NCBI GenBank assembly: GCA_030431775.1
Contig: JAUIHW010000006.1
Span: 62,001 to 126,000 of the forward strand
Reading direction: 5' to 3'
Length of the DNA stretch: 64,000 bases
Origin: Gammaproteobacteria bacterium
GTDB lineage: Bacteria > Pseudomonadota > Gammaproteobacteria > Pseudomonadales > JAUIET01
This document shows, piece after piece, positions 1 through 64,000 of this stretch. Position 1 is the stretch's first letter. Each line of letters begins with the position of its first letter. The notes below the pieces were generated by a model. It was not told the origin of the DNA and ran no database searches. It saw only the letters and a program-made list of their open reading frames with translations. Both the position numbers and the translations under genes were made by a program.

Positions 1-150
1 AAACGCCAACTCGACCCAAGCGTGCCCACTGCTATCGGCCAACAGATCAACCACCCGCGCAAGCTTAGCCATGCTAACCTGGCCGGAAATCACTGCCTCG
101 CGGGCAATCATTTTCGCGGCCCCGACTGTCCTTGGTAATTCCCGATCCAC
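1..150 (-). CDS. yceD: YceD/DUF177 family protein, 5' part only
   Basis: This is the first 50 codons of a minus-strand gene that runs off the left edge. The reading (Leu-Pro near the start, then Gly-Gln-Val, Leu-Ala-Arg-Val, Leu-Leu-Ala-Asp) resembles the N-terminus of YceD, a small protein linked to 23S rRNA accumulation and normally followed by rpmF. Context supports this: rluC, HAD, sppA and yceD lie in this order in Pseudomonas, where maf sits between sppA and yceD; maf is absent here. A GTG at 150 is the first possible start because an in-frame stop lies two codons upstream; an ATG at 111 is the alternative. A near-consensus promoter lies just upstream. Confidence 0.6.
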   Translation of the reverse strand, partial: MDRELPRTVGAAKMIAREAVISGQVSMAKLARVVDLLADSSGHAWVELAF

Positions 151-186
151 AGCCTATCTCGGCACCCCGGCTGACACAGGCGCGCA

Positions 187-215
187 ATCATAGGGATCTG
201 ACAGCCCTCTGTCAA
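187..215 (-). promoter_or_regulatory. sigma-70 promoter for yceD
   Basis: On the minus strand TTGACA (215-210) is followed after 17 bases by TATGAT (192-187). Both hexamers and the spacing are close to the sigma-70 consensus. Transcription would begin near 180, leaving about 30 bases before the GTG of yceD. The promoter would separate yceD-rpmF expression from sppA. Confidence 0.75.
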
Positions 216-294
216 AGCCAATTATTTAGCGTAATAGCACCCACTACGGCTACTCGCGGGGGGCTTGAGAGGCTCAATCGATGCTTGGCAGGCG

Positions 295-1275
295 CTAGCG
301 CAATTCAGGGTAAGTCAATTCAGCACGGCTTGCCGCAACGATACCGGCGCCAATCTGTGCCCCGAGACGACTCAGCGCCTGTTGCAAAGGATCAGGCCGA
401 ACAGTGTAATCAACCATCTCCTCGACCCCCACCAAATCTCTCGCGATTGAGCCCGGACTCGCCAGGCCATCCAAAAGGCCAAGATCCACCGCTTGCTCAC
501 CTGTCCAGATCAGCCCGGAAAACAGTGTGGGGTCATCAGCCAGGCGCTCTCCACGACCTTCTCTAACCACGTTCACAAATTGATCATGTGTGACCTTCAG
601 TACCCCACCCCAGAACTCCACCTGTTGCGGATTCTCCGGAGCGAAAGGATCAAGAAAGGCCTTATGTTCACCGGCTGTGTATTGACGCCGCTCTACTCCA
701 AGCTTTTCCAGCGTTTCAACAAAGCCAAAACCCGAACCGACTACTCCAATAGAGCCCACAAGGCTGGCCTTGTCGGCATAGATTTCATCAGCCGCCACGG
801 CAATATAGTAGGCACCGGATGCACCGATTTCAGCAATGCTGGCGTACACTTTCTTGTCGGTGTGCAGCGCCCGCAGGCGTTTGATTTCATCATACACTTT
901 ACCCGCCTGGACAGGGCTGCCACCTGGACTATTGATATTCAGCAAAATTGCAGCCGCGTTTTCATTGTCGAATGCGCGGCGCAACGCACTGGCGATCGCA
1001 TTGGCATTCGCTTGTTCATCCGCCGCAATCACTCCATCGACATCGATGACCGCCACATGCTCTTCGGCCGCGCCCATCAGGCCGGTACGGGCACTACCAA
1101 CAACCAGCGCGATGGTGACCGCCGCCAGATAAGCAAAGGTCAGCAACTTGAAAAATACCCCCCAGCGACGCGCTTTGCGCTGCTCTTCAAGCGACTTGAG
1201 CGCTACATTCTCAAGTGCGTGTATCGCCTCATGATTGTCTGTTCGGTAACTGTCGTTTTGTTCGGATTGGCTCAT
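295..1275 (-). CDS. sppA: S49 family signal peptide peptidase (SppA/SohB-like)
   Basis: A 326-residue membrane-anchored serine protease of the short SppA type that cleaves leftover signal peptides. A cytoplasmic N-terminus of about 40 residues is followed by one membrane segment (about 41-61). The S49 core follows: SPGGS at 116-120, the GASGAYY nucleophile loop with Ser153, and a candidate Lys205 general base in HKAFLDP. It is a single-domain protein, about half the length of E. coli SppA. It lies downstream of rluC and the HAD phosphatase on the same strand and is probably co-transcribed with them. About 140 bases with a separate promoter separate it from yceD. Confidence 0.9.
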   Translation of the reverse strand: MSQSEQNDSYRTDNHEAIHALENVALKSLEEQRKARRWGVFFKLLTFAYLAAVTIALVVGSARTGLMGAAEEHVAVIDVDGVIAADEQANANAIASALRRAFDNENAAAILLNINSPGGSPVQAGKVYDEIKRLRALHTDKKVYASIAEIGASGAYYIAVAADEIYADKASLVGSIGVVGSGFGFVETLEKLGVERRQYTAGEHKAFLDPFAPENPQQVEFWGGVLKVTHDQFVNVVREGRGERLADDPTLFSGLIWTGEQAVDLGLLDGLASPGSIARDLVGVEEMVDYTVRPDPLQQALSRLGAQIGAGIVAASRAELTYPELR

Positions 1276-1317
1276 CGATTGTCCTGGCAGTGACGGCTAG
1301 GCCGCATCTGTGTAAGT

Positions 1318-1971
1318 CTAGCAGCCTAATTGCTCTTTTAACCAGACACCCAGTTGGGCGTGCGAGTCGGCAATGTAGGCGGGTCGAGCAGATTGCAGTC
1401 TGGGCCGATCGTGTACCCCAAAGCTAACGCCAACGCCGATCGTACCGGCCTGGCGCGCCATGTGCAGGTCAAATTCAGTATCGCCAATCATACAGGCCTG
1501 GTCGCTGCTGACCGCAAACTCCGCCATTAACTCCAGCAACATTTTCGGGTGAGGTTTGGATGCCGTTTCATCGGCACAACGGCTACTGTCAAAGTAGCGC
1601 CCCACGCCCGACTGTTCGAAAACCCGGTTGAGGCCGCGACGGCTTTTCCCGGTTGCCACCGCCAGCGTATGGCCTCGCTCGCGCAGCTCTGCTAAAAGTT
1701 CCAGGCTACCCGGGAAAAACTCGCAGGGTTTGGCGGTGTCTTCAGCGAGAAAATGTCGGGCGTAAGCCTGTTGCAGTGCGCTCTTTTGCCGTTGGCTGGC
1801 CTCGGGAAACAGGGTACTGCTCGCCTCATGCATCCCCAGGCCAATGATCTGGCGGATTTGATTTCCATCGAGGCGCTCCAGCCCGACTTCATCCATGGCC
1901 TGCTGCAGACAGCGAACAATCTTGCCTGCAGAGTCCATTAATGTGCCGTCCCAGTCAAATACTACTAGCAT
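1318..1971 (-). CDS. HAD family hydrolase, phosphoglycolate-phosphatase-like
   Basis: A HAD-superfamily phosphatase of about 217 residues. Motif I (FDWDGT) with the two catalytic Asp is at the very N-terminus. A cap region follows, then ATGKSRRG as motif II and GDTEFDLHMA as motif III. It resembles Gph-like phosphatases, but the substrate cannot be read from sequence. The gene begins directly after the rluC stop: a TTG abuts the TAA and an ATG lies two codons further (1971). The ATG is preferred. The tight junction with rluC indicates co-transcription, and the same pair is found in Pseudomonas. Confidence 0.85.
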   Translation of the reverse strand: MLVVFDWDGTLMDSAGKIVRCLQQAMDEVGLERLDGNQIRQIIGLGMHEASSTLFPEASQRQKSALQQAYARHFLAEDTAKPCEFFPGSLELLAELRERGHTLAVATGKSRRGLNRVFEQSGVGRYFDSSRCADETASKPHPKMLLELMAEFAVSSDQACMIGDTEFDLHMARQAGTIGVGVSFGVHDRPRLQSARPAYIADSHAQLGVWLKEQLGC

Positions 1972-1977
1972 ATTCAA

Positions 1978-2916
1978 TTACTTACTTAGCTTTTCTAGAA
2001 ATGCTGATAACTCTTTCGGCAAACACGCGTATACCTCCCTTCGGCTGCCTTCAAAGTCGAAACTGAGACGCTCAGCATGAAGGAACAATCGCTTCAAGCC
2101 CAGCGCCGCAACCGCACGGTTTGCCTCGCGAGGGGCATACTTTGTATCACCGGCAATCGGACAGCCCTGGTGCTGCGCATGTACACGAATCTGGTGCGTC
2201 CGCCCGGTTATCGGTTCGGCCTGCACCAGGCTGTATCCCCGGTAACGCTGCTGGCAATGGAATGCGGTTTTCGCCTGCTTACCCTGACCGCTCACCCGCA
2301 CGATGCGCTCTCCATTGGCAAGACTCTGGCGCTCGAGAGGCGCTTGAACCCACCGAGTATTTCTTGGCCAATTACCTGTTACAAGCGCCAAGTACTGCTT
2401 TTGCACGCGCTTCTCTCGCAGTTGCTCTTGCAATGCCAGTAAAGTACGTCGGTTAGTCGCCACCATAAGACAGCCGGATGTTTCCCGGTCGAGTCTATGC
2501 ACCAGTTCCGCTTTGCTCCATGATGGCCGGGTCTGCCTGACCGCTTCAATCAGCCCCAAAGAGACACCGCTTCCCCCATGCACTGCCAGACCACTGGGCT
2601 TATCGATGACCAAAAGACCCTTTTCCTCAAGCAGCACTCGGTCGCTCAACTCGTTGCGCAAAGCGCGACTGGGCGCTTCGGTACGCGCGGTCTCAGCAAG
2701 GAATACGGGCGGAATCCGGACATGGTCACCCGCCAGCAGCCGATGGGTTTGCCTGGCTCTTCGCGAATTGACCCGAACCTCACCCGAACGCAGCATTTTG
2801 TATACCCTGGAGCGCGGTACGCTTTTCAGCTCATTGAACAGGAAATTGTCCAGGCGCTGACCCGCCCTATCTTCGCTGATAGTGACGTACCGCACTTTGC
2901 TCAGGCTTTGGCTCAT
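1978..2916 (-). CDS. rluC: 23S rRNA pseudouridine synthase RluC
   Basis: A 312-residue pseudouridine synthase of the RluA family. An S4 RNA-binding domain (about 18-75, beginning QRLDNFLF) precedes the catalytic domain. The HRLDRETSG motif supplies the catalytic Asp143. Length, S4 domain and position opposite rne identify it as RluC, which modifies U955, U2504 and U2580 of 23S rRNA (E. coli numbering). It is the first gene of the rluC-HAD-sppA group and is divergent from rne across about 560 bases of non-coding DNA. Confidence 0.93.
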   Translation of the reverse strand: MSQSLSKVRYVTISEDRAGQRLDNFLFNELKSVPRSRVYKMLRSGEVRVNSRRARQTHRLLAGDHVRIPPVFLAETARTEAPSRALRNELSDRVLLEEKGLLVIDKPSGLAVHGGSGVSLGLIEAVRQTRPSWSKAELVHRLDRETSGCLMVATNRRTLLALQEQLREKRVQKQYLALVTGNWPRNTRWVQAPLERQSLANGERIVRVSGQGKQAKTAFHCQQRYRGYSLVQAEPITGRTHQIRVHAQHQGCPIAGDTKYAPREANRAVAALGLKRLFLHAERLSFDFEGSRREVYACLPKELSAFLEKLSK

Positions 2917-2974
2917 AAAAGGCCGGAAAATGTCTGCAAAATTGCCACGCGATTATAGATAGCCCTGCACCAAA

Positions 2975-3003
2975 TTGTCGCCACTACCGAATACTGCTAT
3001 AGT
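2975..3003 (+). promoter_or_regulatory. Putative rne promoter
   Basis: TTGTCG (2975-2980), 17 bases, then TATAGT (2998-3003) preceded by TGC, an extended -10 element. Transcription would start near 3010, giving a leader of about 470 nt before rne. No better promoter was found nearer the gene. Confidence 0.6.
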
Positions 3004-3009
3004 TCGGTC

Positions 3010-3480
3010 AGCCTCACGGGCGGAAACATTAGCACGTGAGCAAGCAAGTGGCGAGCCAGCTCGCCCGGAGACCGCTCAGCGAGCAGCAAGGCAAAGAGTC
3101 GCTGTCGCCTCCGCTAGATTAACCGCCTGCACGTCAGTCGGGTGTCGAAGTGCAACTTCCAGTGAGATGAAGTGACGACAACCCGGCTGTTGAGCGACGC
3201 AGCGGAGTATGTGAAGAATTTATTGCAACGACACAGTTATTCAGCCGACCAGAGAGCAAGCTCTATGGTTGGCATAACAAAGCCAGAAAACTTGGTATAA
3301 AACCTTTTTAAGGCTTTGTTTTTTAAGCATTAATTAAAAGAAAACTGGTATTAAGCAAAGGCATCACCCGCCAAAAAGGCGGCGCCTGAAAACCTTAAAA
3401 GGCAGCGTACAAGCGGCTGCCAGACTGTTCTTCATATGCTTCCCGGCGTTGCGCGCAAGCCCAATGAAAGGAAGTTTATT
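3010..3480 (+). promoter_or_regulatory. Long structured 5' leader of rne
   Basis: This stretch has no convincing gene. It can form several strong hairpins: 3135-3147 with 3176-3189 (13 pairs, one bulge) enclosing a small GAAGT/ACTTC stem; 3244-3251 and 3253-3256 with 3261-3264 and 3266-3273 (12 pairs plus one internal mismatch); CCGCC/GGCGG at 3368-3382; and GGCAGC/GCTGCC at 3401-3421. An AT-rich segment lies at about 3300-3360. In E. coli the rne leader (361 nt) has hairpins by which RNase E cleaves its own mRNA to control its level; this leader probably works the same way (inference). Confidence 0.6.
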
Positions 3481-6159
3481 ATGAAAAGAATGCTAATCAA
3501 TGCCACCCAGCCGGAAGAACTGCGCGTGGCGATGGTGGACGGCCAGAAGCTGTTCGACCTGGACATTGAAAACCGTACCCGAATCCAAAAGAAATCCAGC
3601 ATCTACAAGGGGAAAATCACTCGTGTGGAACCGAGCCTGGAAGCGGCTTTTGTCGATTTTGGCGCAGAGCGGCACGGCTTTCTGCCACTGAAAGAAATCT
3701 CCAAGGAATATTTCTATCGCAAGCCTTCCGACGTCGAAGGTCGCTTCACGATCAAGGATGTGCTTAAAGAAGGTACCGAGGTTATTGTGCAGGTGGAAAA
3801 AGAAGAGCGCGGTAACAAGGGTGCAGCGCTCACTACTTTTATCAGCCTGGCCGGTCGTTACATGGTTCTGATGCCAAATAACCCTCGCGCCGGCGGTATT
3901 TCTCGGCGAGTTGAGGGAGAAGAGCGCAGCCAGCTTAAGGAAATTCTGGCCGCCTTGAACACCCCAAAAGGAATGGGCCTGATTGTGCGGACCGCCTGCG
4001 TCGGTAAAAGCCAGGAGGAACTGCAGTGGGACCAGGATTACCTTTGCAGCATCTGGTCAGCGGTCCAGGAAGCCGCAGCCAAGCGAGAGGCGCCCTTCCT
4101 GATCTATCCCGAAGGCAATGTCATCGTCCGGGCGATTAGAGACTATTTACGACCCGATATCGGCGAGATCATTATTGATTCCGAGGACGCCTACGAAGAA
4201 GCGGTGCTGTTCGTGAAGCAGATCATGCCGCATAACGAATCCAAATTAAAACTGTACAAAGACAGCGTCCCACTGTTCAACCGCTACCAGATCGAAAGCC
4301 AGATCCAATCGGCGTATGACCGTGAAGTCACTCTACCCTCTGGCGGTTCTATTGTTATTGATCCAACCGAGGCAATGGTGGCCATTGACATTAATTCCGC
4401 GCGTGCCACCAAAGGGAAGAACATTGAAGACACCGCAACGCGCACCAACCTCGAAGCGGCCGATGAAATTGCTCGGCAGCTGCGCCTGCGTGATATCGGC
4501 GGTCTGGTGGTTATCGATTTTATCGATATGAACGAGAATCAGAACCAGCGGGCCGTTGAAAAACGCATGCGCGACGCCCTGGATATGGATCGCGCACGGG
4601 TACAGCTGGGAAAAATCTCGCGATTTGGGCTGCTTGAAATGTCGCGCCAGCGGCTGCGACCCTCACTGGGTGAAACCAGCTCAATCGTCTGCCCGCGCTG
4701 CCAGGGCCAGGGGCATATTCTGGATACTAAATCCACAGCACTGACCGCATTGCGGGTTATCGAAGAAGAAGCGCTGAAGGAACGCAGTGCGGAGATCAGA
4801 GCCATTGTGCCAGTGGACGTAGCCACCTACCTGTTAAACGAAAAACGCCAGGCCATTCAGGCAATTGAACAACGTAATGAGTTGCATGTTCTGGTCATAC
4901 CCAACCTCAATATGGAAACCCCACACTTTGATGTGCAGCGGCTTCGTGATGACCAGACTCAGGAGCAATCCATTGCCAGCTATAAACTGGAGATTGAAAC
5001 CGACCTTTCTGTATTAGAGGATGAGCCCGCCAAACCACCATTGGCCGTGCCGGAGCAGCCGGCTGTACAGCGCGTTCAAATCCAACCCCGGCAGGTGCCG
5101 ACGGCTGAACCCGCATCAGCACAAGCGCCCCGGGCTGCTGCAACGGCGCATCCAGAAAACGCAACACCAGTTAGCCAGCTGGCAAGCACAAACAACGCGT
5201 CCAAAGGCGGCATGTTGAAACGGGTCTGGGACGCCATGTTCGGGGCCGCGCCTTTGATGGAAACTCCCGCCCCAGCCAGCACTGGCCCGAAACCGGCTGC
5301 GGAGCCCAGGACTGACCAGCCAGCCAAAGCGAAAAAGAGGCCGGACGCTCAGCGCACTGAGATAAAAGATAACGAACAGAGTCGCAGCAGCAACACCCCC
5401 AAAAAACGACGCCGCAGAAAGCCTGAGGGCGGCGAGAAGCGCCAGGAACGTCGAGAAGACCAGCTGGAACAAACGGTGGAAAGCGACCGAGAACAGGCGA
5501 CTGCCAGCAACCTTAAAAAGCGCCCGGCAAACAGCACACCACAGGCCGCCAGCCCCAAAAAACGCCGGCGCCGCGGCGGAACCAAAGATGAGTCTGGGCA
5601 AACCGAGCAGCCCGCTGTTGCCGCGACTGACGATGTTGCCTCGCCTGCCGATGCTGTAGAAGAGACTTCGCAACAGCAGGCTCCGAGCATTCGCGAGGAA
5701 GCCCCAATGGCAAGCCCGCAGGCCGCCAACGAATCCAGCGACCCGGTACTTTCAACGGAGGAAGCAGTCGCCGATGCTGCTACAGCTACAGAAATACCAT
5801 CCGAGCAGCCTGAACTGGAAGCGCTCGGGAACGCGGAGCCGGTCACCCAGGAAGCAGCGCGCGTGGCCAGCCAGGCCGCGAAGCGCAGCAGCGAACCGGA
5901 ATCGTCAGCCGTTAATGGCCTCAAGGCGGCAAGCAACCGCCCGAACTATGGCGAGCTTGGCCGAGCGTCCAATGACCCCCGAGACCGGCCCAATCGCAGC
6001 ATCGATCTGACCGTCAAAACCCGACGAATCGAACAAATAGACCTGCAAGCGCCACCCATCGAAACGCCGGTGCTCAGTGATGAGCAGGTAATTGCCATGC
6101 GTGCCCCAAATGACCCCCGTCAACGTGGCGTAATTCCGACGGATTCAACGCTGGCATGA
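3481..6159 (+). CDS. rne: Ribonuclease E
   Basis: An 892-residue endoribonuclease, the core of the RNA degradosome. The N-terminal half aligns position for position with E. coli RNase E: S1 domain (about 36-119), DNase-I-like domain with Asp303 (AIDINSAR) and Asp346 (IDFIDM), and the zinc-link CPRCQGQG with Cys404 and Cys407. From about 515 the protein is low-complexity, with Arg/Lys clusters likely to bind RNA, then Ala/Glu/Ser-rich linkers. It ends with two short Asn-Asp-Pro-Arg motifs. The start at 3481 follows AAAGGAAG; an in-frame ATG at 3436 would add 15 unrelated residues and lacks this site. An inverted repeat with the next promoter follows the stop. Confidence 0.97.
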
Positions 6160-6160
6160 C

Positions 6161-6188
6161 TTGTCACGAGGCGCAATAAAGCTATAAT
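6161..6188 (+). promoter_or_regulatory. Promoter of tRNA-Ser
   Basis: TTGTCA (6161-6166), 16 bases, TATAAT (6183-6188). The bases after the -10 are GC-rich (TGCGCCTC), the discriminator type typical of stringently controlled stable-RNA promoters. The start of transcription would be near 6195, just before the tRNA. Confidence 0.8.
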
Positions 6189-6196
6189 TGCGCCTC
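6168..6196. repeat. 10-bp perfect inverted repeat between rne and tRNA-Ser
   Basis: GAGGCGCAAT (6168-6177) is exactly complementary to ATTGCGCCTC (6187-6196), with nine bases between. The repeat begins just after the rne stop and encloses the -10 box of the tRNA promoter. It could form a transcript-end hairpin for rne mRNA, though no T-run follows. Confidence 0.7.
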
Positions 6197-6201
6197 TTCG
6201 C

Positions 6202-6291
6202 GGAGGGGTGGCAGAGCGGTTGAATGCACTGGTCTTGAAAACCAGCGAAGGTGAAAGTCTTCCGAGAGTTCGAATCTCTCCCCCTCCGCCA
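6202..6291 (+). tRNA. tRNA-Ser(TGA)
   Basis: A 90-nt class II tRNA. GGAGGGG pairs with CCCCTCC as the acceptor stem. The anticodon loop holds TGA between complementary GGT/ACC arms, and there is a long variable arm. The T-loop reads GTTCGAATC, and the 3' CCA is encoded. Confidence 0.95.
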
Positions 6292-6408
6292 ACTCTCTGA
6301 TCCGTTCTTCTTCCCCATGCGTATCGTTTTGTTAGACGAACGGCAGTAGGGACGCTTTGCAGTGTAAAAAGTTCCCGTGTTTTTTCGTCCGATGACATCC
6401 GAAAAACA

Positions 6409-6436
6409 TTGAAAACCCCCAGGGTGGCTTTATTAT
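6409..6436 (+). promoter_or_regulatory. Putative promoter of yccA
   Basis: TTGAAA (6409-6414), 16 bases, TATTAT (6431-6436). The predicted start near 6443 leaves a leader of about 34 nt carrying GAGGAG before the gene. The stretch from the tRNA to here (6292-6408) shows no gene. Confidence 0.55.
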
Positions 6437-6476
6437 AGGGAGGACACCCTTAAACGAAGTTCGAGGAGAATCCTTG

Positions 6477-7151
6477 ATGAGCAGAGAAACCGACGTACTT
6501 GATACCCAAAACTATGACGTGTCCGGCGTTGCAGTTAACAAGGTATTGCGCAACACTTACGCCCTACTGGCAATGACCTTGGTGTTTTCCGCACTAACCG
6601 CGGCCGCGTCCATTTTTCTGAATATGCCACCAATGACTTATCTGATCTGCATTGGTGTTGCGATGGCACTGATGTGGTTTGTCATGCCCAAAGTCGCTAA
6701 TTCCGCCAGCGGATTGGGTGTGGTCTTTTTGATCACCGGTCTGCTAGGTTTTGGCCTTGGCCCGATTCTTAATCAGTATCTGGCCCTGCAGAATGGTGGC
6801 CAATTGATCGCGACCTCCCTGGGTGGCACTGGAGTGATATTCTTCGCCTTGTCGGCCTATGCCCTGACCAGCAAGCGTGATTTCAGCTTCCTCGGCGGCA
6901 TGCTGTTTGTCGGCTTCATGGTTGTTTTGGTTGCCGCACTGGCAAACATCTTCCTGCAGCTCCCAGCGATGAGCCTGATGATTTCCTCTGTTGTGATTCT
7001 GCTGATGTCCGGCTTTATCCTGTTTGACACCAGCCGCATCGTCAATGGTGGCGAACGCAACTACATCATGGCGACGATTGGCCTGTACATGACCATTTTC
7101 AATGTCTTCATTCACCTGCTGCACCTGCTGGGTTTCGCAAGCGACGACTAG
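6477..7151 (+). CDS. yccA: Bax inhibitor-1 family inner-membrane protein YccA
   Basis: A 224-residue protein with seven hydrophobic segments starting near residue 25, typical of the BI-1/YccA family. In E. coli YccA is a substrate and modulator of the membrane protease FtsH. The C-terminal part has the family pattern LFDTSRIVNGGERNY, with conserved acidic residues in late helices thought to matter for ion leak in BI-1 proteins. The ATG at 6477 follows GAGGAG by eight bases; a TTG directly before it is less likely. The gene stands alone between tRNA-Ser and a strong terminator. Confidence 0.92.
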   Translation: MSRETDVLDTQNYDVSGVAVNKVLRNTYALLAMTLVFSALTAAASIFLNMPPMTYLICIGVAMALMWFVMPKVANSASGLGVVFLITGLLGFGLGPILNQYLALQNGGQLIATSLGGTGVIFFALSAYALTSKRDFSFLGGMLFVGFMVVLVAALANIFLQLPAMSLMISSVVILLMSGFILFDTSRIVNGGERNYIMATIGLYMTIFNVFIHLLHLLGFASDD

Positions 7152-7186
7152 CTTAGCGGGAGTACACCCGGTTGATTGACAAGCAA

Positions 7187-7209
7187 GCGGCGCCTTCAGG
7201 CGCCGTTTT
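7187..7209 (+). terminator. Rho-independent terminator after yccA
   Basis: CGGCGCC (7188-7194), loop TTCA, GGCGCCG (7199-7205), then TTTT. A seven-pair GC stem and T-run form a classic intrinsic terminator. Confidence 0.85.
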
Positions 7210-7227
7210 GCATTTTGGAGCACACTT

Positions 7228-7407
7228 ATGTCTGGAATGGAAATTGGGACGGCCTTATTACTGGTGGCATTTCTCGCGCTGCTCTGGCCAAATGCAAAAT
7301 ACTGGCTGAAGAACAGCCCGGAGCCGCGCGACGGTGACTGGACCGCTGTGGCCTTACCGATTGTCGGGGTCATTTTGTTCGTCATGCTACTGATGAATAT
7401 GGTCTAG
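7228..7407 (+). CDS. Small two-helix membrane protein, unknown function
   Basis: A 59-residue protein with hydrophobic segments at about 5-20 and 41-58, joined by a charged loop (NAKYWLKNSPEPRDGDW). A GGAG ribosome site sits seven bases before the ATG at 7228. The gene begins 18 bases after the yccA terminator. The helix-loop-helix form suggests an inner-membrane peptide with both ends on the same side. I do not recognise the family. Confidence 0.65.
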   Translation: MSGMEIGTALLLVAFLALLWPNAKYWLKNSPEPRDGDWTAVALPIVGVILFVMLLMNMV

Positions 7408-7594
7408 ACCAACAAGGCGGGGAGCTTTAACGATTTTTACGTGAAGAGCGTCTACTTTTTAACCATTTGAACACTATTTAACCAGTGCGCCGCTACACTG
7501 TTAACAATGATGCGCGAAGGATGTCGCACTTATCACCACGGAAGTCAGGTGAGTTCAATGGCAACAACACAGAGAACAGGTAGAGCTGACAACG

Positions 7595-7777
7595 ATGATA
7601 GAAGCGAATGTTACGGAACGAACGGGCGTTCAGCGCACTGCTGATCGCGTTTTCAAACAGGAAGCCCATTGGTTTTTTCGCACCCGGGAAGGCGCCCCTC
7701 GTGGACCGTTCATCGACAAACAGCACGCTTATTGGGCATTGGCAAAATACATTCGCCAACAGTGCTCATTCCGCTAG
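7595..7777 (+). CDS. Small protein, probable DUF6316 family
   Basis: A 60-residue soluble protein with the pattern WFFRTREG-x4-GPF, followed by a short helix ending ALAKYIRQQ. This aromatic-TREG-GPF arrangement is the one I know from the small DUF6316 proteins of Pseudomonas and relatives, whose role is unknown. The upstream 7408-7594 is AT-rich without a clear promoter. The ribosome site is weak, so the exact start is uncertain. The gene is convergent with galE. Confidence 0.6.
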   Translation: MIEANVTERTGVQRTADRVFKQEAHWFFRTREGAPRGPFIDKQHAYWALAKYIRQQCSFR

Positions 7778-7798
7778 TAGAGGTTGCGCTGAACGGCG

Positions 7799-8809
7799 CT
7801 AGCCGTAACCTTGTGGGTTCTGACTTTGCCAACGCCAGGTATCTCGCACCATATCATTGACATCACGTGTGGCCTCCCAACCGAGTTCCTTCTTGGCCTG
7901 GCTGGCGTCAGCGTAGCACATCGCGATATCACCAGGCCGTCGGTCGGCTATGCGGTATTTGATTGTTCGCCCGGTTTGCTCCTCAAATGCTTTCACCATG
8001 TCGAGCACTGAATAGCCATTTCCGGTGCCCAGGTTGTAAGTAACCACCCCGGGCTTCTGTTGCAACTTCTCCAATGCTCTGAGATGCCCAATGGACAAGT
8101 CGACTACATGAATGTAATCGCGCACTCCGGTGCCGTCTTTGGTGGGGTAGTCGTCTCCAAATACCGATAGACACTCCAGCTTACCAACCGCTACCTGACT
8201 GACGAACGGCATGAGGTTGTTCGGAATGTCCGATGGGTCTTCACCTATCTGACCACTATGGTGCGCGCCAACCGGATTAAAATAACGCAGCAATGCAATA
8301 TTCCAGCGTGAGTCGGAAACCTGCAGATCACGCAGTATCTCCTCAACAATCAGCTTGGAGCGGCCATACGGATTAGTCGCCGACAAGGGGAAGTCCTCCG
8401 TAATTGGCACGCTGGCGGGATCGCCATAGACGGTTGCGGATGAGCTGAACACCAAATCACACACCCCGTGTTTGCTCAGCACATCGCACAGAGTCAAGGT
8501 ACCCTGCACATTGTTCTGATAGTAAAGCAATGACTTCTCGACGGACTCACCGACGGCCTTCAAGCCGGCAAAATGAATCACAGCTTCCGGCTGATGTTTA
8601 CCAAGCACCTCGTCGAGGCCGTCATAGTCCCGAATATCAACTTGATAAAAAGGCAGCTGCTTTCCGGTAATCGCCTCAACTCGGCGAATCGCTTCCTCAC
8701 TGCTATTAGACAAATTATCAACAACAATCGCTTCATGGCCTGCAGTCAAAAGCTCAACACAGGTATGGCTGCCAATGTAGCCCGCGCCACCAGTCACTAA
8801 TACTCTCAT
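7799..8809 (-). CDS. galE: UDP-glucose 4-epimerase
   Basis: A 336-residue extended short-chain dehydrogenase that interconverts UDP-glucose and UDP-galactose using bound NAD. The Rossmann motif GGAGYIGS is at 7-14; the catalytic residues are Ser124, Tyr148 and Lys152 in YGRSK. Length and the C-terminal [16 protein letters not shown] segment are typical. It supplies UDP-galactose for envelope sugars. It is a single gene, divergent from trmA; the 71 bases between them hold a 12-bp palindrome. Confidence 0.95.
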
Positions 8810-8829
8810 CAGTATCTCATTCAGTCAGT

Positions 8830-8844
8830 ATCTATAGATATAAT
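8830..8844. promoter_or_regulatory. Palindrome and -10 box between galE and trmA
   Basis: TATCTATAGATA is a perfect 12-bp palindrome (8830-8841). A TATAAT (8839-8844) overlaps its right edge and could be the -10 of trmA. The -35 is poor. The octamer CAGTATCT occurs at 8810 and again at 8827. This may be a shared control site (inference). Confidence 0.35.
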
Positions 8845-8880
8845 AGCAGCCCTGATGACGTCGGTTAGAGCGAAGCCCCT

Positions 8881-9987
8881 TTGAGCCGTTATGAACAACA
8901 ATTAGCCGACAAGCACCAACGCTTGGCTAAGCTGCTGGCCCCTTTTAGTCCTCCCCCCATTCAGGTCTTCCGCTCTTCCCCGAGCGGCTTTCGCATGCGG
9001 GCAGAGTTTCGTATCTGGCACCAGGACGATGAGTTGAACTATGTCATGTTTGCACGGGGCAACTCTGGCAAACCCTACCCTATTCATGATTTTCCTTCTG
9101 GCTCAAGCTGCATACAGCGCTTGATGCCCCTGGTCAGAAATTATTTGATCAGCCGCCCAGCGCTGCGCCACAAACTCTTTCAAGTGGAGTTCTTGAGCAA
9201 CCTGGCAGGGGAATGCGTGGTTACGCTGCTCTATCACCGCCAACTCTCCGCTGAATGGCTTACAGAAGCAACAAGCATGGAACAGGCACTGGGTGTGAAT
9301 ATTATTGGCCGGGCGCGCAAACAGAAACTGACGGTCAGCCAGGATTACATCCACGAAACCTATCGGGTCGGAAACCGGCTGTTGCATTATCGGCAATACG
9401 AGAACAGTTTCAGCCAGCCCAACTCCAGCATTAATGAAAAAATGCTCAACTGGGTTTGCTCGCAAACACAAAAAGCCCAGGACGATTTGCTGGAATTGTA
9501 TTGCGGTAATGGGAACTTCAGTATTGCGCTCGCGCCCGATTTTGGCCAGGTGCTAGCAACTGAGCAGGACAAACTCGGCATTCGCGCTGCGAACTATAAT
9601 ATGCACCGGAATGACATCAATAACATGCAGGTGGCGCGCATGTCAGCAGCCGAAGTGGCTACCGCGCTTGCAAGAATACGACCGTTTCGCCGGCTTGCTC
9701 ACCTGGAACTCGACAACTACCAGTTCTCCACCGTACTGGTCGACCCCCCGAGAGCGGGGCTGGACACAGAAACCCTGCAATTTATCAGTCGCTTTGACAA
9801 TATCATCTATGTTTCGTGTAATCCGCAGACTCTACGTGACAACCTCATGAATTTAAGCGAGCACCGGATCCACGCTGCCGCCCTGTTCGACCAGTTTCCT
9901 TTCACCGAACATATTGAAACAGGGGTGCTGCTGGTGAAACCGAGCGGAAAAACAGCGGTTATAACTGCTCGCCAGGCGAGGCCTTAG
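8881..9987 (+). CDS. trmA: tRNA (uracil-5-)-methyltransferase TrmA
   Basis: A 368-residue SAM-dependent enzyme that makes ribothymidine at position 54 of tRNAs (and methylates tmRNA). The SAM-binding motif is LELYCGNGNFS (204-214); VDPPRAGLD follows. Cys313 in SCNPQTL is the catalytic nucleophile and Glu346 in HIETG the likely base. No in-frame ATG precedes residue 39, and an in-frame stop lies five codons upstream, so the TTG at 8881 must be the start (sequence MSRYEQQLADK fits the family). The 3' end overlaps the convergent next gene by four bases. Confidence 0.94.
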   Translation: MSRYEQQLADKHQRLAKLLAPFSPPPIQVFRSSPSGFRMRAEFRIWHQDDELNYVMFARGNSGKPYPIHDFPSGSSCIQRLMPLVRNYLISRPALRHKLFQVEFLSNLAGECVVTLLYHRQLSAEWLTEATSMEQALGVNIIGRARKQKLTVSQDYIHETYRVGNRLLHYRQYENSFSQPNSSINEKMLNWVCSQTQKAQDDLLELYCGNGNFSIALAPDFGQVLATEQDKLGIRAANYNMHRNDINNMQVARMSAAEVATALARIRPFRRLAHLELDNYQFSTVLVDPPRAGLDTETLQFISRFDNIIYVSCNPQTLRDNLMNLSEHRIHAAALFDQFPFTEHIETGVLLVKPSGKTAVITARQARP

Positions 9988-10874
9988 TACACATGTATAC
10001 CCAATTCCTCTAGTTTTTCAGTGAGCACATTGTCCAAATCACTGATATCGGCTTCCTGCAACTCGATCAGGGTGATTTCATGCTCTTCGCACCAGGCCTG
10101 TTTGGCCAGCCGGCGTGCCAGTACATCCGGGCGATCATCGCTGTGCCAGATATCAAGATAAACACCATAAGCCGGCAGGTAAAAATCACAGATAAACTCA
10201 TCATGACCGGACAACTCATGACGATAGGCATGGGTCAGGTTCAACAGATACAGCCATTGACAAACTTCAGCCTCCGCCGGCGTTTCAAGCCAGTGTCCAT
10301 CTATACTGCAAATACTGTTACCGGCCCCCGGGTGCGCTAATCGCGGCGCCGGGTCGAATAGGTCGGGCTCATGCTCTTGCGAATCAAGCTCACTGACGTT
10401 CAGCATGGTGAAGCGCGTAACCAGCTCCGGCTCGCCAAGCAGAGACCGGGGCCAGCTAGCATAATATTGTCCGTTTTCGGTCTGTAGCTGCTGGGCTCCC
10501 AGGTTGCGACCCGCCTCCGTCAGAAGCCAGCCCTGGCGGGTTCGACGTATCCACCCAAGCTCACGCAGAACCCGATTGCACAGCCTCGCCGGCCTGCCGA
10601 AGTGCTCGGCAATTGCGCTTGCCGTGATCTGGGTGGCGTCTGCCGCAGCCAGCAACAAAGGGTGCTCTGCTAGCTTGCTGGGCCAAACAATATAGCGGCC
10701 ATACGACTCACTGAAAGCATAGTCACCGCCCTGCTCTTCACCCTTCGGCAGTAGGCGCCACGCGCCCTCCTCACGATGAATCCATTCATAGTCCCGCAAC
10801 AGTGTGAACAGGCGCCGGGACGACATTTGCAGCTGCTTTGCCAATGCAGTTGTTGACAGCGCCCGTTCTGCCAT
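9984..10874 (-). CDS. Protein with two winged-helix repeats and a PD-(D/E)XK-like C-terminus
   Basis: A 296-residue protein. Residues about 1-75 and 80-148 look like two copies of the same unit: a helix-turn-helix, then Gly-x-Trp-x-Leu and a Gly-x-Tyr-x2-Trp-Pro-x2-Leu closing motif. Residues about 188-296 resemble a PD-(D/E)XK nuclease core: Glu201/203, Asp230 in CDFYLP, Asp241 in YLDIW where Glu is usual, and Lys258 in RRLAKQ. A DNA- or RNA-acting enzyme is a reasonable inference but no function is known to me. It starts seven bases after the MBL-fold gene and probably shares its transcript. Confidence 0.75.
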   Translation of the reverse strand: MAERALSTTALAKQLQMSSRRLFTLLRDYEWIHREEGAWRLLPKGEEQGGDYAFSESYGRYIVWPSKLAEHPLLLAAADATQITASAIAEHFGRPARLCNRVLRELGWIRRTRQGWLLTEAGRNLGAQQLQTENGQYYASWPRSLLGEPELVTRFTMLNVSELDSQEHEPDLFDPAPRLAHPGAGNSICSIDGHWLETPAEAEVCQWLYLLNLTHAYRHELSGHDEFICDFYLPAYGVYLDIWHSDDRPDVLARRLAKQAWCEEHEITLIELQEADISDLDNVLTEKLEELGIHVY

Positions 10875-10880
10875 GGGGTG

Positions 10881-11528
10881 CTACAAGGTCACAAAGGGGT
10901 TGGCATTCATCTCAGCACCGATGGTTGTGCTTGGACCATGGCCGGTGATCACAGTTGCGTCAGGATCCAGTGAATAGATACGCTCACGTATCGACTTTTC
11001 TATTTGTTTGAAATCACCGCCCGGCAAATCTGTGCGGCCAATGGATTGTTTGAACAGAGTGTCGCCTGCCACCAGCAACTTGTGCGGCGCAAACCAGAAG
11101 CTCATAGAGCCTTCCGTATGACCTGGGGTGTGCATGGCCACGCCATCGCAGCAACAGAGAGCTTCGTCATCGTGCAACCAAAAATCCGGATCGGGCAATG
11201 GCTGATAGGGAATACCAAACATCCTGCACTGCTCTTCCACCATATCCCACCACATCTTATCGCTCTTGTGCAAATGGATGCTTGCACCGGTGGCGGCTTT
11301 CAATTCACCAGCAGCGAGAATATGGTCCAGGTGGGCGTGGGTGTGGATGATATTCACCAGGCGCAGTCCCTGCTCGCTCAGCACAGTCAGTATGCGTTCT
11401 GCTTCACCGCCCGGGTCAATCACCATCGCTTTTTTGCTCACCGGATCACCGATAATGGCGCAATTGCACTGCAGAGGCCCTACCGGGAAAGATTCAAAAA
11501 AGAGGGCTGGCTGGCTGTTGTCGTTCAT
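10881..11528 (-). CDS. Metallo-beta-lactamase-fold hydrolase (glyoxalase-II-like, YcbL type)
   Basis: A 215-residue hydrolase with the zinc motif THAHLDH (63-69), a later His in HTPGHTEGS, Asp in AGDTLF and His in GHGPSTT. It lacks the C-terminal domain of classical GloB, so it belongs to the short glyoxalase-II-like/YcbL group, which hydrolyses thioesters such as S-lactoylglutathione. Its ATG overlaps the stop of the dUTPase gene (ATGA), which suggests translational coupling. Confidence 0.88.
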   Translation of the reverse strand: MNDNSQPALFFESFPVGPLQCNCAIIGDPVSKKAMVIDPGGEAERILTVLSEQGLRLVNIIHTHAHLDHILAAGELKAATGASIHLHKSDKMWWDMVEEQCRMFGIPYQPLPDPDFWLHDDEALCCCDGVAMHTPGHTEGSMSFWFAPHKLLVAGDTLFKQSIGRTDLPGGDFKQIEKSIRERIYSLDPDATVITGHGPSTTIGAEMNANPFVTL

Positions 11529-12205
11529 ACGATTTCACTACTAGCATGGTGGGCGTATCGCTGCTTCAAAGCAGCATAAAGTTCGGTTTCAAACTCGGTT
11601 GCGGGCACTTGGAGAGCATCGCTGATTTCCACAAGATGTTCATTATCTTCGCGTCCCTGCCAAATCTTCTGGTAACTGCCATCTTTGTATCCATGGTCTT
11701 GGCGAAAGAAATTCAGTACATTTTTGCCGACGTATGAGCGATACAACTGATCCGCGCTCATACCCGCCGCTAGCAGTAATTGCCAGAAATGTGCCACAGA
11801 AAAAAACCGGGTACTCAGCGTCTGGGCAACCAGCGCTTCGGTGGCTTCTAAAATTCCGAGCTCTACAAGGCTCGCCTGCTCCAAAGCCTGATCCATTTCT
11901 GTTGCGATATCAGCCATGGGGCGGCCATCAATCAGCATGCTCAGGCCAAAATGCCAGATATCGACAATCTCCAAATGGACCTGCTCCATATCCGGCTCCT
12001 GGTGCTTCCACCATTTATAGCCGTAATGCTCCATCAATTCCCCACATTCAATCCATAAGGCTCGGTAGTAGGCAAAGCCCTGATTGAACCAGTCCGGGTG
12101 AACCTTGCTGTTCATCCGGTGCTGGAGTTCTAGCATATGTGCGAACTGCTGAATTCTCTGCTCCAAACCCTGCTCCTTTGGCGATATATCCGGCACGATA
12201 GCCAT
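11525..12205 (-). CDS. dUTP diphosphatase, dimeric all-alpha type
   Basis: A 226-residue protein of the all-alpha NTP pyrophosphatase superfamily. The metal-binding motifs are Glu53 and Glu56 in WIECGELMEH and Glu79/Asp82 in EIVDIWHF. The Tyr-Gly-Tyr-Lys-Trp-Trp-Lys segment is characteristic of dimeric dUTPases, which hydrolyse dUTP to dUMP and keep uracil out of DNA. It is unrelated to the trimeric Dut fold. It heads a three-gene minus-strand operon with the MBL and winged-helix genes. Upstream DNA is shared with the divergent 28-residue peptide gene. Confidence 0.87.
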   Translation of the reverse strand: MAIVPDISPKEQGLEQRIQQFAHMLELQHRMNSKVHPDWFNQGFAYYRALWIECGELMEHYGYKWWKHQEPDMEQVHLEIVDIWHFGLSMLIDGRPMADIATEMDQALEQASLVELGILEATEALVAQTLSTRFFSVAHFWQLLLAAGMSADQLYRSYVGKNVLNFFRQDHGYKDGSYQKIWQGREDNEHLVEISDALQVPATEFETELYAALKQRYAHHASSEIV

Positions 12206-12300
12206 TTACCACGCTGCAATCAAGCCCATCTCGCCCCCGCATTGTGAGACATGTCTGACAAGGAATAGGCGCAAAATCTAAAACACGCGGTCTTGCTAAC

Positions 12301-12309
12301 TGTTACACT
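12301..12309 (+). promoter_or_regulatory. Possible extended -10 promoter of the 28-residue peptide
   Basis: TGTTACACT has the TGn-TAnnnT form of an extended -10. No good -35 is present. It lies about 40 bases before the peptide start. Confidence 0.35.
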
Positions 12310-12349
12310 TAGTGCTTACCTAACAAGCTTTCGAAGTAAGGACAGAAAA

Positions 12350-12436
12350 TTGCAGAATAAAGACTGGATTCTGATTGTCGTGGTGTTTCCAGCACTTTTG
12401 GCAATGGCTACCTATGTGGTCAACAAGTTATTGTAG
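12350..12436 (+). CDS. 28-residue single-span membrane peptide
   Basis: A TTG start at 12350 is preceded by AAGGA with seven bases between. The peptide begins Met-Gln-Asn-Lys-Asp-Trp, then has about 18 hydrophobic residues (ILIVVVFPALLAMATYVV) and ends Asn-Lys-Leu-Leu. The polar start, single helix and short tail match known bacterial small membrane proteins. Nothing in the sequence tells its partner. It ends 14 bases before the tRNA-His gene, which is on the other strand. Confidence 0.55.
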   Translation: MQNKDWILIVVVFPALLAMATYVVNKLL

Positions 12437-12450
12437 CTTGTAAAAGGGGG

Positions 12451-12527
12451 TGGGGTGGCGTATGGGGCTCGAACCCACGACCGCCGGAATCACAATCCGG
12501 AGCTCTACCAACTGAGCTAACGCCACC
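12451..12527 (-). tRNA. tRNA-His(GTG)
   Basis: The minus strand reads GGTGGCG...CGCCACCCCA, with anticodon GTG in a CCGGA/TCCGG stem, T-loop GTTCGAGCC and an encoded CCA. The extra 5' G (the -1 base of tRNA-His) is encoded at 12527. It is the last tRNA of the operon. Confidence 0.95.
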
Positions 12528-12584
12528 ATTGATCCTGCTTCGCTACCGCCATCCTGGCGCGACTTCAGTTCATTTTACAACACC
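12508..12584 (-). repeat. 77-bp direct repeat, copy 1
   Basis: Identical to 12651-12727. This copy holds the first 20 bases of the intact tRNA-His gene and 57 bases of its upstream spacer, with one AGGAT-loop hairpin (12547-12559). Confidence 0.9.
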
Positions 12585-12744
12585 GGCCGCGACGTCCTGT
12601 CGCGTCGTTCGCCTAGCTGCGAATGTCCTCGACATTCGGTCAAGGCTCACCCAACTGAGCTAACGCCACCATTGATCCTGCTTCGCTACCGCCATCCTGG
12701 CGCGACTTCAGTTCATTTTACAACACCAGCTGCGGCTTCCTGCC
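12547..12744 (-). other. Series of hairpins with AGGA loops in the tRNA spacer
   Basis: Read on the transcribed minus strand, the spacer forms CGCC-AGGAT-GGCG at 12547-12559 and again at 12690-12702, CGCGAC-AGGAC-GTCGCG at 12588-12604, CGAATGTC-GAG-GACATTCG at 12620-12638 and GGC-AGGAA-GCC at 12734-12744. Four loops expose AGGA; in the GAG-loop hairpin the GGA straddles loop and stem. They may be processing signals of the tRNA precursor or sites for a GGA-binding protein such as CsrA/RsmA (inference). Confidence 0.5.
12651..12727 (-). repeat. 77-bp direct repeat, copy 2, with a tRNA-His 5' fragment
   Basis: An exact copy of 12508-12584, 143 bases away. The 20 bases at 12651-12670 equal the 5' end of tRNA-His but the rest of the tRNA is absent, so this is a tRNA remnant that would be transcribed between tRNA-Arg and the intact tRNA-His. 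Confidence 0.88.
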
Positions 12745-12776
12745 AAGGCACTCTCTTGCTGAGCGCTTCGGCATAC

Positions 12777-12853
12777 TGGCGCGCCCGGCAGGACTCGAAC
12801 CTGCAACCCTCGGCTTAGAAGGCCGATGCTCTATCCAGTTGAGCTACGGGCGC
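12777..12853 (-). tRNA. tRNA-Arg(TCT)
   Basis: A 77-nt tRNA on the minus strand. GCGCCCG pairs with CGGGCGC in the acceptor, and the anticodon TCT lies between TCGGC and GCCGA arms. The T-loop reads GTTCGAGTC and the CCA is encoded. It is the second tRNA of the operon. Confidence 0.94.
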
Positions 12854-12911
12854 CAGGAACAAGCCCGACAGTCAGCCCGCGGACCGAAGGTCCTCAGGCA
12901 CTGCCCAAATT

Positions 12912-12988
12912 TGGTCGGGGTAGAGAGATTCGAACTCCCGACATCCTGCTCCCAAAGCAGGCGCGCTACCAGACTGCGCTATACCCCG
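12912..12988 (-). tRNA. tRNA-Pro(TGG)
   Basis: A 77-nt tRNA on the minus strand beginning CGGGGTA, with anticodon TGG between CCTGC and GCAGG arms, T-loop GTTCGAATC and an encoded CCA. It is the first tRNA after the operon promoter. Confidence 0.95.
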
Positions 12989-13024
12989 AATCGATTATCA
13001 AGCACTCTCTGACGAGAGGACGGC

Positions 13025-13053
13025 ATCATACTCACGCTCCCATGCCTCGTCAA
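13025..13053 (-). promoter_or_regulatory. Promoter of the tRNA-Pro/Arg/His operon
   Basis: On the minus strand TTGACG (13053-13048), 17 bases, TATGAT (13030-13025), then a GC-rich discriminator (GCCGTCCTCTCG). This is a strong stable-RNA-type promoter placed about 35 bases before tRNA-Pro and just after the cysS stop. Confidence 0.8.
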
Positions 13054-13066
13054 TGCCATCAATACC

Positions 13067-14482
13067 CTACTTTCTGCGCCAGCGCGTGCCCTCGCGACTG
13101 TCTTCCAACACAATACCATTCTCCGACAGCTGCTCGCGTATCCGGTCCGCCTCGGGGTAGTCCCCGGAATTCTTGGCCGCGGTGCGTGCCGCTACCAGAA
13201 CTTCGATTTCCTCGGCACCCAGGCCGCTGCCAGCACTGTGCTTGCTCTGCAGGGCCTCTGTAGGGTTGCGTTGCAATATGCCAAGCCAGCCGCCCAGCTC
13301 ATACAGGACACTGCCCAAAATGCTGGCAAGTACGCTTTCCCCGGCCGCTTTCGCCGTATTCAGACGGCGAGCGAGATCAAACATCACTGCCAGCGCCTCC
13401 GGCGTATTAAAATCATCATTCATCGCGGCGCTGAAGCGCTCCTTGGCCTCAGCGGCATCGGTGTTGGACCCAGACTGGTCGCCACCTGCCACTTCGACTC
13501 CCTGTAACGCAAGATACAGGCGCTCTAGAGCGTGCCTGGCGTTATCCAGGGCTTCATCAGAATAGTTGATCGGGCTGCGATAGTGACTGGCCAACAGCAG
13601 ATAACGCACCACTTCCGCCTCATAAACCTGCAGAACGTCACGGATGGTGAAAAAGTTGCCCAGGGACTTAGACATCTTTTCATCATCCACACGGACGGCA
13701 TTATTATGCAGCCAGTACTTCGCATAGTGCTGATGGGAAGCGGCTTCACTTTGGGCGATCTCGTTTTCATGGTGTGGAAAAACCAAATCCTGCCCGCCAC
13801 CATGAATATCGAAACTCTTTCCGAGATTACAGGTAGACATTACCGAACACTCAATGTGCCAACCGGGTCGGCCGCGTCCCCAAGGCGCTTCAAACTGGGC
13901 ATCATCGGGCTCGTCTTCTCTGGCGCCCTTCCATAGCGCGAAATCTCGCGGGTCTTTTTTCAGTTCACCAACCGCTACTCTGGCGCCCTCCAGCAGTTCG
14001 TCAGGTCGTTTACCCGAAAGCTTGCCATAACCGGGAAAGCTGTCCACCGCGAAGTACACATCACCATTCTCCACAGAATAAGCAGCCCCATTATCAATAA
14101 GCTGTTGGATCAGGTTTTTCATCTGCTCCACATAGTCTGTTGCCCTTGGCTCAATATCAGGAGGCTGAATGCCCAGTGCCCGTTCGTCTTCATGCATACA
14201 GGCTATGAACTTTTCGGTAAGTTCGCTGTAGGGTATGCCCTTTTCCTGGGCCCGCGCGAGAATCTTGTCATCAATGTCAGTAATGTTGCGAACGTAGGTC
14301 AACTGGTAATCACAAGCTCTGAGCCAACGGGCGATAACATCAAATGCAACCAGCATGCGGGCATGACCGATATGGCAGTAATCGTAAACGGTAATGCCAC
14401 ACACATACATCCGAACCTGGCGATCAACCAGAGGCTCAAAAGCCTCTTTTTGTCGGCTCAGCGTGTTATAGACCTGTAACAT
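13067..14482 (-). CDS. cysS: Cysteinyl-tRNA synthetase
   Basis: A 471-residue class I synthetase that charges tRNA-Cys. It has the HIGH motif (37-40), the KMSKS motif in [12 protein letters not shown], and zinc ligands Cys28, Cys in WHIECSVMS and His/Glu in FPHHENE. The ATG at 14482 overlaps the glnS stop (TAATG) behind a strong GGAGGAAAG site; a longer reading upstream would add 11 unrelated residues. It is the distal gene of glnS-cysS, with the tRNA operon promoter just after it. Confidence 0.96.
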
Positions 14483-16170
14483 TACTTTCCTCCACCCTTC
14501 TGCACCTTGGCCCAACCGTCTCGCAAACTGACCACTCTATTGAACACCAGATGCTCTGCGCTTGAATCATAACGGTCAATACAGAAGTAGCCTTCACGCT
14601 CAAACTGAAATTTACTCTCCGCAGCGGCGTGTTGCAGGCTTTGCTCGGCCCTCGCCTGTGCCCTTATCGTTAAACTGTCAGGGTTCAAGTGTTCGGTGAA
14701 GTCAACTCCCTTGTCGGCATCCGGACTTTCCACCTTGAACAAGCGGTCGTACAAGCGCACTTCGGCCGGCACGCTGTGGGTCGCGGACACCCAGTGAATG
14801 ACGCCTTTTGCTTTGTAACCTTCAGGGTTCTTACCCAATGTATCCGGGTCATACCGACAGTAAATCGTGTCAATGTTTCCGGCGGAATCTTTTTCAAAAC
14901 GCTCCAGAGTAATTACGTAGGCGCCGCGCAAGCGAACCGGGTGCTCAGGCGCCAGGCGTTTCCACTTGGGCGGCGCAAGCTCAGCGAAATCAGCCCGATC
15001 GATATAAATCTCTCGAGTTAATGGCACATCCCGGTGACCCAACGACTCGTCCTTCGGATGATTCGGCAGACTGAGTATTTCTGGCTCCTCTTGCGAAAAA
15101 TTACTCAATACCAGCCGTACCGGATCCAATACGCACATAGCCCTGGGTGCATTGCGATCCAGGTCCTCTCTTACGGCGTGCTCCAACATACCCACGTCAA
15201 CAACGCTACCCGCTTTTGAAATGCCTACAGATTCACAAAACTGGCGAATTGACGCCGGCGTATAGCCTCTGCGGCGCATTGCTGCCAACGTAGGCAGCCG
15301 AGGATCGTCCCAGCCTGTGACGGTACCGGCATCCACTAGTTGTTTCAGTTTGCGTTTGCTGGTGATCGTATAGTTAAGGTTGAGACGCGCAAATTCGATT
15401 TGCTGGGGTGTCCCCGGTGCCGACACATTATCAATCAGCCAGTTGTAGAGCGGCCGATGGTCTTCAAACTCCAGCGTACACAGGCTGTGGGTTACCCCCT
15501 CAATGGCATCCGACAAACCATGTGTGAAATCATACATCGGATAAATACACCACTGGTCGCCTGTTTGATGATGCTCAGCATAGCGAATTCGATAGAGTAT
15601 CGGATCTCGCATATTCATGTTTGGTGAAGCCATGTCAATTTTGGCACGCAGTACATGCTCACCTTCGGCAAATTCACCAGCGCGCATCCGCTCAAACAGC
15701 TCGCGATTTTCGCTGATCTCCCGTTCCCGAAAAGGACTGTTGGTGCCTGGCTCGGTTAAAGTGCCCCGGTATTCTCTGGATTGCTCCGGACTAAGGCTAC
15801 ACACGTATGCCAGTCCTTTATCGATCAACTGCAGCGCGAAGTCATACAGATGGTCGAAATAATCCGACGCAAAATGCACCGGCTCCTGCCACTGAAAGCC
15901 CAACCATTGAATATCCGCCTTAATGGAATCAACATAACTCTGCTCCTCTTTTTCAGGATTGGTGTCGTCGAAACGAAGATTGCAGTGGGCCGGCACCTGG
16001 CTGGCATATTCCTCCGCCAAACCGAAATTGAGGCAAATCGATTTCGCATGACCAATGTGAAGATAGCCATTCGGCTCAGGAGGGAAGCGTGTAACCACGC
16101 ATTGCCGGGCACCTGAGGCCAGGTCTTTGTCAATTGCGGTTTTAATAAAATGGCCGGATTTCGTGCTCAT
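14482..16170 (-). CDS. glnS: Glutaminyl-tRNA synthetase
   Basis: A 562-residue class I synthetase, close to the 554 of E. coli GlnRS. HIGH is at 38-41 within [14 protein letters not shown]; the KMSKS-like loop reads TITSKRKL. The C-terminal part has the anticodon-binding beta-barrels. The ATG at 16170 gives the usual family N-terminus ([13 protein letters not shown]); an open frame further upstream runs antisense through ppiB and is not used. The gene is divergent from ppiB and couples to cysS through a one-base stop/start overlap. Confidence 0.96.
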
Positions 16171-16215
16171 AGCTTTTCCAAAGACGAACGGGTGGTTTCC
16201 ATCATCCAAACCGCC

Positions 16216-16222
16216 TATTATA
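16216..16222. promoter_or_regulatory. Shared -10 element for glnS and ppiB
   Basis: The same seven bases give TATTAT on the plus strand (16216-16221) and TATAAT on the minus strand (16222-16217). Each would start transcription 36-40 bases before ppiB or glnS. The -35 boxes are weak on both sides. Confidence 0.45.
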
Positions 16223-16263
16223 GCGCGCTGTTTACGATGAAACGAGCTGACAGGATTGACTAT

Positions 16264-16758
16264 ATGTTTACACTGCAAACCAATTACGGCGACATTGAAA
16301 TTGAACTGGATTACGAGAACGCACCAATCAGCGCAGAGAACTTTGCACGTTACGCCAAATCCGGTTTCTACGATGGCACCGTTTTTCATCGCGTCATCGA
16401 TGGGTTCATGATCCAGGGCGGCGGCTTCGATGAGAGTATGCAGCAGAAGGAAACTGCCGAACCCATTGAGAACGAGGCCAAAAATGGCCTGACCAACGAC
16501 GCTGGCACTCTGGCCATGGCCAGGACAATGGACCCCCACTCTGCATCGTCACAGTTTTTCATCAACGTGGCCGACAATGGCTTTTTAAACCACACTTCCG
16601 AAAGCCCTCAGGGCTGGGGTTATGCGGTGTTTGGCAGAGTGATTAACGGCATGGACGTCGTGAATAAGATCAAAGGTGTTCCTACTGGCAGTCGCATGGG
16701 CCATCAGGATGTGCCGGTAGAGAATGTCATTATCAACCAGGTAGTCAGCAAGGACTGA
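16264..16758 (+). CDS. ppiB: Peptidyl-prolyl cis-trans isomerase, cyclophilin type (PpiB)
   Basis: A 164-residue cytoplasmic cyclophilin that speeds proline isomerisation. The active-site motif [14 protein letters not shown] (about 40-53) and [13 protein letters not shown] carry the catalytic Arg, Phe and Gln. There is no signal peptide. The ATG at 16264 gives the usual start ([15 protein letters not shown]); in-frame codons upstream overlap the promoter region and glnS. It is followed by lpxH after 20 bases, the order found in Pseudomonas. Confidence 0.94.
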
Positions 16759-16778
16759 GCGCTGGCGAGCCAGAGTCG

Positions 16779-17495
16779 ATGAGCAAAACCCTGTTCATCT
16801 CTGATTTGCATTTACAGGACAGCGAGCCGGCGCTGACTGCTGCCCTGTTCAAATGGTTGCACAAGCAGGTTGACGATAGCTGCGACGCGCTCTACATACT
16901 GGGCGACTTATTTGAGTACTGGCTCGGGGACGATGATGACCAGCCGCTCGCTCTGGACGTCTGCGCAGCGTTTCGTACAGCCGCCACGCGTTGTCCGGTT
17001 TTTATCATGCATGGTAACCGGGATTTTCTCCTCGGCGAAGACTTTTGCCAACGGAGCGGCGCCCAACTATTGCCCGACCCTACTACCATTACACTGTACG
17101 GCAAGCACGCACTTTTAATGCACGGAGACAGTCTGTGTATTGATGACAGTGATTACCAGCAACTGCGAGCGCATTTGCGCGCCCCGGTCACCCAGGCCGA
17201 CCTGTTGGCGAAGCCGCTGCATGAACGCCGGCAAATAGCGGACCAGCTGCGCTCAATGAGCAAGCAGGCAATGAGCAACAAGGCCGAAGACATCATGGAT
17301 GTCAACGGTGACGAAGTTGAACGGCAAATGCGGGCTCATGGCGTGCAATGGCTGATTCATGGCCACACTCATCGGCCAAAAGTACACCCGCTGGGGCCCA
17401 GACGACGCATGGTATTGGGAGACTGGGGTGCACAACTCTGGTATCTGCAAGTCACCCCATCAGGCGCCGAGCTCATTAGTGAACCCATTCCCTAA
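16779..17495 (+). CDS. lpxH: UDP-2,3-diacylglucosamine diphosphatase LpxH
   Basis: A 238-residue metallophosphoesterase of lipid A synthesis that splits UDP-2,3-diacylglucosamine to lipid X and UMP at the inner membrane. The Mn-binding motifs are all present: ISDLHL (Asp9, His11), GDLFEYW, HGNRDF, MHGDSLC and HGHTHRP. Length is typical. It is co-directional with ppiB. Its 3' end overlaps that of miaE by four bases. Confidence 0.95.
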   Translation: MSKTLFISDLHLQDSEPALTAALFKWLHKQVDDSCDALYILGDLFEYWLGDDDDQPLALDVCAAFRTAATRCPVFIMHGNRDFLLGEDFCQRSGAQLLPDPTTITLYGKHALLMHGDSLCIDDSDYQQLRAHLRAPVTQADLLAKPLHERRQIADQLRSMSKQAMSNKAEDIMDVNGDEVERQMRAHGVQWLIHGHTHRPKVHPLGPRRRMVLGDWGAQLWYLQVTPSGAELISEPIP

Positions 17496-18109
17496 GCTGG
17501 GACCCCGCTATGAAACCTGAATTCGCCATCAGGGCGCTTAATTAATTCCGCTTCCGCTACCAGCAAGTCCTGCAGTCGGTGCCTGACCGCCGCCTCATCC
17601 AAGTGCTTTGCCAGCCCGATATAGTCATAATAATGACGTTCTTCGGATTTCAGCAGGGACTCATAAAAACTTTGCAATTCACTGTCCAGCCGGGGAGCCA
17701 AAACCAGAAAACGTTCGTAGGAGCGGGCCTCAATAATCGCACCGACTAACAGCGTATCAATCAGTCGCAGAGGCTCCTGCTTGTCTATAAATTGGTGCAG
17801 GCCGCTGGCGTATCGGGCAGAGCTTAATTGCCGGTAAGCAATTCCGCGACGCTGCATCAGGCTGAGTACCTGTTCGAAATGTCTGAGCTCCTCACGTGCC
17901 AACCGAGACATTTTGTGCAATAACTCGGGGTAATCCACATAACGGTACATCAGAGACAGTGCGGTGGAAGCTGCTTTCTTTTCACAATTGGCATGGTCAA
18001 TCAGCAAAATCTCGAGATCATTGACGGCCCTGTTTAGCCAGGCCTCAGGTGTTGCACAAAGCAGCAGTCGATCGGCTTTCGGTGGCTGGTCAACTAAAGA
18101 CGCGGACAT
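17492..18109 (-). CDS. miaE: tRNA-(ms2io6A)-hydroxylase MiaE
   Basis: A ferritin-like di-iron monooxygenase of about 205 residues that hydroxylates ms2i6A37 of tRNA. The iron ligands fit the two helical pairs: Glu in DHANCEKKAA and EELRHFEQ, then Glu in IIEARSYERF and SEERHYYDY. The start at 18109 (MSASLVDQ) gives the usual family length; the ATG at 18151 is possible but would overlap the upstream gene. It is the last gene of the minus-strand run from the moxR group. Confidence 0.88.
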   Translation of the reverse strand: MSASLVDQPPKADRLLLCATPEAWLNRAVNDLEILLIDHANCEKKAASTALSLMYRYVDYPELLHKMSRLAREELRHFEQVLSLMQRRGIAYRQLSSARYASGLHQFIDKQEPLRLIDTLLVGAIIEARSYERFLVLAPRLDSELQSFYESLLKSEERHYYDYIGLAKHLDEAAVRHRLQDLLVAEAELIKRPDGEFRFHSGVPA

Positions 18110-18125
18110 ATCTTCGATTGACCTA

Positions 18126-18590
18126 TCAGCGATTGGCAAAGTAGCGAGCATAATGCGCATTCGACAAGCGCCAGAAATCCTGATCGATTGCGTTACGTAA
18201 TTGCTCAACCGACCACGTCCGATACGCTGCCTGTGGACGAAGCCCGAACGATTCGAGCGGGTTTATCTGCTCTCCACCGGCACGTAATAACTCGTAGGCA
18301 TGGGCAGCACTGCTGCGATATGCATCAATCCGCACCTTGAATTGCCGTACACGGTCACGCAACAACTCTTCATCCGTCACTTCAATATAGCCGGTGCTGA
18401 CCTGCTCTAAAAGCTGCCGGAGACGTTGCTCTATTCGCAGCTTTTGGTCATTACTGTAACTGTTCCAATGAATCACTTCGTGATTAAAGCGCTTGCAACC
18501 ACGGCACACCGTATCTCCGAGAGCGGTTGAACAAACACCAATGCAGGGGGTTTTTATCGCAGCAGATTTGCAAAGAACAGCGCCAGTCAT
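18126..18590 (-). CDS. DUF1289 domain protein
   Basis: A protein of about 154 residues. The N-terminal 55 residues carry the DUF1289 cysteine motif: PCIGVCS then CRGCKRFNHEVIHW, four Cys able to bind zinc or an Fe-S cluster. The rest is helical and charged, longer than many DUF1289 proteins. The function is unknown. A TTG abuts the tgpA stop; the ATG three codons later (18590) is taken as the start. Confidence 0.75.
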   Translation of the reverse strand: MTGAVLCKSAAIKTPCIGVCSTALGDTVCRGCKRFNHEVIHWNSYSNDQKLRIEQRLRQLLEQVSTGYIEVTDEELLRDRVRQFKVRIDAYRSSAAHAYELLRAGGEQINPLESFGLRPQAAYRTWSVEQLRNAIDQDFWRLSNAHYARYFANR

Positions 18591-18599
18591 AGCGCGCAA

Positions 18600-20648
18600 T
18601 TATGCGCTATGGGAGGCCTTCTGCAAAGTGGACGCTTGCTGCAAATGGAATTTTACTTCCTCTCGCAATTTGCGGAAATTCGCCTTGTATTCCGGCCCGG
18701 GTTTTGCTCCGGCCTGGAAATCGTAACGCAAGCTTGAATACAAATAGGCAATTCGTTTGGCGGAATCGCCGAGTTTTGGTTGAGCGTTGGCGACCCGCTG
18801 GGCGAAATCATGCACTCCTTCAGCGTCGCCTCTTTCAACGCCAAGCCTGCGCAAACTTCGCGCGGATCGCAAATACAGTTTATCCACTGGGTGCAATTTG
18901 TGTTTTACCCGCTGGCTCAACAAGCTCAGCGCGACAATTAGCATGACCAGACCGCCGCCGAGGGTAACGAACAGCCCAATACGCCAGGCGCTGACGCCGC
19001 CCAACCAGTTTTCCAACAGCTCCATCTGCAATTCAGTGTCGTAATTCAAGACCCACTTGGTCCACGAATAGTTGACTGTGTCCCAGCGTAACCGGAGCCA
19101 GCGCAGCGCCGGAATCTGGCGAAGATTTAGAAACGGGTTGATGGCTGCCTGGGACATTTCATCACCCAATACATCGTTCACACTACTTTCCACTCTTTCG
19201 GGCGCAACGGCAGCGGTTGGGTCCACTCGAGTCCACCCTTTATTCGGGTACCAGACTTCCGCCCAGGCGTGGGCATCGTACTCATGAATCAACAAATAGT
19301 TATCAAATGGGTTTAACTCCCCGCCCTGGTAGCCGGCAACCACCCGTGCGGGCACGCCCGCGGCTCGCATTAGAAACACGAAGCTGGATGCGTAGTGCTC
19401 ACAGAAGCCTCGCCGCGCCCCAAACAGGAACTCGTCTACCGAATGGGTCCCCAGTTTCGGTGGCTGAATCGTGTATACAAATTCCTCTGAGTTGAAGTGA
19501 CGTAACACGGCATTGACAAATGCCTGATCATCGCCAGATCGCACCCGCAGTTGTTGCGCAAATTCACGCGCTTTTGGGTTAAAGCCACGCGGCAATTGCA
19601 GTGCCTGCTGTCGCCGAGTGTCGCGCAGCCTGCCTTCAAGGCGATAGTCCTGCCAGCTGGTTACTTGGTACTGGAAACGTTGATCCAACGGGTAGACCGT
19701 CCGCAGTGTGAAGTTCTGGCCCTGCAAAACCGATTTGGTTTTGGTTCGTGCCAGGGGCATTGCATACAACCAGGATTGCCGGCTCGGCTCCATGACGACC
19801 GTGTACTTTACCGGCCTTGACAAGGTTGAAGGTTCGACACTGATGGATTCCAGATAGTCGCCCCAGTTTATCCTCGCATCTTTTCGTTCGGCAGCACGCC
19901 ATTGGCGACCGTCAAAATGGTTGAATACCAGACCACGCCAATACAGATCCTGTGGTGGCGGAACATCACCTTCAAAGGTCACCCTGAAAGCAAGATCTGA
20001 CGACCCGGCAAGCTTGGATATATCGCCAGGCGACATACTGTCAGAAGGCCCGGTTTTGGCGCTGCTCTCGGTCCCGGGGACAGACCACAACGGATCAATT
20101 CGAGGGAACACAATGAACATGATGATAGTGAGGGGTATCGCCTGGAACAACAGCTTAAAAGAGGTGGATACCGCGTGCGTTGGACGATGAGCGACAGCAC
20201 CCTCATGCAAAGCCACCAAAGCCCCGGTGACTAGTGCGGCAGCCAATAACACGTACATTGCATCAAATATGCCCTGCTCGAACAGAAAATGAGTCGCGGC
20301 GACAAAATAGGCCAGAAAAATTACCACCAGAACATCGCGTCTGGATTTCATTTCGATCAGCTTCAAAGCAAATGTGGTAATGAGTAGCGCAACAATCGGC
20401 TCCAACGCGAACAGGCTGCCGTAATCGCGCAGAATGGCGACAAGGCTTACTACAACCAGCAAGGCCTTGAGCACTGCGCTGGGATAGAATCCGCGCCCGG
20501 TATACAACAGCAACCGCCACAGTGCACAAACGATCGCCACTGCCGCGACCCACAGCGGCAGACGGAAGAGATGCGGGCCCAACACCGCGAACTGGGCAAT
20601 CAATAACGCGGCCAGGCAGTTACGCGGTATTTGAAACTCAATAGACAC
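18600..20648 (-). CDS. tgpA: TgpA-like membrane transglutaminase
   Basis: A 682-residue inner-membrane protein. Six or so membrane helices fill residues 10-182 (DUF3488), followed by a periplasmic transglutaminase core with the triad Cys416 (RGFCEHYAS), His460 (DAHAW) and Asp476 (RVDPT). A last helix lies near 555-577, with a C-terminal DUF4129-like tail. The Cys-His-Asp spacing equals that of P. aeruginosa TgpA, a protein needed for viability. It follows DUF58 and MoxR genes on the same strand, the usual triad. Confidence 0.9.
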   Translation of the reverse strand: MSIEFQIPRNCLAALLIAQFAVLGPHLFRLPLWVAAVAIVCALWRLLLYTGRGFYPSAVLKALLVVVSLVAILRDYGSLFALEPIVALLITTFALKLIEMKSRRDVLVVIFLAYFVAATHFLFEQGIFDAMYVLLAAALVTGALVALHEGAVAHRPTHAVSTSFKLLFQAIPLTIIMFIVFPRIDPLWSVPGTESSAKTGPSDSMSPGDISKLAGSSDLAFRVTFEGDVPPPQDLYWRGLVFNHFDGRQWRAAERKDARINWGDYLESISVEPSTLSRPVKYTVVMEPSRQSWLYAMPLARTKTKSVLQGQNFTLRTVYPLDQRFQYQVTSWQDYRLEGRLRDTRRQQALQLPRGFNPKAREFAQQLRVRSGDDQAFVNAVLRHFNSEEFVYTIQPPKLGTHSVDEFLFGARRGFCEHYASSFVFLMRAAGVPARVVAGYQGGELNPFDNYLLIHEYDAHAWAEVWYPNKGWTRVDPTAAVAPERVESSVNDVLGDEMSQAAINPFLNLRQIPALRWLRLRWDTVNYSWTKWVLNYDTELQMELLENWLGGVSAWRIGLFVTLGGGLVMLIVALSLLSQRVKHKLHPVDKLYLRSARSLRRLGVERGDAEGVHDFAQRVANAQPKLGDSAKRIAYLYSSLRYDFQAGAKPGPEYKANFRKLREEVKFHLQQASTLQKASHSA

Positions 20649-20654
20649 GGCAAG

Positions 20655-21632
20655 CTAGCTCCCTGGAGCACCGGATTGCTTGCCAAACAGGGCGAGCGCC
20701 TGCAGAGCCTGTAATTTATGCAAGGCACTCAGAGCGGGTTTGAACTCAATACCTGGCAGACGCAGACCATACTCCAAGCCCTGTTGATCAGCGTACAAAA
20801 CGAGGTAGCACATCCGCGACAGTCTCGCTTCATCGTGCTCTCCCTCAAATTGATCCCAGGTAATCCAGATCTGGTGATCGGCCTGGGACTGATAATGCTT
20901 AGACATCAAAGGTAGCCCTTTCGCAACGTTTCTCCAAGCCACCTGTTTCAATGAATCACCCGGCAGGTAATCCTTGAAGCCGGCAAAGTCGTCGCTGCCA
21001 TGCTGTTGTAAGTAGTTACCGTCCTTATGAGCTTCCGCAACGGCAATCAGGTCCGCGCGACTGGCCTGGGGTTTGGGATACACCAGGCATTTCGCGTCAA
21101 AGTCCAGCCAGGTCCAGGCACGGATTAAGCCAAGTGGGTAATAAGTTTCCACCAAAAGTCGCCCTACCCGAAGCACGCCTCGCTCGGCGGCCGGCACGAA
21201 AATCGAGACGCGTTGCTGCCGACCACTGCTTAAATTGGCAGTAACCGGGTCAGCTCCATGCCAGCGCATTTGTATGCCTTCATAGTTGCGGCTTCCCGTA
21301 CGGGTGAGTACCACCTCAAACTCGGCGTGATCACCTACAAATGTTGGTCGCGCTGCGGCGCTTCGTATGCTCAGACCAGACAAATTACTGTAGGTATGCA
21401 GTATCGTTACCAGAAACAGGCTTAGTAACAAAAAAGCGAAGCTGAACAGCATATTGTTCTCATAATTGATGCCTCCAAGCAACAGGCCAATTACCAGGCC
21501 AAGAAACACCAGGCCTGCCCTTGATGGGAAGACAAAAATTCGGCGCTGATTCAGCGTGATCTCACCAGACGGAGGAATACGCTTGTCCAGCCATTGGTTA
21601 AAACGCCGCTGTAAAGTGGTTTGAACGTGCAT
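20655..21632 (-). CDS. DUF58 domain protein
   Basis: A 325-residue protein with two membrane helices near 33-76, a beta-rich region and the DUF58 signature (DFAGFKDYLPGDSLKQVAWRN, then a vWA-like end). DUF58 proteins are partners of MoxR AAA ATPases, and in P. aeruginosa the TgpA operon has the same three genes. The role is thought to lie in envelope assembly. The gene ends six bases before tgpA begins. Confidence 0.88.
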   Translation of the reverse strand: MHVQTTLQRRFNQWLDKRIPPSGEITLNQRRIFVFPSRAGLVFLGLVIGLLLGGINYENNMLFSFAFLLLSLFLVTILHTYSNLSGLSIRSAAARPTFVGDHAEFEVVLTRTGSRNYEGIQMRWHGADPVTANLSSGRQQRVSIFVPAAERGVLRVGRLLVETYYPLGLIRAWTWLDFDAKCLVYPKPQASRADLIAVAEAHKDGNYLQQHGSDDFAGFKDYLPGDSLKQVAWRNVAKGLPLMSKHYQSQADHQIWITWDQFEGEHDEARLSRMCYLVLYADQQGLEYGLRLPGIEFKPALSALHKLQALQALALFGKQSGAPGS

Positions 21633-21645
21633 GGCGGGCGTTGCC

Positions 21646-22569
21646 TCAGGCGATAACAGGTACCTGGTGCATTAGCTGATGGACCAGTGCGGCGCTGTCG
21701 CCCTGAAAATGTGCCGCTGCGCGAAAGCGGTGACTGCAGACCGCCGGTAACACCGCTTGTACATCCTCCGGCACGACGTGGTTGCGCCCTTCCATAAGCG
21801 CCCAGGTTCGTGCGGAACGCAACAGCGCAAGCGCGCCGCGCGGTGACAGGCCATAGGCGAATTCCTCGGCCGTTCGAGAATACTCGACCAGTCTTTGCAG
21901 ATAGTCGAGAAGAGCATCCGAGGTTTTGACCGCAGAAGCCGTCATAACAATCGAGGACAGATCATCAACGCTTAGCTTTTGCTGGAGTTTCCCAAGTTCT
22001 TCCTTGCTATCAACACCCATATACAGCTGCCTTTCAGCACTCGGGTCGGGGTAGCCCAGTTCAATCCTCATCAGAAAGCGGTCCAACTGCGACTCTGGTA
22101 ATGGATAGGTTCCCGACTGAGTAACAGGGTTTTGAGTGGCTATAACAAAAAATGGGGACTGCAGTGGGCGGGTTTCCCCCTCCACAGTGACCTGCCCTTC
22201 GGCCATGGCTTCCAGCAAAGCACTCTGGGTTTTAGGCGTGGTGCGGTTGATTTCGTCTGCCAGCAACACCTGGGTAAAAACCGGCCCGGGGTGAAACTGA
22301 AACTGGGAACTGCCTTTGTCGTAAATTGAATAGCCAAGAATATCAGCCGGCAACAAATCGCTGGTGAACTGTACCCTGGTGTAGTCCAGGCGCAGAACGA
22401 AAGCCAGCGCGTGTGACAGTGTAGTTTTGCCCATGCCGGGCAAATCCTCTATCAGCAGGTGGCCTTTGGCAAACAGGCAGCACAGGGCAAGTCTTATCTG
22501 GCGCTCTTTACCCAGTAAAACCTTGCCTATTTCGTCAACCGCTTCATTGATTTTGGAATCCAGCGCCAT
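21646..22569 (-). CDS. MoxR family AAA ATPase
   Basis: A 307-residue AAA+ ATPase with Walker A at 44-50 (PGMGKTT), Walker B LLADEINRT, the MoxR signature ATQNPVTQSGTYPLPESQLDRF and sensor 2 YGLSPRG. MoxR ATPases act as chaperones for metal- or cofactor-loaded and envelope proteins. The ATG at 22569 has GGAG five bases upstream; two GTG codons before it are less likely. It leads the moxR-DUF58-tgpA set. Confidence 0.9.
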   Translation of the reverse strand: MALDSKINEAVDEIGKVLLGKERQIRLALCCLFAKGHLLIEDLPGMGKTTLSHALAFVLRLDYTRVQFTSDLLPADILGYSIYDKGSSQFQFHPGPVFTQVLLADEINRTTPKTQSALLEAMAEGQVTVEGETRPLQSPFFVIATQNPVTQSGTYPLPESQLDRFLMRIELGYPDPSAERQLYMGVDSKEELGKLQQKLSVDDLSSIVMTASAVKTSDALLDYLQRLVEYSRTAEEFAYGLSPRGALALLRSARTWALMEGRNHVVPEDVQAVLPAVCSHRFRAAAHFQGDSAALVHQLMHQVPVIA

Positions 22570-22601
22570 CGATCTCCGCACCACTCACTCTGCATCATTA
22601 G

Positions 22602-22610
22602 AGTGTAGCA
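22602..22610 (-). promoter_or_regulatory. Possible extended -10 promoter of moxR
   Basis: On the minus strand TGCTACACT fits TGn plus a TACACT -10. A clear -35 is missing. It would let moxR be expressed apart from metZ. Confidence 0.35.
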
Positions 22611-22628
22611 GCTGCGACAGGCAGAACC

Positions 22629-23837
22629 CTAAAGCGCGGCGAAACCTCGCTCGATATCGTTGATAATATCGCCGGGGTCTTCAAGACCGACCGCAATTCT
22701 TACCAGATTTTGCTGAATACCCGCCGCCTGACGCTGCTCCTCACTGAGCCGACCGTGGGTAGTCGATGCTGGATGAACAATGGTTGTTTTTGCATCGCCC
22801 AGGTTAGCCGTGTGCGACATCAGCTTGACCTGGTCAATAAACCGCCAGGCACAGTTGCGGTACTGGGCCGTATCAGCACATCGAATTTCGAATGACAGTA
22901 CGCCTCCAAAATCGCGCTGCTGTCGTTTGGCGATCGCATGATTGGGATGGCCCTCCAGCCCGCAATAGTACACCTGTGCCACTCGATCGTGTGCAGCTAA
23001 CCAAGTCGCTATCTGGGCCGCATTTTGGCTATGCGCGATCATGCGCAGGCGCAACGTCTCCAGACCTTTGAGAAACACCCAGGCATTGAAGGGTGCGAGG
23101 CTCGGACCGGCCGACCGGATAAACCCGTTCAATTCAGCAACGATGTCTTTGGACCCGAGAACCACCCCACCAAGACAACGGCCCTGGCCATCGATGTATT
23201 TGGTGGCTGCATACAGGACAATATCGGCCCCAAGGTTCAGCGGGCGCTGCAATGCGGGCGTACAAAAACTGTTATCAACCACCAGTAGCGCATTGTGTTG
23301 CTTAGCCAGCGTCGCCAGCTGCGCAACATCGGTAATCCGGCATAAGGGGTTCGACGGGGTTTCCAGAAATAGCATTCGAGTATTGGGGCGGATAGCCGCC
23401 TGCCAATCCTCGACTTCTTCAGAGGACACAAAATCAACGGCAACTCCGAATCGACTTAGGTGCTTGGTCAACAGAACGATGGTCGAGCCAAACACTGCAT
23501 TTGAGCACAGAATGTGATCGCCGGCCTGCAGCAATGCCATGCAGGTACTTAGGATTGCGGCCATCCCCGATGCGGTCGCCACGGCCGCCTCCGCGCCCTC
23601 AAGAGCGGCCATTCGCTCCTCAAACGCTCGCACCGTCGGGTTGGTATAGCGGGAATATACGTTGCCGTCAGCTTCACCTGAAAAGCGCGCAGCGGCTTCC
23701 TCAGCAGACGAGAAAACGTAGCTGGAGGTTGTGAAAATGGGCTCACATTGCTCGCCCTCCGAGCTGCGATGCTGACCTGCTCGCACCGCAAGCGTGTCAG
23801 CACCGGCATCCAGCAGTCGCTCATCAAGGTTTTTCAA
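22629..23837 (-). CDS. metZ: O-succinylhomoserine sulfhydrylase
   Basis: A PLP enzyme of the Cys/Met-metabolism family, about 402 residues, that makes homocysteine from O-succinylhomoserine and sulfide. The PLP lysine lies in YAATKYIDGQGR; the N-terminal TTSSYVFSSAEEAAARFSG segment is the MetZ type. No ATG is available. Two TTG starts exist: 23858, and 23837, which has GGAGG ten bases upstream and is preferred. It follows purF directly, as in Pseudomonas. Confidence 0.92.
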   Translation of the reverse strand: MKNLDERLLDAGADTLAVRAGQHRSSEGEQCEPIFTTSSYVFSSAEEAAARFSGEADGNVYSRYTNPTVRAFEERMAALEGAEAAVATASGMAAILSTCMALLQAGDHILCSNAVFGSTIVLLTKHLSRFGVAVDFVSSEEVEDWQAAIRPNTRMLFLETPSNPLCRITDVAQLATLAKQHNALLVVDNSFCTPALQRPLNLGADIVLYAATKYIDGQGRCLGGVVLGSKDIVAELNGFIRSAGPSLAPFNAWVFLKGLETLRLRMIAHSQNAAQIATWLAAHDRVAQVYYCGLEGHPNHAIAKRQQRDFGGVLSFEIRCADTAQYRNCAWRFIDQVKLMSHTANLGDAKTTIVHPASTTHGRLSEEQRQAAGIQQNLVRIAVGLEDPGDIINDIERGFAAL

Positions 23838-23860
23838 GTTATCGTTGCCTCCAGGCAAGT

Positions 23861-25387
23861 TTATGAAGCGGCGTTGTGCAAGCCAACAATATGCTTGTCA
23901 CCGCTTCGAACAGACTGTTCCCGCTTTTGTTTGACATCGTCAGCGCGCTCGGCGGCGAGCCTGTCCAGATACGCCTGGTCTACCCCACCGGTTATGTACC
24001 GGCCGTCGAATACCGAGCAATCGAACTCTTTGATGTCCGCGTTGCCTTCGCGAGAGCACTTCACGAGATCTTCCAGCTCCTGATAAACCAGCCAGTCGGC
24101 ACCAATCTGCTGGCATACCTCTTCAACGCTGCGGTTGTATGCGATCAGCTCTTCAGCAGCCGCCATATCGATGCCGTACACGTTTGGGAAGATCACGGCG
24201 GGTGCCGCAGATGCGAAATAAACCCGATTCGCTCCTGCATCTCGAGCCATTTGAATGATCTGCTTACAAGTAGTCCCCCGAACGATTGAATCATCCACCA
24301 GCATCACGTTCTTGCCTTTGAATTCGAGCTCGATGGTGTTCAACTTTCTGCGCACGGATTTTCTGCGCTCGGTTTGCCCCGGCATGATAAATGTACGTCC
24401 AATGTAGCGGTTTTTCATCAGGCCTTCGCGAAATTTAACGTTCAGGTCATAGGCCAGCACCTGAGCGGCGACCCGACTGGTGTCGGGAACCGGAATCACA
24501 ACATCAATATCGTGATCCGGCCACAACTGCCGTATTTTGGCAGCCAGCGCTTCGCCCTGGCGCAGGCGCGCTTTGTAAACCGATACGCCGTCCATAATTG
24601 AGTCCGGTCGGGCGAGATAAACATGCTCGAAAATACAGGGGCGCAGCTGCGGGTTTTCCGCACACTGCTGACTGTGAACAGTTCCATCGCTGGTGATGTA
24701 CACGGCCTCTCCCGGGGCGACGTCCGCAATAAACTCAAACCCGAGCACATTGAGAGCGACACTTTCAGACGCAAACAGGTATTCATCGCCGTCGGCGGTA
24801 GTGCGCTTGCCATAGACTAGGGGCCGAATACCATTCGGGTCACGAAAGCCCACAATACCGTGCTCGGCAATCATTGCGACCACCGCATACGCACCCACAC
24901 AACGCCTGTGCACGCCTTCAACTGCTTTAAACACATCGCCCGCTTCCGGCCTAACCCGCTGTTCGGTTTGCAGCTCCTTGGCAAAGATATTCAGCAGTAC
25001 TTCGGAATCGGAATCCGTGTTCAAATGCCGCAGATCATGTTCTCGCAGCTCGCGGCGTAAGGGCTCGGCGTTAACCAGGTTACCATTGTGCGCAAGACTG
25101 ATTCCGTAGGGCGAATTGACATAAAACGGTTGGGCCAGGTCTGAGCCTGAACTGCCGGCGGTCGGATACCGACAATGGGCGATGCCCATATTTCCGGTTA
25201 GCTGCTGCATATCGATTGCACTGAATACATCCCGAACCAGGCCAGTTGACTTGCGCTGATGCAAGCGGCCCTCGTTACAGGTGACTATGCCAGCAGCGTC
25301 CTGCCCTCGATGTTGCAGCACTGTCAGTGCCTCATACAATGACTGGTTGACGCTGCCTCTGCCGACTATTCCTGCGATGCCACACAT
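23861..25387 (-). CDS. purF: Amidophosphoribosyltransferase
   Basis: A 508-residue enzyme that commits PRPP to purine synthesis, using ammonia from glutamine. Cys2 (MCGIAGI) becomes the N-terminal nucleophile of the glutaminase domain. The C-terminal phosphoribosyltransferase domain has VMLVDDSIVRGTT, the PRPP loop. The glutaminase chain begins at once with Cys2, so there is no propeptide (E. coli-like). The cvpA gene is just upstream, the conserved cvpA-purF pair. Confidence 0.96.
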   Translation of the reverse strand: MCGIAGIVGRGSVNQSLYEALTVLQHRGQDAAGIVTCNEGRLHQRKSTGLVRDVFSAIDMQQLTGNMGIAHCRYPTAGSSGSDLAQPFYVNSPYGISLAHNGNLVNAEPLRRELREHDLRHLNTDSDSEVLLNIFAKELQTEQRVRPEAGDVFKAVEGVHRRCVGAYAVVAMIAEHGIVGFRDPNGIRPLVYGKRTTADGDEYLFASESVALNVLGFEFIADVAPGEAVYITSDGTVHSQQCAENPQLRPCIFEHVYLARPDSIMDGVSVYKARLRQGEALAAKIRQLWPDHDIDVVIPVPDTSRVAAQVLAYDLNVKFREGLMKNRYIGRTFIMPGQTERRKSVRRKLNTIELEFKGKNVMLVDDSIVRGTTCKQIIQMARDAGANRVYFASAAPAVIFPNVYGIDMAAAEELIAYNRSVEEVCQQIGADWLVYQELEDLVKCSREGNADIKEFDCSVFDGRYITGGVDQAYLDRLAAERADDVKQKREQSVRSGDKHIVGLHNAAS

Positions 25388-25407
25388 TTTGTTCGCAATG
25401 TCTCCTG

Positions 25408-25896
25408 TTAACCGTTAAGCCAGGCCCAAATTGCCGCTGCCAATGAGCGAGCCCCGTCTTCCAGACTGAGCACGTAGGGGATCAGCGACGATTCTATCCA
25501 CCAGGGGTCTTGCTCGACTGTGATAATCGATGGCAACAGTACCAACACGACCAGCAATATGATAACACCTCTGATCACTCCAAAACCCAAACCAAGTGAA
25601 CGATCGACGCCACGAAGGCCCACGGCCTTAACGAGTTGGCCCAGCAGACGCGAGACCATGCTTCCAACAATCATTGTCAACACAAATAACACGGCGAACG
25701 CCAGCATTTGTCTGACTGACGGGGTGGCGATTTGTTCTTTTAGCTGCACGGCAAGCGCGTCTGAAAACAGAAACGCAACCGCTATTGCAACAAACCATAC
25801 TGCCAATGCCATGGCTTCTCTGATAAAGCCACGGGCCAGACCGAGCAAGCCCGAAAGCGCGATAACTGCCAGAATGGTCCAGTCCGCCCAATTCAT
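25408..25896 (-). CDS. cvpA: CvpA family inner-membrane protein
   Basis: A 162-residue protein with four membrane helices and the early NWADW and RGFIREAM motifs of the CvpA family (colicin V production). Its role in the envelope is still poorly defined. It overlaps the dedD stop by four bases (ATGA) and lies 20 bases before purF. Confidence 0.92.
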   Translation of the reverse strand: MNWADWTILAVIALSGLLGLARGFIREAMALAVWFVAIAVAFLFSDALAVQLKEQIATPSVRQMLAFAVLFVLTMIVGSMVSRLLGQLVKAVGLRGVDRSLGLGFGVIRGVIILLVVLVLLPSIITVEQDPWWIESSLIPYVLSLEDGARSLAAAIWAWLNG

Positions 25897-26429
25897 GTTT
25901 CAGTGGGTACGTACCGTACGATCAGAGAGTTGACCGAGTATTGTGAATCGACCTTGAGCTTTATACTGGCGGCCTGCCTGCGGTCAAACTTGGGACCTAC
26001 GAACACTCGTACGATACTGCCAGTTGCGCTCGTTTCAATGCGGCTGTAGGCGCGGTAGCCATCCTTGAGCAGTTTTTCCACCAGCTTGGCCGCGTTATCG
26101 GCGTTTGAGAGGCTGGCAACCTGAACACTCCAGGCCTTACGAAATACCGGTTCCGGTACCGCCAGCTGTTCACCGCCCTGCTCCGGGTCAGCCGAATTAT
26201 CAGCCGGCTCGCCGCCAACAGAATCACCCGCAGGCCAGCCAATGCTTTCAGGGTCTGGTTTTGGTTGGGGCTCAACCTCCCATTCTTCGACGGCCGGTGG
26301 CTCCGGTATTTGCGCATCCCGACTCAGCCGGATTTCATCCGCATCATCAAAAACGAACGGCCACAGCAATGCCAGGATAGCCAGTAAAGTGATTGCGCCA
26401 ACCAGGCGGGTTTTTAACTCGTCACTCAT
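25893..26429 (-). CDS. dedD: SPOR domain protein, DedD-like
   Basis: A 178-residue protein with one N-terminal membrane helix (about 7-26), an acidic Pro-rich linker and a C-terminal SPOR domain from about 100 (AWSVQVASLSNADNA, KDGYRAY, RVFVGP). SPOR domains bind denuded glycan strands at the division septum. The place between folC and cvpA matches dedD of gammaproteobacteria. It overlaps folC by eight bases. Confidence 0.9.
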   Translation of the reverse strand: MSDELKTRLVGAITLLAILALLWPFVFDDADEIRLSRDAQIPEPPAVEEWEVEPQPKPDPESIGWPAGDSVGGEPADNSADPEQGGEQLAVPEPVFRKAWSVQVASLSNADNAAKLVEKLLKDGYRAYSRIETSATGSIVRVFVGPKFDRRQAASIKLKVDSQYSVNSLIVRYVPTET

Positions 26430-27732
26430 CGATTGTTATCGCTTGCGCCACCGTGAAGAAGGACCCGAACACCACTATCAGATCAGCTGCGGTAGCTTGC
26501 CGGGCAGCAGCGCTCACATTGGCTGCAACCGTCCCGCCGCATTTGGCAACCCGGCCACCCTGACTTGCCAGCACCTCGGCAATGCGACCCGGCGCTTCCG
26601 CCCTATCGTTACCCGGCAATTCTGCCAGAAACCAGGCATCAATAGCATCGTTAATAATGGTGAGCATTGTTCGCCAGTCTTTGTCAGCCATAACGGCAAA
26701 CACCGCATAGACTCGTGACGCTCTGCCAATGCGCCGTATTTCATCCACCAGATGTTCCGCAGCCGAAGGGTTGTGAGCAACATCCAATAACATCTGGACA
26801 GCCCCTATTTTCAGGTATTGCATCCTGCCGGTCAGCTGCATTCTCCGCATGCTCGCGGCAATACCTGCTTCACTGCAATCCGCCGTCAACAGGTGACATG
26901 CCTGAATTGCCGCGGCCACACTGTCTGGATGGAGAGTGTTGCGAGGCAGGAAATATGACGCCTGATCCTTGCTTTTCCACAGCCAGTGGCTGGCATCAGC
27001 GGCTTCGCTGATATTGAAATCCTCCCCCAGATAGTAAGCGCTTGGTGCAAGCCCAAGCCCGGCTGCCCGCTTGCGAACACTGTCCGGCGGATCTCGGTCG
27101 GCACACACCAATGGGCAATGGGCGCGAAGGATTCCTGCTTTTTCCGCACCAATGGCTTCGCGTGTCGAGCCCAGCCAGTCCTGGTGATCCAGATCAACAC
27201 GAGTAATGATAGCAAGATCGGGTCGCACTATGTTTACCGCGTCAAGCCGCCCACCGAGACCGACTTCCAACAGTGCAAAGTCCAGATCGTTATCAGCAAA
27301 CAGCTGCAATGCGGCAAGCGTCGAAAACTCAAAATAGGTCAGTGCGGTTTTGCCACGCGCCTCTTCAACACTCTGCAGCGCAGGCAGCAGTATTGAGTCA
27401 CTTGCTGGCTTACCATTAATGCGAAAACGTTCGTTATAACGAATAAAATGAGGTGAAGTGTAAGCACCAACAGAATAGCCGGCGTCCAACAGCAATTGTT
27501 CAAGCGCGGCAACCGTGGAACCCTTGCCATTGGTGCCGGCAACCAGGACGACGTTTCTCGCGATACACCGCTCGGCACTCGCGCCCTGCAGTTCAAGTGG
27601 GCCGACGCCGAGGTTTGTTGCAACTTCCGTGACTCTATCCAGCCCAAGCGCGATCGACTCCGGATGAATAAGTTCCAGCCATTGCTCCCACTCCTGGATC
27701 GTGCGAGAAACGGCCTGCGGCGACGGTTTCAG
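26422..27732 (-). CDS. folC: Dihydrofolate synthase/folylpolyglutamate synthase with a CTG start
   Basis: A Mur-ligase-like enzyme that adds glutamate to dihydropteroate and to folates. Reading from a CTG at 27732 gives 436 residues with the family N-terminus ([20 protein letters not shown]), P-loop GTNGKGST (66-73) and a full C-terminal domain. There is no ATG, GTG or TTG in frame before residue 80, inside the P-loop region, and an in-frame stop lies four codons upstream of the CTG. The CTG overlaps the accD stop as CTGA, with a GAGGGCGAG site just before it. The gene is therefore intact but begins with a rare codon. Confidence 0.88.
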
Positions 27733-28817
27733 TGCTCGCCCTCACTTTTGCGATCTTTGTCTTCAGGGGCGCTTGCTTCAAGCGCATCCGCTTCTGCATC
27801 AAGCGCGCCTTCAACAGCTTGACCGGGCTCGGTGGCCGGCTCCGCCATTTCGCTGTCCGCGGCGTTTGCTCTGTCAACTTGCGGCTCACGCGGCACTTCC
27901 TGGTCCGTCTCGTCTAACTCTTCGCCTATTGCTGCATTGTATGAGCTGATATCAGGCACTGGTGCCGGTTGCCGGGTCATCTTGGCCAGCAGCCTGGCGA
28001 CGGTATTGCGCATGTCACAACGATGCACAATCATGTCGATTGCCCCCTTATCAAGCAGGAATTCACTGCGTTGAAAGCCATCGGGCAATTTCTGTCGAAT
28101 GGTTTGTTCAATGATGTTCGGCCCTGCAAAGCCCGCCCGGGCATTGGGCTCAGCAATATTGATGTCACCCAACATTGCCAGGCTTGCTGACACACCGCCG
28201 TAGACCGGGTCCGTTAATATGGAAACATAGGGTATACCCGAGCGTGCCAAACGTTCCAGAATCGCACTGACCTTGGCCATTTGCATCAGGGAAATCAAGG
28301 CCTCCTGCATGCGCGCCCCGCCGGTTGCGGAGAAACACACCAGCGGAACCTTGCTTTCCAGGGCCGCATTGGCGGCCCGGGTAAACTTCTCACCAACGGC
28401 ATACCCCATGGACCCGCCATGGAAGCCAAATTCGAATACCGCAAGAACCACCGGCAACCCTTCCACAGTGCCTCGCATAACGACCAGCGCATCTTTTTCA
28501 CCGGTGGATTTCTGGGCCGCGGAAAGGCGATCGCGGTACCGTTTAAGATCCTTGAATTTGAGACGGTCAACCGGCTCAACATCGGTTGCCAGTTCTTCTC
28601 GCCCCTGTTCATCAAGAAACCAGTCGATTCGGGTTCTGGCGCCGATTCGCATATGATGATCGCACTTCGGGCATACTTCGAGGTTCCGCTCCAGCTCCGG
28701 GCCGTACAGCATAGCTTCACATTTGACGCACTTACGCCACACGCCCTCCGGCACGTTGGCACGGCGCGCGCCCGCCGGGCGGATTCCGCTGGGCAGAATT
28801 TTATCAATCCAGCTCAT
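27729..28817 (-). CDS. accD: Acetyl-CoA carboxylase carboxyltransferase subunit beta
   Basis: A 362-residue subunit that, with AccA, moves the carboxyl group from biotin to acetyl-CoA to make malonyl-CoA. A zinc ribbon uses Cys30, Cys33, Cys49 and Cys52; the crotonase-like core has [11 protein letters not shown]. The core ends near residue 290. The remaining 70 residues are an acidic, Ala/Glu-rich tail with no fold, longer than in E. coli (304 residues). The stop overlaps the folC CTG. trpA lies just upstream, as in Pseudomonas. Confidence 0.95.
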
Positions 28818-28867
28818 GCTGAATACTCCGTTTAAAAATATAAAGCGTATTAATCGGCAGCTGCTTC

Positions 28868-29656
28868 CTAATCCAGTCCGGCCCGTAACTCCTCAACCAG
28901 GCTTGTGGCCTTCATCAAGCCGGTATCACCCTGCGATAACAAATCCACGATAGCGCTTCCAACCACCACTCCATCAGCCACCCTGGCCAGACGCCGGGCT
29001 GAGTCGCCATCTTTGATTCCGAATCCTACACACAGTGGAATATCGGTAAAAGCTTTAATTGCGTCGATTTTTGCCTGAACTTCCTCGATATTTATCGTCG
29101 CAGCGCCAGTCACACCTTTTAGAGAGACGTAATAGAGAAAACCACTGGCGCGCTCAGCAATCGCCTTGGCTCGTTCGGCAGTAGTGGTGGGCGAGAGCAG
29201 GCAAATTCGATCCAGCTCATATTGCTCGAGCAAGGCGTCAAAGTCAGCTGATTCCTCAGGTGGCAGGTCGACAACAAGAACACCATCGAGGCCGGCTGCG
29301 ACAGCTTCCTGGCAAAAAGCGTCATAACCGATCACTTCAATCGGATTTGCATAGCCCATAATGATGACCGGTGTGGTCGAGTTGGATTGCCGGAATTCGC
29401 GCAACATGGCTAGCGTGTCTCGCAAGCTGATTTTATGCTGCAGCGCGCGCTCATGCGCACGCTGAATGGTTGGCCCCTCTGCCATCGGATCAGAGAAAGG
29501 AACACCCAGTTCGATCAGGTCAACTCCTTTCTCCACCAGCGTGTGCATGAAAGGCACGGTCACGGCTGGATTGGGATCTCCGGCAACAATGTAGGCAATC
29601 AGCGCCTTGCGCCCAGCTGTTGTAAGCTCGCTTAGGTGGTTTTTAATTCGGCTCAT
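28868..29656 (-). CDS. trpA: Tryptophan synthase alpha chain
   Basis: A 262-residue TIM-barrel enzyme that releases indole from indoleglycerol phosphate. The catalytic Glu49 is in [11 protein letters not shown]. The phosphate-binding end ([12 protein letters not shown]) is present. It lies 12 bases after trpB, with which it forms the synthase complex, and 50 bases before accD. Confidence 0.96.
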
Positions 29657-29668
29657 CAGTATTCTCGC

Positions 29669-30871
29669 TCACACCCTGATATTGTCGATTTCTGCCAGCG
29701 TCAGGATATCCTTGTCGCCCCGCCCGGACAGATTCACGACAATAATCTTATCCTGACTCATTGTCGGCGCTACTTTTTGTACATAAGCAAGTGCGTGGCT
29801 GGACTCCAGCGCCGGCATGATTCCTTCGACCAGCGTCAGCTCTCTGAATGCGGCCAGCGCTTCATCGTCATTGACCGCCGTATAATCAACCCGGCCAAGA
29901 TCTTTCAACCAGCTGTGTTCGGGCCCGACCCCAGGGTAATCCAGGCCGGCCGACACCGAGTGAGTTTCGATGATCTGGCCATTTTCATCTTCCATCAAGT
30001 AAGTACGATTACCATGCAGCACCCCCGGTTTCCCGGCATTAAGCGGTGCGGCATGCCGGCCACTGGCAATCCCGTCACCGCCAGCCTCAACCCCCACCAT
30101 CTCAACAGATTCATCCGTCAGGAAGGGGTGAAACAGGCCTATGGCATTGGAACCACCACCCACGCAGGCCACCAATAAGTCGGGCAGCCGTCCCGCTTGC
30201 TCAAGGCACTGCTGCTTGGCTTCGCGGCCAATAACCGCCTGAAAATCCCTCACCAGCTGCGGATATGGGTGAGGCCCTGCAACGGTACCGATAATGTAGA
30301 AAGTGTTGTCTACGTTGCTTACCCAATCGCGCATGGCTTCGTTCATCGCATCTTTCAAGGTTTGCGAGCCCGACGTTACCGGCACCACCTCAGCGCCCAG
30401 CAACTTCATCCGGTACACATTGAGCGACTGGCGCGCGACATCAGTCGCGCCCATATACACACAACACTCCAAGCCCATTCGCGCCGCCACGGTCGCGCTT
30501 GCTACCCCGTGCTGACCGGCGCCGGTTTCTGCAATGATGCGGTTTTTCCCACTGTATTTGGCCAACAATGCCTGGCCAATCGTATTGTTGACCTTGTGCG
30601 CACCGGTGTGATTAAGGTCTTCCCGCTTCAAAAAAACCTGCGCCCCGCCGAGTTTTTCCGACCACCGCTTGGCGTGATATAGCGGTGAAGGTCGGCCAAC
30701 GTAATGCGCAAGATCATCATCAAATTCGGCTTGAAAGCCGGCTTCGCTTTTGAGCCTCTGGTAATTACTGCTGAGCTCATCAAGCGCAGCAAACAGGGTT
30801 TCCGACACAAACCGTCCACCATAAGGCCCAAAATGGCCATTGGCATCAGGAAATACAGTAAAGTCGGTCAT
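29669..30871 (-). CDS. trpB: Tryptophan synthase beta chain
   Basis: A PLP enzyme of 400 residues that condenses indole and serine to tryptophan. The PLP lysine lies in HTGAHKVNN, about residue 93; GGGSNAIG binds the cofactor phosphate. Two ATG codons stand side by side after the trpF stop; the second (30871) has better spacing from AAGGA. Tight linkage to trpF and trpA means one transcript. Confidence 0.96.
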
Positions 30872-30874
30872 CAT

Positions 30875-31555
30875 TCATTCCTTCATCAATCGTTGGTCTG
30901 CCGCGTGACAAGCGGCTATAAACCGCCTGATTAACGAACAGGATTTATGGCCGGGCGAATCCTCCACGCCGGAGCTCACATCCACCGCGTAGGGCCGGGT
31001 AGTTGCAATGGCCTCCCCGACATTATCGACCGTCAGGCCGCCCGCCAATATCGCCCGTCTGCCGTGAGGGTTGAACTGCTTCCAATCAAAGCGCTGCCCA
31101 CCTCCGCCGACGGTTGTCGGATCATATTTGTCGTACAACAGAGCCTGCGCATTGCGATGTTGCTCAGCCTTGATGTGTAGGCGGTCAGTACCCACCCGTA
31201 AAACTGCGATGTAAGGCAGTTTGAATTGCTCAGCGAATTCGGGGGCTTCATCACCGTGAAACTGCAACACATCGAGTTGAACCCGTTCCAGAACGCTACG
31301 CACCAGTTGCTCGGAAGGATTCACAAACAAACCGACTTTACTGACAAAAACCGGCGTGTTGATTGCAATTTCCCGGGCCTGCTCAACACTGACGGCACGG
31401 CGACTTGGCTCGTAAAAAACCAAGCCTAGGGCATCCGCGCCGGCTTCGGCCACAAGCTGCGCATCGTCAGGCTGGGTAATACCACAGATTTTGACTCGCG
31501 TACGGTGTAAGACCGGTGCTGCCTGGTCCTGTGTCAGTGCTGAATCGATCGCCAC
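30875..31555 (-). CDS. trpF: Phosphoribosylanthranilate isomerase
   Basis: A 226-residue TIM barrel of tryptophan synthesis. It has KICGIT with the catalytic Cys near residue 24, and the later Asp in YAVDVSSGVE. A GTG at 31555 is the only good start, leaving an N-terminal extension of about 19 residues before the core. It is a separate gene, not fused to trpC. A TATAAT lies about 25 bases upstream. Its stop is next to the trpB start. Confidence 0.93.
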   Translation of the reverse strand: MAIDSALTQDQAAPVLHRTRVKICGITQPDDAQLVAEAGADALGLVFYEPSRRAVSVEQAREIAINTPVFVSKVGLFVNPSEQLVRSVLERVQLDVLQFHGDEAPEFAEQFKLPYIAVLRVGTDRLHIKAEQHRNAQALLYDKYDPTTVGGGGQRFDWKQFNPHGRRAILAGGLTVDNVGEAIATTRPYAVDVSSGVEDSPGHKSCSLIRRFIAACHAADQRLMKE

Positions 31556-31581
31556 GCGGATATCCGACGCAAAAGCGGGGT

Positions 31582-31590
31582 ATTATAGCA
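31582..31590 (-). promoter_or_regulatory. Putative extended -10 promoter of trpF
   Basis: On the minus strand TGCTATAAT is a perfect extended -10. The -35 is weak. The start site near 31575 gives a short leader of about 20 bases before the GTG. No trp attenuator or leader peptide was seen. Confidence 0.5.
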
Positions 31591-31608
31591 GTGGGGCGCG
31601 AAGGCAAG

Positions 31609-32427
31609 CTAGAATGGCCTTGGTGGCAAGTCCGGCAGGCCGAAACGGCCTGGATAGTCAACGCCGACCAGGTACAAGCCGTCAGGTGGCGCCGTTATAC
31701 CGCCTTGGGTACGATCTTTGGAACGAAGCACTTCGCCCGCCCAAGCAGGAGGTTTATCGCCGCAGCCTATGGCCATCAGCACTCCGGCGATATTGCGCAC
31801 CATATGCTGTAAAAAAGCGTTCGCCGTAATATCCAGGATAATGAGATGCCCGCGGCGTGACAGCGACACAGCAGACACATGGCGGTGCGCGGTTTTCGCC
31901 TGACAGCCCGCTGCGCGATAAGCACTGAAATCATGTTCGCCGAGGAGCTGCCGAGCTGCTTGCTGCATCAGATGAACGTCTAGTGGCCGGTAAAACCAGC
32001 TGTGCAGGCCGGCAAACAAGCCTGGTTTAGACGGTCGATTGTCGATGCAGTATTGATAACGCCTGGACAAGGCTGAAAAACGCGCATGAAACTCCGGGTG
32101 GGTTAGCTGCGCCCAACGCAAACGCACATCAGCAGGCAGATTGGCGTTCCCTCCACGCACCCACTGTTGCGCTGAGCGTTTGGCATCGCTGTCGAAGTGA
32201 ATGATCTGTGCGGTGGCGTGCACCCCGGTATCGGTACGCCCAGCACAATGGACGTTAATCGGATGGTCGGCTACTGCGCTCAGCGCTTCTTCCACTCGGT
32301 TTTGTACGCCAGGGGTCGCCGTATCGGGCTGCCTTTGCCAGCCAAAGTAAGCTGTGCCGCAGTACTCGACAACCGCGGCGATGCGTGGCAACGGCCGAAC
32401 CGGGTCTTGCTCAGGCGATTCGGTCAA
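31609..32427 (-). CDS. truA: tRNA pseudouridine(38-40) synthase TruA
   Basis: A 272-residue pseudouridine synthase acting on the anticodon arm of many tRNAs. The motif AGRTDTGVHA holds catalytic Asp66. Length and the ending with LYLVGVDYP are typical. Its start overlaps the fimV 3' end by 17 bases. The fimV-truA-trpF order is conserved in Pseudomonas. Confidence 0.95.
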   Translation of the reverse strand: MTESPEQDPVRPLPRIAAVVEYCGTAYFGWQRQPDTATPGVQNRVEEALSAVADHPINVHCAGRTDTGVHATAQIIHFDSDAKRSAQQWVRGGNANLPADVRLRWAQLTHPEFHARFSALSRRYQYCIDNRPSKPGLFAGLHSWFYRPLDVHLMQQAARQLLGEHDFSAYRAAGCQAKTAHRHVSAVSLSRRGHLIILDITANAFLQHMVRNIAGVLMAIGCGDKPPAWAGEVLRSKDRTQGGITAPPDGLYLVGVDYPGRFGLPDLPPRPF

Positions 32428-35251
32428 GCAGCTCTTTGGCCTGCTGTTTGTCGAGGGCGGTTCCCTCTTCCATTACCTCTCCGAGGATGTCCCGTGCACC
32501 TTCAGTATCGCCCATATCGATATAGGCGCGTGCAAGATCCAGCTTGGTAGCGGTTTCATCCGCTTCCAGCATAGCGACGTCTGCATCATGTTCTGCGCTT
32601 CCATCTCCGCTTAGCGAAGCCTGCTCCATATCCAATTCCAACTCGTCGGCACTGGAGTTCGCCGGCTGCAAGTCGTTACTGACGATGGTATTTGTTGCCT
32701 CATCCTCGATAGAAACGTCCAGACTGCTTAACTCGGCTGCCAGATCCATATCGTCGTCTGTTGAATCGAGCTCAAGCTCATCCAGTGCGGACAGATCATC
32801 CAGTTCGGGATCGCTCAGACTGCTGTCAATGTCAGCCAGCTCCTGCTCCATACCAATCGCGGAGTCATCCGCAATAAATTCTGCTGAGAATTCTTCAAGG
32901 TCTTCTGGCGCTTGGATATCGTTGGCCGAAGCAAAATTACCATCACTGAGCTCGTTTCCTTCAGCAAAAGCCTGGCGAACGTCGCCCGCATCCAGAGCAT
33001 CAGCCGCATTTTCCAGATCGTTTTCCTGATCGAGATCCAGGTCAAGCTCAAGATCAAATTCCTCTTCCAGGAGATCGCTGTCGGTATTGCTGGCCTGTGC
33101 AACATCACCTATGGCAAAGCTTCCGAGATCAGCTTCTTCGTCAATACTGAAATCATCCTCCAGCGACATTTCATTCTGGTCGCCGTCATCGTGGTCGTCT
33201 TCATCGCCGAGAATGGAATCAATCAATGATTGGTCCACCGTTGACTCTTCACCCGCAAATTCCGCACTGAACTGCTCTGCACTTTCTTCTGGCAAATTGT
33301 CACGGAATTCCTCCATGACATCTGGCGCGTCATCGTTGGCGCTTGCTAAATCGGAGCCGGCTGGGACTTCGTTAGCGGGTTCAGCTGCCGACTCGCTGGC
33401 ACCCATGGACTCAAGTTTGGCCAGCTGCTCGGCTGCGGCATCCCGATCACCCGCCGCAGAATGCACCTCGACCAATTTCGCCACCAGATCCGTTCGCTCT
33501 GGTTCCTGCTCAATCGCTCTGTTTAACAACTCAATAGCTTGCGGGTAGCGACCATAAGCCACGTAAATATCGGCTTCAGCGATTGGATCGCCCATTTCAG
33601 CTTCAATCGCGCTGGCGTCGGCCCGATCGACTTGCTCAACCGCTTCCTCTTCTTCCAGAATCGGTTGCTCTGCGGCAGAGGCAGAAAATGCCGGCGTGGT
33701 GTCAAGGTCATTGCGTTCGCTTGCAGCAGCGGCAGGAACGGCGGTGGCAACACTCGGCGCAGCAGCGCCTGTGTCATCCGTTACATATTCATACTCTTCT
33801 TCTGAATTTCGGCGGCGCCACCAGAATACGCCACCTAACAGCGCGACGATCGCAAGCACAGCCAACCATAGCGGGCTCAGTAGCCGGTCCAGCCAGCTCG
33901 GCTCTGGCTCTGCGGCCACGGTCGGCTGTGTTGCTTCATCCACTACGGATGATTCCTGAAGTGCTTCCTCAGGGTCTGCGCTAAAGGAGTCTTCCTCATT
34001 GGCCGCGATCGAATCAAATTCGGCGTCTTGGGCCATTTCAGGCGTGGTCGCCGCTTCAGGCACTTCCTCAAACTGCAGCTCAGTGTCATCCATTCCTGTT
34101 TGCGCCTGGACCTGCGCCAACTGGGAATTGCGAATTTCCAGTTTGTTCTTAAGCGACTCCATTTCGCTCAGTAATTCCTGAACACGCTGATTCAGTTCAG
34201 TATTCTCGGCCTGAGTGCTGCCAAGCTCCGCCAATACATCAGTCAGGCGTGCATTCAGAGCAGCCACTTCAGCGTCGGCACTGCCATCCGGGTCGCCATT
34301 GATACCGGCACCGGCCGCCGTGCTCAGCTTCAGTGTGCCTCGGGTATCACCAGCTTGTGTCGGCGCCTGCTGTACCGCGCCGGAGCGCGCATCAAGCTGC
34401 CTTACTTCGTCATCGGCGCTGCGCCATTCCTGCATTTGCCGCGCAACCTCTAGGCTCGCCTGCTCATTGGCAATATCCAGAACTCGTCGCTCATCAGGGA
34501 GTCGCAGAACTTCACCGACTTTCAGCCGATTAATATTACCGTTGATAAAGGCCTGCGGGTTTTCACGCTGCAGGGCGATCATTGTTTGGTTAACTGTTAC
34601 TCGGTTGGACGGCCTGCTTTGCTGCGCTATCTTCCAGAGCGTATCTGAACGCTGCGTTGTATAGCTGTCTGCACCATAGTTGTCTCGAACAACCGGGCTG
34701 GGCGTGGGCACCGGGGCGGCTGATGAGATTTGCCGGCCATCGCCGGGCTCGCTGTCATAACGTCTGGGCTGAGGTGCAGGCGGAGATATTGCAGCGGGCT
34801 CTGGCTCTGATTGTGGAGCCTGCACAGCTGCCGACTGGGAATCATTGGTGGAAGTAAAGGCCGGCAGATCCAGTAACAGCGTGTATTCACGCACCAGCCG
34901 ACCGCTTGGCCATTTGGCCTCCAGCAGGAAATTCAGATACGGTTCCCGAACCGGCTCTTCGGTAGACACCTTGACCACCCCGCCACCGCGGCCATCCAGT
35001 TCAACTTCGTAGCGCATCCCGGTAAGAAAGAAATCACGCTCAACATTAGCGCGCTCGAAATCCTGTAATGAAGCCAGCTTGATCAACACCTGACTGGTGT
35101 TCAGATCGCCCACTTTCAGCAACTTGATTTCCGCGCGCAACGGCTCGTTCACGGCGGAATAGAGTTTCATATCACCCAATCCAAGGGCGAATACTCCACT
35201 ACTTAGAAGTGCCCCCGACAACCCGATCACTCGGACGGCAGAACGTAACAT
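32411..35251 (-). CDS. fimV: FimV-like motility/polar hub protein
   Basis: A 946-residue protein with a signal peptide (1-23), a conserved N-terminal periplasmic domain, a LysM-like peptidoglycan-binding domain (about 195-255), a coiled coil near 330-380, one membrane helix (WLAVLAIVALLGGVFWW, about 460) and a long acidic cytoplasmic part. That part has TPR-like helices (about 555-605) and a C-terminal FimV motif (ATKLDLARAYIDMGDTEGARDILGEVM). In P. aeruginosa FimV supports type IV pilus function and polar localisation of cAMP signalling. AAAGGA precedes the start. Confidence 0.92.
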   Translation of the reverse strand: MLRSAVRVIGLSGALLSSGVFALGLGDMKLYSAVNEPLRAEIKLLKVGDLNTSQVLIKLASLQDFERANVERDFFLTGMRYEVELDGRGGGVVKVSTEEPVREPYLNFLLEAKWPSGRLVREYTLLLDLPAFTSTNDSQSAAVQAPQSEPEPAAISPPAPQPRRYDSEPGDGRQISSAAPVPTPSPVVRDNYGADSYTTQRSDTLWKIAQQSRPSNRVTVNQTMIALQRENPQAFINGNINRLKVGEVLRLPDERRVLDIANEQASLEVARQMQEWRSADDEVRQLDARSGAVQQAPTQAGDTRGTLKLSTAAGAGINGDPDGSADAEVAALNARLTDVLAELGSTQAENTELNQRVQELLSEMESLKNKLEIRNSQLAQVQAQTGMDDTELQFEEVPEAATTPEMAQDAEFDSIAANEEDSFSADPEEALQESSVVDEATQPTVAAEPEPSWLDRLLSPLWLAVLAIVALLGGVFWWRRRNSEEEYEYVTDDTGAAAPSVATAVPAAAASERNDLDTTPAFSASAAEQPILEEEEAVEQVDRADASAIEAEMGDPIAEADIYVAYGRYPQAIELLNRAIEQEPERTDLVAKLVEVHSAAGDRDAAAEQLAKLESMGASESAAEPANEVPAGSDLASANDDAPDVMEEFRDNLPEESAEQFSAEFAGEESTVDQSLIDSILGDEDDHDDGDQNEMSLEDDFSIDEEADLGSFAIGDVAQASNTDSDLLEEEFDLELDLDLDQENDLENAADALDAGDVRQAFAEGNELSDGNFASANDIQAPEDLEEFSAEFIADDSAIGMEQELADIDSSLSDPELDDLSALDELELDSTDDDMDLAAELSSLDVSIEDEATNTIVSNDLQPANSSADELELDMEQASLSGDGSAEHDADVAMLEADETATKLDLARAYIDMGDTEGARDILGEVMEEGTALDKQQAKELLDRIA

Positions 35252-35369
35252 GCGATGGTCCTTTAACTGGCCTATAGGCTTTGTCGTTTTAACCGACTAC
35301 TCTTCGTTAGTCTTGGTGTATTGGCATTCCAGCTATCGCTTCAGCGGCTGTCAATAATAGGGAGTGTGT

Positions 35370-35468
35370 ATGTCCGGCTCCGAGCGGGCTAAGCCAGGTC
35401 AAGAACTGTACAAAATCAACACAAACTCCAACCGCAAAAAGTTGGAACAACTTCGATCCAAGTATTGA
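35370..35468 (+). CDS. Possible 32-residue basic peptide between fimV and asd
   Basis: An ATG at 35370 with GGAG five bases upstream opens a 32-codon frame ending TGA at 35468, flush with the asd end on the other strand. The peptide is hydrophilic and basic, with Lys/Arg-rich parts (NRKKLEQLRSKY at the end). It has no membrane segment. The 217-base gap between fimV and asd otherwise holds only the fimV promoter region and a GGCCTATAGGCC palindrome. I do not recognise it. Confidence 0.4.
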   Translation: MSGSERAKPGQELYKINTNSNRKKLEQLRSKY

Positions 35469-36503
35469 TTACAAATAGCGTTTTAGCAAGATTTCGGCGA
35501 TCTGAATGCTGTTAAGTGCTGCACCTTTTCTAACATTATCGGACACCACCCACATATTGATTCCTTTTTCACAGGAAATGTCTTCGCGAATTCTGCCAAC
35601 AAATACCGGATCTTTGCCAGCACTTTCAGACACAGCTGTCGGGTACGCACCGTCTTCACGACCATCGACCACCGAGACGCCGGGTGTTTTTTTAAGCAGC
35701 CTGCTTGTTTCCTGCGCAGTTATTTTCGCAAGCGTTTCGATATGAACCGCTTCGGAATGGCCGAAGAATACCGGAATTCGCACGCAGGTCGGGTTCACCT
35801 GAATTGAATCGTCAGACAGGATTTTTCGCGTTTCCCAAACCATTTTCATTTCTTCTCTGGTATAGCCATTGTCCATAAACTGATCGATATGCGGTAGAGC
35901 ATTGAACGCGATCTGCTTTGGATAGACCTTCTTAACCGCCTCACGGCCATTGAGCAAAGCGGCCGTCTGACTTGCCAACTCCTCTATAGCCTCCTTACCG
36001 GTCCCGCTCACAGCCTGGTAGGTCGCCACGTTTATGCGTGCAATACCCACGGCATCCTGAATGGGCTTTAACGCAACGACCATCTGGATCGTTGAACAGT
36101 TCGGATTGGCAATGATGCCGCGTTGTTTGTAGCCCTCTATCGCCTCGGGATTAACTTCCGGAACAACCAGCGGAATATCCGGGTCGTTTCGAAAGTGCGA
36201 GGTGTTATCAATGACCACGCAGTCAGCCGCCGCTGCTATAGGGGCAAACTCAGCAGAGATACTGCCTCCGGCAGAAAACAGTGCAATCTGGGCCTTTGAG
36301 AAATCAAATTCAGCCAGATCGCCAACGACATATGATTTGTTTCGGAACATAACCGTTTTCCCTGCCGAGCGCGAGCTCGCCAGGGGAAACAGCTCGGCAA
36401 CCGGAAAATCCCGCTCTTCAAGAATTTCCAACATCACTTCACCAACCGCACCAGTCGCTCCGACTACCGCAACGTTGATTCCTTCAGAATGCTTATTGCT
36501 CAT
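35469..36503 (-). CDS. asd: Aspartate-semialdehyde dehydrogenase
   Basis: A 344-residue NADPH enzyme that makes aspartate semialdehyde for Lys, Met, Thr and diaminopimelate. It has GATGAVG (15-21) for NADP, the nucleophile Cys136 in NPNCSTIQ, and later His in RIPVFFGHSEAVHIE. It follows leuB by 13 bases, the usual leuB-asd pair of Pseudomonas. Confidence 0.95.
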   Translation of the reverse strand: MSNKHSEGINVAVVGATGAVGEVMLEILEERDFPVAELFPLASSRSAGKTVMFRNKSYVVGDLAEFDFSKAQIALFSAGGSISAEFAPIAAAADCVVIDNTSHFRNDPDIPLVVPEVNPEAIEGYKQRGIIANPNCSTIQMVVALKPIQDAVGIARINVATYQAVSGTGKEAIEELASQTAALLNGREAVKKVYPKQIAFNALPHIDQFMDNGYTREEMKMVWETRKILSDDSIQVNPTCVRIPVFFGHSEAVHIETLAKITAQETSRLLKKTPGVSVVDGREDGAYPTAVSESAGKDPVFVGRIREDISCEKGINMWVVSDNVRKGAALNSIQIAEILLKRYL

Positions 36504-36516
36504 AACCCACCTGGTT

Positions 36517-37599
36517 TCAAGATGACTGAATTGCGGCTATCACCGCATTGGTCATGTCGCGAGTGCCTACGACCCGCTCATTTGCAGTGGCGATGTCGGC
36601 TGTACGCAGACCAGTATCCAGGACATTTTCAATCGCCGATTCCAAAGCGTCAGCGGCTTCGATCTCGTTCAAGGAATATCGCAACAACATTGACAATGAC
36701 AGGAAAGTTGCCAATGGATTGACAACTCCCTTACCCGCAATGTCCGGTGCGCTGCCATGCACGGGCTCATACAGGCCTTTGTTGTTTTCATCCAGCGAGG
36801 CTGATGGCAACATGCCAATGGAACCTGTCAGCATGGCGGCCGCGTCTGACAAGATATCACCGAACATATTCCCAGTAACCACTACATCAAACTGTTTCGG
36901 TTGGCGGATCAGCTGCATGGCTGCGTTATCAACGTACATGTGGCTCAGCTCTACATCGGGGTAGGATGCATGCAGTTCGATCATGACATCCCGCCACAAG
37001 CGGGTCACTTCCAGCACATTCGACTTGTCGACTGAACATAATCGTTTGCCCCGTTTACGCGCGGCTTCAAACGCGACAGCGCCGATGCGTCGGATCTCTG
37101 ATTCGGTGTAGCGGTAGGTATTAAAGCCCTCTCGCTCACCCTGTTCATTGCGGCGCACGCCACGGGGCTCTCCAAAATAAATCCCGCCAGTCAATTCCCG
37201 AACAATCAGAATATCCAAACCGGCAACCAGCTCTGCTTTTAGCGATGACGCAGCCGCCAATTGAGGAGTCAGATTTGCCGGTCGTAAGTTGGCAAACAAC
37301 CCAAGCTGTGAACGAATCGCCAACAGGCCTTTTTCCGGCCTAAGCTCGGGCTTCACATCATCCCACTTCGGCCCACCGACAGCGCCGAGCAGTATTGCGT
37401 CAGCAATCTGCGCCTGCTCAAGAGTGGTTTTGGGGAAAGGGACACCCTGGGCATCCAGGGCCGCTCCGCCAATAAGCCCTTCGTCTACATCAACACGCAG
37501 CGAAAACATCTGAATTAATGCGCTCAAGACCTCATTGGCCGCAGCAATGATCTCCTGGCCGCAATAATCCCCAGGCAGTAACAATATCTTATGACTCAT
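36517..37599 (-). CDS. leuB: 3-isopropylmalate dehydrogenase
   Basis: A 360-residue NAD-linked decarboxylating dehydrogenase, third step of leucine synthesis. Motifs: [11 protein letters not shown] at the start, the [13 protein letters not shown] substrate loop and [21 protein letters not shown] binds NAD. The ATG at 37599 overlaps the leuD stop (ATGA); a longer reading would add eight residues inside leuD. Confidence 0.95.
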
Positions 37600-38249
37600 G
37601 CGCTTTGCTCCGGGTAAAGCCACGGAGAACTGGCGCGCTGCCTGGCTTCGAACGCTTTGATTGCAGCACTACTTTTTAAAGTCAGCCCAATCTCGTCCAG
37701 TCCGTCGAGCAGGCAGTTCTTACGAAATTCATCGATCGAAAATCGGTAGGTTCGCTGATTGTCATTGTCTATTACGGTCTGAGCTGCCAAATCAACAGCC
37801 AGCTCCAAACCCGGCGCAGACTTCACTGCGATGAATAACTCAGCAACTTCCTCGTCGTCCAACACAATGGGCAGAAGGCCGTTCTTAAAGCTGTTGTTAT
37901 AAAAGATATCCGCGAAGCTCGGTGCAATAACGCAACGAATACCAAAATCCAACAATGCCCATGGAGCGTGCTCGCGACTCGAACCACAGCCAAAGTTTTC
38001 TCTGGCCAACAATATGCTGGCAGAGGAATACTCCGGTTTATTCAGTACAAAATCCGGGTTACGCGGACGCCGATCATTGTCCTGTCCAATCGCACCTTCA
38101 TCGAGATATCGCAACGAATCAAATAGGTTGGGCCCGAATCCTGTGCGCCGAATCGACTTCAAAAACTGCTTTGGAATAATCAGATCCGTATCGACATTGG
38201 CCCGATCAAGAGGCGCCACCACGCCCTGGTGACTGTCAAACTGTTGCAC
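37596..38249 (-). CDS. leuD: 3-isopropylmalate dehydratase small subunit
   Basis: A 217-residue swivel domain of isopropylmalate isomerase. It has [12 protein letters not shown] near the start and [15 protein letters not shown]. It works with LeuC, which starts the operon and ends two bases before leuD begins. Four-base overlap with leuB. Confidence 0.95.
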
Positions 38250-38251
38250 GC

Positions 38252-39676
38252 TTAAGCCTCGCTATGATTCTGCAAGTTAACGAAATGCCCATGGATGGCA
38301 GCGGCGGCTGCCATAGACGGACTGACCAGGTGGGTGCGTCCGCCAAAGCCCTGGCGCCCCTCGAAATTCCTGTTTGAGGTTGACGCGCAGTGTTCTCCGG
38401 GGCCTAGCTTATCGGCATTCATCGCCAAACACATCGAGCATCCAGGCTCACGCCACTCAAAGCCGGCTGCGCTGAAAATACTGTCCAGCCCCTCTGCTTC
38501 GGCCTGCTGCTTGACTGTACCCGAACCAGGTACCACCAGCGCCTGTTTGACCGAGTCAGCCACATGATGACCGGCCACGATGCTGGCTGCTGCACGCAAA
38601 TCCTCAAGTCTGGAATTGGTGCACGAGCCAATAAACACCCGATCAATCTGAATATCGCTTATCGCCTGCCCAGGCTCCAGGCCCATATACTCCAGCGCTC
38701 GCTGCATGCTTTCGCGCTTAGCAGGATCGGACTCCTGGGCCGGGTCTGGCACATTTTCATCCACAGGCAGCACCAGTTCTGGAGAGTTGCCCCAGGTAAC
38801 CTGCGGCTTCAATGCGCTTGCATCCAGGTCAACCCGCCGATCAAACTCCGCACCAGGGTCGCTCACCAATTCCCGCCAAGCAACTTCCGCCTTGTCCCAC
38901 ATCTGGCCAGTCGGCGCCATTGGTCGCCCACGAACATAGTCAATGGTCTTCTGGTCAACTGCAACCAGGCCGGCTCGTGCGCCTGCCTCTATGGCCATAT
39001 TGCAGACAGTCATTCGTCCTTCAATGGACAGCTCACGCACGGCAGGACCGGCAAACTCAATTGCGTAGCCGGTTGCGCCAGCCGTTCCGATTCGACCGAT
39101 AATTGCCAGTACAAGATCTTTCGCAGAGACGCCAACCGGCAGGCTGCCTTCAACCCAGACCAGCATGTTCTGCATTTTCTGCTGAACCAGGCACTGCGTG
39201 GCCAGCACATGCTCAACTTCGGACGTGCCGATTCCGTGCGCCAGGGCACCCAGTGCGCCGTGCGTTGACGTATGCGAGTCGCCGCAAACTACAGTCATGC
39301 CCGGCAGAGTCGCGCCCTGCTCAGGGCCCACTACATGAACAATGCCCTGACGTGGGTCGTCCATGCTGAAGCCGGGTATGTCGTAGGCTTGCACATTGCT
39401 GGCGAGCGTTTCTACCTGCACGCGCGAGGTGGGATCGACGATGCCGGCCATTCCCTGCGCGCGCTCGGCTCTGTCAGTTGACACATTGTGGTCCGGCATC
39501 GACAGATTGGCGTCCACCCGCCAGGGCGCTCGGCCAGCAAGCCGCAAACCTTCAAATGCCTGAGGAGAGGTCACCTCATGAATAAGATGACGATCGATGT
39601 AGATAAGCGCGCTGCCATCGGCGCGCTGTTCCACCAGGTGAGAGTCCCATAATTTGTCATACAGAGTTTTGGCCAT
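38252..39676 (-). CDS. leuC: 3-isopropylmalate dehydratase large subunit
   Basis: A 474-residue aconitase-family protein holding a 4Fe-4S cluster. The ligands are Cys in FIGSCTNSR and the pair in [22 protein letters not shown] is the substrate region. The ATG at 39676 ([13 protein letters not shown]) has AAGGG upstream. It heads leuCDB-asd, and is divergent from a LysR regulator that probably controls it. Confidence 0.95.
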
Positions 39677-39705
39677 AGCACCCTTTCCAATGGACTTGTC
39701 AGGCA

Positions 39706-39734
39706 AGTGTACTGCCGACTATCACATAAAACAA
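39706..39734 (-). promoter_or_regulatory. Promoter of leuCDB
   Basis: On the minus strand TTGTTT (39734-39729), 17 bases, TACACT (39711-39706). The start near 39699 gives a leader of about 23 bases. No leader peptide rich in Leu is seen, so control is likely by the divergent LysR protein. Confidence 0.6.
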
Positions 39735-39755
39735 ATTGATATTATTTATTTTTTC

Positions 39756-39772
39756 GATAAAATATTTTTATC
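39756..39772. promoter_or_regulatory. Palindrome, likely LysR-type operator
   Basis: GATAAAA-TAT-TTTTATC is a perfect 17-bp palindrome of the T-N11-A class. It is centred about 65 bases upstream of the predicted leuC start, the place where LysR-type activators usually bind, and about 30 bases before the regulator's own gene. Confidence 0.55.
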
Positions 39773-39794
39773 TGTATTGCAACCGGCTACTCCA

Positions 39795-40676
39795 ATGGAT
39801 ACCCAGAACCTTCAGGCTTTTCTTGCCGTCGCTCGACACCTGTCATTTTCAAACGCTGCCGAGGAGTTACATCTCACCCAGCCGGCAATCAGCAAGCGCA
39901 TCGCACTGCTGGAGCAGGACCTGGACCTGCCGCTGTTCAACCGCATCGGCCGCAGGGTATCGCTGACCCGGCACGCGGAGCAGCTGATCCCATTGGCTAA
40001 CGACATTCTGGACCGCCTGGACTCAGCGCGGCGCGAGCTGCTTGAGCAATCAGAGCAGGTCAGCGGGCGTCTAACGCTGGCGATCAGCCATCATATTGGC
40101 CTGCACCACCTGCCGCCAGTGCTCAGAGCATTTCAGCACGCACAGCCAAATGTGGAACTGGACATCAGTTTCACCGATTCTGAGCTTGCCTACGCGGCGG
40201 TTTTGTCGGGCGAGGCCGAGCTCGCGGTCATCACTCTGGCACCGCAGGGCCAAGCCTTGATTGAGGCCGTAAAGCTGTGGCAGGACCCACTGTGCTTTGC
40301 GGTGGCCAAAGATCACCCATTGGCTGTGGAAACAGCACGCTCCATTGATGACCTGAGCCAATTTCCAGCAATACTGCCCAATCAAAGTACCTACACGGGG
40401 ACCATCATTGCCGGCCTGTTTGCGCAGAAGAAACTCAAGCTCAACATTCGTATGGCGACCAACTACCTCGAAACCATAAAGGCCATGGCCAGCATTGGCT
40501 TGGGCTGGACTGTACTGCCAGAAACCATGCTAGACGACAGCTTGCAAAAAATAGAGATCAGCGGTGCTAAGCTGGCGCGGGAACTGGGCTACATTCGCCA
40601 CCGCGACCGGCACGCCTCCATGGCCGTGCTGGCATTCATTGCCACCTTGCAGGAGTTTGCCGGCACTACAGATTAA
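39795..40676 (+). CDS. LysR family transcriptional regulator, likely of leuCDB
   Basis: A 293-residue LysR protein. The helix-turn-helix is at about 4-63 ([20 protein letters not shown], then [14 protein letters not shown]), followed by a two-lobed effector domain. It is divergent from leuC across 118 AT-rich bases with a palindrome, so it is probably its regulator, likely sensing a leucine-pathway intermediate (inference). The ATG at 39795 is chosen; the frame stays open upstream into leuC but lacks similarity. It overlaps ttcA at the 3' end by 11 bases. Confidence 0.88.
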
Positions 40677-41484
40677 CCGCCCGAATCTCAAGACCGCGGT
40701 CAATTCTCAAGTTCTCAAAATCAAACAATTCAGTATCAGCAAGCTGGGATAGCGACACATTTGCAATGCTGCGAAAAATGGTATCCAGACGCCCGGGATG
40801 TTGTCGCTCCCATTGCTGCAGCATTTCTTTTACAACCTGGCGTTGCAGGTTTTGCTGCGAACCACAGAGGTTGCAGGGAATAATCGGGAAGCCCATCCAG
40901 TCCGAGAATGCTTGCAGGTCTTTTTCCTTGCAGTAAGCCAGAGGCCGTATAACTACGTTGCGTTTGTCGTCGCTCAGCAGTTTGGGCGGCATGGCTTTCA
41001 GACGACCGCCATAAAACATGTTGAGAAACAGGGTCTCAATAATATCGTCGCGATGGTGTCCCAGGGCCAGTTTGGTTGCGCCGATTTCTTCAGCAAAGCC
41101 ATACAGGCTTCCGCGACGCAGGCGCGAACACAGCCCACAGGTGGTTTTACCTTCCGGTACTTTTGACTTGACTATACTGTAAGTATCTTTCTCAAGTATA
41201 TGATATTCAAGGTTTTTACTATCCAAATATTCTGGCAAAACATGCTCGGGAAAGCCCGGCTGCTTTTGGTCCATATTGACTGCTATCAATTCAAAACTGA
41301 CCGGCGCACTGCGTTGCAGGCTTTGCAGAATCTCCAGCATGGAGTAAGAGTCTTTGCCGCCGGATAGGCAAACCATAACCCGATCGCCCTCTTCGATCAT
41401 GTTGTAATCATTAATGGCCTGCCCGGCCAAGCGGCGAAGGCGCTTTTGCAATTTGTTAAATTCAGTACGCGAATGTTCGCTCAC
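40666..41484 (-). CDS. ttcA: tRNA 2-thiocytidine synthetase TtcA
   Basis: A 272-residue ATP-dependent enzyme that thiolates C32 of tRNAs. The PP-loop SGGKDS is at 41-46. Two CxxC motifs (CGLCSR and CNLCGS) hold the Fe-S cluster. It is a single gene, convergent with the LysR gene and divergent from mdh. Confidence 0.95.
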
Positions 41485-41611
41485 AGCCCGGCCACCCTGT
41501 GCCTGATGAATTCGGCAGCAATTTTAGCCGAAATCAACCCGCCTCGCGCTGGCAATTCGACCACGCTGCGCATACACTTTGCCGCACTGTTTTTCACCAA
41601 AGGAAGTCATA

Positions 41612-42592
41612 ATGAAACAACCGGTTCGAATCACCGTCACGGGCGCCGCTGGACAAATCAGCTACGGCCTGTTGTTCCGCATCGCCTCCGGCGACATGCT
41701 CGGCAAAGACCAGCCAGTGATTCTGCAACTGCTCGAAATCACGCCGGCGCTGGATGCGCTCAAAGGTGTGATGATGGAGCTGGACGATTGCGCGTTCCCT
41801 CTGCTGCACGGCATGATCGGGACGGACCAGGCCGAAGAGGCCTTCAAGGATGCCGAGTACGCTTTGCTGGTTGGCGCAAGACCACGCGGGCCCGGCATGG
41901 AGCGAAAAGATCTATTGGAAGCGAACGCCGCGATTTTCTCCGTCCAGGGTAAGGCGATCAACTCTGTCGCCAGTCGAAACATTAAGGTCCTGGTCGTCGG
42001 TAACCCGGCCAATACCAATGCACTGATTACTCAGCGCAACGCCCCGGATATCGACCCCCGTCAGTTCACCGCTATGACCCGACTGGACCATAACCGGGCG
42101 CTTACTCAGTTAGCCCAGAAAACCGGCACCAGTATTCGTGACGTCAGCCAGATGACCATCTGGGGGAATCATTCTTCCACCCAGTATCCAGACTTGCACC
42201 ACACCAAAGTGAATGGTGAAAGCGCACTGTCGCTCGTTGATGAGACCTGGTACCAGCAGGACTTTATCCCAACGGTCCAAAAACGTGGAGCCGCTATTAT
42301 CGATGCCAGAGGCGCTTCCAGCGCAGCATCGGCAGCTAACGCCGCAATTTGTCATATTCGTGACTGGGCTCTGGGCTCTGCGGATACGGACTGGGTCAGC
42401 ATGGGCGTTTATAGCGATGGCAGTTACGGGATCGCTGAAGGCTTGATCTATTCTTTCCCTGTTGTCTGCAAAGACGGTGACTGGTCGATTGTTCAAGGCC
42501 TGGATATCAACGACTTCAGCCGTGACCGCATGACAGCAACCGAGCAGGAACTGAGCGAGGAGCGGGACGCCGTGCAACATCTGTTGCCCTAA
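41612..42592 (+). CDS. mdh: Malate dehydrogenase
   Basis: A 326-residue NAD enzyme of the group I (cytosolic-like) malate dehydrogenases, unlike the E. coli type. The NAD loop GAAGQISY starts at residue 11; [14 protein letters not shown] is the mobile loop with catalytic Arg, and His is in [12 protein letters not shown]. Strong AAAGGAAG five bases upstream of the ATG fixes the start. It serves the TCA cycle. Confidence 0.95.
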
Positions 42593-42609
42593 GTCACGCG
42601 CCCCGCAAG

Positions 42610-43866
42610 ATGGCGACGCTGTACTTCGCGCTGGCCCTCCTGGCCTGCGCGCTAACCTTGAATGTGTACCGGCCCTATTTGGGCCGGCCCTTACCCACTT
42701 TATTCGGCTTTCTGTGTGGCTGGTGGTACGGCGACCTGGCGCCCTGGGTTGTCGTGGTATTGCTACTCAGCGCGATACCGTTTGCTTTGACGGGTAGTTT
42801 TACCGAACCCCTCGGAGTGGCCGGCTTGCTTATGGTGATAGGCAGTGCTGGCGCGGTGCTCTGGCAATACCTGCAAGGCCTAACGTTGCGCACGCATTGT
42901 GAAGCGCCGCTGAGGGAAGCCTATGGAGAAACATTTGCTGACCTAATTCCTGAGGGCCTGGGCATTGTTCCAGAACGTTTTTCAGCCTGGCGTTATGTGA
43001 GGCCGTTTCATGCACGATTACCAGGGGTTCAGGTAAGTCGCGATCTGACGATCGCGAGCGTTGACGGCTGGCCAGTCAACATCGATGTTTATTCACCTAA
43101 AGAACGAGCTGATACCCCAGATGCCCCGGTTCTCCTGCAGATTCATGGCGGCGGCTGGATGGAAAACTACGGTGACAAGCGCACCCAGGCCCTGCCTCTA
43201 ATGAATCATCTCGCCGCGCAAGGCTGGATTTGCGTGACCGTTGATTACCGCCTGAGCCCGGCCCACAAATGGCCGGCCCATATCATCGACTGCAAGCGCG
43301 CACTGGCCTGGATTCGTAACAACATCGCGGACTGGGGTGGAAACCCGGATTTTGTCGTGGCCACTGGAGGCTCCGCCGGTGGGCATCTCAGCTCGCTACT
43401 CGCGTTGACCGCCAACGACCCGGTTTTCCAGCCGGGTTTTGAAGAAACCGATACAACGGTAGCGGCCTGCATACCTTTCTACGGTGTGTATGACTTCAGC
43501 GACCAGCATGGCCTGCATATCAATGACGGCTTACGCCAAGCAATGGAGCAGTACGTGATCGGCAAACCCTTGTCCGGAAACGAGGAGCTTTATCGTCAAG
43601 GCTCCCCGCTGCACCGGATTCACTCCGCTGCACCACCGTTTTTTGTCGTGCACGGCAGTCATGATTCTTTAACGTCATTAGCCGAAGCACAGTTGTTCAC
43701 CGAACAGCTTCGTACCTGCAGTCGCTCCGAGGTGCTGTTTCTGGAGCTACCGGGTGCCCAGCATGCCTTCGACATATTCGCGACCCCAAAAGCAGACTGG
43801 TGTATGCGCGCCGTAATGCTGTTTGCAAACTATCAGTATGGCCGGTGGTTACAATCGGCCGATTGA
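42610..43866 (+). CDS. Alpha/beta hydrolase (HSL-type esterase) with membrane N-terminus
   Basis: A 418-residue protein. About three hydrophobic segments (2-18, 44-60, 68-86) precede an alpha/beta hydrolase domain. The oxyanion motif HGGGW is at 179-183 and the nucleophile Ser255 in GGSAGG, where GDSAGG is usual. The likely Asp is in HGSHDSLTS and His in GAQHAFDIF. This marks the hormone-sensitive-lipase/carboxylesterase group; the substrate is unknown. It follows mdh by 17 bases and may be co-transcribed. A 15-bp hairpin (43874-43888) lies after the stop. Confidence 0.82.
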   Translation: MATLYFALALLACALTLNVYRPYLGRPLPTLFGFLCGWWYGDLAPWVVVVLLLSAIPFALTGSFTEPLGVAGLLMVIGSAGAVLWQYLQGLTLRTHCEAPLREAYGETFADLIPEGLGIVPERFSAWRYVRPFHARLPGVQVSRDLTIASVDGWPVNIDVYSPKERADTPDAPVLLQIHGGGWMENYGDKRTQALPLMNHLAAQGWICVTVDYRLSPAHKWPAHIIDCKRALAWIRNNIADWGGNPDFVVATGGSAGGHLSSLLALTANDPVFQPGFEETDTTVAACIPFYGVYDFSDQHGLHINDGLRQAMEQYVIGKPLSGNEELYRQGSPLHRIHSAAPPFFVVHGSHDSLTSLAEAQLFTEQLRTCSRSEVLFLELPGAQHAFDIFATPKADWCMRAVMLFANYQYGRWLQSAD

Positions 43867-43990
43867 TTGTAACTCTGCGTAACGCAGACTGATTTGCGTG
43901 CTGTGCAGTAACACCTGCCTGCTTTTAAGTCATTCAAGAAAACCTGCACAACTTATTGTTTTTTAAAGACTATTGCTTTTCAGGTACAAC

Positions 43991-44005
43991 TGGCACGTTT
44001 TGTGC
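43991..44005 (+). promoter_or_regulatory. Sigma-54-like promoter
   Basis: CTGGCACG (43990-43997) matches the -24 consensus fully; GTGC (44002-44005) matches three of four bases of TTGC at the proper distance (GG and GC ten bases apart). The start would be near 44017, leaving about 26 bases before the next small gene. AT-rich DNA lies upstream. Confidence 0.5.
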
Positions 44006-44042
44006 GTTATTCAAGTCATCTAATCACAATAAGCGTCAGAAA

Positions 44043-44222
44043 ATGCCACAGGAACAACCCAAGCACAACAAGCTGTCATTGAATCGACTGCTCCCATTGC
44101 TGACCATTGCCTGTCTCGCTACCTGCGCAATCGCCGGCCTGGCGATTGGCGTTTACGACATCGCTTATACGTCTGTACACTTCGAGATGCCGTCCAGCAA
44201 CGAGCTCGTTTTAGGACGATAG
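44043..44222 (+). CDS. Small single-span membrane protein, unknown
   Basis: A 59-residue protein: a charged start (MPQEQPKHNKLSLNR), a hydrophobic helix (LLPLLTIACLATCAIAGLAIG, about 16-36) and a polar tail facing the periplasm. An ATG further upstream (43956) lies before the sigma-54-like promoter, so 44043 is preferred, though its ribosome site is weak. It overlaps the 3' end of the convergent ybbP by 12 bases. I do not recognise the family. Confidence 0.5.
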   Translation: MPQEQPKHNKLSLNRLLPLLTIACLATCAIAGLAIGVYDIAYTSVHFEMPSSNELVLGR

Positions 44223-46721
44223 CTGACGCAGCACCGTCATTGGAGTGGCACTTAAGCTGCGCCGGGCAACGGCCAGACCAATCAACGTTACGATGACAGC
44301 CCCCATGGCCGGGCCCACCAGGAACAGCCAGGGATGGAACTGAGGCTGCATATCGAGAATTCGGGTCTGCAGCAATGCGGCCACCAACTCAGCACCTCCA
44401 GCCGCCAATAGTCCAGCCATCGCACCGAGAAATGCAAACTCAAGCCGCATAGCCTGGCGCAGCAAACCAAGCCGGGCCCCGAGCGTCTTCAATATAGCAT
44501 TGTCCCGAAAGCGCTCGTCCATGCTCGTTTGTATACTGGCCAGTAACACAATCGCTGCAGCGAGCGCGATCAGCAGTAAAACCAGCTCAACGGCCATACT
44601 GACCTGATCGATAATTCTCGTCACCTGTTCAATAACCCGGTCCATTTCGATAATACTGACCGTTGGCAGCTCCCTGAGAAGCGTGTTCAGGAAAGCCTTG
44701 TTGCCGGGAGGCAGGTAAAAGCTGGTCATGGATACGAGGTCAAAGGCTTCGAGGGAGCCTGGCGATGCAATGACGAAAAAATTAGGGCGCATGCGTTCCC
44801 AGTCCAGTTGCCGGATGTTGCGCACCTGCAACTCGACAGAGGCGTCTGCCAGTGAAAACCGCAATCGGTCTCCAATCTTGATGCCATAGCGAGTCGCAAA
44901 CTCCTCTTCCAGTGATACGCCGCCTGGCTCAGCATCGTCCCACCATTGCCCGTCAATCAGGAGGTTATCTTCGGGCAGCTGTTCACTCCAGGTAATGTTG
45001 ATGGAGCGTCCGGCCTGGTCGCTTGGGGCGGCCGCCCCCTCCTGGGAAGCTGGCCCGTCCTGGCGGCGTAATGGCTGGCCATTATGAGCACTCATGCGCA
45101 CCCGGGCGGTGGGATAAATCCCGGCATGTTCATAACCGTGCTGCTGCAGAAGATCGACGAAACCATCCACTTCATACGGGCTTATATTCAGCACAAAATG
45201 GTTGGGCGTTTCGGGAGGGATCTGCAGGCGCCACTCCTCCAACAGAGCATTTCTCAGTAAAGCAAGCACCAGGACTAGCAGTATGACAACGGTAAAGACA
45301 AATACCTGCAATGCGCTGTGCCGCGACCGACGCCGAATGGCGGCCAGCGCTAAAGCCCAGGCGTTCGCCGCGCGGCCATCAAGGCCCGGGGCGATTCGGA
45401 TAAGACACCAGGTCAAACCCATGACCAGCGCTCCGAGCAAGCCAATGACCAGCAGCAGACTGACGGTAATCACGAGGCTACTGGAATACAGATAAATGAG
45501 AGCAAGCAAACCGCCCATTCCAACCCATAGCACCAAGCGCGAGTTGAAATCCGGCGTCCCGAGCTCACGTCGCAAAACCCGCATTGGGGCTACTTTCTGC
45601 AGGTGCAGCAGTGCCGGGCAGGCAAACGCCAGAAAACTGATACCAGCAGTTGCAGCACCGAGAACCAGAGCAGCATAACCGGGCTCTGGCAAGTCAACAA
45701 GCAACAGCCCGCGAACGCTGTCGACGGCGACCCAGTGCAAAAACCAGCCTAAAATGCTGCCGGTAAAAACAGCAATAAAACACAATATAATCAAATGACT
45801 AAGATATAAACTTAATATTTTATTTGAAGTTGCCCCTAGGCTTTTCAGAACCCCTACATAGTCGTAGTGGCGCTCTGTATAGCGCCGGCTGGCTATCGCA
45901 ATGGCCACCCCGGCCAACACCACACCCATAGCTCCCGCTAACAACAAAAAACGCTCTGCCCGATCAATGGATTGAGCCAGCCGAGGTTGTGCTTCTTTGA
46001 CCCCCATTAACTGATCATCGGGGCGCAATTGCTCTCGCATTGCTGCCTCCCAACTGCTCAGCGCGTCCGCCGACCCGCTCACCAGCAGGTTATGCTGAAC
46101 CCGGCTACCTGGCTGGACAACACCGGACTGCGCAATATCATCGAGGTTCATCAATACCCTGGGACCGTAAGCAAATGCCGAAAAGCCGGCATCCGGTTCC
46201 CGCACGACCAAGCCGGTTATCGTTAACTCAACCTCGCCGATCATCAGCGGCTCGCCAATATCAACCTCAAGCAGCGGCAATAATCTGGGCGACACCCAGA
46301 CTTCCCCCGCGGCCGGCCCACCCGAAACCAACTGGTCGCGTCCACCGGGTGCGCTCAAAAAAGTTACCTGTCCTAACAGCGGGTACTCATTACTGGCAGC
46401 CTTAACGGCGACGAGCCGGAGCTGGTCGCCGGCCATCGCCATGGTCGGGAAATTAAGCACTTCGGCATGCCGTAAATCATTGCTTTGTGCAATGTCAGCC
46501 CAATGCGTTGGAATGGCTACGTTGCTGCGGATCAGTCTGTCAGCGGCAAGAAACTGGTTGCTTTCCCCAAGTATGGCGCCCTGAATGCGATCAACAAACA
46601 AGGCGATCGCCACCACGATGGTGACGGCAACGACCAGTGCTGCGAGCAATAAGCCCAGCTCGCCGCCACGCCAGTCCCGGCCGAGCAGTCTGAAGGTCAG
46701 AGCCAGCTGCTTACTGTTCAT
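44211..46721 (-). CDS. ybbP: ABC transporter permease, YbbP/FtsX family
   Basis: An 836-residue membrane protein with about ten helices in the FtsX-type layout: one helix at 22-44, a large periplasmic domain, three helices (about 265-375), a middle pair (410-450), another helix near 476, a second periplasmic domain, and three C-terminal helices. It matches YbbP of E. coli in size and in linkage to ybbA and tesA. The transporter probably works on envelope lipids or lipoproteins, but its substrate is not known. It overlaps ybbA by four bases. Confidence 0.9.
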   Translation of the reverse strand: MNSKQLALTFRLLGRDWRGGELGLLLAALVVAVTIVVAIALFVDRIQGAILGESNQFLAADRLIRSNVAIPTHWADIAQSNDLRHAEVLNFPTMAMAGDQLRLVAVKAASNEYPLLGQVTFLSAPGGRDQLVSGGPAAGEVWVSPRLLPLLEVDIGEPLMIGEVELTITGLVVREPDAGFSAFAYGPRVLMNLDDIAQSGVVQPGSRVQHNLLVSGSADALSSWEAAMREQLRPDDQLMGVKEAQPRLAQSIDRAERFLLLAGAMGVVLAGVAIAIASRRYTERHYDYVGVLKSLGATSNKILSLYLSHLIILCFIAVFTGSILGWFLHWVAVDSVRGLLLVDLPEPGYAALVLGAATAGISFLAFACPALLHLQKVAPMRVLRRELGTPDFNSRLVLWVGMGGLLALIYLYSSSLVITVSLLLVIGLLGALVMGLTWCLIRIAPGLDGRAANAWALALAAIRRRSRHSALQVFVFTVVILLVLVLALLRNALLEEWRLQIPPETPNHFVLNISPYEVDGFVDLLQQHGYEHAGIYPTARVRMSAHNGQPLRRQDGPASQEGAAAPSDQAGRSINITWSEQLPEDNLLIDGQWWDDAEPGGVSLEEEFATRYGIKIGDRLRFSLADASVELQVRNIRQLDWERMRPNFFVIASPGSLEAFDLVSMTSFYLPPGNKAFLNTLLRELPTVSIIEMDRVIEQVTRIIDQVSMAVELVLLLIALAAAIVLLASIQTSMDERFRDNAILKTLGARLGLLRQAMRLEFAFLGAMAGLLAAGGAELVAALLQTRILDMQPQFHPWLFLVGPAMGAVIVTLIGLAVARRSLSATPMTVLRQLSS

Positions 46722-47392
46722 GGCTGGGCGCTGTCCTTAACCAACCGACCGGCACTGAGCTCCAGCTGGCGCGCGCAGCGCTGCGCAAGCCTCTGCTCGT
46801 GGGTAACCAGCACCAGGGTGGTGCCTTGCTCACGATTCAGAGCAAATAACAGGTCAATGATAATCGCACCGGTGTGTGTATCGAGGTTGCCAGTGGGTTC
46901 ATCGGCAAACAGGATCGGAGCCTGGCCCGCAAATGCTCTGGCAATGGCAACCCGCTGTTGCTCACCTCCGGAGAGCTGTCGGGGGTAATGACGCACTCTT
47001 TCAGCGAGGCCTACCCGCTCAAGGAACTGTTCGGCAATTTGCCGGGGTTGTTCAAGCCCCTTTAACTCCGCCGGGAGCATCACATTCTCCAGCGCTGTCA
47101 GGCTGGGAAGAAGCTGAAAAGACTGAAATACGAAACCCACGTAGCGCGCCCTGACTTCAGCGCGCTGATCCTCATTCAGACTGGTAATTTCTTCACCCGC
47201 CAGCTGAATGCTGCCGGATGAAGGCAAATCCAGACCGGCCAGGAGGCTGAGTAGAGTGGTTTTGCCGGAGCCTGATGCTCCAACAATTGCGACCGCCTCA
47301 CCGGCTTCAATTCGCAGATTGATATCCTGGAGGATATGCAGCCGGCCTTCGTGACTGTCTACCGTTTTACACAGTTGCGAGGCTATAATCAT
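46718..47392 (-). CDS. ybbA: ABC transporter ATP-binding protein YbbA
   Basis: A 224-residue ATPase of the LolD/MacB group. Walker A GASGSGKT (38-45), signature LSGGEQQRVAIARA, Walker B ILFADEP and the switch His in LVTHEQ. It powers YbbP, whose gene starts within its stop. It is divergent from tesA with 24 bases between the two starts, the same arrangement as in E. coli. Confidence 0.93.
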   Translation of the reverse strand: MIIASQLCKTVDSHEGRLHILQDINLRIEAGEAVAIVGASGSGKTTLLSLLAGLDLPSSGSIQLAGEEITSLNEDQRAEVRARYVGFVFQSFQLLPSLTALENVMLPAELKGLEQPRQIAEQFLERVGLAERVRHYPRQLSGGEQQRVAIARAFAGQAPILFADEPTGNLDTHTGAIIIDLLFALNREQGTTLVLVTHEQRLAQRCARQLELSAGRLVKDSAQP

Positions 47393-47416
47393 TGGGGATT
47401 TCCGGAGGCTTGGCTG

Positions 47417-48097
47417 TTGACACTTCGTACTACGTTACTTGCCATCATTTCGATCACTGGAGGACTGCTGCTCAGCGCGCATTATAGCGATGCAATTGAG
47501 CGCGGCGGCAGTAGTGTACTCTTATTGGGTGACAGTATAGGGGCCGGTTATGGTCTGCCGGCAGAGCAAAGCTGGGCATATGGGTTGGAGCAACATTTGC
47601 AGACCTGCGGGATATCGTTTATCAATGCCAGTGTGAGTGGTGAAACCTCGGCTGGCGGCCTGCGCCGGCTGCCTCAATTGATGCAAAAATACCGCCCGAA
47701 ACTGCTGATGATTGAGCTGGGCGGGAACGACGGATTGCGTGGCTATCCGCTGGAAAAACTGAAGAACAATCTCGAGCAAATGGTACAGATTGCTCACCAG
47801 CACCAGGCCGACGTTTACCTGCTGGGCATGCAAATACCACCCAACTATGGCCCGGTCTACACGCGCCGGTTTGCCGCCACGTTCCGTGAGGTGGCAGAGC
47901 ACTATAAAACGGCTCTTCACCCTTTCTTCCTGGACGGCGTCGGTGGGCAAGCTGACCTTATGCAGGCTGATGGCATTCATCCCAATGCGGCCGCGCAGGC
48001 AACTCTGTTGGCAAATGCGCTTAGTGAATTGCCACTGAACTGCAGCAGCAAGGCAGCTACAGTGTCAGGCGTTGGCGGCCAGACGGGCTCGCCTTAG
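47417..48097 (+). CDS. tesA: Multifunctional acyl-CoA thioesterase I / lysophospholipase TesA
   Basis: A 226-residue GDSL/SGNH hydrolase exported to the periplasm. A signal peptide (about 1-21) precedes GDSIGAG with Ser40, then Gly in NASVSGETSAGG, Asn in GGNDGLRG and Asp/His in DGIHPN. The TTG at 47417 follows GGAGG by eight bases and gives a fitting signal peptide; frame upstream overlaps ybbA. A TATAAT lies about 30 bases before it. Its end overlaps the next convergent gene by 33 bases. Confidence 0.9.
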   Translation: MTLRTTLLAIISITGGLLLSAHYSDAIERGGSSVLLLGDSIGAGYGLPAEQSWAYGLEQHLQTCGISFINASVSGETSAGGLRRLPQLMQKYRPKLLMIELGGNDGLRGYPLEKLKNNLEQMVQIAHQHQADVYLLGMQIPPNYGPVYTRRFAATFREVAEHYKTALHPFFLDGVGGQADLMQADGIHPNAAAQATLLANALSELPLNCSSKAATVSGVGGQTGSP

Positions 48098-48478
48098 CAA
48101 GGCGGCTGTTTCTTCAAGACGCTGCACAAATAGCTCGTCGACCCTGAGTTTACACCCGGCATTAACCCCGCTGCAGCATACCTTCATCGAGCGGATTTTG
48201 CCGACGGCATTAATTTGCGCTCGTCCGGACAGCATCAGCTGCAAACCATCCGGAGCAGCACACTCGTCGACCACCAGGGTATGACTGCCGCTGTCATCTT
48301 GGTACTCCAGTAAGATACCGACGGCTTGCGCGGGCTGATAGCGAAAACCAAGCCAGGCGGCGACATTGTATTCGGAAAACCAGGCCTTGGAGTGCCCGGC
48401 AGGTGCGGCGAAGGTGTCGGGGGACACATTGGCCAGATGAACAGTATCGAGCAGATTCCCTGGGATAGCCTGTGCCAC
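48065..48478 (-). CDS. Hypothetical protein
   Basis: A 137-residue soluble protein that I do not recognise. It has a beta-rich look (GILLEYQDDSGSHTLVVDE), three Cys (two adjacent, KVCCSG, and one in AGCKLR) and a helical charged C-terminus (ELFVQRLEETAALLRRARL). It is convergent with tesA and divergent from the monooxygenase gene. The 288-base gap to that gene shows a TATACT but no clear promoter. Confidence 0.6.
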   Translation of the reverse strand: MAQAIPGNLLDTVHLANVSPDTFAAPAGHSKAWFSEYNVAAWLGFRYQPAQAVGILLEYQDDSGSHTLVVDECAAPDGLQLMLSGRAQINAVGKIRSMKVCCSGVNAGCKLRVDELFVQRLEETAALLRRARLAANA

Positions 48479-48766
48479 TAATAAGTACCTCGCAAAGTGA
48501 GCGTAGAGCCGGATAAGGTGCTACTGCGCGTAATTGCGTTTAACTATACTAAGCCCGGGACTAATGACCAGCACCCACAGATCAGGATTGCGCAGTCGTT
48601 CACGCCTCGGCAGAGGCAAACCACAAGTTTCCAGTAAAAACTTCTTTCCTGCCCCACCATTGCATCCGCGATGTATTTTTGTCACAGTTTTCCCGCTTCA
48701 ACCGGGCGCTGGCGGGGCGGACAATGCATACCGCGGATCAGGGACAAGACCACAGGAGTTTTCGCA

Positions 48767-50230
48767 ATGACAGAGCAGATTAAGCAGGTATGTTTGATTG
48801 GCTGCGGTGCCTCAGGGATACCAGCCGTCAAGGCCTTGGTGGACCGCGGAATCAGTTTTGATTGCTTTGAAGCGGGCGATGATATTGGCGGCAATTGGCT
48901 AATCAACAACAGCAATGGCATGTCAGCTGCCTACGAGTCGCTGCGCATAAACACCAGCCGGGAACTCATGGAATACGCGGATTTTCCGATGTCCGATCAA
49001 TACCCGGTCTACCCGGACCATCACCAGATCAAAGACTATTTTGACGCTTATTTCGATCACTTTACGCTACGTGACAAGGTCACTTTCAACAGCCTGGTCG
49101 TGGACTGCCAACAACAGGAAAGGGGGCTTTGGAAAGTCCGTCTAGAAAATGGCAACGAATACCTTTACCAACATTTGATCGTGGCAAACGGCCATCATTG
49201 GGATCCACGTTGGCCGGAGCCCCCAATACCCGGCGAATTCAGCGGCCTGGTCATGCACTCTCATTCTTATATCAGTCCCTATGACCCGGTAGACCTGACT
49301 GGTAAGCAGGTCGTGATTCTTGGCATGGGAAATTCAGCCATGGATATTGCCTGCGAACTCAGTCAACCCAGCCTGGACAACACGGTTTATTTGTCAGTGC
49401 GCAATAGTGCCTGGGTACTGCCGCGCTACATATTCGGCCAACCAACCGGGCAGAAAATCAAGTTTTTCCCGCATTGGCGCGTGATGTCAGCTTTAACCAA
49501 GTTGCTACTGCGGCTATCTCACGGCACGCCAATGGCGCACGGGCTGCCGAGGCCAAATCATGAACCGATGCAGGCCCACCCGACAATCAGCCAATCTATC
49601 TATGACAAACTGGACACCGGCGAAGTTTTGAGCAAGCCCAACATCGCTGCGTTACATGGCTCGCGGGTAAAATTCGTCGACGGTAGCGAGGTGAATGCTG
49701 ACGTGGTGATATACGCGACCGGCTACAAGGTAAGTTTCCCATTTTTTGATCCCGGTTTTCTCGCCGCGGAACACAATGAATTACCTTTATGGCAACATCT
49801 TGTGCCCCCCTATATCGACAACCTCTTTTTCCTCGGCCTCTTCCAGCCATTGGGGGCGATCATGCCATTGGCTGAAAAGCAGGCCAAGTTGGTAGCGGAT
49901 GTTCTTGTGGGGTCGGTTAAGCTGCCTGCCGTCGGCAAAATGCTTCAGGATATGGAACGCGAACGCATCACAATGCGCAACCGCTATGTCGAATCTCCGC
50001 GCCATACCATGCAGGTCGATGGGCCCACTTACGATAAACAGCTGGATAGAATTCGCCGCGATGGCGAGGCAGCTGCGCGTCAACCCGCACCCGTACTGAA
50101 CCCGCTGGGTTTACAGCAGAATGCGCGCAGGCACAATCGCAGCACCGACTCCATAACCAGGGGAAGCCGTTCAACAGACAACTCAGCCACGCATAAAAAT
50201 ACCGAAGCATTACCCAGCGAAGTCGTTTAA
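48767..50230 (+). CDS. Flavin-containing monooxygenase (FMO/Baeyer-Villiger type)
   Basis: A 487-residue FAD- and NADPH-dependent oxygenase. The FAD motif GCGASG is at 12-17, the FMO fingerprint FSG-x3-HS-x2-Y follows, and the NADPH motif is GMGNSAMD. ATGYK lies near the second FAD contact. Such enzymes put oxygen onto N, S or a ketone; the substrate cannot be told. CAGGAG precedes the ATG by about eight bases. It ends seven bases from the convergent TonB receptor gene. Confidence 0.9.
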   Translation: MTEQIKQVCLIGCGASGIPAVKALVDRGISFDCFEAGDDIGGNWLINNSNGMSAAYESLRINTSRELMEYADFPMSDQYPVYPDHHQIKDYFDAYFDHFTLRDKVTFNSLVVDCQQQERGLWKVRLENGNEYLYQHLIVANGHHWDPRWPEPPIPGEFSGLVMHSHSYISPYDPVDLTGKQVVILGMGNSAMDIACELSQPSLDNTVYLSVRNSAWVLPRYIFGQPTGQKIKFFPHWRVMSALTKLLLRLSHGTPMAHGLPRPNHEPMQAHPTISQSIYDKLDTGEVLSKPNIAALHGSRVKFVDGSEVNADVVIYATGYKVSFPFFDPGFLAAEHNELPLWQHLVPPYIDNLFFLGLFQPLGAIMPLAEKQAKLVADVLVGSVKLPAVGKMLQDMERERITMRNRYVESPRHTMQVDGPTYDKQLDRIRRDGEAAARQPAPVLNPLGLQQNARRHNRSTDSITRGSRSTDNSATHKNTEALPSEVV

Positions 50231-50237
50231 GCAAAGG

Positions 50238-52718
50238 CTACCATTGCCGACGAAGCTCAACACCCAGCATCCTTGGCGCGTCAACGAAGGTCGGGCCACC
50301 ACCTATGATATCAACCAAAGGCGATGCACCATAAAAAGTCTGCTTGTTAGCGAGATTTGTTGCATAGGCTGCGATCTCCACGGAACCATCAGGCTTGGCC
50401 CAAGCCAAGCGTAGATTGAGTTTTCCATGGGCGCCCTGCCGATAACAGCGACACTCAAAACTGGAGTGGCCAAAATGGTGACTGACCGAGCTTTGCCAGT
50501 GGTAGTCCAGGCCGGGCGTAAACAGTCCGCCCGCCAGAGGTAACGCAAATTGTGCACCGAGGCGAGTGCTCCAACGAGGAATACCACTGAACGACTCATC
50601 TTTGCGGTCTCCTGCACCAAACGGATCAGCGAACTCCAGATAACGCGCATCAATGTAAGACAGATTGGCATTCAGCCTGAAACCAAGACCGGTGTGCCAG
50701 CGGAATTCAAGTTCCAGCCCGCGAATTCTCGCCTGAGCAGCATTCACCAGTCCTGTGTCGGCGATGCCACCGGGAAGAGGGCCAGCAAGATCCAGCCCCA
50801 GCGGAGGGATTGCAACCGGCACCTGAATGTCATCATAATCGGCTCTGAATACCGCAGTCGCCAGCTGCAAGCGTCCATCAAGCAGCGTCATTTTCAAGCC
50901 AAGCTCGTAGTTAATCACAGTCTCAGGCTCCACAAGGCTGATTTGATCCCGCAACAAGTTGATCGCACCAGCTTTAAACCCCTGCCCCACCGTTGCATAC
51001 GCTGTGCCCCTGCCCGGCCAGGGACCGTTGTCCGGCCAACGGTAGGACAGCGTCGCCGATGGTGTCCATTGCCGCCAGGTTTGCTCACCACGGCAGCTGT
51101 CTGGTGGCAGACCGCACGGACTGCGCGAATCACCATAGCCAACACTATCGGAATCAATTCTGGCTCCGGCAGGCAGGCGCACCAGGCCACCATTTGGAGT
51201 TTTTGGCCGACCTTCCTGCGGACCAACGGCCCCATCATTGGCAGTAATCGCATCGGGGTCCAATACGGCTTGTAACGCCGTCAGTTTGCGGTTTTCCCAG
51301 GTATAACGAAGCCCCAGGGTAAGCTGCCAGCGAGCGTTCATGTCCCAGATCAACTGGGAAAAAGCCGCATAAGAGGTCACATCAATTTCTACATTGTCTC
51401 TGCTGCTGCCCAAAACGTAGGTATCGAACATTGGGCCCTCTGACAGCAGGCTGACTCCACCAGGCCCAATATCAGCCGCCAGCTCCTCCCCGCGAGTTTG
51501 CTCGTCAAACAAATAGAGACCCGCCAATAACTGATAGGCACGATCCGCATCATCAAACCTGAACTGAAACTCCTGAGATAACTGTTGGCGCTGATCCGGC
51601 GCCAGGCTGCGAAGGCCTATTGCCTGGCTAAAGCTGCCATCCTGGTCCGACACATACGCTAACTTCTGTCGTCTGACACCACTCACACTGGACCAACCAA
51701 AACTCTCGGTGCGCCACTTGGCAATCAGTGTTAATGCCTGAGTGTCCAGATTGTATTCACCAGCATTTATTAAAGTCTGGTCGCCGGACAAGACACTGGA
51801 AGACGATTGCAGGCAGGCCGTATCTATTTCCAGGGCTTGCCCCAAAGGACTGCCACCTAAGGTACCGCTGCGCGGTTCGGCCAATACACAGTGAGCACCA
51901 GCCCCCGCTTCGCGCTGGCGACCCCAACCAACAATGGCACGCAAGGAAAAACGGTCGTCGGGCGTATAGTAATATTGCCCACGCACGGCCCAGCGCTGCT
52001 CGTCAGAATAGCGGCGACCGGTCAATGGATTATGCATGTAGCCGTCTCGAAATACCTGTGACAGGTTAATGCTACCTGCGCCGTGAGCTCCCAGCGGGCC
52101 GGACGCCCCCAGTTGCCAGTCTCGACGCCGGTACTCTCCCAAACGCACTTGGGCAAACGCCGACGGCTCTGCCTCAGGCAGGGCCGAGAATATGCGAATC
52201 GCACCTCCCACCGTGTTTTTTCCAAACAGCGCCCCCTGGGGGCCGCGCAGCACTTCAATCTTGGCGACATCAAGAATATCCATCAATGCCCCATCCGCCC
52301 GGGAGATGTACACGTCGTCAACATACAAACCGACCGCCGGGTCAACAAAGGTTCTGGGATCGCGTTGTCCGATACCACGAATGTATATTCTCGCCGCATT
52401 GCCGGTGTTTGTGCGAGTCAGCTCCAGGCCAGGCACACTGGCGGACAGGTCTTCGAGGTTACGGATGCCGACTTGCCGTAATTGCTCCTCAGACAGGACC
52501 GACACCGCCACTGGCACATCCAATACGCTCTCCTCGCGCCGCCTCGCGGTCACTACAACAAGCTCCAGCTCTGCTGATTCCACTCCCACCAAAGGCTTGG
52601 CGCAGATCTGCGCACTCATCGTGCACAGTAGTCCGAGCGCCGCTACCGACAAGGCGCAGCCAGGCACACTGAACACGCTTCGGTGAGGATTGATTGGATA
52701 GATCACGGATACTCCCAA
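50238..52718 (-). CDS. TonB-dependent outer-membrane receptor
   Basis: An 826-residue receptor with a signal peptide (about 1-39), a TonB-box-like LELVVVTA, the plug domain (about 60-170: VPVAVSVLSEEQL, IRGIGQRD, EVLRGPQGALFGKNTVGGAI) and a 22-strand barrel ending in Arg-Gln-Trp. The plug and barrel style resembles receptors of marine bacteria that take up hydrophobic carbon compounds or siderophores. The ligand is unknown. It is divergent from the AsmA gene; an inverted repeat lies between. Confidence 0.92.
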   Translation of the reverse strand: MGVSVIYPINPHRSVFSVPGCALSVAALGLLCTMSAQICAKPLVGVESAELELVVVTARRREESVLDVPVAVSVLSEEQLRQVGIRNLEDLSASVPGLELTRTNTGNAARIYIRGIGQRDPRTFVDPAVGLYVDDVYISRADGALMDILDVAKIEVLRGPQGALFGKNTVGGAIRIFSALPEAEPSAFAQVRLGEYRRRDWQLGASGPLGAHGAGSINLSQVFRDGYMHNPLTGRRYSDEQRWAVRGQYYYTPDDRFSLRAIVGWGRQREAGAGAHCVLAEPRSGTLGGSPLGQALEIDTACLQSSSSVLSGDQTLINAGEYNLDTQALTLIAKWRTESFGWSSVSGVRRQKLAYVSDQDGSFSQAIGLRSLAPDQRQQLSQEFQFRFDDADRAYQLLAGLYLFDEQTRGEELAADIGPGGVSLLSEGPMFDTYVLGSSRDNVEIDVTSYAAFSQLIWDMNARWQLTLGLRYTWENRKLTALQAVLDPDAITANDGAVGPQEGRPKTPNGGLVRLPAGARIDSDSVGYGDSRSPCGLPPDSCRGEQTWRQWTPSATLSYRWPDNGPWPGRGTAYATVGQGFKAGAINLLRDQISLVEPETVINYELGLKMTLLDGRLQLATAVFRADYDDIQVPVAIPPLGLDLAGPLPGGIADTGLVNAAQARIRGLELEFRWHTGLGFRLNANLSYIDARYLEFADPFGAGDRKDESFSGIPRWSTRLGAQFALPLAGGLFTPGLDYHWQSSVSHHFGHSSFECRCYRQGAHGKLNLRLAWAKPDGSVEIAAYATNLANKQTFYGASPLVDIIGGGPTFVDAPRMLGVELRRQW

Positions 52719-52758
52719 GTGTCGTAATAATCAGAGTTTACATTTCTCGACCTAAGGT

Positions 52759-52778
52759 TTCACAGTTCACTCTGTGAA
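52759..52778. promoter_or_regulatory. Inverted repeat between TonB receptor and AsmA genes
   Basis: TTCACAG-TTCACT-CTGTGAA has seven-base arms and a six-base centre. It lies between two divergent genes, overlapping the expected -35 of the AsmA promoter (TATAGA at 52794-52799). It is a candidate operator for a dimeric regulator. Confidence 0.5.
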
Positions 52779-52832
52779 TCTTGCGCCGCTACCTATAGAC
52801 TCTTGCGAGACTACAAGAAATCAAGAACACTT

Positions 52833-55106
52833 ATGATCGCCAGACTGTTACGCTTCGCCCTATACGCCCTTCTGCTGGTTGCCGTGGTGATTGCTCTACT
52901 TCTTATCCTGTTAGTTGCCGCGCCACAGCAGGCGCTGCGAGCAGCCAGTCTGGCTTCAGGTCTGCAAATACAGGCTGAGGCTTTCACAGTCTCACCTTGG
53001 CCTGTGGAGCTTAACGCAGACAAGCTGACCGTCAGCCAGAAGGATGATACCCCGCTGCTACGAGCCAATGATCTGAAGTTGTCAGTGGACCTGCCCGGTC
53101 TGATCGCGCCTGAAAAAGCATTTTGGTCGCTGCGCAGTAATCAGCTCGATGTGTACACGCGTGGCGATGAAGGTGCTACGGAGGGCCCACAGCAGGCTTC
53201 TGCCGCCTTAGATTTTGCGCGCTTACTCGGTTTTGAGTCGATTCAGCTTGGCCAGGTAGGGGTGCATAGCGAAGCCTCCTCCACTGTGTATCGCATTAAT
53301 GCAGAACGCCAATCGCCAGAGCAATTCAAGCTGCGAATCAGCAGTGATGCGAATCTCGACCTGGCCGCCACAGTCACCCATCGCAATCAGACGGGCCAGC
53401 ATTTGCTACAAGTACGTTTGCAGCCTCTGGATTTACGCCCTTTGCTGGGCTCTCAGCAAGCGGATAGCCAGCCGGTTTCCGGCGCCGAAGAAGCGGAGAT
53501 TAATTGGGCATGGCTGGGCCTTTTGCGAAACTTAAGGTTAACACTGGACACCGAGCGCCTGGACCTTCCCGGTTTGTCTCTCGAACAATTGTCAACACAA
53601 ATTCTATTCGCAGTCCGCCAACTCACGGTTGAAGAATTTTCCACTGACCTCATGCTGGAGAGCAATGACCAGCCAACCGCCTTTCGTGGTCTTACCCTCA
53701 AGGGAACGTTCACTACTGTGGGCACGCAAACCACCGGGCTTGATGGGCGCGGGGAAGTTAAGCTAAGCGCACCTGGGTTGTCAGCCAGCGTCGACGGTGA
53801 GCTAAACCTCAATGGCATTGACGGTCAGCAGGCGCTGCTCAGCATCATGCTATCTGATCAATCAGTTTTGACTAGTGTACTCCCCCCAATTGCCAGTACG
53901 TATTTACCGATTGACCTAACGGCTTCAATAAATGGCCGTGGCGAGACGCTTGAATTGGCTGATCTGAAATTAACTGCAGGTAAGTCAGACCTTGCAGGCC
54001 ATTTGAGCCTGCACTTGGAAGCGCAGCAAATTATACAGGCCAAGCTTCACAGCAATAATCTCCAGCTGGGCCAAAGCAAGCCGACAGAACTGACGCCGGC
54101 TCAAGCAGCGGAATCGGTACAGACCCGCGAAGCAGCAGCACCGGACCAGCAGAACCGATTGTTTTCCGAAACGCCGCTGGACTGGCAGTGGATTGAGAAC
54201 AATAACTGGGACATAACATTCACGGCGGACCGCTTGGGTATTCTGGCTGCGCCGTTTACCGAATTGAGCACCCGTTTGCAGCTCGAAGAAGGACGCTTAC
54301 TGCTGGAGCCTTTTCAGGCTGCTCTCGGTGGTGGCGGCTTTAGTGGCACCGGCTCGGTGCAACTTGATTCCAACACACCGCAGCTGTCCACAGTTTTTCA
54401 GCTGGATGGTGTTGATCTTGAAGCCTTCGGAGTGGTGCCACAAGAACAACTGGCGGGTGGTAAAACCGCGGTTGATATCCAGCTGAATAGCCATGGCTAC
54501 TCAGTTGCTGAGTTGGCGGCTAACAGTCAGGGAACCTTGCATGTGCTGGTGCACGACGCCGTGATCCAGAATGACAGCATCGAGTTACTGGGTTCTGACC
54601 TGCTGCTGGAAACGCTAAATAAGCTAAACCCTTTTGCGAAATCTGACCCCACAACCCAGCTGCAATGCGCTTTACTGCATTTCGACATAAAGGATGGTGT
54701 TGCGACCAGCGACAAAGCATTGGTCATGGAAACAGAAAAAATGGAGATCATCGGCGATGGCGATATTAACTTGCATAATGAGCAACTGAATATCCTGATT
54801 ACTCCTGCCGCCAAGCAGGGTGTTGGACTGGATGTCGGCAGCGTTGTCAAATTTATGAAACTGGGTGGCAGCCTGGCTCAGCCCAAACCAACGGTTGATG
54901 CCGCAGGTCTGCTGAAAAGCACAGCGAGCATTGGTGCCGCGATGTCTACCGGCGGGCTGTCAATGTTGGCGGAAAAAGTGGTTAAAACAGTCTCTGGTGA
55001 GAATGCTTGTCGCAGTGCTCTGACAACTTTACGCAAGGCAGACACTGTTAACGATTCACAGGCACAGCGTACCGACACGACCACCAAGGTAAGCGACGAG
55101 CAGTAG
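52833..55106 (+). CDS. AsmA family envelope protein
   Basis: A 757-residue protein with one N-terminal membrane helix (about 8-28) and a long periplasmic beta-rich part typical of AsmA-like proteins: N-terminal AsmA segment (QALRAASLASGLQIQAEAF) and C-terminal AsmA-like block (GDGDINLHNEQLNILITP, LGGSLAQPKPTVD). Such proteins bridge the membranes and move phospholipids. The ATG at 52833 gives the positively charged start before the helix. It is divergent from the TonB receptor. Confidence 0.87.
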   Translation: MIARLLRFALYALLLVAVVIALLLILLVAAPQQALRAASLASGLQIQAEAFTVSPWPVELNADKLTVSQKDDTPLLRANDLKLSVDLPGLIAPEKAFWSLRSNQLDVYTRGDEGATEGPQQASAALDFARLLGFESIQLGQVGVHSEASSTVYRINAERQSPEQFKLRISSDANLDLAATVTHRNQTGQHLLQVRLQPLDLRPLLGSQQADSQPVSGAEEAEINWAWLGLLRNLRLTLDTERLDLPGLSLEQLSTQILFAVRQLTVEEFSTDLMLESNDQPTAFRGLTLKGTFTTVGTQTTGLDGRGEVKLSAPGLSASVDGELNLNGIDGQQALLSIMLSDQSVLTSVLPPIASTYLPIDLTASINGRGETLELADLKLTAGKSDLAGHLSLHLEAQQIIQAKLHSNNLQLGQSKPTELTPAQAAESVQTREAAAPDQQNRLFSETPLDWQWIENNNWDITFTADRLGILAAPFTELSTRLQLEEGRLLLEPFQAALGGGGFSGTGSVQLDSNTPQLSTVFQLDGVDLEAFGVVPQEQLAGGKTAVDIQLNSHGYSVAELAANSQGTLHVLVHDAVIQNDSIELLGSDLLLETLNKLNPFAKSDPTTQLQCALLHFDIKDGVATSDKALVMETEKMEIIGDGDINLHNEQLNILITPAAKQGVGLDVGSVVKFMKLGGSLAQPKPTVDAAGLLKSTASIGAAMSTGGLSMLAEKVVKTVSGENACRSALTTLRKADTVNDSQAQRTDTTTKVSDEQ

Positions 55107-55115
55107 ACAGCTGCC

Positions 55116-55529
55116 CTAGCTCTTATCAAATCGCCTATCCCAGCCTTTGAATTTCTTGCGGCAGTACTCATCGAGCTGGTCGTAACTCGTGAACTCCAGT
55201 ATTGATTCATCATCCGGGCGAACGAACTCACAATCTTCATTGGAATGCTCCCGGCAGATCATTGGTCGGGTCTCATAAATGCCACAACCACCGCCTGGAA
55301 GGACATGTTCGCAACTGTTCATCGACTGAACCGCCCACCCGTCACAATCGCGATATATACGAACCCCCCGATGCGACACCATCCATAACAGCGTATCGTA
55401 ATCGCGCATGCTACGAGGCGTGTCAACCGATACTGTGATATACCGGCAACATAAAGATCGGGTGCAGCGGGCGCAGTTATTGTCCGTATCTGCTATTGTC
55501 AGCGGAACCGTATCAATCGTCGTTTGCAT
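55116..55529 (-). CDS. YkgJ family cysteine-cluster protein
   Basis: A 137-residue protein with Cys19, Cys22, Cys27 and Cys28 near the start (CARCTRSLCC), then CEHVLPGGGCGIYETRPMICREH, the YkgJ signature able to bind zinc or Fe-S. The function is unknown. The ATG at 55529 has AGAGGG eight bases upstream; a GTG at 55559 would overlap the stop of the crotonase gene upstream. Both genes probably share a transcript. Confidence 0.82.
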   Translation of the reverse strand: MQTTIDTVPLTIADTDNNCARCTRSLCCRYITVSVDTPRSMRDYDTLLWMVSHRGVRIYRDCDGWAVQSMNSCEHVLPGGGCGIYETRPMICREHSNEDCEFVRPDDESILEFTSYDQLDEYCRKKFKGWDRRFDKS

Positions 55530-55555
55530 GCCAGCTACCCTCTGCCTCCTTCTGC

Positions 55556-56326
55556 TCACTCACCAGTAAAAACCGGGTGGCGCTTGGCCGCTGCCGCCCG
55601 CATCCCCTCTTGCAAATCAAGTGATTCGCTGCAACTCAAAACAAGCTCCTGAATTTCCTTATCGTCAGCCAGCTTGCTGGCACTGGCTGCCTTGAGGCTG
55701 ATTCGTTTCATCGCACGCAGCGCCAGTGGCGCATGCTCTGTCAGACGGACCGCAAACTGCCTGGTTGAATGCTCAAGTTCATCCTCTTCAACAAAATGGG
55801 TAATAAAACCCATCGTCAGTAACTCCTCGGCCTGAAAGCTCTCAGCCGCTAGCAGAAAGCGCTGCGCATTTGCCAAGCCCATCACCGTCACCAGGCGCTG
55901 AATACCACTGGGTGGATAGCACAAACCAATTTTAGCTGCAGGTATATGCGCTTTGATACCAGGACGAGCAAACCGAAAATCACAACTCAGCGCAAGTTCA
56001 CAACCCCCTCCATACACATTGCCGTTTAGCATACACACACTCGGTATGGACAAGTTGGCCAGGGTATTTGTCAGGGTGGCAAAATCGGCCGGGCTGATTG
56101 TGTTTGCCGCCAGCTCATCCAGGGCGGCACCCGCGCAAAAACTCCGACCATTCCCGCGCAGTAACAAAACCCTGATGTCACGCTGTTTTTCAATATCCTG
56201 AAGGAATTCAGTCAGGCTATGAATTTCACCGGAACCGAGGGCATTGTGTTTGTTCGGTCGATTGAGGGTGATGGTGGCGACCGCCCCATCGAGACTGTAC
56301 AAAATACTGGCTTGTTCTCTATTCAT
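55556..56326 (-). CDS. Enoyl-CoA hydratase/isomerase family protein
   Basis: A 256-residue crotonase-fold protein. The oxyanion residues are in SFCAGAALDEL and NVYGGGCELALSCD. The first catalytic Glu (GGCE, Glu110) is present, but the second, normally in a PE-x-K-x-G motif, is replaced by Ala (PAAKIGL). It may thus be an isomerase or hydrolase rather than a hydratase. It is divergent from the thiolase gene. Confidence 0.87.
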   Translation of the reverse strand: MNREQASILYSLDGAVATITLNRPNKHNALGSGEIHSLTEFLQDIEKQRDIRVLLLRGNGRSFCAGAALDELAANTISPADFATLTNTLANLSIPSVCMLNGNVYGGGCELALSCDFRFARPGIKAHIPAAKIGLCYPPSGIQRLVTVMGLANAQRFLLAAESFQAEELLTMGFITHFVEEDELEHSTRQFAVRLTEHAPLALRAMKRISLKAASASKLADDKEIQELVLSCSESLDLQEGMRAAAAKRHPVFTGE

Positions 56327-56426
56327 CCTGTCAGTGTACCAAGAGCGGGGACCGATAATCGCAGGATGTCGGTGAAATTGTTTGTACTGTAGAATACCGC
56401 CCTAAAATTAAGTTGAGGTTGCCGAA

Positions 56427-57662
56427 ATGAATGAAGCTTGGATTATTGATGCCTGCCGTACCCCGCGTGGCATTGGCAAGGTTGGCAAGGGCGCATTGGC
56501 AGAGATCCACCCGCAGCAACTGGGCGCTACTGTGCTGAAAGCCATTGCCGAGCGCAATGATATCGACACGGCTGAAGTGGACGACATCATCTGGGGAACC
56601 AGCAGCCAGCGCGGCCCGCAAGGCGGCGACCTGGGTCGCATGGCCGCGCTGGATGCCGGCTACGATATCCGCTCCAGCGGGGTAACGTTGGACCGTTTTT
56701 GTGGTTCGGGGATCACCACGGTAAACCTGGCTGCGGCGACTATTATGTCCGGCATGGAGGACCTGGTCATTGCCGGCGGTACTGAGATGATGTCCCTGTA
56801 CGGCAAGCTGCAAGACGGCGCCTCGCCTTTTATGGACAATGGCAATGAACGGTTACGCGCCGAACATCCACAATCCAACCAGGGCGTATGCGCCGATGCG
56901 ATCGCAACCATGCAAGGCATCGATCGGGAGGCAGTGGACAACCTGGCTCTGGAAAGCCAGCGGCGGGCAGCCAATGCCATTGAAAATGGCTACTTTGAGC
57001 GTAGCCTGGTAGCGGTGTATCACGAAGATGGCAGCCTGGCGCTGGACCGTGAGGAATTCCCCCGCCCAGGCACAACACTGCAAGGACTGGCCGGGCTGAA
57101 GCCGTCATTCGAGGCACTTGCTGACTACCCGCTGGACGAAAAGGGCACAACTTATCGCGGCTTGATCCTCCAGAAATACCCGGATCTTGATATTCAGTTT
57201 ATGCACCATGCGGGTAATTCCTCGGGCGTTGTGGACGGCGCAGCAGCGCTATTGTTGGCGTCTCCGGACTACGCGACAGCGCAGGGCTGGAAGCCTCGCG
57301 CCAAGGTGCTGGCTATGGCCAATATGGGTGATTGCCCCACTCTGATGCTGAACGCACCGGTGCCGGCTGCACGTAAGGTGCTGGAGAAAGCGGGTCTTGG
57401 ACTCAATGATATTGACCTGTTTGAAGTCAACGAAGCCTTTGCCGTGGTTGCGGAAAAGTTTATCCGCGATCTGGACCTGGATCGCGACAAAGTTAACGTC
57501 AATGGTGGCGCCATGGCGCTGGGCCACCCTATTGGTGCGACCGGTTCAATACTGATTGGCACTTTGCTGGATGAATTGGAACGCCGCGACCTGCAACGCG
57601 GCCTGGTCACCATGTGTGCGGCCGGCGGCATGGCGCCTGCGGTGATTATTGAGCGTATGTAG
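56427..57662 (+). CDS. Acetyl-CoA C-acyltransferase (thiolase)
   Basis: A 411-residue thiolase. Nucleophile Cys92 is in RFCGSGITT; NEAFAVV, GGAMALGHPIGATG with the catalytic His, and CAAGGMAP with the second Cys are all present. It cleaves or forms beta-ketoacyl-CoA. A GAGG site precedes the ATG. It lies between two crotonase genes, so a beta-oxidation role is likely. Confidence 0.93.
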   Translation: MNEAWIIDACRTPRGIGKVGKGALAEIHPQQLGATVLKAIAERNDIDTAEVDDIIWGTSSQRGPQGGDLGRMAALDAGYDIRSSGVTLDRFCGSGITTVNLAAATIMSGMEDLVIAGGTEMMSLYGKLQDGASPFMDNGNERLRAEHPQSNQGVCADAIATMQGIDREAVDNLALESQRRAANAIENGYFERSLVAVYHEDGSLALDREEFPRPGTTLQGLAGLKPSFEALADYPLDEKGTTYRGLILQKYPDLDIQFMHHAGNSSGVVDGAAALLLASPDYATAQGWKPRAKVLAMANMGDCPTLMLNAPVPAARKVLEKAGLGLNDIDLFEVNEAFAVVAEKFIRDLDLDRDKVNVNGGAMALGHPIGATGSILIGTLLDELERRDLQRGLVTMCAAGGMAPAVIIERM

Positions 57663-57668
57663 CCGCTT

Positions 57669-58553
57669 CTAGAGAGCTGTTTTCACTTTTTCGAAAGGAC
57701 GGACCGGCTTGCGCTCCTGGTCGCCACAGCTGGCCAGTGCCTGAAGTGGCTGCTTGCTGCGCTGAACTGTCACCGCAGCTAACGGCTCTTCAACCATCGA
57801 GTCAGACCTGGTGCGAGCAAAAGTCACCGTTGTCCGTTCGCCGTCTTCCCGAGAGCTTTTCAGGATCAGCCCCTGCTCGGCCTGAAAGCCCTCGGCGGCC
57901 TGAACGGCTGGTGCGAACCAGGAACGGCCACGAAGACAGCTAAAATCCAGCTCTCCGCCTTCGACTTTCTCGGTGAACAGCGCCACCTCTTGTTCAGCAA
58001 GTCGCCCATACAATGCCCCCTGGGGCAGGCATAACACATTAGGGGCGAAGCGGTGGCCACCCAGATGGCTGATTTGCCAGGCCCGCTCCGCTACCCGTTC
58101 GCGCAGCGCTGCATACACCGGCCTACCGTACCGCGCGCAACAGCGGTCGCGTTGGCCGTTCATGCAGACGAAATATTCTGGCTTGACCAGTCGCTGTCCT
58201 TCCCAACGAGCAGAGGCGAACTGCGCGGCCATATCGAGCGTGGCCAGCTCGGAATAATCACTTAACTCCCATTTCCAGGTATCTTCTGCCGTGGCAAGCA
58301 TTACCGTCACACCGCTGCGATCGTATTCAGGCTGGCGAATAAACTGCGGACGCACGCGACACCCCAGCGCACGCAACCGTGCCAGTGTTTGCTGCAGCCA
58401 TTCGCGGCTGCTGGCTGCAAGCTCATTATCCTCCAACACCTTCGCTTTCCAGCTCGGGCGGTATTCAAGCAGCAACCAGATATCCACCTGGTCCGCCGTA
58501 CCGGCCATCGGCTCCGCGGGATTGAACTGGCTGCAATAGTGAGATTCGTTCAC
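57669..58553 (-). CDS. Sucrase/ferredoxin-like (thioredoxin-fold Fe-S) protein
   Basis: A 294-residue protein of the sucraseferredoxin-like family. A thioredoxin-like 2Fe-2S region has Cys130, Cys138 and Cys139 (VCMNGQRDRCCARYG) and His in HLGGHRFAPN (163-172). The biochemical role is not known; an electron-transfer protein is plausible. It lies between thiolase and the hydratase genes but on the opposite strand. Confidence 0.82.
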   Translation of the reverse strand: MNESHYCSQFNPAEPMAGTADQVDIWLLLEYRPSWKAKVLEDNELAASSREWLQQTLARLRALGCRVRPQFIRQPEYDRSGVTVMLATAEDTWKWELSDYSELATLDMAAQFASARWEGQRLVKPEYFVCMNGQRDRCCARYGRPVYAALRERVAERAWQISHLGGHRFAPNVLCLPQGALYGRLAEQEVALFTEKVEGGELDFSCLRGRSWFAPAVQAAEGFQAEQGLILKSSREDGERTTVTFARTRSDSMVEEPLAAVTVQRSKQPLQALASCGDQERKPVRPFEKVKTAL

Positions 58554-58686
58554 TGGAACACCATATTTCTCAATACTCTAAAAGAACTTGTTAATTTCAC
58601 TTATAACTTACCAATTGCGGCTCCGCTCGCGCCGGTTTTCAATTCGCTGTAAACTCCTCGCTTTTTGCGAATCGGAGAACGCACCC

Positions 58687-59451
58687 ATGAGTGACCCCAT
58701 TCTTGTCGACATCAGCAATGGCGTGATGACGATCACCATAAACCGTCCGGAAAGCAAAAACGCGCTGACCAGTGCCTGTGCCCATGGTATCGCCAAGGCC
58801 CTGGATCAACTGGACGAAGATGATACCATCCGAGTTGCCATCCTCACCGGTGCCGGCGGTACTTTTTGTTCTGGCATGGACCTGAAGGGTTTTCTCAGCG
58901 GCGATCTGCCAATTGTGGAAGGTCGTGGTCTGGGTGGGCTTGCCGAGGCACCACCCCGCAAACCGCTGATCGCAGCAGTAGAAGGTTATGCGCTGGCCGG
59001 TGGTTGTGAAATGGCACTCGCTTGTGACCTGATTATTGCTGCCGAAAATGCGAAGTTCGGTATTCCGGAAGTCAAGCGCGGCCTGGTTGCCGCCGGTGGC
59101 GGCCTGCTCCGGCTGCCGCGCCAGATTCCACAGCGCCTCGCCATGGAACTTGCGCTGACCGGTGATTTCATTTCCGCTCAACAAGCGGCCGACATCGGTT
59201 TGATCAATCGCGTTGTGGCGGAAGGCAGCGCCTTGGACGGTGCCCGGGAGCTGGCGGCGAAGATTAACGCCAACGGCCCTCTCGCGGTTACGGTCACCAA
59301 GCAGATCATCCTGGAATCAGCGGATTGGAGCACCGACGAAATGTTTGCCAAGAACAGCGATCTGGCCAACCCGGTCTTGTTCAGCGAGGATGCCGCTGAA
59401 GGGGCCGCCGCCTTTGCCGAGAAGCGCACACCCAATTGGAAAGGCAAATAG
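58687..59451 (+). CDS. Enoyl-CoA hydratase
   Basis: A 254-residue crotonase with both catalytic Glu (Glu108 in GGCEMAL and Glu128 in IPEVKRG) and oxyanion residues in FCSGMDLKG. It should hydrate enoyl-CoA. The ATG at 58687 has GGAG ahead. It leads hydratase-SDR-ligase on the plus strand with gaps of 44 and 18 bases, so an operon. Confidence 0.93.
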   Translation: MSDPILVDISNGVMTITINRPESKNALTSACAHGIAKALDQLDEDDTIRVAILTGAGGTFCSGMDLKGFLSGDLPIVEGRGLGGLAEAPPRKPLIAAVEGYALAGGCEMALACDLIIAAENAKFGIPEVKRGLVAAGGGLLRLPRQIPQRLAMELALTGDFISAQQAADIGLINRVVAEGSALDGARELAAKINANGPLAVTVTKQIILESADWSTDEMFAKNSDLANPVLFSEDAAEGAAAFAEKRTPNWKGK

Positions 59452-59495
59452 TTAACACAAGCGAATTGAAATCAGTCTTTTTTTGAGGATTAATC

Positions 59496-60287
59496 ATGGA
59501 TATAGCCAACAAAACAGCCATCGTAACCGGCGGAGCTTCCGGCCTGGGCCGGGCCACGGTCAAACTCCTTGCGGAAAAAGGTGCCAAAGTCGCGATCTTT
59601 GATATGAACGACGACAAAGGGAGTGCGCTGGCCAAAGAACTCGGCGACCAGGTGAGCTTCCACAATGTCAACGTCGCTAGCGAAGAGTCCGTGCAAACAG
59701 CCATCAACAGTGCGCTTGACAATTTTGGCGAGCTGCATATTTGCTGCAATTTTGCCGGCATCGGCAATGCTATTCGTACCTACGGTAAAAAAGGCCCCTT
59801 CCCACTGGACGAGTTCAACAAGGTCATCCAGGTAAATTTGGTGGGGACCTTCAACGTCACCCGCCTGGCGGCCGAGCAAATGGCCAAGACTGAGCCCTAC
59901 AATGAAGACGGCGCACGCGGTGTTATCATTAACACGGCATCCGTTGCTGCCTACGAAGGCCAAATCGGTCAGGCGGCCTACAGCGCTTCCAAAGGCGGTG
60001 TCGTTGGCATGACTCTGCCAATCGCCCGTGACCTCGCTGTGCTCGGAATACGTTGCAATACCATTGTACCGGGGCTGATAGCTACCCCATTGATGATGGG
60101 TGGCTTTGAAGAAATGACGCCGGAGATCGCGGAGTTTCTCAAACCGTTGTCCTCACAGGTGCTATTTCCCAAGCGCCTGGGCCGCTCAGACGAAATAGCC
60201 CATCTGGCCGGCGCCATTATAGAAAACGATTACATTAACGGTGAATGCATCCGTATGGACGGCGGTATTCGAATGCAGCCCAAATAA
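59496..60287 (+). CDS. Short-chain dehydrogenase, 3-hydroxyacyl-CoA dehydrogenase type II-like
   Basis: A 263-residue SDR with TGGASGLG (11-18), Asp36 for NAD, Ser149 and Tyr162/Lys166 in YSASK. The insertion around [18 protein letters not shown] is typical of the type II 3-hydroxyacyl-CoA dehydrogenases (HSD10). It would oxidise the product of the hydratase. GAGG lies before the ATG. Confidence 0.9.
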
Positions 60288-60305
60288 ACAAAAAGGAAAG
60301 CAATA

Positions 60306-61940
60306 ATGACCATGCAACAAACCCCGCTATTACTGTCACGAATACTCGGGCGCGGCGCGAAACTCGACCCGGAGATTGAAGTTGTAACGCAAAAAAGCAG
60401 TGGCCGGCATAGCCAGACGCTGCGCGAAACCTGGCAGCGCGCCAACCAGCTGGCGCATGCTTTGCGAGCCCATGGCGTTCAGCAAGGCGACCGGGTGGCC
60501 AGCTTCATGTGGAATAACCATCGCCACCTGGAAATGTATCAGGCCGTGCCTTCCATGGGTGCAGTTCTGCACACTCTGAACATTCGTCTTGGGCCAGCCG
60601 ATTTGGAATACATCATCAATCACGCCGAAGACCGGGTGATCGTCGCCGATGAAGACCTGCTGCCCTTACTAGAGCCGGTGCTGGACAAGATTCCGACAGT
60701 GGAATTGCTGGTAATCTGCCGAAACGGGGACGGTGGAGAAAGCGGTTTCGGCAATCAGGTCGACTATGAAGATTTTATATCCGAACAAGCCGAACAGTTT
60801 GACTGGCCACAGATCGATGAGAATTCACCGATGGGTTTATGCTACACCAGCGGTACCACTGGGCGACCCAAAGGAGCCATGTACACCCACCGTTCGACCT
60901 ACCTGCACACGGTTACAACCGCTATGGCCGATGCCATCGGCCTGAGTGCGCTGGACTCGGTCTGTGGCATCGTGCCAATGTTCCACGCCATGGCCTGGGG
61001 CCTGCCTTTTACGGCGTCCATGGTGGGCTGTAAACAAGTGATGCCGCACCGCTTCATGACCCCGGATTCCTTGCTCAAACTGATGTGCGACGAGCAGGTG
61101 ACGGTATCGGCCGGTGTGCCGACCATCTGGCAGGGGGTTAAAGCCTGTCTGGAAGCAGACCCGGAGTCTTTCGACCTGAGCCACCTGAAGACACTCACCT
61201 GCGGCGGCTCGGCGCCACCGGTTTCTCTGATGCGCTGGTACTGGGAACAGTATCAGGTTGACTTCCTGCAGGGTTGGGGTATGACCGAAACCAACCCGCT
61301 GGCCACACTGTCCAAGCGGGTGGCCAAACGTTCGCACATCGACCTGAATATCGACCAACAGTTTGAAAATGTCGCCAAAGCCGGTTTGACCATGCCCGGG
61401 CTGGAAATCGAGATATTTGATGATGAGTGGCAACCGGTTCCGCATGACGGAGAGTCTGTGGGTGAGGTGTTGATTCGCGGTCCGTGGATCATCTCCGAGT
61501 ACTACAATAATCCGCAGCCGGAAAAATTCCACGAGGACTGGTTGATTACCGGAGACGTCGCCAAAATCGACCCCGGTGAGTATCTGATGATCTCGGATCG
61601 GTCAAAAGACCTGATCAAAACCGGTGGCGAATGGATTTCTTCGGTCGACCTGGAAAACCACATCGTGGCTTTGCCGGAAATCGCCCAGGCTGCAGTGGTC
61701 GCCCAGCCGCACCCCAAATGGGATGAACGCCCGGTCGCCCTGGTCATTCTGAATGAAGGCGCCGAGCTGGATGCCGCGGCAATCAATCAGCATTGCGCGA
61801 GCAAGTTTGCCAAGTGGCAGCTGCCTGACGACTACATTGTGGTCGAAGAGCTGCCTCTGACATCAACCGGCAAGCTCGACAAGAAGAACATCCGGGCGAA
61901 GCTCGAACAACAGGGCTACAAATTGCCTGATCTGCGCTAG
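60306..61940 (+). CDS. Acyl-CoA ligase (AMP-binding)
   Basis: A 544-residue adenylate-forming enzyme. P-loop YTSGTTGRPKG is at 180-190, the Tyr/Trp-Gly-Met-Thr-Glu motif reads QGWGMTETNP, and the ligase hinge is SDRSKDLIKTGGEWIS with the C-terminal Lys in LTSTGKLDKK. The pattern suits the medium- and long-chain fatty-acid ligases of the AlkK kind. It activates the acid for the neighbouring hydratase, dehydrogenase and thiolase. Confidence 0.92.
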   Translation: MTMQQTPLLLSRILGRGAKLDPEIEVVTQKSSGRHSQTLRETWQRANQLAHALRAHGVQQGDRVASFMWNNHRHLEMYQAVPSMGAVLHTLNIRLGPADLEYIINHAEDRVIVADEDLLPLLEPVLDKIPTVELLVICRNGDGGESGFGNQVDYEDFISEQAEQFDWPQIDENSPMGLCYTSGTTGRPKGAMYTHRSTYLHTVTTAMADAIGLSALDSVCGIVPMFHAMAWGLPFTASMVGCKQVMPHRFMTPDSLLKLMCDEQVTVSAGVPTIWQGVKACLEADPESFDLSHLKTLTCGGSAPPVSLMRWYWEQYQVDFLQGWGMTETNPLATLSKRVAKRSHIDLNIDQQFENVAKAGLTMPGLEIEIFDDEWQPVPHDGESVGEVLIRGPWIISEYYNNPQPEKFHEDWLITGDVAKIDPGEYLMISDRSKDLIKTGGEWISSVDLENHIVALPEIAQAAVVAQPHPKWDERPVALVILNEGAELDAAAINQHCASKFAKWQLPDDYIVVEELPLTSTGKLDKKNIRAKLEQQGYKLPDLR

Positions 61941-61966
61941 GGAGCCAGCTGAGCGGGCAAGCCTGC

Positions 61967-62836
61967 TCACTCGCTCTGCAGTTGTGCGGCGTAGTGGTCC
62001 AGCTTGGCCTGCGCCGCTGCGCTCATCGACGGATACTGTGGGCCAATATTCTCCAGGGTTTTTCGCAACAGGCGGGCGACCTGATAGCGCATATAGGGCT
62101 TGTCGTCCGCTGGAATAACATACCAGGGTGCATACTCGGTGGATGTTTCGCGTATGCAGGTTTCATAGGCCTGCATATAGTCGCCCCAGTGCTGGCGCTC
62201 TTCCAGGTCGGCCGCGGAAAACTTCCAGTTTTTGTCAGGCTCATGCAGGCGCGACAGGAAGCGCTGTTTTTGCTCTGCTTTTGAAACATTAAGCCAGAAC
62301 TTCAAAATGACCGTGCCGTTACGAACCAGGTGTTTTTCATGCTCACGAATGGATTCATAACGCGCCTGCCAGAACGGCTCTTCAATCACCGCGTCCAGCC
62401 GCTGCGACCGTAAATACTCAGGATGCACCTTTACCACCAGCACCTCCTCATAGTAGCTGCGGTTAAAAACGCCTATGCGGCCGCGTTCCGGCAAGCGACA
62501 GCTGGTGCGCCACAGGAAATCGTGATCCAGCTCTTCCTTGGACGGCTGCTTAAACGAATACACCTGGAAGCCAGCCGGGTTCAGCCCCGCCAGCACATTG
62601 CGGATAGTAGAATCTTTGCCGGCTGCATCGATAGCCTGGAAAATACACAGCAATGAATGCCGGTCACGGGCGTAGAAGCGACGCTGCAGTTCGTCGGTCA
62701 GCTTCTCTTCTTTCTTTAACAGCTTCTTGCATTTTTTCTTGTCAGGCGTATCCGCCGCGCGCGTCGCGGTGTCTGCCAGGGAGAAGCTGCCATCAGTGGC
62801 GGCTTTGAACGGGCTATCGGGCGCAAATAGTTTCAT
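61967..62836 (-). CDS. Polyphosphate kinase 2 family protein
   Basis: A 289-residue PPK2 protein, one-domain type. Walker A is AIDAAGKDST (68-77) and the lid/Walker B part is GVFNRSYYEEVL. PPK2 proteins transfer phosphate between polyphosphate and nucleotides (ADP or AMP). Its start overlaps the upstream esterase stop (ATGA). A short GC hairpin lies between it and the convergent ligase gene. Confidence 0.92.
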   Translation of the reverse strand: MKLFAPDSPFKAATDGSFSLADTATRAADTPDKKKCKKLLKKEEKLTDELQRRFYARDRHSLLCIFQAIDAAGKDSTIRNVLAGLNPAGFQVYSFKQPSKEELDHDFLWRTSCRLPERGRIGVFNRSYYEEVLVVKVHPEYLRSQRLDAVIEEPFWQARYESIREHEKHLVRNGTVILKFWLNVSKAEQKQRFLSRLHEPDKNWKFSAADLEERQHWGDYMQAYETCIRETSTEYAPWYVIPADDKPYMRYQVARLLRKTLENIGPQYPSMSAAAQAKLDHYAAQLQSE

Positions 62837-63654
62837 GATTGCTCTTCGTTATTGTCAATTTTCTGTTCCACAAACCTGCTGATCAGGCTTGCGACCAATT
62901 CGGGTTTTTCAGCGTGCAGCCAATGCCCTGTGCCGCTGATAATTTTAAACTGAACATCGGTGAATCGTTGCCGAATCGCTGCCTCATGACTGGGCTGAAT
63001 ATAATCAGAGTATTCACCCTTGAGCAACAAGGTCCGCCCTTTGTAGATTTTGTCTAGCCGCGGAGCTGCAACAAATTCAGGGTACCAGAACTTCAGCGCG
63101 TTGAAATCAATTCTCCAGCCGTAGCTTCCATCCGTCGTTTTCTGCAGATTGGTCATTATGAATTGACGAATTGGCTTCTCCGGAATGGTTTCAGACAGCA
63201 TGTCGTCCGCTTCGCGCCTGGACTGAGGCTTATCAGCGTCAAGCCTCAGTGCCGCTGCAAAAATGGCCTCATGGCCATGAGCATAGTCAACCGGCGCAAT
63301 GTCCAACACTGTCAATGACGCTAGTTGATCTGGTTCAAGCGAGGCCAGCTGCATCGCTACTTTACCGCCCAGCGAGTGTCCAACGAGATGAGCTGTTGCC
63401 AAGCCCTGCCGTTGTAAAGTCACTGCAACTGCACTTGCCATAGCAGTAAGGCTCATATCTTCCAGTAAAGGCGACTGTCCGTGTCCCGGCAAATCGACGG
63501 ACACTACTCTATGCGTTTCGCACAGACTACGCGCCAGTCGACCTAGGTTATCGGCATTGCCGAATAGGCCGTGTAGCAGGACCACGGCGTCGTTCGCTGG
63601 ATCACCAGCCAATTTTACGTTCAGCAACTGCCCCATACATGCACCGAGTTTCAT
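62833..63654 (-). CDS. Alpha/beta hydrolase (YbfF-like esterase)
   Basis: A 273-residue esterase: LLHGLFGNADN oxyanion region, nucleophile Ser94 in GHSLGG, and His in GTGHWLHAEKP. Likely acts on short acyl-CoA or ester substrates (YbfF has palmitoyl-CoA esterase activity in E. coli). ATG choices at 63654 and 63636 are both weak. It overlaps PPK2 and is divergent from the lipoprotein gene. Confidence 0.87.
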   Translation of the reverse strand: MKLGACMGQLLNVKLAGDPANDAVVLLHGLFGNADNLGRLARSLCETHRVVSVDLPGHGQSPLLEDMSLTAMASAVAVTLQRQGLATAHLVGHSLGGKVAMQLASLEPDQLASLTVLDIAPVDYAHGHEAIFAAALRLDADKPQSRREADDMLSETIPEKPIRQFIMTNLQKTTDGSYGWRIDFNALKFWYPEFVAAPRLDKIYKGRTLLLKGEYSDYIQPSHEAAIRQRFTDVQFKIISGTGHWLHAEKPELVASLISRFVEQKIDNNEEQS

Positions 63655-63694
63655 TCATAGGTAAAATAGTGGCCAAATACAACGAGGAGCCCCC

Positions 63695-64000
63695 GTGCCA
63701 AAACAAATAGCCGCCGTTATTGTCGCATCAATCAGCTTACTGTTGCTTGCCAGCTGTGCAAATTCTCCATCATCCAGCGTAGCGGACACATCGTTTCCGT
63801 ATACCATACTTTCGCCCGACGTCCGCCCCGAGAGCTACCGCAGGGTTCTGATTGCGCCAGTAAATTTTGGCAAACCGTCGCGCAAGTACCTGCGTGACTA
63901 CGAAGATCGTGTTGACAGCTTTGTACGAGAACGGCTCGAGCAGTCAGGGTTTAGTCTGGTATCCAGCGCCCTCTTCCAGGACAGTTGGGACGAAGCCGTT
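63695..64000 (+). CDS. Lipoprotein, unknown, 5' part only
   Basis: The first 102 codons of a lipoprotein that runs off the right edge. A GTG start has GAGGAG six bases ahead. The signal peptide (AAVIVASISLLLLASC) ends with a lipobox LLAS-Cys, Cys being residue 21. The mature part (YRRVLIAPVNFG, then charged helices) is not recognised. The upstream 40 bases include TAAAAT. Confidence 0.75.
   Translation, partial: MPKQIAAVIVASISLLLLASCANSPSSSVADTSFPYTILSPDVRPESYRRVLIAPVNFGKPSRKYLRDYEDRVDSFVRERLEQSGFSLVSSALFQDSWDEAV

Follow-up and report, generated by a model that had tools for sequence, protein, structure and literature searches.

The repeat found between two tRNA genes of the window (the whole stretch of DNA analysed, 64 kb) belongs, with a probability that we put at about 60%, to a 5'-end type of tRNA-linked repeat and forms a probable CsrA-binding leader of a pre-tRNA. 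We infer from sequence that a structured element was inserted here, that it would be released as RNA and bind CsrA, and that a physiological effect may follow. The tRNA operon lies on the minus strand, as do its promoter-like site and the spacer features described next, in the order tRNA-Pro(TGG) (12912-12988), tRNA-Arg(TCT) (12777-12853) and intact tRNA-His(GTG) (12451-12526), all identified by ARAGORN and Infernal. A putative sigma70-like promoter, TTGACG-17-TATGAT (13025-13053, 10/12 matches in a consensus scan), lies upstream of tRNA-Pro and is the sole consensus match in the region. The Arg-His spacer consists of two copies of a ~124-nt element, E1 and E2, with a duplicated tRNA-His 5' fragment between them (12651-12669), which comprises nucleotides 1-19 and ends with the D-loop GG. 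E1 (12670-12776; 67.5 bits with model R1) is an older, decayed copy with an eroded P1, and carries the hairpins TGGCAGGAAGCCG (12733-12745) and CGCCAGGATGGCG (12690-12702). E2 (12527-12650) is intact, starts with GTGAG and is the only match to model R3 within the window (78.6 bits, E 4e-17); its hairpins are P1 (12620-12639), P2 CGCGACAGGACGTCGCG (12588-12604) and P3 CGCCAGGATGGCG (12547-12559).

Sequence comparison confirmed the exact 77-bp identity of 12508-12584 and 12651-12727 noted in the sequence-only reading. Both copies are present in the assembled contig and no further copies were found elsewhere in the window genome. The downstream copy comprises the 3' part of E2 and tRNA-His nucleotides 1-19, the upstream copy the 3' part of E1 and the His fragment, and a wider similarity covers 98 nt at 94% (12502-12599 and 12645-12742, spacing 143). 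The description of a tRNA-His 5' fragment without the rest of the tRNA also holds, except for its size: the fragment has nucleotides 1-19 with 58 identical nucleotides upstream, where 20 bases and 57 had been given. The 66 nt separating the copies (12585-12650) are not random sequence but the core of the structured element. The origin suggested at that stage (a recent, local and partial tandem duplication that took in the His leader and the tRNA 5' end, lost its 3' part and involved no special element) fits the 77-bp exactness in so far as the last homogenising event, either duplication or gene conversion between E1 and E2, is recent. As the source of the whole arrangement it is very improbable: the same separating element is conserved in many genera, and the break point after D-loop G18G19, the element and the intact downstream tRNA recur together at many tRNAs. 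This recurrence contradicts tandem duplication, which survives only for the latest homogenisation step. The fragment is unlikely to compete for RNase P, another early suggestion, since it has no acceptor or T-arm partners, which RNase P substrates require, and goes unrecognised as a tRNA: there is no ARAGORN or RF00005 match at 12640-12670, and by these models it is neither a functional nor a pseudo tRNA. That the fragment within the Arg-His spacer could be part of a small RNA stands as a possibility; the CsrA-type hairpins of the element, missed in the sequence-only reading, are a stronger argument for such an RNA than the fragment itself.

Many gammaproteobacterial genera share the layout seen in the window, at Lys, Arg, Gly, Thr, Val, Asn, Phe, Ser and Met tRNAs: nucleotides 1-19 of the local tRNA, then GG-GTGAG..GACCGA-hairpin-CGCAG..GAACG-hairpin..hairpin (the break falls between GG and GTGAG), then the intact tRNA. 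A scan of 84,980 species genomes with the pattern GCTCAGYTGGGTGN{3,14}GACCGA gave 83 matches, about 20 of which have the full layout, at tRNAs Lys TTT (including several Pseudoalteromonas species), Arg CCG, Gly GCC, Thr CGT and Val GAC; the full His layout is also present in another Pro-Arg-His operon. Pseudoalteromonas flavipulchra is one isolate with the layout, in an array at tRNA-Lys (L181). Model R2 matched 59 of 369 gammaproteobacterial genomes and 52 of 272 genera, with a mild bias from the two flanking bases that it contains from tRNA-linked seeds; R1, built without flanking bases, also recovered the tRNA-linked copies of G124. A deeper search of 38 genomes found between 1 and 17 copies in each. 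The genome G456 has about 17 near-identical copies outside tRNA genes, mostly after GAGCCCCCAGGG and some at contig ends (L258-L269, L318, L364-L366), which appear to be an expansion independent of tRNAs. At another locus (L278, G408 C1:1015300-1017500) seven matching element units of ~145 bp form a tandem array near tRNA-Met(CAT), and two more copies lie there on the opposite strand.

The core captured in models R2 and R3 consists of GG-GTGAG, stem A, a GACC/GCAG internal loop, the stem B hairpin, GAACG, hairpin P2 and CCGG, with hairpin P3 lying beyond it, 3' of CCGG. A structure-fitted alignment of 95 distinct copies has a covariation score of 0.605, compared with 0.134 for shuffles (0/500) and at most 0.093 for slid controls; an earlier sequence-only alignment of 17 copies gave 0.422 vs 0.102. 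Since single-sequence folding of the spacer reaches a z of only -1.2, the structural claim is based on covariation and not on folding energy. Rfam scans at permissive E-values found no family that fits the element, and sub-threshold matches to YrlA, Plastid-ycf2, Thr_leader and tmRNA_permuted were read as chance or tRNA overlap. Neither an exact 45-mer scan of a genome contig collection nor searches of plasmid and phage collections matched the window element. Four pattern matches in viral contigs were set aside, all of them without the element core and without a nearby tRNA.

The sole same-genus genome compared, G001, has an Arg-His spacer of 68 nt with neither the tRNA-His fragment nor the element. 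The sequence that separates the repeat copies of the window is found in G001 before tRNA-Lys, with 84% identity over 118 nt, and this locus shows a tRNA-Lys 5' fragment (GGGCCGTTAGCTCAGTTGG followed by GTGAGG..), then the element, then intact tRNA-Lys, while tRNA-Lys of the window genome is without the element. Thus a related genome lacks the repeat at His, yet has the element at another tRNA. As the element stands at Lys in one genome and at His in the other, the relevant unit is the element plus the 5' end of the tRNA that follows it. In the window genome (C35, L062) a degenerate tRNA-Lys 3'-end piece (GTCCACCACGGCCCATCA), possibly the remnant of a former tandem tRNA-Lys, lies ~60 nt upstream of intact tRNA-Lys(TTT). 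A serine-recombinase-like gene lies next to the element-bearing tRNA-Lys of G001 (C20, ~8747-16400, L036), and after it comes an ORF for a VirD4-like coupling protein; the region looks like an integrative conjugative element.

How did the element come to lie within a tRNA gene? In about 100 regions drawn from element-bearing genomes regardless of context, about half of the copies lie inside a tRNA or 5S gene by manual count. These genes make up an estimated ~0.1% of such genomes. At the tRNA and 5S copies a direct repeat extends from the break as far as the gene end, and an intact gene lies downstream; the 5S cases were confirmed. Sense copies nearly always have the break after nucleotides 18-19 (the D-loop GG) and sometimes at nucleotides 29-51; in the antisense orientation it follows nucleotides 59-61 in the T arm. 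Repeat length tracks the break point, from 16 to 53 nt, and the repeat usually stops 0-7 nt from the tRNA end, with longer repeats in tandem units (77 in the window, 87 in L160). Mirror-image copies are found at the 3' ends of tRNA and 5S rRNA genes; antisense elements at 5S rRNA 3' ends in L285, L324 and L326 recall E. coli rrA/rrB/rrF, in the opposite orientation. Some non-tRNA copies lie at the 3' ends of genes that we take to be thiS, nqrF and xerC from their C-termini, and no clear terminal duplication was seen at copies outside tRNA and 5S genes.

A long target duplication followed by decay was considered and rejected: decay alone would not lead one to expect that several repeats are 19/19 identical and stop precisely where the tRNA ends. 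A further alternative is the scar of a tRNA-targeting integrative element: a larger element would have been lost, and its att sites would persist as the 5' fragment and the intact tRNA. Integration into a tRNA gene usually gives an intact tRNA with a terminal identity block next to it, as at phage and ICE attachment sites, and the fragment with the intact tRNA matches this; a recombinase gene also adjoins the element-bearing tRNA-Lys of G001. Such a scar is, however, quite improbable here: the element is of near-constant length (about 100-130 nt) and conserved structure, and the identity block changes with the local tRNA. Unlike att sites, the blocks are mostly from the 5' end, the break is in the D-loop, many tRNA species are used, and the insert is a conserved structured element of ~120 nt without genes. 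No mobilising enzyme was found, and Y1/RAYT transposases have no positional link to the elements. The best account of the origin appears to be insertion with terminal duplication. A small mobile or recombining element most probably entered the D-loop of tRNA-His after G18G19, and would have duplicated the terminal tRNA segment, so that a functional tRNA-His was kept. In this arrangement E1 would be the older, decayed copy preceding the fragment, and E2 the one that directly follows its G18G19.

The Arg-His spacer is also the densest CAGGA cluster of the 64 kb on either strand, with 6 sites in 250 nt where 0.29 are expected. Four of these sites are in perfect hairpins with CAGGANG loops, of the kind found in CsrB, and two further CAGGA sites complete the cluster. 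Across the family, 90 of 103 copies have GGA in the P2 loop, which mostly takes the form C(ANGGAN)G or C(AGGAN)G and varies freely at the N positions. Hairpins of exactly these two forms occur in 67/91 regions for P2 and in 62/91 for P3, against 0.34 and 0.48 expected from mononucleotide shuffling, and the two forms match the known consensus motif of CsrA/RsmA. The motif is retained in 40/42 copies on the tRNA strand vs 7/19 on the opposite strand (Fisher p = 2e-6, an optimistic value as the copies are phylogenetically related), and the direction of this difference is what RNA-level selection would predict. From these loops, CsrA binding of the spacer RNA is likely, and a measurable physiological effect is less certain than the binding. 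Transcription through the operon would give a Pro-Arg-E1-fragment-E2-His precursor, in which the pre-tRNA-His leader carries four CsrA-type hairpins. RNase P cleavage at His +1 together with Arg 3' maturation would then free an RNA of ~250 nt, which may bind CsrA/RsmA; as a sponge it would titrate the protein in step with transcription of the tRNA operon, or else it would regulate its own precursor.

The main competing explanation is that the repeat is selfish DNA only, a non-autonomous mobile element moving via folded single-stranded DNA, where the tRNA and 5S copies are survivors in which an intact gene chanced to remain and the GGA loops serve recognition by an enzyme and not by CsrA. The concentration of context-blind copies in tRNA/5S genes with an intact gene downstream is in line with this, and so are the mismatches in stem P1, where G-U (11) and A-C (14) are equally rare in comparison with 141 and 5 in tRNA acceptor and T stems (p = 3e-10), the sign of a strand-symmetric constraint on DNA. 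P1 may thus be DNA-constrained, for example as a folded mobility substrate, and part of the structure may be under selection as DNA instead of RNA. However, selfish DNA does not predict the loss of GGA loops on the strand opposite to the tRNA, nor loop variation exactly at the N positions of ANGGAN, and stem P2 (G-U 6, A-C 1) looks RNA-like, on numbers too small to decide. As the complete explanation it is, in our view, rather unlikely, though well ahead of integration scars or tandem duplication.

CsrA binding as the preferred reading invites comparison with the CsrB/CsrC/RsmY/RsmZ sponges, short RNAs that likewise carry a number of hairpins with GGA in the loop. Multiple C-G-closed ANGGAN/AGGAN hairpin loops characterise CsrA/RsmA RNAs, and the spacer has four. 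Unlike the sponges, the element is embedded in a pre-tRNA leader and its own promoter or terminator was not seen; none of their Rfam models matched at family thresholds, the only hit being CsrC at 14.7 bits vs a gathering score of 61. The Csr sRNAs Pf1-Pf3 of Pseudoalteromonas were rejected as a match, tRNA being absent from the main text of their source. With REP/REPIN sequences the family shares short interspersed palindromic repeats, sometimes in tandem, and a possible folded DNA intermediate, but differs in targeting tRNA/5S genes with terminal duplication. REP/RAYT was also rejected as the mobiliser, given the lack of positional link to Y1 transposases and the 5 of 25 element-bearing genomes without any, several of the genomes compared being incomplete assemblies.

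The closest known system is that of the E. coli tRNA-linked repeats (TLRs), which include the rtT repeats of tyrT/tyrV as well as rrA/rrB/rrF (Egan and Landy 1978; Rudd 1999; PMC8144298). TLRs are described in E. coli and other Enterobacterales; E. coli has 22 copies, spread over ten loci of its tRNA and rRNA operons with one to five per locus, and in each of them 18-19 bp exactly match the 3' end of the immediately preceding gene. In vitro, Hfq and CsrA are bound by rrA, rrB and rrF, and the other 19, in tRNA operons, have a CsrA-binder score below 0.01 (PMC8144298). The window element resembles them in its place in a tRNA operon, in family copies at tRNA and 5S genes and in copying 19 nt of the local tRNA end, though from the 5' instead of the 3' end. 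It precedes tRNA-His and copies a 5' end, whereas in E. coli each TLR lies downstream of its gene and repeats the 3' end, and so we regard it as a TLR variant and not a plain member. CsrA-type loops, in contrast to the 19 TLRs of tRNA operons, are the rule in the present family. The tyrT TLR shares the motif order GG-GTGAG .. GAACG-hairpin-GCCCG, and the two TLRs tested are the best R3 matches in 5 kb of E. coli DNA, though weak (8.9 and 8.5 bits, E about 0.3). The element hence works like a TLR and comes close to that kind in layout; homology is weak by the model and, in the strict sense, putative. Relative to the TLR description that we found, what is new is that the copy is of the 5' end, that the element lies upstream and that CsrA loops occur regularly. 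Literature searches, which cover few subscription papers so that an earlier description may exist, returned none of a 5'-end element.

For TLRs, known since 1978, no origin is generally accepted and hardly any function has been assigned. A 5'-end type that is widespread in gammaproteobacteria, has fixed insertion points and keeps CsrA-type loops mainly on the transcribed strand makes both testable, the origin as insertion with terminal duplication and the function as CsrA titration from stable-RNA operons. It would tie growth-rate-controlled tRNA transcription to the global post-transcriptional regulator CsrA. We tentatively suggest, as a broader interpretation less secure than the assignment of the window repeat itself, an unrecognised class-wide, insertion-like family that targets tRNA/5S genes at fixed points (sense, D-loop G18G19; antisense, T-arm nucleotide 61), preserves each gene by duplicating its terminal segment, and keeps CsrA-binding hairpins where it is co-transcribed with the tRNA, thereby coupling stable-RNA transcription to CsrA activity, with E. 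coli TLRs as a derived branch. Downstream of the tRNA operon, the window also contains a palindrome, TTGTGAGACATGTCTGACAA, at 12242-12261.
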